The position numbers and the translations under genes are program-made. Below are positions 1 to 64,000 of a stretch of DNA of 64,000 bases, in pieces. A model generated the notes under the pieces. The model was not told the DNA's origin. It saw nothing but the letters and a program-made list of their open reading frames with translations, and searched no databases. How positions within the stretch are numbered: the first letter of the stretch is position 1; each line of letters opens with the position of its first letter. Source of the stretch: Tetrahymena thermophila SB210 (lineage: Eukaryota; Ciliophora; Oligohymenophorea; Hymenostomatida; Tetrahymenidae); the NCBI RefSeq assembly GCF_000189635.1, contig NW_002476319.1, positions 620,001 through 684,000 on the forward strand, read 5' to 3'.

Positions 1-99
1 ATTTAGGATGTACTCTTAAAAAATGATACTTATCCGAAAGAAAATATCAAAGAATTGATATCATATCTTCGTATGAATTCTTTGTTACAAAATTCTTGA
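1..99 (+). CDS. C-terminal end of an unidentified protein (partial)
   Basis: An open frame enters the window at base 1 and ends at TGA 97-99, giving 32 residues with one TAG codon read as Gln. The visible tail is hydrophilic and probably helical (it contains NDTYPKENIKELISYL), with no recognisable motif. The gene body lies upstream of the window, so function cannot be assigned. This could instead be a chance open frame, but the residue make-up (Pro, Tyr, Lys and Glu spaced among Leu and Ile) looks coding, unlike the low-complexity AT spacer that follows. Confidence 0.5.
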
Positions 100-1353
100 T
101 TCATTTTTTCAGTATTTGAAGCTGTCTTAATCTATCAAGCTTGGAATTTTCTTATTATAAATATCTATTGATATTCATTTATGTTTCTTTAATAATTAAA
201 AAGGAGTAATTACTTTTTTTTTAAATTTTGTAAATGAAATGAAGAAAAATTTATCTACATTAAAAAATGTGAATAATTTTTATTTTATGTTGTCATTTCT
301 ACAAATCTAAGTAAATTGAAAATATAAAAATCTTTTTAATCTTTTTTTGAAATTTCTAAGGTTTAATTAGTTTGTCTAGAATTTTTTTTAAATGATTTAC
401 TCAGTTTATTTTAAATTTAAAGTTGTTTGAATTGAAGGTTTTAATTTACTTTTTTGCAGTTTATAAATTTTTTTCTATTTTTATATTATATTTAAAATAT
501 ATTTCTTAAAGATTTCTTTTATTTTTTAATCAAAATAATTTGTTTGTAAAATATTAAATAAAACCAAATAAATTTTACATAAATTATCTGGTGATATTTA
601 AAATTTGTTTTTTTTTGTCTTAAAGAATGTAAAAGTTAAAATTCTAATTTTTGTTTAATTGAATTTAGAAAGCCATTTTAACAATTATTTAATAAATCAT
701 TTAAACTATAAATAGCTTTCTTACATGAACAAAAATCAAGATAATTGTTTCTTTTATATATTCTAAACCAAATTTATAATGATTAAATAAACCTCCAAAA
801 ATGGTTTAAAAACTAAAAAGCAGCTCTTGATTTAAAATTATTTTCTCTTAGATTTTTTAAACTTTTATATTTTAAATCTAAAAAAATAAAAATTTTTTAA
901 AATTACCTTCTTATTAAAGGATTTTATTTAAAATTAAAAGAATTTTTTGAGAGGTATTAATTTTGTTTAATATGTATGTTAGATATAGTCTATTAGGCTC
1001 AATCGAAAATATTTAAATTTTACAAATATTAGAATTGATTTTAAAATTATAAGAAATTATTGATTAACTAAACAACAAATTTATTTATATTCATTATGAG
1101 AAACATATTAGATGACTCAAAAAAAAAAAAAACGAATAGATTGATTGTAAATTCATATGGTGATTTCTATTTTATAAAATTCACAAGTATTTAAAAAAAT
1201 CAGGTTTAAAATCAAATATATAACATATTTTGAAATGATAGTATGTATGCTTCTCAAAAAGTTTATAAAATTGTTGTTCTATAATATTTTTTATGCAGTT
1301 ATTTTGTATTAAGTTTTGATTATTAAAAATAATAAACATTAATTTTTATAAAT
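100..1353. other. AT-rich intergenic spacer
   Basis: Between two plus-strand genes. Dense in T- and A-homopolymers with TGA frequent in all frames. No coding exon or structured RNA was recognised. The last few hundred bases presumably hold the promoter and 5' UTR of the gene that starts at 1354. Confidence 0.6.
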
Positions 1354-4300
1354 ATGTCAGAAAACTTAAAAGTATTTGGACAAGGGAATTAGCCACTATA
1401 ATAAAATAAATTACAAATATAGATTAATGATTCATTCAATGGAGATGGTAGTACTCTTTTTTAATCAAAGTAAAATTCATAGTAAAGGAAACATTCTATG
1501 CCTGTTTTAAAGCAATAATCACATTTTGATTGTGATAAATCTAATATGTAAACGACTCAGATTTTAGAACTAAATTCAGAAAGATCATAATTTAAAATTA
1601 ATAATGGAGAATTCAAGTAAAGTATGTAACGAAAATCTACAAATTTAGACTCTTCAGAGAGGTATTTGCTCTCATAAATATCTAGCTTTAGAAGTTAGCA
1701 TCATTCGCCATTAAATGATAAAACTCTTTATAATTAGTTTAGCTTAAATACTAAAAGAAATATTGGAAATTTCGAATCTTTAAATGAAATAGGGCAAAGG
1801 CTTAAACTGCAGTATCATGGAAATGTGAGTACTCCTCAAAGTGGAAGCGCTAGATCTTCTAAGAACTCAATTTAGAATACCTTATAATAAAAAAATAATT
1901 TGACTTATTCTGCTCAAAATTAATTAAACAGAGATAGCTCTTAGAATAGCTAAGATTAATATCATAAAAAAATAGTATTAACTCCAAAAGTAAAGACTGG
2001 CATGAATCAAAATTTTAGTCTATTTTAATCGCCACAAAGTTCTAGATTTTATTAATAGTCTTTTAAAGATCAATCAGATTCATTTAAGCTGAATACCTAA
2101 TAATTTAATCATCCTTAAGATTTGCATATCGATTTGAAATTTCTGGCTGAAAATTCCACAACTTAAGTATTAAATAAAAACGCACCAAAAGAGAAGAAGG
2201 CAGATGTTTCTAAACAAAATTGGGGTAGGCCAATAACAGAATAAAAATAAAGATTCGTCTCTTTGGATTAAGCTAATATAAATGATATTTAATTTGAAAA
2301 TAAAAAAGATGAAGAATAATTTCTTAAAAAGAATGTCCCTCTTTTTAACAAAAACTTCTTAGGTATATAACTTGCACTCAATAATAAAACATGCCTCAAA
2401 AAATTGTTAGTGACTTCAAATAATTCAAATGAAACCAAAAATGAAGATTAATACTAACAATATTCTAAAAATTATAGAAACTAAAGACTATAAAATTTAA
2501 TATTTAATAACAGCAGCAGCAATAATAATAGTAAAAACTTCCTTTAAGAATAGTAGCCAAGTTAAATTAATTAAATCACCAAGAAAATTTTTGGTCAAGT
2601 CTTTCCAGGCTAAAAAGATTCTCCTTACAATTCAAGCTAATCTGCAAATTCTCCATCGTACTCGGAAGCATTTTTTAAAAACAGTGGTTCTTACACAGCT
2701 AAGTTTAGTTCAAATGAGAGATAATCCGAAAATTAAGCTGCAATTAACATTGGAGGATTTTCTACTACTACTCATAGATTTTACAATTAAAAGAGTGATT
2801 AAAGTTTAACGAATAAATGGAAATACAAATAAAACATACAAGATAAAAATATAGCTTAGACAGGATAACCTAAAAATTCTAACTTCAATGAAACAATAAA
2901 TAATCACTCATCAAATTAAATATTTCTCCAAAATAACTTTACCAGTCAAAAATAACTCTCATAAAATCTAGGTTAAAAGCTTTCTTCGTCATTACTTTCA
3001 TGCTAGAAGATTATATCTCCAAGATCTTCGCATAATTTGCTATTGTAAATACACTAAATCGATGGAGATGATACCAATCATTTGAAAAGCAGTTAACATA
3101 GAATCTCAATCAAAGCACCAAGCGATTCCAAATTGGATAAACAATAATAAAGATCTTAAAAAAATACATCCATCGTTTTAGAGAATTCACATAACGACCA
3201 TGATATTTCATTTGAATAGTAAAATTAAATGAAATTTACTAAAATATCAGAAGAAAATGAAAATATTCTAAACGATTAAAATTCTAAATTTACTAGTAGA
3301 TATAATGAGCTCATTCTATCAAAGAGAAGATCAAAATCTAGCTACTAGTAATCTCTGTAAAAATAGATTTCAAAACAGATAGGAATTGATTTAAAGAAGT
3401 GTATGCCTCAAAAAATGAAAATAGATACATTTAGGAAACAAAGTCACAGTTATGATCACAGAGGATAAAAGCTATTTACTAAAACACAAATATAAGTTTG
3501 CTTTGATGAAATTTAAAAATAAATGACTCAAAAAATATAACATGATTACTAATACAAGCTAATGATTAGTGAAACAGAACTCAATTAGGAATAATTTATT
3601 GAAAGGCTTCTAATATTTATTTCTTACTGCTTAAATTAAAATTTAGTAAATAGCTCTTTAAATGTTTCTAAATCGCATAAGCAGTTATAACCTAAGTCTT
3701 TAATTATAGCAGCTGAGACTTAAATTCAAAGCCAACATTTACAATATAAAAGTTAAGAAAATAAATTACAACAATAAGTCTATCAAAGCAGTTAATAAAC
3801 AAGAGCTAAAATAAAATCTAATGGAGCTTTTAGACTTTCAACTTCTTCTTAATAAACTTTAAAAAACATTTTCAGCGATTTAGCTATCCCATTTTAGTTT
3901 TAATAAATGCTCATTGATGATATTATTGAAATATTTAAGTAAAGAGTTTCAGATAATAATGCCCTATCAATATTTTAAGAACATCTAAAGAGGAGCATAT
4001 AGACTATTTTAATGCCAAAGCAGATCATTCAAGAAATAGGTGGTAAGCTAAATGCAAAAAGGATCTTTACACAAGCATTTGAACATTTAGAAGAAGTCTA
4101 TTTTGTGAATAAGCAAAGTTACTTAAATGATAATCATAGCAATAAAGATGAAAATGATTTAAATCTTTACAAAACAGGAGAAAATCTAATTTTAGATTAC
4201 ATAATATCTCTAATTAATAATGAAATACGATCTTTTGATAGTGAAAAAAACATTATTTAATTTTCTAATTTGCATTTCTTTTTTTTCAAGCTATCAATAT

Positions 4301-5313
4301 AAAGCATCTGTCTACGACAAGGATTAACCTAAAAATAGACATTTTATCTACTTGAAAAAATTGAATAAAACAGAGACAATTTATGTAATTCTGATTAGAG
4401 CTTAATCAATATCAATGATTTTGCACAAAAAAGGTAACTAGCTAGCGAGCTTCTTCATTAAGATTTTATGAATTACAGTATTTTAAACGAGGAATAAAAG
4501 AACATTTCGAATAGCTTTATCTTGCTTGAAACTATAATAGATTTTATTAATAACAAGATAAAATGTTAGCAATTTACATATTTTATATAAAAAAAATTTT
4601 AGCCTGAGAGCCTTTAAAACGGACTATTATCAAAAATATTTCACTTTGCAAAAACACATATTTTTCCAGCAGGTTTGAAATAATACTAAGATAATAATTA
4701 GCCTCATCCTTTATAGTAGCAATTTAAAAGAAAAATATAATTTATTTAAGATGAAAACTGCTCTTAGATACCTCCTTCATAACTATGGCCTTTTGAACAA
4801 AAAGAAAAAATATGGAAAGAAATGTTTAAAAAGATTAAAGGAACTTCTTTAAACAGTACGCTTTCAAATATCAAAGAATAAAATTAAATTTCTAATGATT
4901 ATACATAATTTTAATAAAAGAGGAGTGTGGATATTAACAATAATTAACTCCAAAAATAAGCATAAAATTAAAATATAACAAACTAAGAGGAAGTGAAACC
5001 TTCTAAGTTAAGTAAGGATGCTTTTGAACAAGAAACAGATGTATTTAATGTAAAATAATAATTAATAAAATTAAATACATCCCACAGTTAATCTAATAGC
5101 TTATGCTTTTTGAAATATATTTATGATTTTGCTTTTTCATTTTTTGATATTTTTTCTGCCATAGATATCCAAGCAGCTAAAAACTTTTATTAAATTAATA
5201 CTAATATATTCGATTAATGGATGGATTAAATTAAAAATGATTCATCTTTAACAACACGGGAAACTCTGAATTAATAAATTTCTTACCTGAAAAAGTATTC
5301 ATTACTTTATTGA
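1354..5313 (+). CDS. Large Ser/Asn/Gln-rich hypothetical protein, 1319 aa, intronless
   Basis: One uninterrupted ciliate-code frame runs from ATG 1354 to TGA 5311-5313. The roughly 700 N-terminal residues are low complexity, rich in Ser, Asn, Gln and Lys, with short basic patches, and look disordered. From about residue 740 onward (nt 3580-5310) the composition becomes more ordered, with amphipathic helical stretches, for example around nt 3880-4250 (contains MPKQIIQEIGGKLNAKRIF) and a Trp-bearing segment near nt 4790 (PPSQLWPFEQKEKIWKEMF). No catalytic motif, signal peptide or membrane segment was seen. The layout, a disordered N-terminus plus a helical C-terminus, is common in ciliate cytoskeletal or scaffold proteins, but that is inference. 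The start is the first in-frame ATG after AT-rich spacer. Confidence 0.85.
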
Positions 5314-6405
5314 AATTTTACATGATATTATTATTTACAATAACTGAAATTAAATTAATTAAATAAATAAATAAAATTAATGCTTTTTAAAAAATTAGTT
5401 AAATGTTTGATAGTTTTTGTAAATATATTTATTCTTTAAATAAAAATAAAATTATGATGAAAAATTAAGATAGTTATTATTCAAATAATTTTATCTAACA
5501 ACGAAAATAATCTAAATATTTATAATCCAGGTTTTGAAATGATTTGCTTAGTAAATGTAAGGGAAATTAATTTCAATAAGTTTATTTAAAATAGAATATC
5601 AGTAATATAACTTACTTTTTTATAATGTATAAAGTAAGTTCCCCTTAATTACCCTAATTTCATATTAAAACCCAAAATTTTAAGAGAGAGGGTAATAACT
5701 TTTTTCATAATTTTATAGCTTAGTCTTAGTAAATTGGTCTTACTTAATATATGAAAAAAATAACAGTATATTTTTTAATGCATATAAAAATTTACAATAA
5801 TTATTTCATATCCTAATTTTTTTTAAAAAAGTTCATAAGAGGATTACTAAATTAAAAATTAAAAATGAAATCAGTTAAAAGAAATTAAAGTATTTTGAAA
5901 CCATTTTGAAAAGATAAATAATTATATTTTATCATAAAAACTATTGGCAATTCTTAAATGCTTCCAAAAACAGAGTAAAAATAAATCTGAAATATTAACT
6001 TAAACAACTTGTAATTATACTAAAACAAAATTTTTTTTAAGTTTAACTAATTTAAACTCCTGAAAGTATTTTTACTCATAGACATAAAAGAAATAAGTAT
6101 AATTTCTAAGTTATTTTAGATAAGAATTCTAGCCCAGTTATGAAAATGATGTAAGTAAATATAGAAATAGGATAGGTATCTAATAATTAGATGCAATTAT
6201 TTAAAATCTTTTGCATAAAATACTCAAAACCTAAAAGACATGAAATTCATTTATTTATTTATTATTTACAGTTTGTTTTATAAAATTTTATTATATTTTT
6301 AATTAGTTTTTAAATTAATTAATTAATTATTTCCTTTTAATTAATTATTAACTAAGTTTATAATTAACTATGGATAATTTTTTCTATTCGTTAGTTGAAT
6401 TTTTA
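5314..6405. other. Convergent 3' intergenic spacer
   Basis: Lies between the 3' ends of a plus-strand and a minus-strand gene, so it should carry two termination/polyadenylation regions. The only structured element seen is the hairpin at 5609-5640. No coding exon was found. Confidence 0.6.
5609..5640. repeat. Perfect 10-bp inverted repeat, 12-nt loop
   Basis: AACTTACTTT (5609-5618) pairs perfectly with AAAGTAAGTT (5631-5640) around a 12-nt loop. A C-rich patch (CCCC) follows at once, which is rare in this spacer. It sits about 300 bp downstream of the stop codon at 5313. It could form an RNA hairpin in the 3' flank or be a chance palindrome; the function is unknown. Confidence 0.6.
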
Positions 6406-9400
6406 TCAATTGATGTAAATTCCCCTTCTTCTTAGTTCTTCAATCAGCTCATCTGATGGATGCTAATTATGAAAACTCTTCTAATATAAATTATTCCTAG
6501 AATTAGATATACTAGAATTTTTTCTATAGCTTTTAATATTAAATTAATTATCTTTAATCATTTTTTAAATAAATATTTATTTATTTACCTTGCTGATGTA
6601 TTTAGACAAGAGTAACCGCTTATTGAGTTCTCTTTATTGCTTTAAGATCTACTTTAAGATATTTTATTAAACTATGGTTATTTTTAATTTAAATTCATTT
6701 AACTATTATGAGAGCAATTTAAATCTTTAATCTTTAAGACTCCATCTTTAGCAGTTAATTAAGAATTATCTTGATAAATATTTTATTCTTATTAGCTTGC
6801 TAGATGGCTTGACTTGAGAGAAGTGCTACCAGAGCCTTGATAATCTATCAGAATTGCACTATTAGAATCTCTTCTAGAAATTGAGTGATTTAAATTATTA
6901 TTGCTATTTTAGTATCTCTAGCTAGATTTATTGTTTTATGTTATTATATTTGAATTATCATACAAAAAGCTCTTATTTTAAGAAGAATTGTTATTTAAGT
7001 TAATAGAGTTATTTATGGAAGTTGAAAGATCTTAGATGGATCCCCTTTCTCTAAGTTTTTCTCGACTAAAGCTTCTCCTCGATTTCTAAATTGATTATTT
7101 TGTTTATTACATTTTTTTCTGAAAGTCTTGTATTTTTTAGAGAACTTTTATGTCATCAATCTCTGACTAATAAGCAAACGGATCTTCTATTTTGTATATA
7201 TTAGAGGCATCGACATTTTCTATATTTTAATAGCTTTCAATCTCACTAAAACCTCTTGTTGGTATCAAATTGTCTCCTGTTTTCAAAACGTTTTTACTGT
7301 GTCTTATGCTTGATTTGCTATCTATAAAATCCTATTAGAATAACCAAGAAAATAAAAAATAAATTTAGACAACATATTTTTAATAAAAATGTAATTTATT
7401 ACTTTTTTCAAACTGTTAAAGTCTTCATAGAGTGATTTAATTTATTAATCTTATCGTTACATCTCCTAGAATATATAATTAAACTAATTGTTGTATTCTA
7501 ATTCAATGTTAGATTTTATTTTTTAGTAAACAGCATTTTCTATTTTTTAAATAATTTCATTTTCTATCAAGCTTAATTCACTTTATCTGATGTTACCCTA
7601 ACCTAATAATAATTTATAATTGAATTAAAATAAATATAAAATAAATTAAATTATTTTTCAAAGTAATATATTTTAAATTTATTTGTACATTAATTAAGCT
7701 GTTACTGTGAGAAACCTCGATTATTTAAAATCTAATTAACTTGATACATTTCGTTGCTTATTTTTTCATTAGATTTCATAGTTTGAAAAGTTGGATAAGT
7801 TCTATTATCTTCCATCATTGTATTTGAAAAGTTATTTACAGAGAATTTATTTGTGTCATTCTCTATTGTCTGCTACTATTAGATTCCGTAAATGAAAGAT
7901 TCAGAATTTATATTAGTAGGACTGTAGTTTGATTAAGATAACAAAAAATTTCCATTTGTTTAAGTTTGTGGACAAGTACTGATGTTTGTGGGTTTTGAGG
8001 CAAGACTTTTTTTGCAAAAGTTTTCCATAGAATTAGATTTGATATCATTAAAATTAAGCTGATCGTTTTCACTAATTTTATAAAATCTGCTTTCTTAAAT
8101 AATATCTTCTGTATATTAAACAACATTTCGATTTTACTTTATTATTTCTATTTTCTAGGCTATAATTTCCTTTAGTAGGCCACTCACATTTTATGAGTGC
8201 TCAATTTCTTATTGCACATTATTTAATCCTAATTAGCTATTAACTGCTAAAAGTTAATTTGCTCTTAGACAGTAAAACATTTTTTTTGTAAGTAGCTCAT
8301 TTTCACTAATATCTAATTTGCTAGATTCCAAATTTAAAATGTCACAATTAAAGATAAGAGCTTCTTCAAATTTTTAAACCTGTTTTAAATTAATAATTTA
8401 TTTAATTATTTATCTATTAAAAAGCATAAATATCTTTTAATTTTATTACAGTACTTAATTCATCATTTTGTATTTCTATATCAATAGCTAATTCTTAAAG
8501 AGCTCTACACTTTTCTAAGACTTCTAAGATAAACAGTTTATGAATTTATCCAATTTTTATACCAGACATTCTTAGTCTTTTTATTTTATCACTTTGAATC
8601 AATCCTCTAAGCAAAGACTCAACAGACTGTAAAGTGTAAGGGTTTTCAGAAATATCAATAACTTCAATTTAATTGTTACTAATTAAACAAAAGATTAAAT
8701 TAAATTATATTCTTATTTATTATTTAACAGTTCAGTATAGCTTTTAATGAGAAAATATTAAAACAGACATATTTTATGTTTAAGACAATATTTATAAATT
8801 ATTTCAAATGAATAATTTTGTTTTAAGAAATTAAAATATTTATTAAAAAGTAAAATTACTGTGTTAGAAGTTCATTAGCTATAAAATCTTTTTCTATTTG
8901 ATTATTTTTTATGTTTATAGTTTGTATTCCTTTATGATTTTAAATGCTTTTAAAGAGCAATTCTGCTCCAAAATCAGTGATCCTTATATTTTATTTATAT
9001 TCATTTTAGTTAATCATTGAGTTAAGCTAATTTGATATTTTACTTGTTATAAGAAATGTCTAACTCGTTTAAGGATTAATTTTCTTTTAACCATAGTGAA
9101 AGCGCTATTGCCCCTTAGTCATCAATCATGCAGTTAGTGAGTATAAGTTCCTAAAAGAAATTATTTTGACCTAATCCCCAAATTAGTGTAGAAATATGAT
9201 CTGTAGACAAATTCTAATTCCTTATTTGTAACTAGAGAAAATTTTTCAAATTACAGCTAAGTATGAAACTAGTTCCAAGTATCAGGTGATCCAATTTTTC
9301 CTTTTTTGGAAATAATTAAATTAAAGTTATAAAAGAAAGACATATTTAGCAATTTGATATTTTACAGAATCTTCATTTGACTGAATTAAAACCAAAGAGG

Positions 9401-9545
9401 AATTCTTATCAATAATTGAAATGTGTTGTTACCAAATACTGATGTTATTTTCAGTACAAAAATCCTAATAATATTAAAATGTTTAATTATTATTTTATAA
9501 CTTTAAAGATTAATTTACTAAATACTTTTGCTTTTATTCTATCAT
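6406..9545 (-). CDS. Leucine-rich-repeat protein (RNase-inhibitor type) with N/S-rich tail, 819 aa, 9 exons
   Basis: Read on the minus strand from ATG 9545-9543 to TGA 6408-6406. Exons: 9545-9519, 9464-9366, 9300-9044, 8982-8860, 8678-8450, 8379-7706, 7586-7403, 7331-6589 and 6529-6406. All junctions are GT/AG and phase-consistent. The first ~250 residues contain LRRs of the ribonuclease-inhibitor kind, for example FQELILTNCMIDDQGAIAL, SLNELDISYNKITDFGAELL and NNQIEVIDISENP, each with a helical second half. A likely coiled coil follows (around nt 7580-7405), then a long Ser/Asn/Gln-rich tail. LRR domains bind proteins; no enzymatic domain is seen. Such proteins are abundant in ciliates and this one cannot be assigned a partner. 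Confidence 0.85.
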
Positions 9546-12500
9546 TCTTAACTTTCTTAAATTAATTTTAACGTTAAAAACTCAAATTCATATATTTTTG
9601 ATTATTTGCTTCTAAAATCAGCTAATCTTAATTATCAAATTATTCACTCGTTATCTGTTAAATTTTGTAAAAATTATACAAAAAAAGATATAAACACATT
9701 TTAAAATTTAGCTGGTAATTATCATTGTTAATTTTTTTTAAAGCAATTTTTTTTTAATAAAAAATAATTATTTTATTTTTTAATTATTTTAATAAAAATT
9801 TATAATTTTATTTTTTAATAATTTTTATTTGATTTTAATAAAAATTAATAATTTTATATTTATTAAATTACTAAATTAAGTAAATTAAAATTTTATTTAT
9901 TTTTTTGAAAAAAAAATTTAAAATATTTAAATCTCTTTATAAATTTGTAAGAAATATTTACAAATGATAAAATTGTGTTTTATTAATTTCTATTTAATTT
10001 AATTATTACTTACTTTCTAACATTTTTATTTAATAAATCTTGTATTATTTTAAGGAGATTATTGTAAATCATAGAAAAATACAATCTTCAAAATAAATTA
10101 ATGCAAATATATTTTTCATATAATTCTTATTTCTTAAAAATATTCAGAATAGCTTGAATACTTAGTGTGATTTGAATTTATAAATATATTTTCATTTAAA
10201 TTTTTAAAATTATTATAAATAAGTTGAGATAAATATAGTTTAATGTCTCCAAGTGTTATTCTATAAAGCGAATTTTATAAACTTTTAAAAAATTGTTCAA
10301 TTTTGTTATAAAATCAGTATTATTTTAAATTTTAGATTTAAGCAGACTTAATTTTTATTTATTTTGTCTATAATTAAGAAAGATTTGAAGTATTTTTTTT
10401 ATCATATAATTTATATAAAATCTATTTGGGAACACTTATCAATATGAATTTTTTATTTGTATTTTTTCATAGGTTTTTTATTAAAAGCGCATATAAATAT
10501 CATATTAAAAATGAATGAATAAATAAATATTTATTAATCTCATAATATTTAAAAGAATAAATTTTATTTTGATTTTTCATTAAATTCTTGATAATGGGGA
10601 TGAGTTATTTTATTTTCAGTTAAATAGGGATCTTTGCTTAAAATATGATATTAGCGATCAGAGCATTTTAATGATAAAAGAATTTTTTTCAGTGGTTTTA
10701 TATAAGTCTTCAAATTTGAATATAAATTATTGATGCTAATAAATAAAGCTTACTTTAATATATAAAGTCAACAAAATTAAGGAGTGAAAATACTTGAATG
10801 CAGTTTTAATCTAGTAATAATTGCTAAAATTTATTAATTTAAAAACAATAAAAGAAAATTTGATAAAATATCTTAAGTCAAATAGTTAATTATCTGAAAA
10901 TCTTTAATTTGACTTTCTATTACTTTCTTTAAAAATTACATTGAAAACATTGATAAAATTTATTAGATTCAATAGAACATTAATTACTATTAAACTAAGA
11001 TAAGAATTAGTAACTTGCTTGAATCAATGTACTTCAAGATTGTTACTCAATCAAAAATTATTATCTAAACATAAATTGCGAAGGAAGTTACATCAAGTGT
11101 TTTAATGGTAAATAGTAATTTGTTAAATATTTTTTTTTAAAGTTGAGAAATATATTTTCTACAAATTTGTAGCATAATTATAAATTGAGAAAAAACAAAT
11201 TAGATTAAATATAATTTGTCTATGTAATTATTTTTCATTGTTTTTTTTTCACTGATAAAAATTTTCAAATCAATCCAAATACAAGAAATTAATATTTTTT
11301 TTAATTCAATTACTGAATAAGATTTCTCTGTTATATAAGACTTATTAGCAAATACAGGATTTTTCATTAAAATATTCTAAAAAATTGGAACGGTGAAGAA
11401 TTGCTGTAAAAAATGTCTCTGAATTAAGAACAGACAAACTTGATGCTAATTATAGACTTAAATTATTAAATTAGAATTGACATAAGTTTAAAATTAGTAA
11501 CTTTTATCTATCACTATATCTAAATAAATGAAACATTAAATTCTGTCTATTTTACTAGTTTATTGAATAAGTTGAAGAAATAGTAATACCGTTTAGTAGA
11601 AAATTTGAGTTTATTTATTGCAAATTAGTAAGGATTTTGTATGTATAAAGGGAGCAAATAAAATTTAATATTTATTATTAATATGAATTTCAAATATTCT
11701 TATTCCAAACAAATTTGTTCCTCTCCAGTAAAAATGAGTTTTAATAATTTGTTATTGGGCAGAATAATTTAAATGTACAAAGAATTTATTAACCTGAAGC
11801 AAAATAGACTAGCTTAAATGCAAATTGTTTTGATAAAGCAAATATTTTTTAATTTAATAGTGGGGGCTGTATTCATGTTAAATTAAATCATGGTAAGGTC
11901 ACTGGAAAATTAAATTTTTGGTTCTTTTTATATCTAACAATAAAATTCCTACCTCGGAAGACTAAATCATTCGAGCGAACAAAGCAAAATATTGTGGATG
12001 AATTTATATATATTATTGATTATTTGAAATACCTGAATTGATAATCTTTGAAATCGTATGAACCAGATTTACAAAATGGATCATACTTCAAAAATTGTTG
12101 TTTATTGTTTTAATTCTTAAGATAAACCAAAAATGGAAAAATGGTGGAAAAAAATAAAGAAGGGTAATATGAAAATAGAAGAAATAACATTTAAATAGAT
12201 AATCAATAAAATTTAATAAATATTAAGAAAATTTATTAATTCTTCTTTTTCTTCTTATTAACTTATTAATTAATTAATTAATTTCGTCAGCAATTATGGC
12301 TTATTCAATTTTTTGATTGGATAAAATAAATAAGAAAATTAAATTATAATTTTTTTACTTAAATAGTGAGCTGGATAAGCCAAAAATCAATAATCAATTA
12401 ATCCAATAATAAATCAATAACACTCCAAATAAGAAAAACTCATATTTGAAAAACTCAAACAAAAAAACAAACAATTAATTATTTTTATAAGTTATCCAGA
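9546..12500. other. Long AT-rich spacer (divergent promoters)
   Basis: About 3 kb between divergently transcribed genes. Most of it is very AT-rich with frequent TGA in every frame. The part at about 11680-12020 is less AT-rich and holds a 111-codon ciliate-code ORF (ATG 11683, TGA ending 12018). That length is expected by chance when only one stop codon is used, so it is not called. An inverted pair CTGGATAA (12371-12378) and TTATCCAG (12492-12499) brackets the region just upstream of the start at 12501. Confidence 0.55.
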
Positions 12501-13622
12501 ATGAATCAATCCAACTACTAAAATAATTTCTATCTCTCACCAAATATCTCTAGAAAAAATACCTATGAGATTTCTACTAGATACAGTGCCATAAATCCTA
12601 TGCAATAATCTTAATTTATGGAAGAAGATCAAGTCCAAAATATTATAACCTCTACTTCTAATTATAATCCAGCCTAATCTTTGAACGCTTGTTCTACCTA
12701 AGAATTGATCAGCTAAATTCAAAGAGCTAACTAATCTGTATGCTAAATGACTAACGATTTAAGAAATTTCAACGATTCTATCCGTAAGAGAACTGGCTTA
12801 GAAGACACTAGAAAGTCTACTTACTCTTTATATTAAAATTCCGTTTCTCCTATCTCTAATGGCAACATGAATGCCACTAACATTGACTGCTCATTCCCTT
12901 CTCCTGTTTAAAAGACTTCAAGATCTTATACCTCTCATGCCAACTATCATGCAGAAATTCCTTTTTCAGTCTCTTAAAACTTGAATGCCCCTCTTAGATC
13001 ATCTCAATACATAGAAAATTTAAGAAAATCAACTAACAATTTAAAATAATCTGTTGCCCCAGAAACCAATCCTCTTCGTGTTTCTACTTTCCATGATGGA
13101 AACTAAACAGTAATTAATTTCCCTTTCTTGAGCTATTCCAAAGACAATCAAGATGAAGAAATAGCTGATACCAGAGCCAACTACAAGTCAACTACTTAAA
13201 CTCCCAGATAAAAGGAGGAAGAAGAAAATGCAACCAGAAGATATTATGTTAAGCATGATGACCTTGAATACGAAGAATACGAAGATTTTGAAAATCCTTC
13301 AAATAACTACAAAAAGATTAAATATCCCTACACTTCAAACTGGCAAACTATCTACCAAGCTCCTGAGTTTATTTAAAATATCATCAATTTATAAAAGAAT
13401 CGCTCTGAGCTCTCAGAAGTTGAACAAAGCTAACAATTAGTTGCTAATCAATAGACAGTATAATAACAAGAAGCTGTTAAATACTCCAACTATTTACCAA
13501 AATAATCTATTAACTTATTAGATGACACACAATATAGATCCTACGTTGAAACCAATAATACTCTCTCTGGTTCATATATTTCTAGCAGTGTAAATAACAT
13601 TCCTTACAGCAGCTACTATTGA
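12501..13622 (+). CDS. Hypothetical Ser/Asn/Tyr-rich protein with high-expression codon use, 373 aa
   Basis: A single exon runs from ATG 12501 to TGA 13620-13622. The protein is rich in Ser, Asn, Tyr, Thr and Gln, hydrophilic, with no membrane segment. It has an acidic Tyr/Glu stretch (DLEYEEYEDFENP) about two-thirds along and ends in a Tyr/Ser-rich tail (PYSSYY). Codon choice differs clearly from the neighbours: C-ending codons such as AAC, TAC, GCC, ACC, ATC and TTC are frequent, whereas adjacent genes use mostly A/T-ending codons. In Tetrahymena such bias marks abundantly expressed genes (established knowledge), so a structural or very abundant protein is likely (inference). No known domain was recognised; probably ciliate-specific. 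Confidence 0.85.
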
Positions 13623-15097
13623 AATATTTTCTTAAAATAAAAACGAACACACATTACAAAATAAAAATTATTTATCTTCTCACTAAATAAATTCTAAAAG
13701 TCTTAATCCTTCTTTTTATTAGTACCTTTCATTACATTAAAATATTTATATTAGATGTTTTTGTCTTCATATTAATCATTTCTCATATAAATCTAAATAA
13801 CAAACAAATTCCCCTTTGTATAAGCTATTTAAGTAAGTAATTATTTCTTTATTTCTTTATTTGTTTGATAAAGAAAAAGACTCAAATATTTCTCATATTA
13901 TTACAGATTACATTAATTTTTATTTACAAAAATTACAGTAAACAGCTACAATTAAATATTTAGCAAAATAAAATTTAATATTAAACACAAAATAAATTTT
14001 ATTCCTAGTGAAATAAATAATGAGGAAATTCATTTAACATTAAAAAATATTTGGTTATATTAGTAAGATAATTATTATCAAAAAATTTTGTCTGATAGTA
14101 ACTTGCTTGATAAAAAGATTAATAGATATATAGATCAATCAATCATTCAATCAATAAAAGTTGTTCAAATTAAAACAGGAGAATCCAGCAGATAATTTTT
14201 TATTTAATAGTAAAAGAAATCAAAACTGGCTTGATTATTATCTTTAATATAAAAGTGTAAATTATTATGTTGTAAATTCAAACGTGAACGTGAAAAAAAA
14301 TAATTAATTTCTTCATTGACTCATTTAACTTAAATAATTCAGCGAAATTTCATGTTTTGATTAGAAACATTTATATCTTTCTATCAATTTTTTTGTTACA
14401 ATTTTCTTTTTCTAAATTAATCTATATCTTTTTAGCATCAGCAACACAATTAGAAAAGATAGATAATAATCAAAAACAAAAATGTCTGGGCTAAAAAGCA
14501 ACAATAAAATAGAAGAAAATTTAATTTGAATGAATAATAGAAAAGATTAAAATCCTACTTATTATTATTTGTTTTAAATATTCAAAAATTAGAAAATGAT
14601 GAATAAATTAAATAATTTCTTTTGTTAAAAATTTATGAGAGGTAATTTAAAATTTATTTGGCCACTTTTAAGATAAATATTAATATTTAAAAAATATTCA
14701 TTGATTTTTGCAGAAAAAATTATTACTTTGATTGATACATTTATTTGTGTAACACAGTTAGAATAATTACCAAAAAATAATCTTATTATTAAAATCTAAA
14801 TTTCTTTAAAATTGAGATAGTACTCTAAAGAGTTTCTTACAGTAATTTATTTAAAGAAATTTATTTTTAATCAACACTCATATTTTTTGCCACCTTAAAA
14901 AAAATCATTTAAATTTTTATAATTCAAATATTTTACGTTAGGTAGGTAGGAACACTTTATAAATATTCTTATGTGCTTTTTTCTATATAATTTAATCCTA
15001 TTTTATCAAATATTTTTTGTTTTTAATGTATTTTTCTATATACTAATAAAATAATATATTCATATAATTTTTTAAAGAAATTTCTATTCAATATAAA
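13623..15097. other. AT-rich intergenic spacer
   Basis: Tandem plus-strand genes flank this spacer. Only trivial ORFs were seen, such as a 15-codon frame starting with ATGTCTGGG near 14480. No repeat or RNA gene was recognised. Confidence 0.55.
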
Positions 15098-18000
15098 ATG
15101 GAGTAAGAAGCTTTATTTGAGTTTGAACAAGACATTCCGTATTGATTTTTATCATTTAGCAATTCAAATATTTACAATTATCATTTTTTAAACATTTCAA
15201 GAGTATAGATGTTACTTCAACACGGTTAAATACATGTTAGAATTTAAAAACTTTCTAGCCATGAAATGTAAACTTAGATTTTTCTAAAATAATGAGGTAT
15301 TGAATGGTTAAATAATATTTTAAAATCTAGTGACTCCTTAACTTTAGAGAAAATTAAGTAAATAAAAGGAAAAAAAATCAAATAAATTGATTTTAAATGC
15401 GATGAACTTCCAAAAGAATATGAATTTAAGTAAGAATAATTTGGTTTTATTGTAATTAAATCTATATTTTAGATTGATAGAGTAGATGATGAGACTCATT
15501 TAAGCTTAAAATGAAATACAACACTTTGAAATTTAATATTGGTAAACTTATTTTAAAACAAATACATATAACATTCAAATATTTTTCATATAAAAGTGAG
15601 TGGAACAATGAGCTATAATCATTTATCTTAAATACAAGTGATTGCAAAGCTTCTTTATAGATAAAGTAGATATTTTTGTTAAAAGTTTAAGATTATAGTG
15701 TTTTTATATAATTTTGGTTGATTTTGTTATTATTTAATTAATAAAATATCAGATTTGTATTGAAAGTATATGAAAAAAATTTAAATTAGGTTCTAAGACG
15801 ATGAGTGGTTTTAGTAAATTAGTGCCTTAAATCTTTATAAATAATGGTCTGATATTACATTTTTATCAAACTCTCTAACAATATATATCAATCAAGTTGG
15901 CATATATTTGTAATTAACTAAGAGATCATTTATTAACTCTGTACTGACACAATAAAAACTAAAGGAAATAGCTTCTAATAGACAATAAAAGGAGGTCAAT
16001 TTTACTTTTTAATAAGATTTAGAAGACCAAGAAATATTAAATCTTATTGACACAATAATTTGTTTTAAGCTTTAAAGAGTAATTTTCTACAAGCTGCTTA
16101 CTCTTGAAAAATAAAACTAAACATATAACATTGGATACCATTTAGTTCTAAAAGAAGATATTTCATAATAATTAGTTCAAAAACTATTCAAAGAATTTAA
16201 AATAATTAGTTTGTACTCAAATATCAAGAAAATATTTGATTATTAGTTTTTGTTACAGTAATAAAGCTTATATAGTTTTAAGTCTATTGTTAGCAATAAG
16301 CATAACATTCTCTCTCTTGAACAAATTAAAAATTATTTCCAAATAGCTATTAATCACCCTAAATTGAAAGAATTAAATCTCTCTAGCTGCTTAGACTATT
16401 AAAAATAAAATCATTTAAAAATACAATCGCAGCTCGTAGAATCAAGCACTCTATAAGAAATAACAAATATATTGGCTCAGCTAAATTCAAATATCGCCAT
16501 TGAAATCTTTTTTACATGTAAAAACGAAGGGATGTTTTCTAATGAAAAAAATATTTCTTCTGAAAATTAGCAAATGCTTAATAATTTAGTTAAGCTCAGC
16601 AAATAATTTTAAAAAGGATTCCATTTAAAAATAAATGAAAATTTTATCGTTAAAACACTCCCAAGTTAAATAGAAATTTGCAACAAAATTGATAATCTAG
16701 ATTTATGTTTATTAAATTTACCTTTAATATAAAAAATTAAAATTGATACCAGTGAACATAATTTACAAAAAATCTTTGAATTTTTTCAAAAGCTACTGGA
16801 GGAAAATTTAGAATTATATTCTATAGAGGTACTGACATCAAAAGACTAGAACTCCTATTCTAGTTTCTCCTTCGACTCTAATAAGAAACAAGAGCACTCT
16901 GTTAATTAATTTTAACTTCTAAAATATATTCAAATTCAAAATCTCTAATAAATTTAGCATTTAAATATTTAAGATGTGGGATAAGGTTCTTAATTTTATT
17001 TTAATTTGAAACAATCAGTCCTATTAATTAGTATCGATAAAAGCATAAAAAACCATGAGTTTGCAATCTAATTTTTATAAAATTTAATTCAAATAAGAAC
17101 AAATCAATTCAGCAGTGTTAATTACAGCAGCTAATTGTAAGATCATTAATAACACACAATAATAATTAATAAGCTAAAAGAACTCTCTCATAATAAGCTT
17201 ATTGATATAAGTATTCAAAATTTATTTAAAATAGATGTCTAAAATAAAACTATAAAATTTCACTCGCTAAAGTAGTACACTTAGCTTATGAGCTACTTGA
17301 ATTAAAATCTACCATCAGTTTAAATTGTTGAAACACTTATTATATAAAAGAATTCTCTGCGACCCAAAAAAAATACAATAGAAAATTTGATAAACTTCTT
17401 TTTAGAAAGTTAATCAAAAATAAAATCAGTAGAATTATATTCACTTTTATATAAATTTGATATTTCTTAAGTTCTGTCTATACTTTAGTTTCTACTTAAA
17501 GTAATTCCTAAATTTACTGTATACAATTTTAAATAATAATTTTTACTATTCGACTCAGATAAGAAGACTATAATCACTCACTTTTTTAACAACAATGAAT
17601 GCTTTAAATAAGCTTTTAGCCACTTCAATAAAATACATTTAAAAATGAATAATATCACAGATAAAGCAAATGAAGAAATATTAGCTCTTATCAACTAAAA
17701 TAGAAATTTAAAAGAATTCATACTTCATGTTTAAAAATTTGACGAAGTAGACATAGTTTCTAAAATTTAATTTAGATCTTCTCAATTTGAGAATTTTTTG
17801 GTTTAGGGAGTAAACTTTAAGATATTCTTGGAAAAAAAAAATAAAAAACTTAAAGTTGAGGCAAATTCTATGCAAGTTATTTAGTACTTCTTGATGAGCA
17901 ATACAGCACTAGATTAGGATTTATTCACTTAAATTGAAAAAATTGAGCTACTAGACTAAAGCTAAAGCTAATACTTTGGTAGAGATATATTTAATAATAT

Positions 18001-18941
18001 GTATTAGCCATTAAGCTATTTTCTTATAAAGCCACTCCAAATTACAAGTTTAAGACTCTAAGCTTGGTAAAAAAGAATTTTTAAAGAAAAATTATATAAT
18101 AAAATTATAGCAATTAAAATATTTAAATTATTGAGATAATATCTTTAATTTTTAAATTCAATTATTAAATATTTTATTTAATAAATATTTAGGTAATCAT
18201 TAGATAGTTTTCTAGAATTGATTGGATATGTTAGCAAGCTAAACCTCGATAGTTTGATTTTATAATTAAATGTAGAGGTAGAAAACAAATATTTTATTTA
18301 AGAAAATGAATAAATAGCTAATATTTTATAAAATTGTTTATTTCACAAAAATATAAAATAATACAAGCTTAGTCTTATAATATTTTAAAAGAACTTGATA
18401 GCCTGTGAAATTAATTATAATTAAAATAGATTTATGCATCTCTTTCTTTAATATTTTGAATAATTCTAAACAAAAACTTAATACAGCAAACAATAAATAG
18501 TAGATCTCTTCTATTAGTTTGTTAAAGGATTTAAATATACAACAAAAGCCATTATTTCGTAAATTCAATTTAAAAAAAAACTATTTATTGATTCATTTGT
18601 CTATTTATTTTAACTATAGTAATTATTATTCGAAAGATAGAAGCATAATTAATTTGTTCCTAAAAAAAATGAGTTCTGATTTACCTTTTCTAGTCAGAAT
18701 ATTAGTTAAAAGTTCTCAAGAAGATTCATACTATGCATTTATAAACTAGTACCTTAAACTTAAAAGTTACTTTTTATATTTAATATAGCTCTTAAAGAAT
18801 AAAAAAATAAATTATGGCTTAAACAGATCTGAAAAATTTATAGACTTATTAGAATATTTCCAAATTTAAAATAATAAATCCATAAAATCCCAAGATTTGG
18901 TGTGGGACTACGAAAGAATACTACAGACACTGAAAATATGA
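15098..18941 (+). CDS. Large leucine-rich hypothetical protein, 1141 aa, 7 exons
   Basis: Exon model: 15098-15138, 15202-15224 (23-nt microexon), 15297-15429, 15473-15541, 15597-15665, 15790-18558 and 18620-18941, all with GT/AG boundaries and matching phase. The third intron is only 43 nt. Without these introns the frame appears shifted several times, but each apparent shift is explained by an intron. The main exon is one 2.77-kb frame. The protein is rich in Leu, Ile, Asn, Gln and Lys, with scattered LRR-like pieces (LKELNLSSC, KIDNLDLCLLN, VETLIIQKN) too irregular to be sure of a solenoid. No catalytic motif or membrane segment was seen. The three 5' exons are the least certain part; the start could be at a later ATG (15208). 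Confidence 0.7.
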
Positions 18942-20078
18942 TAAATTATTTTTGTTAAATTAATTATTAAGTAATTTAGCTAATATTTATTTTTGTTATT
19001 TTAGATAACTTTATCAATTAATCTCACACATGTTTTAGAATAACTTAAAATTTAAATGTTTAATCTAAATAGAATTATCTTATAGTTAAATAAAACTAAA
19101 TTTAAAATAAATTTAACAATTTCTCTGAAATTTATATTTAATTTTATTACTATTTCCTTACTTATTTAAGCACTTTTAAATTAAATTTTATTATTATTTT
19201 AATCAAATTTTATAAATATTAATATCTAGTTTATTTTGTTTTGGTAGCTGCAAAAATAATTATAAAAATTTTATTTTATTTAAAATTTATAGAAAATTAG
19301 TTTACAAAAATAACAAAATATTAAATAATACATTTAGTTTTGATTATGGTATGCTGAAAATTAGTTTATTTTAATTGAAATTTCAAGTAATAAATATTTA
19401 AAAGCTGTTTTTATTGGATTGAGTTGAAAATAAACTTGTTTGATAAAAAGAAGTTATTAATTAAAATTTTTTTGTCTTAGATATTTAAAATTTACTTAAA
19501 TAACAATGAAAAATTTAATTCATTTTTATTTTTATGTGTTAATTTGAATGAATAATTTTATCAGACAAAAAAAAACAATTTTATTTTTTTCTACAGTAAA
19601 GTTAATTAAAAATTAATTCAAATACATAGAAAAGAGAAGATAATAAAATATGTATTTATTAAAAATTAACAATAAATTGTATTAATTATTAATTTTTTTA
19701 GAATTTTATTTCCTTACAAACGCGATTATCAAAAGTGTCTAATTGAATAAACTTTTCGACATGATTAGAATTTTATTGAGTTACTTAATTTTTTATAATA
19801 AATTCCTTACTACTGTATTTATGTAAAATTTAATACAAACTGAGGAATTAAGATATTTTTAAATAAAACTAAAAAACCTTTAAAAATTTTTTGATTTGTC
19901 TTTAAAAATCTAACAAGTATTCTTTTTGTTAATTCTATTTTGTTATAAATATCTATTTTTGCTTTAATCGTAATAAATTACTAATTAAAATCACACTCGT
20001 ATCTTCTCAAAAGATATATTCTAACAAAGTTTTTAATAAGAAAATTGAAACCAAATCATCAAAATAGATAAATAGATC
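18942..20078. other. AT-rich intergenic spacer
   Basis: Tandem plus-strand genes flank it. No coding exon was recognised. Bases about 19140-19310 resemble the diverged repeat pair described at 22275 and 22541. Confidence 0.5.
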
Positions 20079-22100
20079 ATGCTCTCTTAATAATAAATAA
20101 AATAGTTTTGTAGCGAAATAGAATACAGGGAAGATGACTTCATTAAGATTTAGAACAAATTGTATAAGGAAAACTATGTCTTGAAAAAAATTTCTAGCAT
20201 TTAGAGTGAAGATAACCTTTCTAAATAATATTTATTAGGTTCTGGAGGTTAGGCTTTTGTAGTCTTAGGGTAGTAGATATAGACTAAATAAGAGGTTGCC
20301 ATCAAATTCTCAAAAAGTAGCAAATAAGTCTTTGATGAGATGACTAGAGAATAAAATACTATTCAAAAAATTATCAATTTCGATTTTATTGTTGAAGTTA
20401 AACAGCATTTTTTCCTAGATGAAGAAAAAATATGTATTCAAATCATCGAACTATGTTCTAAAAGTCTTTTCTAAGAAATCTAAGAATTGAGAAGCAAAAA
20501 TTAATAATACTCTTATTAGCAGGCTATTTCTATTCTATTCTTTGCAATCAATGCTTTGTGCGAAATACATGCTAATGGTATAATACACTTCGATATTAAA
20601 CCATAGAATATCTTGATTACAAAAGAAGGGAAATATAAATTAGCAGACTTTGGGCACTCAAAAAACTTATAGAGCAATCAGACACACATGAAATCGTTTG
20701 GAGGAGGATCTGTATTTTACAATTCACCAGAATAATATTAAGCAAATCTTGGAGAATCTCCTATGAAAGACCTATAAATGAGAATGTACACAGACATTTT
20801 TAGCATGGGAGTTACAATACTTGAAGTAATTGGTGTAAAAATTGATTTCAAAACTTTTAATGCTCTTTAATAAGATTAATTAGACAGTATTGATGATAAA
20901 GTAGGAATAGAGTTTAAAAATATTTACACTTTTGTTAAATATTTCATGCTTTAGCATAAATTTAACAAAAGATTCTCTGCAATTAGGTTACGTTAAATAT
21001 TCTTTGAAACTTTTGAGGCTGAGATTGAATTTTAAGTAGAAATAGAAAGATTATAGAGATAAATTGAAAAATATCAGCCCGAAAATTCAAAGCAAAAGAA
21101 TCTAAAATACTTAGCATATCTTTACTACTTTTAATCATAAGTACTTGAACCAAAACAAGCGCAATAATCTATTCTAAAATCAGTATCTATTATAAAAGAG
21201 TAGAATTTGAACGGATAAATAGAAGAATCTATTTTCTTACAAATGTATGGTATTACTCTTTAAAAATTATGTATGTTTAAAGAGTCTGAGTAACAATTAT
21301 GTAAAAGTCATGAACTTTTAATCAAATATTACAATAATGACAAAAATATTGATATAGGATTTTCTTATTTCTAATTGTATTTATTTTATTACGAAACCAG
21401 GCAGTACGAGAAATGCTTAGATATTTCTTAGAAGGGACTTGAAATATTTGAATTAAATTTCCAAATAAAACATCCTTACACATCAAATTTTTTAAATTCA
21501 TTAGGAAATTGCTATGATGTGTTTAATGATTTTGAAAAAATGTAAACTTTTTACAAGAGAGCTCTAGACATGAGACTTGAATTGTACCAAGGGAATCACA
21601 TAAGCATATCAAGCTCTCTAAATAATATGGGATTGTGTTATGAGAAATAAAATAAATATGAAGAAGCACTTAAATATTATTTAAAAACGCAAGAAATGGA
21701 TTCAGTATTATTTAAAGGCAATAATAGATCGAGGGCTTGTACCTTGTTTAACATTGGAATAACTTACCGTAACTTGGGAGATTAAAAAAAATAGCTAGAG
21801 TACTATCTAAAAAGTTTAGAGATGTTTTAAGCATTGTATCTATATAATCATCCTGATTTAGCTTAGATTTATTATAATTTAGGAACCTATTATTCCAATT
21901 AAGGAGATAATTAAAATGCTTTAGCATATTTTTTGAAAGCTCTAGCAAATGCAGAAGCTTTATACGATAATAATCACCTAGATAAAGCTTTATATCTAGA
22001 AAACGTTGGAAGAACTTACATTAACATAGGTAAGTTCAATTTAGGAAATGAGTTCTTATAAGTTGCAAAAGAAATGGATGAATAACTATAAAATGAGTGA
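20079..22100 (+). CDS. Serine/threonine protein kinase with C-terminal TPR array, 673 aa
   Basis: A single exon runs from ATG 20079 to TGA 22098-22100. The N-terminal half is a protein kinase: glycine loop LGSGGQAFV (from about residue 53), VAIKF with the ATP-binding lysine K76, catalytic loop HFDIKPQNIL (H170, F171, D172; HFD replaces HRD), DFGHS with the metal-binding D190, and SPEQ in place of APE. The catalytic residues are present, so it is probably active. HFD lacks the arginine that is usually regulated by activation-loop phosphorylation. The C-terminal half carries several tetratricopeptide repeats (for example MGLCYEKQNKYEEALKYYL, NIGITYRNLGDQKKQLEYYL and NLGTYYSNQGDNQNALAYFL), which normally bind partner proteins. 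The same kinase-TPR layout recurs at 38165-42539. The substrate is unknown. Confidence 0.9.
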
Positions 22101-22274
22101 AAATTTATTTAAAATTCTAAAATTATATATTTTTTAATTAAATAAATTTAATAAATAAATAAATATGAACAAATAATATAAAACTTTTATCAATGATAAA
22201 TTAATAATTATTTTATTTTGTAAAATATTAACTAATTTTTCACTTTATTTCTAATTAAAAAAATAAAATTGATC

Positions 22275-22478
22275 AAATTTTTTAATTTAAATATATTTTT
22301 CTTTATTTATTAAATTATTTTTATTTGAAATTAATTACTGCTTAATTTTTAATAAATATTAAAATTTATTTTATTTGTATGGTGGAAAAAATTGCTAAAA
22401 AATTTTTGGTAATATTTCAAATATTTTTAATTTATTTAATATTCTAAATATTTTTTATTAAAAGGAAATAAGATGATA
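22275..22478. repeat. Diverged direct repeat, copy 1 (~200 bp)
   Basis: Shares an ordered set of blocks with 22541-22737: TTTTTTAATT-AAATAT at the left, then TTTTTAATAAATATTAAAAT, then a TTTG...TGGTGxxAAAAATT block, then TAATTTATTTAA, ending in ATAAGATGATA. Similarity is patchy but collinear. Function unknown. Confidence 0.5.
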
Positions 22479-22540
22479 TAAGAGTATTTCAAGCTAATCA
22501 TTAAATTAATTTATAAATGTATTTAAAAATATGAGATATA

Positions 22541-22737
22541 ATTTTTTAATTCAAATATTTTCTCTTATACTTATTTAAATTCTTTTAAATTGATCATAAT
22601 TTTTAATAAATATTAAAATTTAATTTGTTTTGTTTTGTTTGAATGGTGATAAAAATTAATATAAAAATTTAGTGTCATTTAAAATATTGTTAATTTATTT
22701 AACATGTGAATTATTTTTAAAATGGGATAAGATGATA
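22541..22737. repeat. Diverged direct repeat, copy 2 (~200 bp)
   Basis: Collinear with copy 1 at 22275-22478 and ends in the same ATAAGATGATA. A weaker third relative may lie near 19140-19310. AT-richness inflates apparent similarity, so the shared order of the non-trivial blocks is the main support. Confidence 0.5.
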
Positions 22738-23083
22738 AAAAAATGTTTCTAATTAGTTTGATTATTTTATTGTTAATTGTTATTTATATTTTTATAAATG
22801 AATTATACTTATTTACCTTTCAATGATAAAAAAAGCAAGAAAAAATAATTAAATTTTTTAGTTTCAAAGTATTTATAAAACTAGTGGAGGATAATCTGTT
22901 CTTAATTTTGTAAAAATTGAAATTTAATTATTGATTTTGCTTTTGTTTGACTTTTAATTTCAAGTAAAGAGGTTATCAACTGAAATTTTTAGCTGATATT
23001 ATTTAGACTTTAAAGTTAATAAAAAGAAAAACTTTATTTATTATTTTGTAATTTTATATTTTTGAAAGGAATTCAGATTAGAT

Positions 23084-24613
23084 ATGAATGGACCAAGGTG
23101 GGTAGATAATAATATCATTATCTAAAAATAGAGAGAAGCATAGTATTAAAAGCATGTTTAAAAAGTGACTGATATTGTAAAGAACCCAAAAAAACATTTA
23201 GGAATAGATCAGAATATGGTCAAGTTATAGTAAAGTATTTATAATGCAAAGTCCTTCAACATGCATTTTAACGAGAATCAAAGATTAAACTAGATAAATA
23301 AATAGAATTAAATGCTTTTAGACAAACTAATTGAAATTTCAGAAGGTAAATAAAGTACTATAAAGTAGCAAATTCAAACTGCTCCCTTATCTGATAAATA
23401 GAATCTAAGAGCAATGTCTCAGAAGAGAAAATAAGCAGCCATGCAAATATACACTGAAAATTAATAATTGGCATAAAGATTGTTGAATTAGAGATCGTTT
23501 ATAAACAAAGCTTAAATTTAAAAAGAAATAGAGGAATATGAAAAGCTCAAAGCACATATGCAAAAAGTAAAACCTAGTGTTTCAAGAAAAAGGAATGCAA
23601 GTGCTCAGCAGACATCTAACCTCCCTCCTATCATTTAGCATTCTAAAAACTCATCTAGCAATGCTTAAAATAGAAGAAAACTTAAGAAAATTAATAATTC
23701 ACATACCTTGAATAAAAGTGCTTACGATATAAATCATAATGGGCACAACGCTCAAAGGCACAGAGACGATAATTTAAACTATTTAAATCAATCTGAAGCA
23801 GATATAATTATAAATTAATATGATACTGGTAATATTCATAATAGTAATTCTATGCCTGCTTATTAACCGTCTCACAGTGCAAATATACATAACCCTAAAG
23901 AAAGAGAATATACTTTTACTTCTCACCCTTCTTCAATAAGAGGTTCATAAAATTTGACTCATGCAGCAATATTGGAAGAAGATGATTAAACAGAAAATTA
24001 TGGTTAAAAAAATAATTAAATATCTAACTTTTACAGAAACAGCAATCGCACTCCAAGTTAAAGCCATTTTAATAATAACAATAATAATATTTAAGAAGAA
24101 ATTTATTAATAAAATTAATACTAAAATAACTAAAAGTATAATTCAGAAAAATAGTCAAATTAGAATAATAGTAATAATTCATAGAGCTAAAGCTAAAATA
24201 AATTTTATGAATCTAATGCTTAAAATAGGTCAAAAAATAATTCAAATGCATAGACATTTAACAACTCTCTTAATTAAAGTTAGTCATCAAAGCTTCCACA
24301 ATAGCAGAATCCCTAGTAATAGTATACTTCAAATAGAAGTAGTCTACCTTAATAATCAAAATAAGAGTCTAATAATCCTTCTAATCAACAATCAAATTAA
24401 CAGTCATAAAATTAATCATTTTATTAGCAATAAAAGCAAGATAGTTCTCCTAAGAAATAGAGTTAAGAGTAAATAGTGTTCGATAATCACCCATAATAGT
24501 AAAACTCTCCACAGTAATCAGATTAACAATAATAATATTAATCACGTTAATCTCCTTAAAATTCATAAATAAAATCACCACAATAGCAAGAAATTCCTAA
24601 AACAAATCAATGA
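23084..24613 (+). CDS. CFAP97/hemingway (KIAA1430)-like cilium-associated protein, 509 aa
   Basis: A single exon runs from ATG 23084 to TGA 24611-24613. Residues ~1-175 are ordered and basic. A helix with HLGIDQNMVKLQQS, FNMHFNENQRLNQINKQN and QMLLDKLIEI resembles the KIAA1430/CFAP97 core, in which an (H/N)xxxNxxR...I...N..LL.K...I pattern precedes a second helix. After that the protein is long, disordered and very rich in Asn, Gln and Ser. CFAP97-family proteins associate with cilia and axonemes (known for the family). A ciliary role here is inferred only from this motif. The extended N/Q tail is typical of ciliate proteins. It could alternatively be an unrelated coiled-coil protein. Confidence 0.75.
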
Positions 24614-25725
24614 TGAAGATAATAATAAAAAATATATTATATTATTTTAATATTTATAATAAATGTATTTATTTTTTTCTATCAAATAAATATTATAATT
24701 CAAATAATTTACAAATTAGGTAAATAAAACACAAAACTTGTTTATAAAATTATGATCAATTTGTTTATTTATTATATTTATTCAGATATGAACATAGTCG
24801 TTTATCTGTCAATCTGTTTTTTTTTTCAGATTAAATAAAATATATTTTAAAAAGCAATAAAAAAAGATTAATTGTTATTTATTAAATTAGATATTCAATT
24901 AAAAAACTAATATTTTTTATTGTTAATTTTATTATTGAGTTACTATTAATTCAATAGTAAAACCTATTCATAATACAATAATTTATTTAATACATATATT
25001 CTTTACAGATTTATTTAAATTTAAAGGTGGTTAAACTATTTTTCCTACTAGTTAATATAATTAAGGATACCTTAAAAATAAGATTTGTTGTTCAATTATA
25101 ATTATTAATTTAAAAAAATATTTTTTTTGTTTTCAAAAAGATTAATTTCATTCAAATCATCATAAACAGGAAATTTAATTTTAAAGGTTTATTAGGATAA
25201 GATCATTTAATTTAAGATAAAAAAAGTAATTTTATTTGTAAAAATAGTTAGTTCTGTTAATAGAAAATTATTTATAAAATACATTTTTGATTTTCAACAA
25301 AATTAGGAGTCAATAATTTATTTAAATAGTTAAATTTAAAAAAGTATTAATAAATGAATGAATAAAAACTTTAAGTTTAAATTTAAAAAATAATTTAATT
25401 TTGGTGTTTTAAAAATCTTTAAATAAAAAATTGAGTTTGATAGAAATTTATTTTCATTTATTAATTAAAAAAATAAAATATTTTAATCAGTAATTAGTTA
25501 TGTTGCATGAAAATGTTTGCAATATAAATTTTATTATTTATTATTTTATGCATGTATTTTAATTAGAATCAAATAAATCTTGTAATAAATTAAACAATTA
25601 ATTAAGCTTTCTAAAGTTAATTATTTTTTTAAAGAGACACTTAATATTATTATTGTAAATCTTTAATCATATCAAGAAATTACAAGCTTAAAATTAAAAT
25701 TCATTTTTTAAATATATAAATCTAA
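24614..25725. other. AT-rich intergenic spacer
   Basis: Separates tandem plus-strand genes. No coding exon, repeat of note or RNA gene was recognised. Confidence 0.55.
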
Positions 25726-26175
25726 ATGGCTGAGCGTTAAGTAATAATATTTATTATACAAATTCGAATTTAGCATATGAGTTTATGTTGAAATATTTAC
25801 ATTGTTTTCAATAAAATATAGCTATTTGCTTCATTTTTTAGAACTTTACTTGATAAAAACGCAGTCATTACTGTAGAGTTAAAGAATGATGTGAAGATTA
25901 AAGGAAAAATTACATATGTAGATGGAAATATGAATTTCAATTTAGTTGATATTCAAGATTAAGAAACTGTTTAACTTGTAAATATTCAAATTAGTTCAAA
26001 AATATTATACCTTGACATTGAATTTTGAATTTTTTTATCATTAAAATAGGCAAATTTTAAAAACTGCTTTATAAGAGGATCTTCTGTTAGATATGTTCAT
26101 TTAGAAAAAGAAGATATTGACGTAGAATTAATATAAGAAGCATGTCTTAAAGAGTTTAAAGAGAAGCAATAATGA
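25726..26175 (+). CDS. LSM2: U6 snRNA-associated Sm-like protein LSm2, 98 aa, 3 exons
   Basis: Exons 25726-25740, 25822-25977 and 26050-26175, with introns of 81 and 72 nt and GT/AG in matching phase. The first exon encodes only MAERQ. The rest is a full Sm fold: LFASFFRTLLDKNAVITVEL, then VKIKGKITYVDGNMNFNL (Sm1) and FKNCFIRGSSVRYVHL (Sm2, with the family-typical IRG). The LFxSFF start and the Sm2 wording match LSm2 rather than other LSm proteins, and the length equals the usual ~95 residues. LSm2 is a subunit of the LSm2-8 ring, which binds the 3' end of U6 snRNA in the nucleus, and of LSm1-7, which acts in cytoplasmic mRNA decay. The short acidic/basic C-terminal tail ends KEFKEKQQ. Confidence 0.93.
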
Positions 26176-26713
26176 TGATTTACTCATTTTTGCTAATTTG
26201 GCTGCTTTTTATAGATTTATACTAATTTTTATCATTTTTGTAATTTATTTCATACCCTAACTACTGTTGTAAATAATATTTTATTATTACTGAAATATTG
26301 ATAGTATTAATCTAGCTTTTATTATTTTTTAAAGCAGATTTATTTATTGTTGTTGTGCTAATAAATTTTATTGTAGAATAACCAATTTACTTGTATTTAA
26401 AATATTCGCTAAATGAGTAATTATTATTACCAGTAATTGAAGAATAATTATTTTGGTAATTAAGACTTATGCAAAAAGTAAGCAAATATAAACAAAAGAT
26501 ACGCTTAGAAGACCAAGAGAGTATTTATATTATTTAAAGCATTTGTATCAGATAATTGATTTATTGATTGAATGAGTGAATAGATTTAATTTACCTCCTA
26601 AATCTATGTTTGAATTGTAAAAAAATAATTGATTTCAAACTTTTAAGCTTCCAAAAAAGAATAAATTAAAATTTTAAAACAAAATAACAAATTTGATTTT
26701 AATATCTAACAAA
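26176..26713. other. Intergenic spacer
   Basis: About 540 bp between LSm2 and the CDK gene. AT-rich, with no exon recognised; it presumably holds the CDK promoter. Confidence 0.6.
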
Positions 26714-28204
26714 ATGTAAATGGATAATTAAGAGTAGAATTAAGTGGAGAAATTTATAGGAAAATATGAAGTATTGAATGTTATAGGTAAGGGAACTTAT
26801 GGTGAAGTATTTAGAGCTAGGGACCAAGAAACACACGAAATAGTTGCTTTGAAAAAAACTATAACTAAGGTAAAAAGTCATTAATTTTTTATCTAAAATT
26901 TTATCTATTTATCTAAAATATTCTTAAATGATTTAAATATAAACAGCTTGAAAATGATGGAATTCCAAGTTCTGCTTTGAGAGAAATATCTTTGCTAAAA
27001 GAAATTAATCACGAAAACGTTGTAGTGTAACTATTATTCATTAAAAATAATAAAAAATAATACTTTCTATTTATAGATTAAAAGATATAATTATACAAAA
27101 CAACTTGCTTTACCTTGTTTTCGAATTCTGTGAAAGCGATTTAAAGAAATTTTTAGATTCAAAGACTAAAGTAGCAGGATAATTCCTTGATGCCCTTACA
27201 ATTAAAGTAATTTTAATAGATAATGTTTTTGCTTTTTATTAAAAGTTATTTTAAATTGTACTTATTTTATTGACAATCTAAATCTTATCAGTATTTAAAC
27301 TTAATTTCAGAAAATAGTTTATCAGATAATTAGAGGTGTTGCAGCTTGTCACACAAGGAGAATTATGCATAGAGATCTCAAGCCATAAAATATTTTGATT
27401 GATAAAAATGGTAAAATTGTTAATTATGCTTTGAAATAAATTTCTGCAATTTTAGAAAATAAATTTGATTAATTTAATTTTTAATTTAAAATTGAATTAA
27501 TGGAGACCGTCGATTTAGACTTTTAAATTAAAAAAATTTATATCAACAAACTTTTTTAAAAAAATTAGAAGTAGTAAAAATCGCAGATTTTGGTTTATCT
27601 AGAACATTTTGCATGCCTATAAGACCTTACACAAAAGAAGTTGTTACTTTATGGTACAGACCACCTGAAATTCTTTTAGGTGCATTGGACTACTGTACTC
27701 CCATAGACATGTGGTCAGTGGGTTGCATAATGTATGAATTAATTACAAGAGTGCCATTGTTTTAAGGAGATTGTGAGATTGGATAAATATTTAAAATTTT
27801 CCAGTAAAATTGAATTCATTTTAAATTACTTTACCTTCTATCTTAATTATCTTTATTATTATATTAAAGGATATTAGGAACACCTACAGAAAATGACTGG
27901 CCTGGCATTAAGGACTTGACAGATTATAAACCTACATTCCCAAGATTCAGACCTTAAAAGCTAAGTGAAATGATTGAAAACATATATAAAAAGTATAACT
28001 AAAACTCAGAAGTTGATATAGCTGCTGTTGATTTGCTATAGAGACTTCTTTGCTATGATCCTATTAAAAGAATAACTGCAAAGTCTGCTTTAAATCATGT
28101 AAGTTTTCAAAAATTTTTAAAGTAATTAAGCAGTAAACAAACAATTTTGATATAAAAAACAGCCTTATTTCTTTGATGTAAGAAATCTTTTTGGACCAAT
28201 TTGA
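26714..28204 (+). CDS. Cyclin-dependent protein kinase (PSSALRE-type), 323 aa, 7 exons
   Basis: Exons 26714-26869, 26947-27026, 27077-27206, 27311-27410, 27569-27803, 27870-28098 and 28163-28204, all phase-consistent. The protein is a complete CDK catalytic domain and little else: glycine loop [10 protein letters not shown] with inhibitory-type T28/Y29, catalytic K47, the C-helix sequence PSSALRE (59-65) in place of [25 protein letters not shown], an activation-segment threonine in [18 protein letters not shown], and the CDK insert ([11 protein letters not shown]). Length matches CDC2/CDK2 (~300). CDKs phosphorylate Ser/Thr-Pro sites when bound to a cyclin and drive the cell cycle. PSSALRE suggests a divergent cyclin preference (inference). 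An in-frame ATG at 26720 could also be the start. Confidence 0.93.
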
Positions 28205-29657
28205 TTTGAAAGTTTTAAAAGAGGTTGCACTTGCTTTAAACATTACTAATTATGAAATAATAGTAAAACACTGTCTATATAGATAAAGATCTAGCTTGAT
28301 AGTTCACTATTTATTCAATTAAATTGAAAAATAAGAATAATTAAAAAATATATTTATTATTTAGAAAAAACTAATTAAAACAAAAATAATACTTTCTACT
28401 AATATCTTAATACTCATATACAAATAAATAATTTATATTATATAGAATTGAAAGTCTTGTGTTATTTTAAATATATTTAGTCAATAAGTTTCTTTTAATT
28501 TACTTGTATTCCATATTTAATTTTAATGAATTTATAATATTTCATTTATTTCATTTTTTATTTGACTCACTTTTTATTAAAATAATCTCTTAAATTAAAT
28601 CAATTATTAATTTACTTTTTACCTGAAAAAAATGAAAGCTAAAATTAATTTTATAAAGATATTGTGAAAGTAACTGTGGTTTATCTTATAAAATTAGTTA
28701 AAAGTAATTAACAATATTTATATTAAAAATAAAAATTATAAGTAAAATTTAGAAAAATATTCTTTTATTGAAGTAAAATAATTTTATTAGCTAAAATAAT
28801 TAATTTTTAAGGAAAATTAAAGCTGTATAGAATAATTATTTAGTGAACAGGAAATATATTTTTAGTAGAATAACAAATATTTTTTTGAATTTAAAAGTAA
28901 TAAAAAAAGTTTTGAAGCAGTTTTTGAACATGACAAAACAAAAAATAAAAATGTTTTTTCAAGATTTAATTTTTGAATAAAAAGTTTTCAATTTTTTATT
29001 CTAAAAACTTTTTTCTAAACCTCTTTTAATTTCTTTTATTTTATATTAATTTATAGAAAAAATAAATATTCTAATAAATGTACTCACAAAATAATTAACC
29101 GTTGAATAGTAATAATGTTAAAAAATCTAATATCTAAAATTTATGAATACTTAATTAATATTGTTTAACCTAACTAAAATTTAATTTTAGTATCTAATTT
29201 ATTCTGCTTCTTGCTACTGGAAATTTAGTCATTTATTATTTAGCTTTGGGTATTTTTTAGATTACAATATTATTTGAAATTAAAGGTTTCATCACTTCAA
29301 ACCAATTTTAATAATAATTTGTTTTAGTTATAAATATATGTAAATAAATTGTTAATAAGTGAATATTAAAATATTTTGTTCATTTTGTAGATTGAAAATA
29401 AAATTTTATGTAAAAGTTAGTTACGGATATTAACAGCTACATTTTTCTCATACTATTAAAGTAAGCTCATATAAAAAAATATATTTTGATATGATTAATA
29501 TTTTAGAAATATTTTTGTAATTTTACAAATATATAAAGGAGAGTTAAATTACATTTAATATTTATTTATTTAACAATTTGAATCTTTCTTTTTCATTACA
29601 ATTATCTTTTTTTCAAAATCTTGATATTAACATTAATTTAGAATTTAATTTTTTCTT
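28205..29657. other. AT-rich convergent spacer with a possible small ORF
   Basis: Lies between the CDK 3' end and the 3' end of a minus-strand gene. The only coding-like segment is a doubtful two-exon ORF at 29078-29489, listed separately. Otherwise featureless and AT-rich. Confidence 0.5.
29078..29489 (+). CDS. Doubtful small hydrophobic ORF or gene remnant
   Basis: ATG 29078 starts MYSQNNQPLN. A plausible intron (donor GTAATA just after this, acceptor TTTTAG near 29190) leads into an open frame rich in Phe, Leu and Ile that ends at TGA 29487-29489, about 115 residues in all. In another frame the same stretch reads as a convincing membrane segment (LLLATGNLVIYYLALGIFQI), so the true frame is unclear. 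It could be a real small membrane protein, a decayed multi-pass protein gene, or chance. No homologue can be named with confidence. Confidence 0.2.
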
Positions 29658-30507
29658 TCATAAATCAATATCATCATCATTAGCACCCCAAGCAGCTCCT
29701 TCAATTTCTTCAGCAGCTATATCGTCATTTATTCTAAAAATTATTTTTTATTAATTTTTTCTATTTTATCTTTTCCCAAAATTAAAAATTTTTTTAATTA
29801 CTTATTAAATTAGCTTTATACTTATTACTAATCTTAGAAGAGGTCATCAGGTTTGACTTCTTAAACTTTCTTTTTAGAGGCTTTTTTAACAGTTTTGGCA
29901 GCTGCTTTAGTGTTGTTATCAACACTTACAGTTCCCATGTTCATCTAAGAAAAGTAATCAACTTCATCTACAGGATCATTTTTCTAATTTAATTTATTTT
30001 AATGATTAAAACAGCTCATTTTGATATAATTTTCTTATTTACTTCAACTTTCTATATTTTATCTTCATCTATCATGCCTAACATTGGTTTTTTTGATGCC
30101 TTTGGTTGGGTATTAACTACATTTACAGGAGCTTCAAATATATTTTAATTTTAATTTGACATATTATTCACAGCATCAAATGGAACATCGTATTCGTCTT
30201 TATCAACAAAATTATTGTGTTACATTTCATATTCGCTTTTTGAATTTGTATATGAATTTTTAGTAGATTCATTGAAGTGCTTACTCTCTTCTTCCTCATC
30301 CTCTTCCACTTTAACATCCTATTTGTTATTTTATCTTTCAATTGATGACTATTGAAAACCCTCATCTTATGCTTGTCTTTATTGCCCATCTTCATCTAAA
30401 TTCTATTCAGTATCCTGCTAAAATAACTTATGTATGGGTAAGCAGTTGTTGATAGTTTCGCCACACAAAACTCTCAGCCCTGATAGCTTTGAAACAAGGA
30501 AATTCAT
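29658..30507 (-). CDS. Small acidic protein with Trp-containing acidic C-terminus, 240 aa, 3 exons
   Basis: Minus strand from ATG 30507 to TGA 29658. Exons 30507-30043, 29983-29802 and 29733-29658, GT/AG and phase-consistent. The N-terminus is hydrophobic with two cysteines (MNFLVSKLSGLRVLCGETIN), followed by a Gln/Glu/Asp-rich disordered stretch, a Lys-rich patch (AAAKTVKKASKKKV) and an acidic end (EGAAWGANDDDIDL). Acidic termini with a lone tryptophan resemble short coat-binding motifs in trafficking proteins (COPI or clathrin adaptors), but that is only a resemblance. No catalytic domain is seen and the function is unknown. The N-terminal ~25 residues could be an amphipathic or membrane-associating helix. 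Confidence 0.8.
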
Positions 30508-30706
30508 TTATTTATGATGACTCCTACCTAAATAATTACTTTTTCTTTTATTAAATTTTGAAATGTTTGAATCTAGTTGGTAATAAATAATTAGATTTAC
30601 ACAAATTAATCCAAATTAAAAAGCAGTATTGCAAATTAATGAATTTTTAAATGAGAGTTAAGAATATTTACACAAATTATTAAGTTAATTTTTCTTAATC
30701 AAACTG

Positions 30707-30765
30707 AGCTAAATATAGATTTTTAGAATGTGAAATATGCTTCTTTTTTATAAAAGGTTGAAAGG
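30707..30765. repeat. Diverged direct repeat, copy 1 (~58 bp)
   Basis: Begins GCTAAATATAGATTTTTAGA and ends GTTGAAAGG. Matches 30851-30908 along its length with a few substitutions and a small indel. The spacing between copy starts is about 144 bp. Confidence 0.65.
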
Positions 30766-30850
30766 TCAGGATATAACTACCATTTTTTATGAATTTATAT
30801 TTTTCTTTAATTATGTAATTTAATCCAACTTGAGAAAATATCAAAAGAGT

Positions 30851-30908
30851 GCTAAATATAGACTTTTAGACTATGAAATTTGCCTATTTTTGATAAATAT
30901 TGAAAGGA
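30851..30908. repeat. Diverged direct repeat, copy 2 (~58 bp)
   Basis: Begins GCTAAATATAGACTTTTAGA and ends ATTGAAAGG, collinear with 30707-30765. The pair lies 200-400 bp upstream of the minus-strand start at 30507, so a promoter role is possible but unproven. Confidence 0.65.
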
Positions 30909-31468
30909 CTTTTGTATTATAAATAAATAAATTCAAAAAAAATAGAAAAAGTATAGTTATATTACTATTACTAGTAAATCAAATATTACTACCACTATTA
31001 TGAATATATTGAGTGGTATTCTTTAATTGTATAATTTTTATCCAGTGTTAATGAATTTATTTTTGTTTAAAATATAAAAGATGAAAATTCAAACAAAACA
31101 AAATATATAAACTTTTTATTCTCTTAAAAAAATATTATTTTATTCTATTTTCTAAGAATTCTAGTTAAATTATTAAATAAACAAAATAAACAAAATAAAT
31201 TCAATTATTTTTTTATTAATTTTATAGATAAAAATTTTGTTGAAAGAATTATGAATAAAAGATGCTTACTTTTATTAAATTTTGAATAGATTAAATTTGA
31301 TAAAGCTATATAAAATTACCAGTATTATTTAGTAAAGTATAATTTTTATAATATTATTGAAATCAGTAATATGTTAATTTATTCTAAAATTCTTTGTTTT
31401 TGCATATAATTATGTGTGCATGCGTATGTGCTTGCTTGTATATGTGCTTCAGTTTTCATTTATATTAT

Positions 31469-34373
31469 TCAGTATCTCGATTCCACACTTTTGCTGCTTT
31501 GTTAAGTAAAATTTAATGGTAGTAGTGGTTATGCTATGTTTAAGATAATTATAATAATTTAATTAGTTAATTATTTTTAAATAATTTACTTTTAGGATTT
31601 CTTTTAATTTCGTTTTAGTTAGGAGTTGCATTCTATTTTTCTATAATTTCAAGAATATTATTTGTATTTGGGTTTGTTTGTAGAGGATTCAACTAGATAC
31701 CATTTATGTTTTTTTTAATTACTTTAGGAGGAGCTAAAGGTTATAATTCTTCTTTAAATGAGTAACCGCCATAATTTCCTGTACCAAATCTTTATTCTTT
31801 ACCTTTTTTATTTAAATATTAGAAAACGTAAGTATAAACATTATCTAGTTTACTTTGTAAATAATTATTAGTCATGTCCATTAAAGATTTTTTAGATTGT
31901 AATAGTTGTTGTTGTTATCTACCTTTTAAGTCTTATTCAATATTTGATGTGTTCTTTTTTGGTTTTTTAGCTTAAGTTGGTGAGTTTTCCAAAGAGTGAT
32001 CATCTATAATAGAAGACTTTTCTCTCACTTTTCTATTTTTGGCATTCTTCACTTCATTTTTATTTTCTATTTGAAGTATTCTTGAATCTTTTTCCACTTC
32101 AACTTATTCCATAGCTGGTTAACAAAGAAAAAAATTTTTTTAAAATAGCAAGGTAAATTTAGTAATAAAACAAGCAAAATAATAAATAAATGTTACCTTA
32201 TGTAGCAGGTAGTTTAGGCAATCTTAATTCTTTATTTTTAAAATAGAAAGGAGGAACAACATAGCAATTTTTTGTGTCATTCCATTAGGATAAACTCTAT
32301 TATTTTAAAAAATATAAATGAAATAAGAAGAATACTTGCTCTTTATTTTAATTTGTTAAAAATAAATTACTCTGATATTCTCAAACTCTTCTTTTTTGAA
32401 AACCATATCAATAACAGCATTTAGCAATTTATTTTCTTTCTCAAGTATTCTTACTGACTCTAAAATTTCTTCTTTCTCTTCTCTGTGTTCTCTTTCCAAA
32501 TCTTCGATTTCTTAAGAAGATTGTTTGTATTTATTTTTTAGCTTTTTTATTATTTTTCTTTATGCTTCAACTTCTTCCTACAAATTTTAATAGTTTTTTT
32601 CTGCCTCGAGCATTTCTTCTTCTTTTTTTTTATTATCTTAAATTAGTTTTTCATGTTCTTTTTATTGCTTTTTCAATTTCTTTTTTAAATCCTAATAAAC
32701 CTTCTTTTCTTTTTCATCTCCTCCATTACCACCAACCATTTTATTTTTTTGGAATTCTTCTAAAAGTTATTACATTTTCAATCTTTGCTCCATTTCTTCT
32801 TTTACTTTTTCTTACTGCTCTTTTAGCTCCAGTTCCATTTTCTATTTATCTTTGTTCAGAGCGTTATGAGCCTCTTTTAGTTTCTCAATTTCTTCTATAT
32901 GAATTTTTTTATGACTTTCAGACATATTTCTTGTTTAGTCATTATTATCTTAATCACCTTACTTCCCATTATTATTTTATAACATATTCTTAAGTCTGTT
33001 GATTTCTTCTGCGTACTCTCTGAGGAGTGCATCTTTTGGATCTTCGTTAATTTTAGGTTTATTTTGAATATTTTTGGCACGTGAAGCGTATCTCAGTGTA
33101 CCCATAGTTTCATCGTAGTTATAGTCAGCAGGAGAAATAGCAGCAATCATTACTGTTTTAGTATTACCACCAAGAGAATCTTACAATAGTCTCGTTAATT
33201 TGGAATCTCTATAAGGAATATGTTAATGCTTTCCGTCAACTAGAGCCTAAATAACATTTCCCAAAGCACTTAAAGATAAATTAATTTTATTAGCTTCTTT
33301 TAATCTATCTCCTGTTGCTTATGTCTTACTTTATCTTTCACTACCAGCTAAATCTACTAAATTAAGTTTACCTGCTTTTATCTTCTAGCCTCCTTTCCCA
33401 TCATCTTCACTAATTTCAATATAAATAGTAAATATAGAATGAGATCTAGAAGAATCTTTATTCATTGCAGTCTCTCCTAATTAATAAATATATTAAAAAT
33501 ATTAATTTATCTCAAACAATAGCAAATAGTCAATTAAATAATTTTATTTCAACTTTATGATAAGAATCATAAGCAAAATATCAATCATATTATTCTTATT
33601 ATTTTTTATATTCAAATTACAAGAATCTAACAGAAATCAGACTCAATAATTTCTAAATATTAAAGCAATTTATTTAATTATATTTACCTGTAGAGCGATT
33701 TTTGTTTCCAATATTCATTAAATTTTCCATTTCTTTGACTGATTTAACAATTACTTTATTTAAATCTTTAATAAAGATCCCCTTTTCAGGAGACTCTTTT
33801 AGCTCATATCTAGCTTTAATATCTTTAGAAAGCAAATCATGTATTTCTTCATTATAAATTTCGATATATGAGCAGCGGACTAAAAACTCTTTCTTGCTTT
33901 CGTTTTCTATAACTTAAATTATGTGAGAAAAAGTCCTAGGTATAATACCTTTGTTTTGTTCATCAGATGGATCTCCCATCATTGTATGAGTTTTACCACA
34001 TCCTATTGATTATTTTTATTATTAAATGTAAAAAGCAATAAAATTTGTTAAAATAATTTAATGTAAAGCTGGAATAATAAAAATTATCATAGTTACCTGT
34101 CTATCCATAAGCAAATATAGTTCCATTATAACCCTCAAATACACTTTCCACTAAAGGAAAAGCTGTTGATTCATAAATTTATTGTTAAGTAGAATCAGGT
34201 GCAAAAACATCATCATATGCATGGATTTTTTATTTGTCACTTTCTCCTGGCTTTGATAAAATAACCTAGTTGTTATCCTAATCTATGCTGATACATGATT
34301 AGCAGTTTTTGGATTTTTCATCCTTATTCATAGGTCTGCAACGGACCATAACCTTAACACACTCTGAACTCAT
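31469..34373 (-). CDS. Kinesin-2 family motor protein, 795 aa, 6 exons
   Basis: Minus strand from ATG 34373. Exons 34373-34097, 34002-33688, 33476-32371, 32296-32197, 32114-31590 and 31533-31469. The N-terminal ~350 residues are a complete kinesin motor: [12 protein letters not shown]-loop GQTGCGKT (90-97), switch [10 protein letters not shown], switch [10 protein letters not shown], and the microtubule-binding [19 protein letters not shown]. The neck motif [13 protein letters not shown] is diagnostic of kinesin-2, the heterodimeric plus-end motor of anterograde intraflagellar transport. A long Lys/Glu coiled-coil stalk (nt 33000-32371) and a basic tail follow. Tetrahymena has two kinesin-2 motors (KIN1 and KIN2, known); which one this is cannot be told here. 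The last intron is optional: reading through it moves the stop to 31456-31458. Confidence 0.93.
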
Positions 34374-35175
34374 ACTTGTAAAATACAATAAAGAGAAGAT
34401 TTACAATATATTTTAATTTTTTTTAATTAAATTGTGAATTTAGAAATTTAGAAATATTCGTTTAGAGCTGTTTATTTGTTTATTTTTTTATTTGTTTTTT
34501 TGTTTGTTTGTTTGATCTGTTTTCGTTGCACCCAAAAATAAATAAAAAATAGAATGAATGCCTTGAAATATGATTAAATTTTAATTTGATTTTAAAGTAA
34601 TAAACTACATTTACAATAGTATCTACCACAACCATCAATAAATTATTTATAATTAATAAATATTAGTAATTCATAATCTTCAATTTCATTTACTATTTAT
34701 AAAATAATAAAATTAATAAATCTGTTAGATATTAAGTTTGTTTGTTTGAATCTTTTGAGATAAGTAGATAATTCATTAATTCATTTAATTATTTATTTAT
34801 TTATTGATTTGCTGTTTTATTGGTTGATAGAATGAATAAATAATTGACTTCTTTTTGAAAATATGCTAATAATTAAAAATATTGAATTCATATTTGCTGA
34901 TTGATTCATTAATTAATTAATAAATTGATTTAAATGTTGTTCTATGGTAATAATCGAGAAGCTATGAATGGAATCCATACTAAGAAGAAATCGTTATTAA
35001 ATATCAAAAAGGTAGAGCTTTCTTTTTTGTACAATAAAATTTTTAATTTAAGATATTAAAATAAATAATGGAATAACTTTATATTCTAGTTAATAAAAGT
35101 TAATATAAATAATATGAATGTATGTTAACTAACTAACTAAGATTAGTAACTATGTAATTCAATCAATTTCCATTC
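34374..35175. other. AT-rich spacer with simple repeats
   Basis: Lies between the kinesin-2 5' end and the 3' end of the U2AF-like gene. Contains TTTG/TTTA simple-sequence runs (about 34470-34515 and 34790-34810). No coding exon was recognised. Confidence 0.6.
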
Positions 35176-37260
35176 TCATCTTATTCTAAAATCCAGTTCC
35201 CCATCTAAATATTTTTGCTCGCTGAAGTATTATACTTGAACAGTTCTATTGTTAAATAATCTACCATTTAGATCCTTTTTTAAAAAAATATTAGTTGAAA
35301 AATAGATTAAATATATAAATTGTTTTTTTTACTCTTCTTGCATCTCTTGCTGCATCAGTATTTTCATATTCTACAAAAATACGGCCTTAGCCTTTTACTT
35401 ATTCATTTGAATCGCTAGGTCTTGGAATAGTTATTTTTACTACTTTACCATGCTTTGAACATTCTTCTTTTACATCTTCTTCTATTTATCTGAATTCTTC
35501 ATCAATAATTAATTCACCATCTGCAATCATATTGTGTAAAACAAGGATTCTAGTTGGTATTTACACTTTTAAACTTATCATCTAATTTTTTTTTTAATTA
35601 ATACCATCATAATTTCCAATCTAATTAATATTTTACATTTTTATTTGTTACAGGTGGAGCAGCCTCTAATCCTGGGATCAAAGTTAAATTTGCAGCTTAT
35701 TATGCACCTTCAGCTTCTTCTTAGTCCTTTTTTTAGCCTAAAGAAAAATAAATAAATACTTAAGCATAAATAAAAATAAATTTTTTATTGTTTTTACCAT
35801 TAGGATCTAACAAACTAAGAATATCAAAACGACCACTTGAAGAAAAACCAGTTGCACCAGAATTGGCTAAAATATAAAAAATTGAATTAATATTCTAGAT
35901 AGAAAATGTAAAATTTAATCACCTCCACTTGATGAAACTTCAGTTGAAGATTTTGTATATTGTGCAGGTCTCCCTACCTTTAATGGTTATCCCAATAATG
36001 TTACATTAACTAATGCATTAAGAGCTTTTGTTGCTTCGTCAGGTGTTCTAAACTCTGCAAAACCATAATTCCCTTAAATTAAATAAATTAACTTCAATTA
36101 AAGAAAATCTTTAATATTAATAATTAAAGAAAAGAAAAGAAGGTACCTTCTGGACTTATCCATATACTGACGCAAGAATCACCAGGCTAATATATAAAAA
36201 TTAAATTTAATAAACTTAATTTTAAAGAACTTATGAATTCTGTGTGAAGAACTTAAATTTACCGTCTAAGTATTTTAAAATAAAAATATATAATTTAATC
36301 TATTAATTTATATAAATTAATTAATTAATTACTTCTTAATTGACTTTGAGTTGCTTTAGAGCACTGTTGATCATCAATTAACACTAATTTTTTAAATATT
36401 TTAATATTTGAAAATATTTTTGTTTTTAGAAATTACTTTAACTGGCTATAAACCAGGAGGAATATTTCCTATATAAAGTTTTCTATCGCACTTTGAATTT
36501 TATAAATCAGGCAGTTTGCTATTCTATAACTTCATAAATAATTCTTTGAACTTAGGATTAAAATTAGGATTGTTTATGACATTTGAAAAGTCATTAACGA
36601 CTTCTTAACTTTATGCAGGTTCTTCTTTCTATGTGATTTCTTTTGGAGGACTATCAAACGCAAATCCAAAATTTTACCTATTGAATATATTGAAAATATT
36701 TTATGATAAAACCTAATTTACTATTTTTTAATAAGTACCCTCTTTAAGGCTGAGATCTTTTTCTGCCTCTAGAGCTACTCTTAGTAGAAGACCTTTTTCT
36801 TTAAATAAAATTTTACTGCTAATTGCTCAAAGCTTATTTATTGCTAAGTGATTACCTTTTTTAATGATAAGAGTTACTTCTCCTTTTTCTATCTTCAGAT
36901 TTATCTCTATTATTGATATAAAATCATGAGCACTATTTCATAATAATTTAAAATTTACCTTTTCTTTTTATCCTTTTTATCTTTTTTATCCTTCTTTTCT
37001 TCTCTATCCCTACTTTCTTTTCTATCTCTACGGTCTTTTGATTCTTTTTTAGACTTTTTTTCCCTTGAGTCTCTTCTTTCTTTATGTTCTTTATGCTCTT
37101 TCTTATCTTTCTTGTCCTTTTTCTCCTTTTTATCTTTCTTGTCTTTTTTGTCCTTTTTAGATCTAGAACTTTATAAAATGGTTTTTAATTCCATGCTTAA
37201 TTATTTTTGATCATGCAAATAAGTTTACTCTGATCTTTTTCTCTCTCTGCTTGAACTCAT
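35176..37260 (-). CDS. U2AF large-subunit-like splicing factor lacking RRM2, 463 aa, 11 exons
   Basis: Minus strand from ATG 37260 to TGA 35176. Eleven exons (37260-36959, 36906-36856, 36792-36739, 36677-36437, 36383-36333, 36186-36147, 36072-35923, 35866-35798, 35737-35652, 35581-35333, 35274-35176), all GT/AG and phase-consistent. The N-terminus is a charged RS/KKDK domain (~residues 1-130). RRM1 starts KLYIGNIPPG (~203), with RNP1 NYGFAEFR and QPLKVGRPAQY, closely following U2AF65 RRM1. The C-terminus (from ~349) is a U2AF-homology motif: RILVLHNMI, EEDVKEECSKHGKVVKI, IFVEY and the RxF-type NGRLFNNR. Between them are only ~50 non-RRM residues, so RRM2 appears absent. U2AF recognises the polypyrimidine tract at 3' splice sites. 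Ciliate introns are AT-rich with weak pyrimidine tracts, which may relate to the reduced architecture (inference). Confidence 0.9.
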
Positions 37261-38164
37261 TTATTTTTAATCAATCCTATTTATATATAGCTAGCTATCT
37301 AATTCAACAAATTTAGATTGAAGAAAGGTTTTTAAGATTAATTGATTATATTTGATTGATTGACTGATAGATATATCTTTATTAGAATTGAATAATAAAT
37401 AGTAAATATCTTATAAAACTATATGTCTATAAGCCTTTTTTAACAAAAAAACTAATAATTCATTTTATAAAAATAAAAAATTACTTAAAGTAAGCAAATA
37501 AAGTTTAAACAAATTAAAATACATCTATTAATTAGAATTGCTTACATTTATATTTTTTTGGTAAAATTTTAAATATTTAAAAGCTATTTACTGCCCATAG
37601 ATATTGTAACTTAGTTTTTTAATTAATTTTCAAAAAATAATTAAGTGATAATACAATATCAAATTAAAATATTTTTCATGAATAGTTTTTACATAAAAGG
37701 TTTTATGCTTATTATTAAAATTTTTTAGATTAATGAAAATTAAAAATGTAGAATAAATGTAAAAGAGTGAATAAAATAATCATAAAATCTGATAAAATTA
37801 TCTTATTTTAGATATGAAAATGTATAATTAGATTAATAGACCTAATTAAATATCATTAATTTAAAGAACCTGATATCAAATTGTTAAAAAAATACTATTA
37901 TTGTAATTGTATACTAATTAAAGGTAAATTTCAAAAATAATTATGTAATATCATGTAGATTTTGTCGAATATATTTGTATATACATGAATAATCATTATT
38001 CATCTCTTAAAAATGCTAAAACAATTGCAAAAAAAACTAGTTTTTTTATGATCACAAGGTAAAATAATAAGAATATTTGTTAATCTTGTAGTTTATCAAA
38101 ATTTAATATAAATTGATATTTATCAATAAACATTTAAGTAGGTAAAACTTTAACAATTATTTGT
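37261..38164. other. Divergent intergenic spacer
   Basis: About 0.9 kb between divergent genes (U2AF-like on minus, kinase-TPR on plus), so it should contain both promoters. AT-rich; no exon or distinct motif was recognised. Confidence 0.6.
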
Positions 38165-41100
38165 ATGATTTATCAAAATCCAGATGAAAACAAAGAAAAA
38201 ACTATGGAACGAATTTAAAACGAATAAAGTGCTAGCTTAAATGAATTAGATAGCCAACCTTTTAACTCTAAATTTGATATCACTTTAAACAAAAGAAATA
38301 GGAAAAAGCTTAACTATAAAGCTTAAGAATTCCCTTCTTAAAATTTAAGCAAATAGGATGAGGAAAAATGTGATTTAAACTAAAATATTTTAGAAGGCCA
38401 TGGCAGTGAATATACCATGATAAGCATGGAATAAGACATTACACACAATAAAAGGCTTAAAAAGAAAAATAGCGAAGTGAATGGGAGTGAATCTCTATCG
38501 GAAATCCAAGCAAAATCAAATGAAATAAGTTTTGAATATAATTAAGATGGTTCTCTTTATCAACAAAGCAGTGAAGTAACTGATTCTAATATATCAAAAG
38601 AAGATGAATTTGAAAATATAGGAAAAGTAAGCACTTCCAGATAAACAAACAGATCTTTTTTCTTCAACAGCAGTGTTTCTTAGCATAGAATTTTATCAAA
38701 GCAGCTTGAAAGAATGAAATCTAAGTGCTCCTTAAATCTGCAGCTAAATAAGTTAGAATCTAAACAAGATAGCTAAGAAGATGAAGAAAATGAAGTGGAA
38801 GAAGATGAAGACGATGAAGAAGTCGAATATGAAGATGAAGAAGATGACAGCAGCAAACTTAATTATTAAAAAATAGATAACGATTTATAATAAAAAAGCT
38901 GGAAAAAAAGATTGGCAAACGATTATTTAATATTGGAAATATTAGGAAACGGTGGATAAGGAAAAGTGGCAACATTTCTTGATAAAAACAATAACAATAT
39001 TATAGCATTAAAAGAATTTGCAAGGATATAAGAGTTTGACAGAGAGTCTAAGATTTATAAATTTTTATAAGAGCATACTGGACTTCACGACTATATCAAC
39101 TTGATGCTTGATGAAGACAGGAGCTAGAGATAAATAAAAATGCAAATGGGTTGCTGTAATCTCTATGAGATGTACATTCATATGAAAAACTATAATACTT
39201 CGTTTCCTAAAAACTAGATATGTTGGGAACAAGACCACCTAATTAAAATATTTAGATAACTAATTCATGGCCTTATAGCATTTAGACGAAACAAATTCTT
39301 TCATGGTGATATAAAGCCTCATAATTTAATGCTCTTCTCAGTAGAAAATGTATTTAATCACTATATGGTTAAATATATTGACTTGGGAGCTGCTGGATTC
39401 GAAGAAAAAGAGTACTATGAATTTTATTCTGATTAGTTTTATCACCCTGAATATTTGGATATGATTGTAATGAAAGAGTATGTACTCAGCGAAGTAGAAG
39501 TTAATATTTGTGAAATATTCGCAATCATCCGTTCAATTTGGATTATAATATGCTTCGAAAGAGAAGATGTTAATAACTTTAAATAATATCCTGAACTTGA
39601 TTTTGGAATAGAATTTATTAAATCAAAATATCCAAGACTTGCTTCACTTATGCAAAAAGTAGTTGACTTCAAAGGAGATTTAGATTTGATTGAAAAAACT
39701 ATTAACGAAGATTAGTGTAATATTAAATTTATTCTTTTATATTTAAATATATAAATAAATCAGTTTAATCATACTTAAATTACGAGGGTAAGCAATATTA
39801 GAAAGCTCCTCAAATAAATAAATAAATTATTTGTTAAAAAAATTTTTAATTTTATATAATTTCACAAAAAAGAACAAATAAACAATTTTGATGAAAAAAT
39901 AATTCAATTTTTTATTTATTATGAATAAAAATATTTAATTGTTTTTATAAAAATAAATAGTAAATGAATCTATTATCAATCCATTGAATAGCTTGTGTTT
40001 GATTGACCCTTTTAAGATAGATGAATATAAACAAAAATACTGCCACTTTGATATTACATAGAATTATTTAAAATTAAGTGACTAAATGAAGGAGTTAATT
40101 TAGAATATTATTTAAATGAAGAAAGAAAAATTTATAAATGAGTAAAGTGAAGACTAACTTTAAGAACTTTTTGAAATTTTATACAGTTTGGGATAAGATC
40201 AGAGAGCTCTTGAAATATTTCATAAATTGGAGTCTTCATACGAGAGATAATTTAAGGTATTATTGGGTGAAGAAAAAGGCAAATTAGATAATAAACAACT
40301 TTCAGAAGAAAATGTTTATACAAAAGTAAGGGTCATAAAAGAGAGTATAATATTGTTAAATGAAAAGGGTGAACTTGATAAAGCTATTTTTTGGAATAAA
40401 AAGCTTTTAAATTTATTTTCTTCTACTAAATGGAGGAACAATAGAGAGGCTATTTTAGCTACTATTTAGTATTCTATTTTATTAAATACTAAGGGTGATG
40501 TGATGTCATCTCTATAAATGTCAAAAGATGCCAGAAATAAGTACAAAGAAATGGTTTTTGAGTAAGTTCAATAAAATAAAGAAACCTTTAAGATTTAGCT
40601 TCAAAGAGACTCTCTGTATGGCTATATTTGCTAAGTCATTGGGAGACTTTATGTAGAAATTAATTCCTATAGCAATGGTCTTAAATATTTAAAATAGGCT
40701 TTACAAATTTTTGAATGCTTAAAAAAAGAAAATTTAAATTAGAATAGCTAAACTAATCTAAATGAGAGTGAAATAGAATTCGAAGACTTAAATAATATGA
40801 TTTAGCTAACTCTCATTAAGCTTTCTCAAGCAAGTCTCTTTTTAAGGCATAATAATAAAGCACTAGAGTATATAGATGCAGCTATTTAGAAAGGTAAGTA
40901 AATGTATGGAGAAAGACTGAATAAGCAGCTTGCTTCATGCTTGAACATTAAGTCTCATATTTTGAAACAGTAAAACTAAGATTTGTAGGCCTTAGAGCTT
41001 CAAAACAAATGTTTGGAGATTAGATTAAAAATACATAACCAAGTTGACCACAGGTTTATTTCAAATAGTTTGAACTCGATATCTCTTCTAGAAAGTAAAA

Positions 41101-42539
41101 TTGGTTTCCACGAATAAGCACTTTAAAATTAAGAATAATGCTATTAAATGAGATTAAGACTTTATCAAAAAAACAATCCTTTTCATAATTAAATTATTTC
41201 TTGTTTAAGAAACTTTGGTATTATTTATTTGAAAAAAGGAGATTATGAAAAATCAGAATCTTACTTTCTTTAAGCTCTTGAACTTGCTGATAAAAGCAAT
41301 GACTTATTCTCAAAAATGAACAGTCTTAAAATGTTAGAAAAATATTATAAACAAGTTCATCAAATTGAAAACTATAAAAAATATTAAAATCTTAGAATTT
41401 AAACAAAACTATAGATACTAGAAGTGAAAAAGAATATGTAGATTCAAAAGGAATATCAAAATTCAATTAATTAATCAAGGAGAAAAATGAGTTCCTAAAC
41501 AGAAATAGTTGTAAGTAGTCCTATTAGCTAACACTAACAGGCTAGCGATGAAGAAAATGGAAACAATAGTGCTGAAAGCAAGAAATTAAGAAAATCTGCT
41601 TAAAAAAAGCAATAAAAAGGATAATCAAACTTAGATTCGTCTTAATTAACTTCCTAAGATTAAATTTAGCTTACTAAATCCTACCCAATAGAAATAACAT
41701 AGTCAATAATAATCAATAAAGCTATTGATAAAAAATAGAAAAATTAAACTAAATCTTTTGCTAAAGTAAAATCCCCAACTTCTTCTAATGGTGAAATATA
41801 AGCTGAAAAAGCTCCAAAACCTAGACCAAAATATAAGAAGAAAACTAGAAATATTTAGTTAAATTCAATAATCATAGAAGAAAGTGTATAAGAGATCAAA
41901 GAAGAATCAAATGAAAAAGCTGGATTTTCTTAATTACTTGAAAGTTAGCCAATAAAAGATTAGCAACTAGAAAAGCAAAACTATAAAAAAAATGATGGAA
42001 AAAGGCATCCAAAGAAAAAAAATAATAAGTCTTAATCTGAAATAGGAGAAATACCAATCTAAGATGATGACAATAATAATAACAATAACACAATTTCTTT
42101 GAAAAATAAAATTTAAAAATAATATGTTGAAGACCCAAACGATATTTTTAAAGACACATAAAAAATAGCCAAAAATAGATTAGATAACTTATCAGAAATT
42201 GATATTGATAAAAACTAAAAATCGTTGCATACTACATTTTAGAGAGGCAAAACAAAATCTTACCAAGAATAAACTCCTTGTGATGATAATCAGAAACCTG
42301 CCTATTAGAATTAAAAGCCTACAAATAATAATAACAGCAACAAAGGCACTAATAACCTATTATAAAGTAATGATAAAAAGTATAATAAGTATAAAGGAAA
42401 TAAGTATCAAAAGGGAAAGAACAGCAATCTCAACAAGAGTAATAAAGACCTTTACCAAGAATAAGAGTATATTGAGGTAATATAAACCGAATCTAAGTAA
42501 TAACCAAAATAAGAATCATTTGAAGAAAAAAAATGTTGA
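38165..42539 (+). CDS. Acidic protein kinase with long TPR/disordered C-terminus, 1376 aa, 2 exons
   Basis: Exon 1 38165-39716, intron 39717-39960 (244 nt, GTAATA...AAATAG), exon 2 39961-42539. Residues 1-230 are disordered and end in a dense Asp/Glu block. The kinase domain follows: LGNGGQGKV (from ~260), IALKEF with K283, HGDIKPHNLM (H380, D382; Gly replaces the HRD Arg), IDLGAAG (D406; DLG replaces DFG) and HPEY in place of APE. The key Lys and Asp residues remain. Exon 2 encodes helical TPR-like repeats (for example NFGIIYLKKGDYEKSESYFL), then a long Lys/Gln/Asn-rich tail. The exon joint is phase-perfect and reproduces the kinase-TPR layout of the 20079 gene. The alternative is two genes: kinase ending at TGA 39965-39967 and a TPR gene starting at ATG 39921. 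Substrate unknown. Confidence 0.75.
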
Positions 42540-43298
42540 TTTATTTTATTTTATTTTATTTTAAATTTTATGTATTTCTATTTTATTTTCATTGTTTATA
42601 TTTACATTTTTACCCACATCGATTTTTAATATGTCTTATCTTCGTTTGTTTATATAGCATAATTTACTTGGCGATACTTAATATTTAGCAGGTATAAATA
42701 AAGTATTTAAGATTTTTTAGTAAAATAATTAAAAAAATATTTATTTTCGATTTATTTTATATGAAAATGTCAAAATATTTAAAACGATTGGTTAATGAAT
42801 TTTTTTAATTAATTCAATCATTTTATTTTGTTCATAAACAAATACAAATATTAATTGAAGGTTTTTTATTAAACTTGAGAGAATCAATTCTTAACGAAAT
42901 ACTTTTATCTCAAAATTTTAATTTATTTTTCAGCTTTAGAAATAATTTGATTCAAAAAGTTGAAATTTAGATTTTATGAAACAATTGCTTTGATTCAACG
43001 CTGAAATTTAGATATTAGTTATGATTGATCAAAATTCTACACCAAATTATATAGTTTCAAATACTCATAATATATTGGTATGTTTCTTTGCATGTATGTA
43101 ATTATATTGTAATTAATTTATGATCAGAAATAAATAAAAAATATTCTAAACAATTTAATTTATTAATTAATTAATTTGTCTATGATAATTAATAAAATTA
43201 ATATTCCCGCATTTAAGTAAATATCAAAAATTATTAGATATTATTCTTGATAATAAATTCAAATAATTTTATATAAAATTAGTAAGTTAGCCACTAAT
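42540..43298. other. AT-rich intergenic spacer
   Basis: Separates tandem plus-strand genes. It starts with TTTTA repeats just after the stop. No exon was recognised. Confidence 0.6.
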
Positions 43299-45651
43299 AT
43301 GTTGCTATCTTGTTTTTGTGAAAAAGAAATCAACTGCAGCTAGTCTGATAAGGATTTGATTACTCATATTTCTAACTGCAAGAAATTTCAAGAAGAGAGC
43401 CCTTTAGCTAAAGAATTTAATGATATTCCAATAAACGAACTTGAATTAGAACCACTTTATATCTTAAGGGGTGAACTATTGGGATATTTGGTGAAACTTG
43501 AATAAGTTATAATGGAAAGTAATATTTGTTTAGTCACATATTTTATTTAATAAAATATAAAAAAGAAAAAGGAAATTTAAAGTAAAGCATTGATGCATTA
43601 ATTAACGGTAAATATTAACTATCTATGAATGGTAGCAATCAGAAATAAGATAAATAATAATAGCTGTAGTAGTAATCAGATTCATAAAAGACTAATGAAA
43701 AAATAATAGTTTAAAGAAGGATGGAAGTAATTAATGAGAGTGAAGAAATTAAAAAAACTATCAAAAAACCTCTTAAGCAAAAATAAGAATTTGATTATTT
43801 CGAAGAATCTGATTTAGAAGATGATGGCAAAGCTAATCAAAAGCAAAACAAAAATGGTAACCCTGAAAATAAAAAAAAAGATATTTCAGATTACTATGAG
43901 AATTCCTAACCAGAATAGTTAGATTTAGCTACTATTTATGCAACTGATTAAACAACTTGTAATGGCTGCAAACAGAAATTTGATAGTAATTTCGATTGTG
44001 ATAAATTTTGGTTCTTAAATAATTGCTTGGATGTATTTTGTAAAAAATGCTTGTTAAAGTAAATAAATGAGGAATATATTCCAAATAAAGGTCAGATTAA
44101 ATGCAAACTTTGTAAATCAAAGTTCGAAAAAGAGGATTTCGAAAATATTTTAGGTAAAGAAAAATACGATAAACTAGATACTCAAGTACTAGAGTTAGGA
44201 TGTGACATAGTAGTTTGTATTAAGTGTAATTAAAAATTTGACTTCCAAAAGGGAGATCCCAATTCTCTTGTAAACAATAAAGATGGAAAACAATTGGATA
44301 AAAAACTACTACAGCATTATTCAGAAAACAGATTTGTTTGTTAAAACGCAGCATGTAAAACTGAATAATGTAGAAGCTGTAAATCTGTTCCTTATCACTT
44401 AGGCTATGAATGCTCTGACTTCTAAAAATTCTAAGAATCCAAGTATTAATTTATTTAGAAAAAAAATAAATATATTTTAGCTAAACTGATTATAAATTAT
44501 TAATAGGAGATGCAGGTACTGTAACGAACAGTTATAAGGTAAACCAAGGAATGAAAAAGCATTTTAAGATATTTGCAATTCGAAAGAGTGCTCCTTAAAA
44601 CAAAAAAATGCATGCAATTAAATCCTTAACGTAAATTGATTATTTATTTCATGTTGGAAAATTTAATTTTTAAAATAAAAGTGTGGCCATCCTTGCTGTG
44701 GTATCAAGAATGAGCTGAAGTGTCCACCTTGCCTCTTTGAAAAATGTGCCTAAGATAATGAAAGTTTAAAAGGGGTCACTGGTGAGGAATACTGCAATAT
44801 ATGTTTTATTGAAGGGTTGATTAATGCACCTGTTATGAGATCAAAGTGTGGACACATTTTCCATTATAGCTGTCTGAAAAAAAGGCTTGAAGTTAAATGG
44901 CTATCGCCTAGAATTGTATTTAATTTTTGTTTATGTCCTTTATGCAAACAGTGGATGGAATTAGCACCAGATTCAGATCTATATGATATGCTAGAGGAAA
45001 ATAGAAAGCTATTCAATACAATAAAAGATAAAGTAAAATAATTAAAAAATTAATTATGAAATTTAATTTATCATTTTTGAAAGGCAATAAAAAGACTTAA
45101 GCACGAAGGAAGAGAGAAAGATGAAAAGTTGGCAAAAAAAGATAGTCCGTATTTTGAAAAACCAGTTGAATATGCTATGGCTATTTATTCGTATTATATG
45201 TGCTATAAATGTAAAGCACCATATTTTGGAGGTCTGAAAGACTGTGAAAGAGCTCTAAATGATGATAAAAAAGATTTTTAACCTAAAGATTTAATATGCC
45301 CAAACTGTTGTGAAATTCCTGTAGAGAAATGTAAGTAGCATGGCACTGAATTCATAGAATTTAAATGCAGATATTGCTGTTCTATAGCTGTCTGGTTTTG
45401 TTTGTAATAAATTTTTTCATTAAAAAAATTATTTATAGTTTTACAATAAATTAATTAGTGGAACTACTCATTTTTGTGAACCGTGTCATAATAATGTAAG
45501 TAATTTACAACGAATGAAACCAAAAGATTATCCTATTTGCAAAGGGAAAAAAGGGTGTCCATTTTAAGGAGAGCATAATCCAAATGGGCAAGAAACACCC
45601 TTAGGATGCTCAATTTGTAGAAACATTAAGCAATCAGCTTCAGAATTTTGA
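43299..45651 (+). CDS. RING-Cys-relay (MYCBP2/PHR-type) E3 ubiquitin ligase with RBR-like module, 694 aa, 6 exons
   Basis: Exons 43299-43518, 43566-44442, 44507-44630, 44682-45032, 45084-45403 and 45459-45651. The C-terminal half follows the catalytic end of human MYCBP2: RING from C445 (EYCNICF, CGHIFHYSC, CPLCKQW), linker (IKRLKHEG), then the tandem-cysteine domain (YAMAIYSYYMCYKCKAPYFG; CRYCCSIAVWFCFGTTHFC; LGCSICRN). The relay residues align: C578 for upstream C4520, C630 for C4572, F631, F636 and H641 for F4573, F4578 and H4583; the C578-C630 spacing is 52, as in MYCBP2. RCR ligases pass ubiquitin between two cysteines and esterify Thr/Ser (known for MYCBP2). Upstream, residues ~205-390 hold an RBR-like RING/IBR pair (CNGCKQKF, CKKC, CKLCKSKF, CRSCKSVPYHLGYEC). 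MYCBP2 itself is ~4,600 aa; this is a compact version. Confidence 0.9.
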
Positions 45652-46113
45652 ATAACTAAAAATACTATGTTTGTTTTTTTTGTGTATTTATTTATATATA
45701 AATAAAACATTTTTATAAGAATATTAGTTGTACAAATAAAATAAATATTCTTAAACATATTGAAATAATAAATTTTTGAAAAACATTTCACAATATTGAA
45801 GAAACAAGCCTAAAAATGCAAACAAAAAAATAAACATCCTACTACTTTTGAGTAGTTTGCTTTAGTTTTTTGAGAAAACAAATTTATAAATTACATATTT
45901 TGAAGTAAAATGTTAGAATATTAATTAACATTGCAAATTAAAGAAATACTTTTTATAGACATATAAAATATTTAATCCATTAATTGTGCTTGATATACTT
46001 TTTTTTCAACTAAAGATTGTAGAAATAACTCCTATTTTTTCATAATTTTATTTTAAAAAAACATTTTTGAATACAATATTTATTTTTTTGTTTTTAGCTT
46101 ATTTTATCATCAA
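45652..46113. other. Convergent 3' spacer
   Basis: Lies between the 3' ends of the E3 ligase and the SOSS-B-like gene. AT-rich, with no exon recognised. Confidence 0.6.
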
Positions 46114-46716
46114 TCAATTCATATTATTATTCTATTTTGAAGCCAAATATTCAGACCAATTTTGATCACTAATATTTGGTTTTGTCTTAAAATCGAAAAA
46201 GTAATCAGAAAGCTACTTTAATATCCCTTATTTTCCTTATAATTATTAATAAATACTTACATTTATTAGTTAAGAAATTGAGTAAAAAAATACCTTAATA
46301 TAGAATAAGTCTATCTTTGTACATGGTTGCATATGCGTTTTATGTGTAGCATGTGTTGCTTTCTTATATAAAAGTACCGTCTAGTATAATAAAAATCAAT
46401 TAAATACAAAACTAAAATTTTGAATGCGAATAAATTTACAATCGTCAAAGACATTCATTTAAATACATCCTGTAGAATCTGCTATTATCATTGGAGTCAT
46501 TATCGTTCCTTGCTTTGTTTTTATAGGAGGACTCTTTGAAAGGACTATAAATTTCAATTCTATGTTTTTATCGAATGGTTTTATATTTTTTATTTGATGA
46601 GAAGGTTGTCTGTTAATCAGTGAATCTAAATGCTATGTGTTAATCCGCTTAGGCTCGTTTTAATTTTAAGTTTATTTTTACTGATACTACCTATATTCAA
46701 TTCTATCTTCGTACAT
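46114..46716 (-). CDS. SOSS-B/NABP (hSSB)-like single-stranded DNA-binding protein, 161 aa, 3 exons
   Basis: Minus strand, exons 46716-46440, 46380-46294 and 46235-46114, GT/AG and phase-consistent. After a ~45-residue basic Gln-rich N-terminus comes one OB fold: IKPFDKNIELKFIVLSKSP, TKQGTIMTPMIIADSTGCIQ, MNVFDDYGTFI and LILYQGKQGILKQL, ending IGxxx-like YFFDFKTKPNISD. The order and wording (IKPG...FIVL, VADxTGxIxxxVWDD, LTLYxGRxGxLxKIGEF, then a short acidic/Pro tail) match the NABP1/2 (hSSB1/2, SOSS-B) family, which binds ssDNA in double-strand-break repair and works with INTS3 at transcription sites. The length is near the conserved core of the family (~200). It could alternatively be another single-OB replication-factor relative. 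Confidence 0.8.
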
Positions 46717-47070
46717 TTTTAGTATTTTAATTTTGAATTTGTTAAGTTTACAAGTAGAATGAAAAAAATCACAACAAAATGCTAAATTTTTAATAATTCT
46801 ATCAATCAATTTTTTGTTTTAAAAAAGAATCAAATCAAAGAATTTTATGTTTTAATTATTATATTGAATATGTATGTTCTAAATTAACTATCTATCTATC
46901 TATTTATGAGTTTTTAAAAATTTTTGAAATTATAACTATTTAGAGATTAAAAATTACTTGATATTTGTTTACTGAAACCTAATTCAAATAAAGATATTTA
47001 TTTGCAGATAACTTAAATAAAAAGTAATTGATTAAGTAGAGTAAAATACACGCAACTTTTAACCATTAAA
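46717..47070. other. Divergent intergenic spacer
   Basis: About 350 bp between divergent start codons, so both promoters must be compact. Contains a short CTAT repeat run near 46891-46903. Confidence 0.6.
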
Positions 47071-50000
47071 ATGAAATAGAATGACAAGGAATAGCTATAA
47101 GGAAATCACTAAGAATTCAAAAAATTTAGTTATTGTGCCTGTTTTTGGGAATACTTTAAAAATTTTATTGGTTTTTTGTTGAAAATGATCATATATTATG
47201 GAAGTATTGTTGCAGATATTTACTTGTGTATACAGTATTGGAATCAAGGCAAGCACTTCTTTGGTGTCTTAACTGGGTTTATGATTATTTGCCATATCTA
47301 CAAAACTTATGAAATATATGTTAATGAGCATAGACTCTATGGTTTAAAGGCTTTCTTTGAATTTTTAGGATTTGGATAGCTACTAAGATATTGGTTTTAG
47401 CCATGGTATATGGTTGATGCTATGCAGATTTAAACATATTAGGGAATAATGGAGGCTGCTCCAAGTTTTATGATAAATATTCTATCTATATTTTATGAAA
47501 ATAAGCCATTAGTATGGAATGTTAGTAATGACACTTACTAATAAGCTCAAGTTATATCTTTCTCTTTGAGCATAGTGTGCTTATTTTATTCTAATTACTG
47601 CTACTTTTATATAAGATATGAAGATTTCAAATAGTAAGCAAATTAAATTTTCATTCGATTTTTTTTTAATTCAAAACATATTAAATTGATAATTTATTAT
47701 TTAATAGAGCAGGCTAAAAAATGAAAGCCTTGTTTGCCGTTTTTAATTTTGGAGAATATACAGCTAGAGTATGTTCTTGGGGTCTTGCTGCATATTATGG
47801 AGGTTAGATTTTTGTTTGGACTATAATAGGAGTTGATTTATTATTTGCAATAATTGCCTCTTGTTTTAAGTTATCTGATCATAAATTAGTACCTTTTTAC
47901 GATTATGTGTTTTGCTTTCGAATGTATGATTGCTACTTGTTTTATGGTAACTAATTTGATAGCAGAAATTATGTAAATTTAAAGGAGTTTGAAAGATTCG
48001 GAGTTTAGCTTGCTGTTATCATCTTTGTCATATATTAGTTAAGCACAAATAACAACGAACCCGTTTTTTTTTATGCTATGCTTTATGTCTGTGTCATAGG
48101 GTTTATAATAAACTTTATTTACAACGTAAATAGATTGCTTTACAAAAAAGATGATGAGAGTGAAATCATCAAAACATATAAAAGAATGATTGAGAATTTA
48201 GAATAAGATAAAGTAGAGTTAAATCTTAAAATAAGGCATATTGTTCCATAGCAGTAGAAAGATGAAGAAAACAAGGCAACTCTTTTAAAATTAGATGAAG
48301 AAAATACACAGATGAAAGAAAATTTAAACACTCAGATTTAAGAACTCTAATAGCAGGTTTATTTTTATTAATTTAAAAAAATAATTTCTATTATTATATT
48401 TATGTTAAATAGATGCAATAATTAGATGAAAAATTAAAATAAGAAGAGAGTGCTAAAAAAGAAATAGAATAGCATAATGCTAAGCTTTTATAAATAAAGT
48501 TGTAATTAGAGGAAGATATTAAGAGTCAAAATAAAAAGATAGAAGAGCTAACAAAGAGCCTATAAAATGAACAAAAAACATCAGAAAACTTGAGAGGAGA
48601 CAAAGCAATATTTTAACAGCATTTGGCTGAGTAACTTGAAAATAAAATTATTTATTTAATTTAAGCTATTAACATAAATTATTAAGGGAAAGGAAACAAA
48701 ACGATGAACTTAAAAGAATAAATTTCTATTTGCAAAACGAGTAGGAAATTCCTCCGTTTTATGCAGAAAATATGCAAAAACAGCTCGATTAAATAAAAAA
48801 ATAAAATAGAGAAGCAGAAGAAAGATGGAAATAACTAGAGTAAATGTATTAAAAAAGAGAAAATGAGTTGAAAGAACAACTTTATAAGCAAGCAAACCAT
48901 GATATTGAAATTAATAGTTATTCTAGTGCTACACATTCTTTCAAAAAGTAAAACGAAGCTATAGCATAAAAATTAAGAGAAAAAGAAGCTTAACTTGTAG
49001 TGTGTTAAAACGAAATAAAAGAACTGAGAGATGAAGTGAAAAAGTTAAAATAAATAAACCAAAATTTAAATGACAAACTTCAAATAGAAGAGAAATTGAC
49101 TAATTAGCAAGAAATTGAAATGAAACTACTCAAAGAGTACAATCCAGAAGAATACTCCCAGAATTAACACTAAAATCTAAGTTTAACCTATTTAGCAACA
49201 GGTTCTGTTACCATAAACAAATTTGAAGACTACAAACTTTGTCAAAGAGATACAAACAGAATAGTCTTTAATAATTTTATAAACATGAATTTAATTGAAA
49301 AAATAAATCAAACTGTAAAGTTTCCTTACTACTTTTAGTTCAACTTTTCTAAAAAGTAAATATAAATGAAATATTTTTGATTTAATTTTGATTTTAAATT
49401 TAATTTTCATTTTTTAAATATTTTTTGTTCCATCTTAATTATTAAATCTTAAATTTTATCAATTATTAAATAAATAAATAGATCAAGTTTATTCAACACA
49501 GGATAAAATTATTAAAATGAATTATTTATATTTAGCACTTTAGCTACAAAAAATTACCCTCAAGCACTAAAGGTGATGTCTATTTTAGCATCTAAGTAAA
49601 TATGATTAATTGAGAATATTTGACATATAGACATTTAATTAAATTAGTTGGGTGAATGTTACATCAGAATCTTTCCAAAGTATTTTTAAAATCATAAAAA
49701 ACTGCACTTCATTAAAGGTTTTAGAGCTTAATCTTGAAAAGTAAGATTTAAACATAAAAGTAATTGAAAAATATATTTAAGTTATTATAAAAAAATAATT
49801 TTTAGCTGGGAAACTACATCTGAAGAAGTTAAAGTAAATGGATTTTGTTCAATATTTACATAAATAGTAGCTTGTGAGTATTTACTAGTACTTCATTTAA
49901 ATCTTTCAGGGTAAAATTAATTTTATTTATGCAATAAAAATAAAAATATTTTATTAGCCTAGGAAATTTAAATCAAGACATTTGGGATTCTTTGAGTTAG

Positions 50001-50892
50001 TGTTTATCAGTTCATAGAAGATTAGGTGAATTATCCTTAGATTTATCTAAGTAAATTTAAAACTATTTACAATTATTTGTTTTTAGATAATTTTTAATTT
50101 TATTTAATTTATTTTCTTAAATAAATAAATTAAAGGAGAGGTTCATAGCAAAATGGTATTCGTCCTCAGGAGTTTGATTCTTTATGCTCTTCGATTTCAA
50201 AGTTGATTCAGTTAGAGAACTTATCTTTCAATTTTTCAGAGTAAACATTTTCTTTTTGTATTAATTTCTTTATTAAATAAAATATTTTTTTTATTAAAGG
50301 TGGAGAGACAATCAATTAAATGTTAATAATGTTAAAAACTTTGGTTAAATGTTAAAGTAGTTACCAAGGCTAAGATATTTTAGGCTTAATTTAAAATAGT
50401 AAATTCATTAATATTTGTGTTTATTATCTAATTTAAATGATTTTTATATTTAATTTTAACAAAAGCTATTCAAACTACAACATCGAAGAGAATTTTTTTA
50501 ATGATTTAATTGGTGACCTAATAAAATAAAAAAATAATAAATTATAAAACTTTAGTTTAACTTTAGATGGGTAATAAAATTTTATTTAAAAGTTTAGGAA
50601 TATAAAACATATTATTTAAATTTAGTTTCAATGAATATAAGTCAGAGTTAAATGATGGGCTTTTATAAAGTTTGCTCAAACTATTTTAGGAGAGAAACAG
50701 CAAAATAAATCAAATAATAATTTCAGCAGATTAGTAAATTAAATTAACTATTTGAATAGATTAAATAAATACTTAAATTCTATAAATAACTTAAAAAGCA
50801 TCAAAAACTGTAGTCCTAACATCATATCATTTCTCAGAAGAGAATTAAACATACTGTGTTAATACTTAAGCATAAATTATTAAATATATTGA
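47071..50892 (+). CDS. XK-related membrane domain fused to coiled coil and leucine-rich repeats, 1004 aa, 13 exons
   Basis: Exons 47071-47633, 47708-48356, 48413-48630, 48687-49355, 49482-49595, 49648-49740, 49806-49910, 49958-50050, 50136-50240, 50300-50398, 50466-50570, 50626-50733 and 50799-50892, all phase-consistent. Residues ~30-330 are multi-pass hydrophobic with XK/XKR-like features: KMIIYYGSIVADIYLCIQYW, then GQLLRYW...Q and EAAPSFMINILSIFYENK, like the EAxPQ-L-LQ block of XK-related proteins. Several XKR proteins scramble phospholipids between leaflets (family knowledge). Residues ~335-640 form a Lys/Glu/Gln coiled coil. From ~700 there are RNase-inhibitor-type LRRs (for example CTSLKVLELNLEN), one per exon, all phase 2. 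The whole is probably a membrane protein with a large cytosolic interaction tail. The XKR call is from motif wording only. Confidence 0.8.
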
Positions 50893-51479
50893 TTATTTTT
50901 TTCATTTATTTAAAACATTTATAAAAGTTTATATTTATTACTAAATAACTAATTGTCTTAGTTATTTTCATAATAAAAATCAAATATTTACAAAATTAAA
51001 TTCAAAATGTATTTGATAGTATTTCAATATTTATAAATTTTTACTGATTGTTTAATTATTTTAGAATATTATTTTGAACGTAAAACTAAATTTAACAAGT
51101 TTTTTTTGTTTAAAAAAATTAAAAAAAACTCTTCTTTTTTAAGTAAGTAAGTAAATAACTAATTATTATTTTTCATGTTAAAATCTCTACTCATTAATAA
51201 ACTCCTAAATTTTTATTAGTTTTAAATAAAGAATATTATTGTCTCTTTAAATTGCTTAATTAAATACTAACAATCTTTTTCAAAAATATAAAGTCAATAA
51301 GAATTTGAATACCTTCAATTAACACTAAATTTTTATAAAAGCTGTATTTTCAACTAAATTTTAGAATTAAAAATAGGGTTTTAAAAATATTTATAAAGGC
51401 AAATATTATTCTAAGGCTTTTCTTAAGCTTTAAAAGCTCCAGATTTATTTTTTTATATAATTGATATTTTATTTGGAAT
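50893..51479. other. AT-rich intergenic spacer
   Basis: Separates tandem plus-strand genes. No exon was recognised. It presumably carries the VPS13-like promoter. Confidence 0.6.
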
Positions 51480-54400
51480 ATGCTTGGCAACATTATTGAA
51501 AAAATTCTAAAATCCTACCTTGGATAATATCTAGATGGTATTGAGAGAAAGTATATTCATGTTGGTATGTTTTCAGGAAAATTTAAAGTAGAAAATGTTC
51601 GTATCAAGCAGGAATTAATTGACTTACTTGAATGGCCTATTAAACTTCAATTTTCTTTTGTCGAAACATTCGAAGTTAATTTTTAAATTACAAATTTTCG
51701 CTCTAAGCCTTTTAGAATTGAAATGAGTAACATATTTATGATGGTTCAACCAAAGGAAAAGAGCGAATGGAATTTGCACACATTTAACACCTTGGCTTAT
51801 AAATAAAATTGGCTAGAATATTATATACAGCAGTTTATATAGGAATAAGCGAAATAGGAGCAGGCTAAGCAGCTTAAATAAGGAGAGGCAACAGGAATGA
51901 GTGGCTATATAGAGCGGCTGGCAGCTGTAGTAGTGGATAATATAGAAATTTGCATTAAAAATGTTCACCTAAGATTTGAGTCTCAAAATCCAGTATATGC
52001 TTGGGGAATAACTATAGGTAAAATTGAAGCATTTACTGTAAATAACGAATGGAAAGAAAAGACGTTCGTTGATAGAATGAATGCTAAAGACAGAGATAAG
52101 CCCATAAATAAGCTAGTTTAAATTAAAAACTTTGGATTTTACTGGGAAAACAGCTAGGCTGAAATGTTTGCTAATTAAAATTAAGATGTCATTGTAGAAA
52201 AAATGTATGAATATGTTATTTATTAAGCTTAAGCAGGTGCTTTTGATTATAAGAGAGGATTTAGTTCAACTCAATACATTGTTTGTTTCTCAGTTGACTT
52301 GAGATTAATAATGAATTTTGTAGTGCAGAAATGGGATATACCTGAATTCGATATGAAGATATCTTTCAACAATATTGATATTAAAATTAGTCATGAGTAG
52401 TTAAAGGTAAATAAATATATTAATTACTATAAAAAATAATTTATATCAATTTAATGTGTTTGTTTAAAATTATTGAGAAAAACAAACAAAAATTTATACC
52501 AATTCATTTTTATTTATGATATAAAGGATATGTTAATGCTAAGCACACTTCTAAGCAATTACTAGTATTGTATGAGAATAGAAAAAGATAAAGTTAAGAT
52601 AAAAACATCAAAACCAGATATTGAGCATTTCAAAAGGGTTACATCAAGCATCAGATAGATAAAAGCTGAAATTAGTAGCATAAGTTCACTGCTGGATGGG
52701 TTTAACAGAGCTAACTTGATAGATTTAAATAATTAATATACTTTAAATTTAGATTTAGTAAATAATTAAGTTGAGTAAATTAACTAAAATGAGTAATATA
52801 AGTTGATGGATAGAAATCAGTTAAAGTCTTAACTTGACTAAAAATAAGAAAAACTACAATTGCTTAAATAAGAACTCAATATGCTGAGGAATTAATATTG
52901 GAGATTCTGTTTTGACAAGGTACAACAATTTCTCATGGAAAAATATTATAAAGAGAGCTTAAAAAAAATAATGTCCTCTAAAATACCAACAGTACAGAAA
53001 TTGGTAAAAGAAAAGGATTTTCAAAAGATTTATCAATACAAAATTTTAGATTAAAAGCAAGTGAAATGGTAAATTAAGAATTTATGTTTTTTTACTTAAT
53101 TTACTTTTGAAATGTATATGGCGAACATTATTTTTGTTTTTGATGTTTAGGATTATTTTTAAGATTTATTATTGACTATATATAATTTAGGTACAAAAAG
53201 GCAATTTAAAAAAATGATTTAGAAGATTTGGTTAGATGGAGTAAAATAGAAAATATTGGATAAAAATCTACAGAAAAATCAAAAAAAGAAAAATAAAAGT
53301 CAAGTAGAGGCTTATTTGGTTTCTCAAAGTAAGTTGAAAGTGAGGAAGAAGAGGAGAAAAACTTTAATTTAGCTAGAAAATTTGACAAAGCTAAGTATTA
53401 AGAAGCAATAGATTAAGTAAGATTCATAAAAATATTTTTATTTTTAAAATGAAAATAAAAGAACAAACAATTCACTTATTTAACTAATTTTTAATGATTT
53501 AAATAAACAAATAAAATATTTAATTTTCTTACTGTTTTTATCTAAAAATTTTAGGCTTTTCCTATCAGAAATGCAAATGTGAGACCAAAAGAATACGTTT
53601 GGATGCAAATAGAAGTGAAAATATAATCTTGTACTATTTAAATTAGTGAGTTAATTGAAATAGAGCAAGGTAAACATCCAAAATATCATGATAGAAACAG
53701 CAAAATCAAGTAAATAGAAGAGGGCTTGCTAACTCAATATTATGATATTAGGTTTGAAATGCTTAAAAGAGATATAAATTTTGAAATATCTACAGAGCTA
53801 AGAGATTTGTAAATGTGCCTTTTTACTTAATAGCAGGATTCTCGTAACCAAGTGCTGGTGCCTATTCTCAAAAAAGTTGAAACAATCAGTCAAGATAAGA
53901 AACCTCTTGTTTATTTTAGGTTTGAAAAATAGCCAATAAATAAACCCAACACTTTTTTTGTTTTGAACTCTGAAATTTAACAAATAATATTTACTTATTA
54001 CCCTTAAAAGTTGTAAAGAATAATTAGTTGGCTAGATTATTAAACTTAATTTGTTAGTTAATCTTAGCAACATCATGAAATTTAATCTAACTAAGAAGAA
54101 TATGACCTTTCTATGCTTAAAAAAGAACAAAATATTGTTATGAGAGCACCAATTATTGTTATCCCCTTGAATTCTTAGAGCAGCAACGAAAGTGAGTGCT
54201 TAGTTATTAACTTTCAAGAATTAAAATTCTAGTCAATAGATGAATAAATTAGAAATAAAAATTCTATTTTTGCCAACAACAGTAATGTAGCAAATAATAA
54301 TTCTGGTAATAACATAATTAATAGTCCAAATTCTAAGAATTATGCATTCTCCAAAGCTTCTCCTAATTAGAACCCTCTGATCCATTCCCCATCCTTAGGA

Positions 54401-57400
54401 CCTAACAATTTGTTAGAAAGATAGCATTCAAAAACAATTATTGACAATCCACTTAAAAAAAATACCATAAATAACAGTTAGAAATCTAATAAACTAGATC
54501 CAGGCGTAGAAATATTTTATGAATACTATAAAGTTGAAGCAACAGGAATTACCATTTCTTACTTTTCATCAATAAATCATCTGAATAATCACCTACGCTT
54601 TAAAAATTCGACTAAATATAATGAGATTGTCAACAATCCAATAAGAAAAAAAGGAGTAAAAATTTTATTTCTTTTTATAAATTCAAAATCTAATTTTTAA
54701 ATTTCTAATAGGTAATTCATGATATTGTTGAAAAATTTAATTATTCCATGGAATTAGGATTGTTGAATCAATATTTCAAAGGCTTATTTCCTCAAATGCC
54801 AAACACGACAATGAAGAGCGAAATATCAAATATCACTCTTAACCTTACTTCATACCTTTACTTTACTCTAAATAAAATATCAGATCTGTTTAAAATGGAA
54901 GATGATATCACAAAGGTTTAGGAGTTTCTCTAGCTTGATAAAGAGATTTTGATTAAATTTTCTTAAGAAAAGGGCTATTTGATGAAAAGAGGAGACACTT
55001 TTAAATCATGGGCAAACTACTATGTTATATTTTCAGGAAATTTTCTTTATTTCTTTAATAACAGGAATGATGATTACTACACCTACCACATATATTTTAA
55101 AAATGCTATCATTAAAGTAGACATTAAAAATCTATTCTAAAATTACATTTTTAATTTTAAATAAATAAATAAACAAATAGGCTGAATCCAGTTTGGATAT
55201 CGGAGTTCCTTTTTGCATAAAATTGATAGTTAAAAATAAAGAAATTTATTTAGCAGCTAATAATAGTTAAGAATATAGAAAATGGATGAGAGTGCTTACA
55301 AAATACTAAGGAATTATCAACTAAGAGAAAGAGAAAAAGAAGAAACTTCAGCGTGATAAGCTAGATTTCGAAAGTGACCAGTTTCCAAATAATTAAAACA
55401 CACAAAATTAACAAGAAAACAGCAACCAAATTTAAAATAAACTTGAAATAAAATTAAACATATAAAAGTTCAATATTCAAATCCATCAAGATTTCAAAAA
55501 GCAATCATCATTAATAGCAAAAAATCACTAAGAGAATGATACTTCTTAATGGATGGATATTAATATTGATCTTATTAATTTAGATTTTACGAGTAAGACT
55601 TCTGAAACTAATTTGAAGATTAAACTAGGAAGTTTAAAAGCCATAGATTTTATTCATTTATACCCTCAAGGATTTATAGAAAGCTTAATTTAAAGCTATC
55701 CTTTTATAGAAGAGTAAAATTCACAATTGTTCAAAACAGATTTTCATTCATTTTAATACTAATTAGCAAAAACAAAAAGTTTTAAAAAAATCTAATGGAA
55801 TTCGAATTCACTCAAAGAAATTCTAAGCACCCAAGCTTCAATAATATAGGTTATTTTATTTAATATTTTTCTATAAAGTTTAATAATGAATGCAATTTTT
55901 ATTGATTAGAAATGGATATTAAAGCTTCAATAGGATCACTATTTTTGAATTGGAAACCTGATACATTCAAAAGAATACTACAATTTTTTAACTCGCAGCA
56001 GTAAGAAGAGCAAAATTATTAGAAAGATCGCAAAGAATAGAGTGTCTAATAAAATTAGCAAAAAACTCATCAATCTTATGCATATAAAGATATATAGTCT
56101 TTTGATAATCATAATGATATTCAAGAAAGTAAATACAAATAATCGATGATGAATAAACCTAAAAACGTTGTCACCAATTCAAGATTAGCTAGTACCCAAA
56201 AGAGTGTAAAAAGTAAATTTAACACAAATACTATTGAAGAAGAAGAACAAACTATTTCTGGTTCCTACGCAGGTGGATCAAAAGCTTAAATTATTTTACC
56301 TGAGGAAAACAAGAATAAACAATCAATGAAAATAAATATAAATACATAATTTGAAGAATTGCAAGTGATCCTTATTCATAGAACATCAGATATCAAAAAT
56401 AATGATGGGCTGCATCAGTTTACTGCTTTAGCAAGAGTATAGATTTATTATGTTTCTAATTAATATTGTTTTAATAAACATTTTTTTCGTGTTAAAGATT
56501 GATATAATCTAAGGGAATTTGTAGGGAAGATTTTACCCTCAAGAAAAGTATTTAGATGCGAATCTGGGTGATTTATAAGTTATCGACTTAACAAGATATC
56601 CTGATACATAAATAATATACAATTAATTTAGTATAGAAGGATTGAAAATATTTGGTAGAGATGATAATGTGGCTGGTGATGTGATTAAAATTTAATTTGT
56701 TAGTTATGATGATGGGTAAAACGGAATTGAAAACAAATATACTTTGGAAAACATATATAGTGTAATAGATATTAAAATAAATTAGTTGTACCTTGTTTAC
56801 TTCTAAAAGCCCTTTCTACGTTTAGTAAACTACTGGTAGCAGTAATTAATAGCTGTGCTAACTAACAAATATAATACTGACTCAGAGTTAGAAGAGAATA
56901 AAAATAATTCAAAAGATCTTCTTTCATAACTTCGAAACCCTAAATTTATTAATTACATGATAACAATTGATAAACCAAAAATAGTACTAAAATCTACTCC
57001 TTAAACTAATGAATGGATAGAATTAAATTTAGGTTCAATCACAATTCAAAACTCAAATTATTAGAAAAAGATAAAAGAGTTAGAAAATGATCGTAAGATT
57101 AATTTTATGTGGTGTGAAAAAATTCAAATCGAATGTAGCGAAATGTCAGTGTTTATGAAATATTCTACCCAAGAGATTAGAGTTTCTGATAACATTCACT
57201 TTAATCTCGAGATCGAGACATATCCTTTCTTCACTTATTACTCTTAATATTTTAAAAATAAAACAGGTAAATTAAACAATTTTTTCTTAATTGATTTAGT
57301 AAATAATTTAAAAATATATTTTAATTATTCAACATAATTATTTAAATATTTTTGATTTTAAAAAGCAACAAAGTATTTTTTTTAATCAAATAAGTACAAA

Positions 57401-60400
57401 TATTAGTAGATTTCTTATTATTACCAAAAAAAAATTTATTTAATGATAAATTCTAAAATAAAATAATGGTTAACTGTGTTTAAAAGAAAGTGTAATCACA
57501 AACCTAAAAAAAAATGGATAATGTTGCATTAGAAATTTTTTAATAACATTTGATTTATTGATAGAATTATTTAAATTAAATAATCAAAAAAGCTCATATA
57601 AATTTAGTAAATTAATTTGTAAAAGTATTATTGAGGGGAAATTTTTATGTCGAGTTTTAAAAATTTTTTCAATCATATTTGTAAAAAAATTGGACAAATC
57701 TGTCAGTTAAATTTTTTAAAATATCTTAAACCCCCATTTTCACTTAAAATAATGAAAATTTATTTATTTTTTCTAAAAATAAAAATTACTTAAACTCTGC
57801 TTTTTATTTAATAAGTTAAATTATAAAAAATAAATAGATCTAACGAACCAAATAGAGATTTTAGGAAGATCAACTTTAATTAATCTAAAAATATCAAAGC
57901 ATTAATACTAAACAATAATGAATATCTTAAATTAAAATTTAAATTTTGATGATGGGTACGATAAATATTTCATCTTCAACTATGAAGTAAGAAAATAGTA
58001 GAGTAGTAAAGTACAAACTTACATTTAGCTAGATTTTTCAGAAATATCTTTGTATCTTTAAGATTAGAATTCCAAAAAAGATGTTAACGAAGGCTTAATT
58101 TCATTCTATTTTTAAGAAACAGGTAATTAAGAGAATTGCAACTCTTTTAAGCTTAGCATTTAAGATGCAAAATTTATTTACATTTCAGAAGTTAGTGATT
58201 ATTTTGAAATTGAATTTCATGGAAAGCATTTATTTGGGTCATATTTTTTAAATAAAAATGAAATTTTCTTGGGAGATCCAGTTTAGGAAGACACTTAAAT
58301 AGGGTTTTTAGGTGATCTCGGTCCTATTAAATAAAATGGTAAGCCAACAGATGAAAAGAAGAAGAAAAATTTAAGAGAAGAAACTAGAAGAGGAACTACC
58401 TCAAGCATGAGAAATATGATGAAATCATCATTTGTTTCTAGATAATCTATTTCTAACAATGTTGATTTAAACTATTCAGAAGAATAAACAATACAAGAAT
58501 ATTTGTAATAAGTTAAAGCTTCAGTTTCTATGATATTCTACAAAGAAGGAAGTACAAAAATGAGAATAACACTTGCTAACTCAAAGCTATTAATAAACTC
58601 ATATGTTATATTTTCTATTCTCAACTTTATAAAAACAGATGAAATTTAAGAATAAAGCAAGAGTGCAAGCAAACAAAGTAAATAAAATAAAATTTTATTT
58701 AATATTTAAAACTTTTTTTAATTTAGAAAAAAAGAACAAATAACCAGCACCATTTACAATAGATCTGAAAACTAAAAATATTTTAATTGGTGTGTAGAGT
58801 GATCCTAAAGAAAAATAAATCATCGTACTTTCAGGTAAAATTTTTGTCGTTTTAACTTTAACTAATTAATAAGAATGAATCAATTAGGTACTGTGAAAGT
58901 GCTCTATGAAAAAGACACTCTAAATACCAATCACATTGATTACCATAACGAATAAGAAGGTGTAGAAGATAGAGAAGAAGATGAATCTATTGCTCATTTG
59001 TCTAACTATTAGATGGAATAACTTCAGAATACATCACTTAAGATAAGTGCTAAGAAACTGGAAGTATCAAACATACAAGTTAAGGATTTATATGAAAAAA
59101 GCAGCTAAATCTAACTTAAAAAGAGAAATATCATGAAACCAACTGAATTTAGATTGATTCATTCGCAATTTTCTTGCGATTGCTAAGAAGAAGTTAAATT
59201 AATATAAAACACTAAGTTTTTTATTGGTAAAGCAAACTGTCATTTATCTTACAAAGTAAATTATCAAGCTTTTAAATTAAAATAATAACAAAATTTTGTT
59301 GTTTTTAAATAGGATTTAGATCTTCTCTACACAACACTTAAGTTTCAAAAAGCTCTTAAGGAAAATGCAAAGTAGTATCTTGGTTATTTCGATAATTTAG
59401 TTAATAATAAAGATAATGAATCTGAGATTATTAGTATTGGTAGTATCGCTTAGAAAGTGAATAACACCTTTTAACCACAACCTTAAATAATCACATCCGA
59501 AATGGTTGATTCAAATAACAGAAGCTACTAAGTAGATGATGCATAATTAAGCTTAGCTGCTGCTGCTAAAAGAACAAACTTCACTAAAAAGCAAACTATT
59601 TTCATGGAAAAGTTAAATGATAATAAATTACAGCCTATAAATTAGAATTCTTCTCAAATTATAAAGAGCCAAAAAATAAATTCTAATAATATCATTAGTG
59701 GAGCTTCAATAGTAAATGTGAACAGAACTTTCAACTAAAATGGCCAATCAAAAAAATAAACTTCTGGAGTAATTTTTTCTATTTTAAAAATAATCAAATA
59801 AATTTATCAATTTTATTTTAGGAGAATTCTCAGCTATCCAAGTCACAACTAAGTAAAAAAAATGATAAGCCCATCTAAAACTTCAGATTAATTGTAGAGT
59901 CTGTAGAAGTCCTTATTATAAATGATTTAAATTAGTCATTTATACCAATGATGCACTTAAATTTTTAGCTTTTTCCTGAAATATTGTACACTTTAGAGAA
60001 TGGTCTTGGAAAGGTAGAAGGCGTTTGTATTTTTGAGATAGAGTATTTCAATCCCTCAGTAGGTAAAATGGAACCTATAATAGAAGAAGCAAGTTTTAAA
60101 ATGATGTATATATTTAATGAGGAAAAAAACTAAAAAATCTTAGATATAGAGCAAAATTAGAATGATAAGTTTGGAATAAAGCCACTAATAAACATGAATA
60201 TTTCTGATAGAATGATTGCAGTCTTATATAAAAGCTTTAAGTATTGGAGAAAGAGATTTCAATAGAATTCGTAGAAAATAAATATGGATAACCATCAAGC
60301 TGAAATACCATTTAACTTTGAACAGTCTATGATAAATAGCTTAGCAATTAATCCAAGCAATTTCTTCCACAGACAATAAACTAAATTTATCACTTCAAGT

Positions 60401-63400
60401 GCTGAAAATCATTAATAAAAAGAATATGTTACTCTTTTTTCATTCTATAACATGACAGGCTATACAATCATAGTCAAAAAATTACAACAAGACTAAAAAG
60501 GTAAACTCACATTTATAAATAATTTATTTTTATAATTAATTAAACAAAAAATTTATTAGTAAAATGAATTTTGCAAAAATAATTTATTATTAATAAAATG
60601 AATAATTTAGCAAATATTTGTTATTAATAAAATAAATTTAATATAAAATTTTTAACAATTTAAGTTGATTTTAAAATAAAATTAACTAAAGGAAGAAATA
60701 AATACACAAAAATTTTTCATACTAATTTTATTGGATTTATGGATCTATATTAAAGAGTATAATTTAAAAATATTACTTAGCTTAAACAATTAGAATCGAA
60801 TCTGGATAAACACTAAATTTTTAGATAGAATCAGATCAAGAGAACTTTGCTAAAACATTTGAATCACATTATTCTGTTATGGTTTAATTTGAAACTAGAG
60901 GATACTAAACATTTTATATTTATGATATAAAATCTGATAGAGAAAGGCAAGATGTGTATCTCTGGTAATAAAAAAGAATTCAGGATGAGAATTTTGGAGA
61001 TATCAGCTATTTAGAAGAAAAGCAAAAAGAAGAAATCGAAAACAATAAAATTATTTAATAAAATTTTAACAAGCAATATATAGACAATTACACCTTCAAG
61101 AAATACCAGCACCACTTCTTTTTATCTTAAATTGAATTGGTTGATGTTAGAAAAACTATTATTTTAAGTTCTTGTTATGTTATTTAAAATTTTTTGCAAT
61201 TCAAAGTCAAGGTATTTATTTTTTGATTTGATTTATTTTATTCTCTGTTTTTTGGTAAAATCATAATTAAAAATTTTATTTATTACTTTTAGGTCAAGTT
61301 AGAAAATAAAAATGTTGGAAGCTTCTCGTTTGAAATAAAACCTAAAAAAATTGGAGCCATCCCATTAGAGTTTATGGATGAATTAACTTATATTTCTATT
61401 TAAGGAAACCCAAAAAATAATTGTAAAGCATTTTGATTTTTTTATTTTACTTTTAAAATAAGAATTAATTATTTTAATATAGAGAGTATTTCAGAGTACA
61501 GCAGACCTTAAAGCTTGATCGAATTATACTAATTGGGTTTTAACTAGTCGAAAGAAATTTATCATCACCCAATGGTTTGTCTAGTTAGAAAATAATATGA
61601 TACTGTTATGAAAGACAGAGTTATACTTGTCTTCGATACACTTATAACTTTCTAAAATTTATTACCTCTGCCTTTAAATATAAGTATTCAGTATTTAAAA
61701 ACTGAATAATCTAGGATTACGCAAATAGAAAATGCTAGAAGAATGTTTGATTAGGAATAACACCGTTACTCAACAGGAGATTAAATAAACTTGCTTCCTT
61801 AATAATTGTATTAAGAGAATTATGCTTCATATTCTTCTCAGATAGATATAAAGGCTTGGGTTGTTGGTTTCTTTAAGAGCTAATCATTCCTTGTTTACTA
61901 AAGAGGAGCTAAAGAGAATACTTATCCAAGATAGCTAATTATTAAAGATTCAAAAGAAAAAGTAGCATTATTTTCTGGAGATATTTATTTATTTATTTAT
62001 TATTTTTAATCAAAGGAATAAATAATCAACATTGAGAGAGAGTTTGATGGAGGAAGTGTGAGAATAAAATTTTATTGCAAAATGTGTATTATAAACACAA
62101 CAGGTTTGGATCTGATTGTTTATAGAGTTGATGGATAAAAATACGATATAATTTAGGGACAATAGAATGAAATGCTGAAACTTGAAGAATCTAACAATTC
62201 AAATCACTATTTCGCTAATGTTGACTAATCGTCTCAGCATTCTGAATAATCATTTTTATCAAATAAGCTCAAAAAATAGAAATCATTATTTGAGAACTAT
62301 TAAATAGAATAAGAGTCAATTTAGGAAGACTAAGTAAATGAAGATAGTATGATTCATTAACATTCAAAATATGATCAATTTTTCCATAGAGTCATACTTT
62401 TAAATGAAACAGATGAGAAGCTTGCTCTTTCTTTCAAATAAATAGAATTCATTTAAAAAAAGACAGAGAAAAACATAGACGAAAATTTGTTTATTCAGTT
62501 TTCTGTTAAGAGTATAAATATAAAGGAATAAGATTTCATCGATTTGAAAATAATGACTCCAGATCAGGCAAATTATTAGTCTTAATAAAATTTAAATTAA
62601 AATTAGAAGCAAGTTTTCTAGTATGATTTAGCTCTTAAGTTTAATTAACACAAACTCAACAACACTAGCTTATACACAAAAATTCTTACCATAATACCAA
62701 AAATTGTTATTGTTAATAAATCTACCATAAACTTTTAAGTAAGAAAATATTTATTTTTTCTTAAATATTAAAATTACCTTTTTATTAAATAGATCAAATA
62801 GTTTGGGACAGAATCAACTTATATACTTCCTACTAAAAAGAGAATAATTTAAAAATGGGAACATAATGCAAAACAAACCTTGCAAATAAGGCCTAATGAT
62901 AAATATGAATGGTCAGGAGAAATAGCTGTTGAATTTATAAAAACTTACCACTTTTACTGCCATAAAAAAATTGATTCTTAATCTGAAACAGAAAAAAACT
63001 ATGATGATTATATATTTATGAATGCTTCAGTTGAGTAAGGAGGACCAATAACATATGTTATGATAAGGGATGTATAAGAAGATAATATACCTTATCTTTT
63101 TATAAATAATTGTTCTGAAATTTTGATAAAAATAAAATAGCTAAATAAAGAAGCAGTTCCATAAACCTCTAAATAAAATTTATCTCAACCTAAGTTGTCA
63201 CATTTTTCTAATAGTTAGATTAAAAAGTCAACATATTTACCTTTTGATAAAAAAAAGAATTAATTTAATAAATTTATAATTTATCCAAATAAGAATACAA
63301 ATTTTGCATGGTAAAATCCTTGCTAGGAGAGCAAAGTACAAGTCAAGTAAAATAGTTGATTAATTTGCTATCAACTTAATAAATATTTTATTTTTAATAA

Positions 63401-64000
63401 AAAAGGTTTTATTTATTTAACAAAGACGAAAAGCTAAAAGTTTAACCTATCATAATAGATCTACAGAGCATTAACTTCGAAGACCACATAGTTTGTGAAC
63501 TAGTGTATGGAAATAGGATTATGAGGATTTAATAAAATACAAGCTTTAAAGGAATGACAAGAATTATTACATTCTCAGAATTTTTTGGGAACTTCACAAA
63601 CCCAAAAAATAAATCTATTAATATAATGCCATTTACTTAATCAGTGATTTAAAGCATAGATTAAAATTAAAGCATGCTAAATTCATAAGATGAAATTAAT
63701 TCTATGGACTAAATAGGAGAGGGAGGTTTCTCTTTGAACCTCAAGATTAGGGAAATAGGAGTTTCCTTTATAGCTAATCATGGTGGAAAGAACAAAGAAT
63801 TAAATTATATCCTTTTCAAAAACATAGAAACTTCTTTTATCTAAAACAAAGACATTAGAGATATATCTTTAAATATCAAATATTTTCAAATAGACAACAA
63901 TACAGACTAGGATTCTATTACACCAATTAATGTCACACCCCAGTTATACAGGTCTATCATGGAAAACGATGAAAATAAAGTTTTTTGCTTTAAAATGAAA
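51480..64000 (+). CDS. VPS13-like: VPS13-family bridge-type lipid-transfer protein with internal PH domain (3' partial)
   Basis: Starts at ATG 51480 and runs past base 64000. Exon 1 (51480-52406) encodes a chorein_N domain: LGNIIEKILKSYLGQYL, GMFSGKFKVENVRIKQE, IQEQAKQEQAKQ and NIEICIKNVHLRFES, the usual VPS13 opening. Many short introns follow. A PH domain is embedded at ~54970-55310 (GYLMKRGDTFKSWANYY, FCIKLIVKNKEIYLAA, final Trp in EYRKWMRVL). Typical VPS13 wording recurs after a 571-nt intron (57267-57837): NILNQNLNFDDGYDKYF. Around 61540-62560 repeats such as NLLPLPLNISIQYL and NTTGLDLIVYRVDG indicate the VAB/SHR-BD adaptor-binding region. VPS13 proteins form a hydrophobic groove that moves phospholipids in bulk at membrane contact sites. 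At least 2,900 residues are encoded here. The C-terminal ATG2_C and PH-like parts lie beyond the window. Confidence 0.92.
57267..57837 (+). other. Unusually long (571-nt) intron of the VPS13-like gene
   Basis: Donor ACAG|GTAAAT after 57266 and acceptor AAATAG before 57838 join a clean VPS13 frame in phase 1. Every other intron placed in the window is 43-244 nt. It contains a C-rich patch (ACCCCC near 57730) but no recognised coding or structured RNA element. Confidence 0.75.

Follow-up and report, generated by a model that had tools for sequence, protein, structure and literature searches.

A compact Tetrahymena protein with a RING-Cys-relay module and a probable RBR-like region upstream

A window of 64,000 nucleotides from Tetrahymena thermophila SB210 (contig NW_002476319.1, positions 620,001 to 684,000) contains at 43299..45651 a gene that raises a question of classification. 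A sequence-only reading had described its product as a compact protein, perhaps a minimal and ancestral RCR enzyme, with elements of two cysteine-transthiolating E3 classes, i.e., the RING-Cys-relay (RCR) module of MYCBP2 and, upstream, the RING1 plus IBR of RBR ligases. Are both parts present in one protein, and which of them would catalyse? Positions are those of the window; all features of the gene are on the + strand.

The gene model and the paralogue

With TAA and TAG read as Gln, the gene is modelled in six exons (43299-43518, 43572-44442, 44507-44630, 44682-45032, 45084-45403 and 45459-45651) encoding 692 aa. The model is based on the open frame, the GT-AG introns, the GC contrast and the alignment with a paralogue. 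The proposed bounds are correct to the nucleotide: the start codon ATG lies at 43299, 17 codons 3' of an in-frame TGA, and 45651 is the last letter of the stop codon TGA. The gene contains 30 TAA/TAG codons, and TGA is found in frame only as the stop. The five introns are 51-64 nt each. The exons have a GC content of 30.4%, the introns of 11.3% and the two flanks of 17.2% and 16.8%; over the window the values range from 17 to 27% (2-kb steps), in a genome of 101 Mb in 445 contigs. The length of 694 aa given before is not retained: the residue numbers used here are 2 lower, and the difference of two residues presumably reflects another splice choice upstream. The reading frame and the splice signals can be read directly from the DNA, and the transcript is presumably spliced at these signals.

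Two genes of this kind were found in the genome. A search of the genome, in which the best candidates were scored and introns ignored, gave six matches for the RCR module and six for the upstream module, all of them at the window gene or at a second gene on contig C214 (666830-669348; 665 aa in seven exons, as modelled). The module order is identical in the two genes, and the low-complexity linker is shorter in the paralogue. Between the two proteins 51/55 Cys and 10/11 His are kept (i.e., 61/66), versus 244/626 of the other residues. The first intron of each gene, located in the poorly conserved linker, was left out of the intron comparison. Two intron positions are common, one at the border between IBR and bridge and one in the codon that follows the second catalytic Cys. 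The other introns, two of which belong to the window gene and three to the paralogue, do not coincide in position. Since the paralogue protein is collinear, the splice model is corroborated; since it is so with partly different introns, spurious splicing is judged unlikely. Two separate adjacent genes can be dismissed: no stop codon interrupts the frame from one module to the other, and in the paralogue the order and the intron at the IBR/bridge border are the same. Both paralogues having the same module order, the joined RBR-like and RCR architecture is taken to be older than their duplication.

Both proteins also share an N-terminal motif CxC-x15-H-x3-C (43311-43379), i.e., a putative zinc finger of the form CxC...HxxxC whose four residues (C5, C7, H23 and C27) are kept in the paralogue. 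Pfam gives no match for residues 1-75 at E <= 10. One may guess at a small ubiquitin-binding zinc finger.

Some neighbouring frames, all on the + strand, were also recognized. 5' of the gene are found a protein kinase-like open frame with an acidic low-complexity stretch (38117-39964; PF00069, E = 5.5e-14) and a TPR-repeat open frame (39690-42536). An XK-related fragment (47032-47721; 22.9 bits vs. a Pfam cut-off of 24.8) precedes ORFs in which a coiled-coil-like stretch is seen by eye. The N-terminal part of a VPS13-like protein is located at 51465-53579 (PF12624, E = 7.5e-43).

The RCR module

Residues 437-685 match the RCR structures of human MYCBP2 (6t7f_A and 5o6c_A) with E = 1.8e-65 (phmmer, PDB sequences), the span being 439-685 for one of the two entries. 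The match is far beyond chance. Up to E = 1, the whole protein has no further PDB matches except AMFR RINGs (E 0.21 and 0.87). The module is 43% identical to that of human MYCBP2, with both relay cysteines aligned, and the proposal of an RCR module in a compact protein is thereby borne out. The RCR part of the paralogue is also 43% identical to the human one.

The RING-H2 domain (residues 443-493; 44793..44945) is recognized by the MYCBP2 match and by PF13639, which scores 27.6 bits in the genome search, i.e., above the cut-off of 27.3, and 22.2 bits in the protein scan, i.e., below it. The tandem-cysteine (TC) domain (residues 562-682; 45201..45618) is covered by the same MYCBP2 match and is interrupted by the intron 45404-45458. 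The columns invariant in the alignments with human MYCBP2 include Cys and His of both domains, and in residues 551-692 all Cys (17/17) and all His (4/4) are kept in the paralogue.

The window protein, its paralogue and human MYCBP2 were aligned three-way, the human numbering being anchored on C4572. C576 (45243..45245) is aligned with the upstream relay cysteine C4520 and C628 (45399..45401) with the downstream esterifying cysteine C4572; the paralogue has C546 and C598. Their spacing is 52, as in human MYCBP2, and is reached via compensating indels; the exact spacing had been noticed before, under the numbers C578 and C630, which are to be replaced. H639 (45487..45489) is aligned with H4583, presumably the triad His of MYCBP2. 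F629 aligns with F4573 and F634 with F4578, two residues which we take to line the hydrophobic threonine pocket; the paralogue has W599 and F604 there. The residues formerly numbered F631, F636 and H641 are indeed at the MYCBP2 catalytic positions.

The agreement with the MYCBP2 active site thus extends to the Cys, Phe and His positions but not to the acid, a point missed by the sequence-only reading. D591 (45288..45290) is aligned with E4534, the catalytic Glu of the human protein, located before the LIC motif; the paralogue has Glu561. It should be noted that each paralogue deviates from the human enzyme at one of these sites, i.e., the acid in the window copy and F4573 in the other. The second site of the RCR enzyme is described as a Cys-His-Glu triad in the excerpts of PMC9527308 dealing with the relay chemistry.

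The upstream region and the bridge

Upstream of the RCR module three elements can be delimited: a RING1-like domain (residues 203-254; 43958..44113), the equivalent of the RING1-IBR linker helix (residues 255-288; 44114..44215) and a probable IBR-like domain of the RNF216 type (residues 289-354; 44216..44413). In residues 289-363 all Cys (7/7) and both His (2/2) are kept in the paralogue.

Pfam recognizes RING1 better in the paralogue than in the window copy: the isolated segment of the former scores 23.2 bits with zf-C3HC4, above the cut-off of 21 bits, versus 14.8 bits for the latter, whose best match is FYVE (E = 0.0042). The whole protein at E <= 1 gives six RING models, the best at the RCR RING and all under their cut-offs, together with a weak DUF, and no IBR model. 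No IBR model is obtained either with the IBR segments of both paralogues at E <= 10, a search in which the HMMER filters drop most matches above 0.1. The matches to DUF6739 and AZUL, an 8-residue match of IBR_1 in the RING1 segment of the paralogue (E = 3.9) and a single NCBIfam match (E = 0.58) look like chance.

The profiles made from the two paralogues are more informative for the IBR. The single upstream sequence of the window protein matches only BRCA1 RING chains in the PDB (E = 0.026-0.16). The whole-module profile has RNF216 as its best match (E = 0.01), via the IBR, the RING1 part contributing 8.9 bits; BRCA1 RINGs come next (E 0.016-0.038). The IBR profile matches the RNF216 IBR at E = 0.0014. 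Among the nine PDB sequences matched by this profile, the two RNF216 sequences are alone below E = 0.3; two are Ariadne-1 IBRs (E 0.69 and 0.97) and the other five look like chance.

The RING1-linker-IBR region was also compared, profile to profile, with five RBRs of the same genome, whose alignment was joined by eye and in which two of the five sequences are 89% identical. The comparison gives a probability of 96.2% and a score of 59.2 over 128 columns, the best of the controls being 23.6 (60 full shuffles) and 23.0 (60 shuffles with Cys and His fixed). Each of the five RBRs, left out in turn, scores at least 92.6 against the remaining ones. RING1 alone scores 43.1 (shuffle maxima 23.1 and 26.8), RING1 with the linker 62.4, and the linker alone 17.3 (maxima 15.9 and 14.5). 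The IBR alone scores 17.4, i.e., not above its shuffle maxima of 21.2 and 22.5; 60 shuffles were made for each of these maxima. The RING1 signal is partly generic, because the RBR RING1 scores 37.7 against the RCR RING-H2 as well; the RING1 of the window protein scores just 16.5 against that same RING-H2. A single-sequence AlphaFold prediction of residues 185-363 (mean pLDDT 34.6, pTM 0.22) was discarded.

As remote homology, then, RING1 is supported and the IBR probable. The RING1 plus IBR announced at about residues 205-390 holds for its first half and probably for its second. The profile search recommended for the IBR gave a divided answer, i.e., negative with Pfam on single sequences, positive with the paralogue profile on RNF216 and negative again for the IBR alone against shuffles.

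Between the IBR and the RING-H2 lies a Cys-rich bridge (residues 366-427; 44511..44747, with the intron 44631-44681 inside), 52% identical between the paralogues. By eye, it consists of a C4 element and a CGHxC...CxPC element resembling B-box or NF-X1 fingers. Neither Pfam nor the PDB gives it a match at E <= 10. The bridge occupies the place of RING2 in an RBR. The catalytic motif of the RBR RING2 is of the GCNxM type; no RING2 with a catalytic cysteine is recognized in the bridge by Pfam or PDB searches, and no motif of this type is seen by eye. The idea of a protein combining two cysteine-transthiolating classes must be narrowed accordingly: the RCR module and an RBR-like RING1 are found, the IBR is probable, and the catalytic cysteine of a RING2 is not recognized.

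Function and relation to known ligases

Three class assignments follow from the domain content. (i) By its module the protein belongs to the RCR class: a RING is followed by a homologous tandem-cysteine domain, with both relay cysteines, the hydrophobic pocket and the triad His in place and an acid that differs between the paralogues. (ii) It is not, on this evidence, an RBR ligase, because RING2 is not recognized; RING1 is found, with a remote and partly generic RING signal. (iii) It is not classed as a PHR (PAM/Highwire/RPM-1) protein, because a Pfam search of the 692 aa at E <= 1 gives no RCC1-like, PHR or other domain of the animal PHR proteins.

Animals have PHR and RCR in a single protein. 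In this genome PHR domains are matched at three places, on contigs C327 and C382, apart from the RCR genes; for C327, Pfam confirms the domain, which lies in an open frame of its own (E = 1.8e-22). Two PHR-domain frames on the reverse strand, L033 (about 2518-4200) and L034, are located 3' of a B-box-like Cys/His stretch and a coiled coil, both seen by eye; for L033 Pfam confirms the PHR domain and gives no B-box. Searches for relatives by pattern gave 140 stretches in viral contigs and 114 in bacterial and archaeal genomes, none of which was confirmed.

The reading we favour, and hold to be likely, is that of a compact and probably active RCR E3 ligase whose RBR-like part serves as a regulatory and recruitment module binding ubiquitin or E2. 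Its activity, the relay, the specificity for ester formation and the function of the RBR-like part are all inferred from sequence. The RING-H2 (443-493) would dock E2~ubiquitin; ubiquitin would pass from E2 to C576 and then to C628; C628, with H639 and D591 as the acid, would esterify a hydroxyl, probably that of threonine. The RING1-helix-IBR, similar to the RBR fold and without a recognizable RING2, would most likely bind ubiquitin or E2. RING2 not being recognizable, such a regulatory role is the simplest reading. It is also suggested by analogy with the RBRs, where, according to excerpts of PMC9834252, the RING1-IBR helix and the IBR form an allosteric ubiquitin site. This role is proposed with moderate confidence. 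Against the favoured reading stand Asp as the triad acid, the score of the IBR alone below the shuffle maxima and the lack of a Pfam IBR match. A stronger version, in which an RBR-derived RING1-helix-IBR senses ubiquitin and activates an RCR module that replaced a lost RING2 (i.e., a ubiquitin-gated relay), is rather speculative.

The key question, in our analysis, is whether the RBR-like region was fused in ciliates or is a hidden part of all RCR proteins. The latter, i.e., an unrecognized common part of every RCR ligase within a zinc-rich B-box zone, deserves serious thought although we lean against it. It fits the B-box directly before the RING in C. elegans RPM-1 (figure legends of PMC9073554 and PMC2627918) and the position of the bridge, which is kept in both paralogues and stops 15 residues short of the RING-H2; the PDB matches, however, span the RCR part alone. 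If the module were also present in animal PHR proteins, RCR ligases would derive from an RBR ligase. At the other extreme, the upstream module could be a generic run of RING/FYVE-like zinc fingers with no particular link to RBRs. Its FYVE and RING models in Pfam, the absence of an IBR model there for the window's segments, the BRCA1 RINGs so close to RNF216 (and the sole matches of the single sequence) and the cross-match of the RBR RING1 with the RCR RING-H2 all agree with this. Yet in the IBR-profile search RNF216 stands apart from the other matches, and RING1, helix and IBR align in the RBR order, so that we regard a generic run as distinctly unlikely.

The two remaining alternatives concern function. 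RING1-IBR may be a second E2-docking site, the protein loading two E2s or passing ubiquitin between its modules; the RING1-like fold is backed by the profiles, whereas the E2-contact position is Gly in both paralogues (CNGC/CQGC) and at the fourth putative zinc ligand the window copy has Asp (CLDVFC) and the paralogue His (CLHPFC). The Gly does not exclude E2 binding, because the RING1 of RNF216 likewise has no large hydrophobic residue there (C517, in excerpts of PMC9834252). A second site is nevertheless rather improbable. That the window copy is a weakened or dead scaffold, the paralogue with its Glu being the active enzyme, is suggested by its Asp, since the paralogue and the human protein both have Glu there. 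The relay cysteines, His639, both Phe and the full set of Cys and His in residues 551-692 are kept, however, Asp is a conservative change, and the paralogue deviates from human as well; a weakened or dead copy is thus unlikely.

Among the literature matches listed, consulted in part and subscription papers aside, there is no mention of a non-animal RCR enzyme or of an RBR-RCR combination; outside this literature, protein databases may well carry an annotation of the gene or of its relatives. A non-animal relative of about 80 kDa (estimated from length) with the catalytic unit would make a tractable model, demonstrate that the relay is independent of neurons, and allow one to ask whether an RBR module regulates an RCR relay.

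Compared with known systems, the window protein is closest to human MYCBP2 (PAM; PDB 5o6c / 6t7f) in its RCR module, sharing the RING-H2 and TC domains, relay cysteines 52 residues apart, the His, both Phe and the invariant Cys/His. It differs by its length (692 aa vs. about 4,600 aa, the figure of the sequence-only reading), by Asp in place of the catalytic Glu and by the RBR-like module upstream, the animal counterpart being compared over the RCR part only. RNF216 (TRIAD3, an RBR E3 ligase; PDB 7m4m / 8eb0) has the same RING1-helix-IBR order and a closely similar pattern of Cys and His in the IBR. In RNF216 the RING2 has a catalytic cysteine; in the window protein none is recognized, and catalysis would presumably take place in the RCR module.
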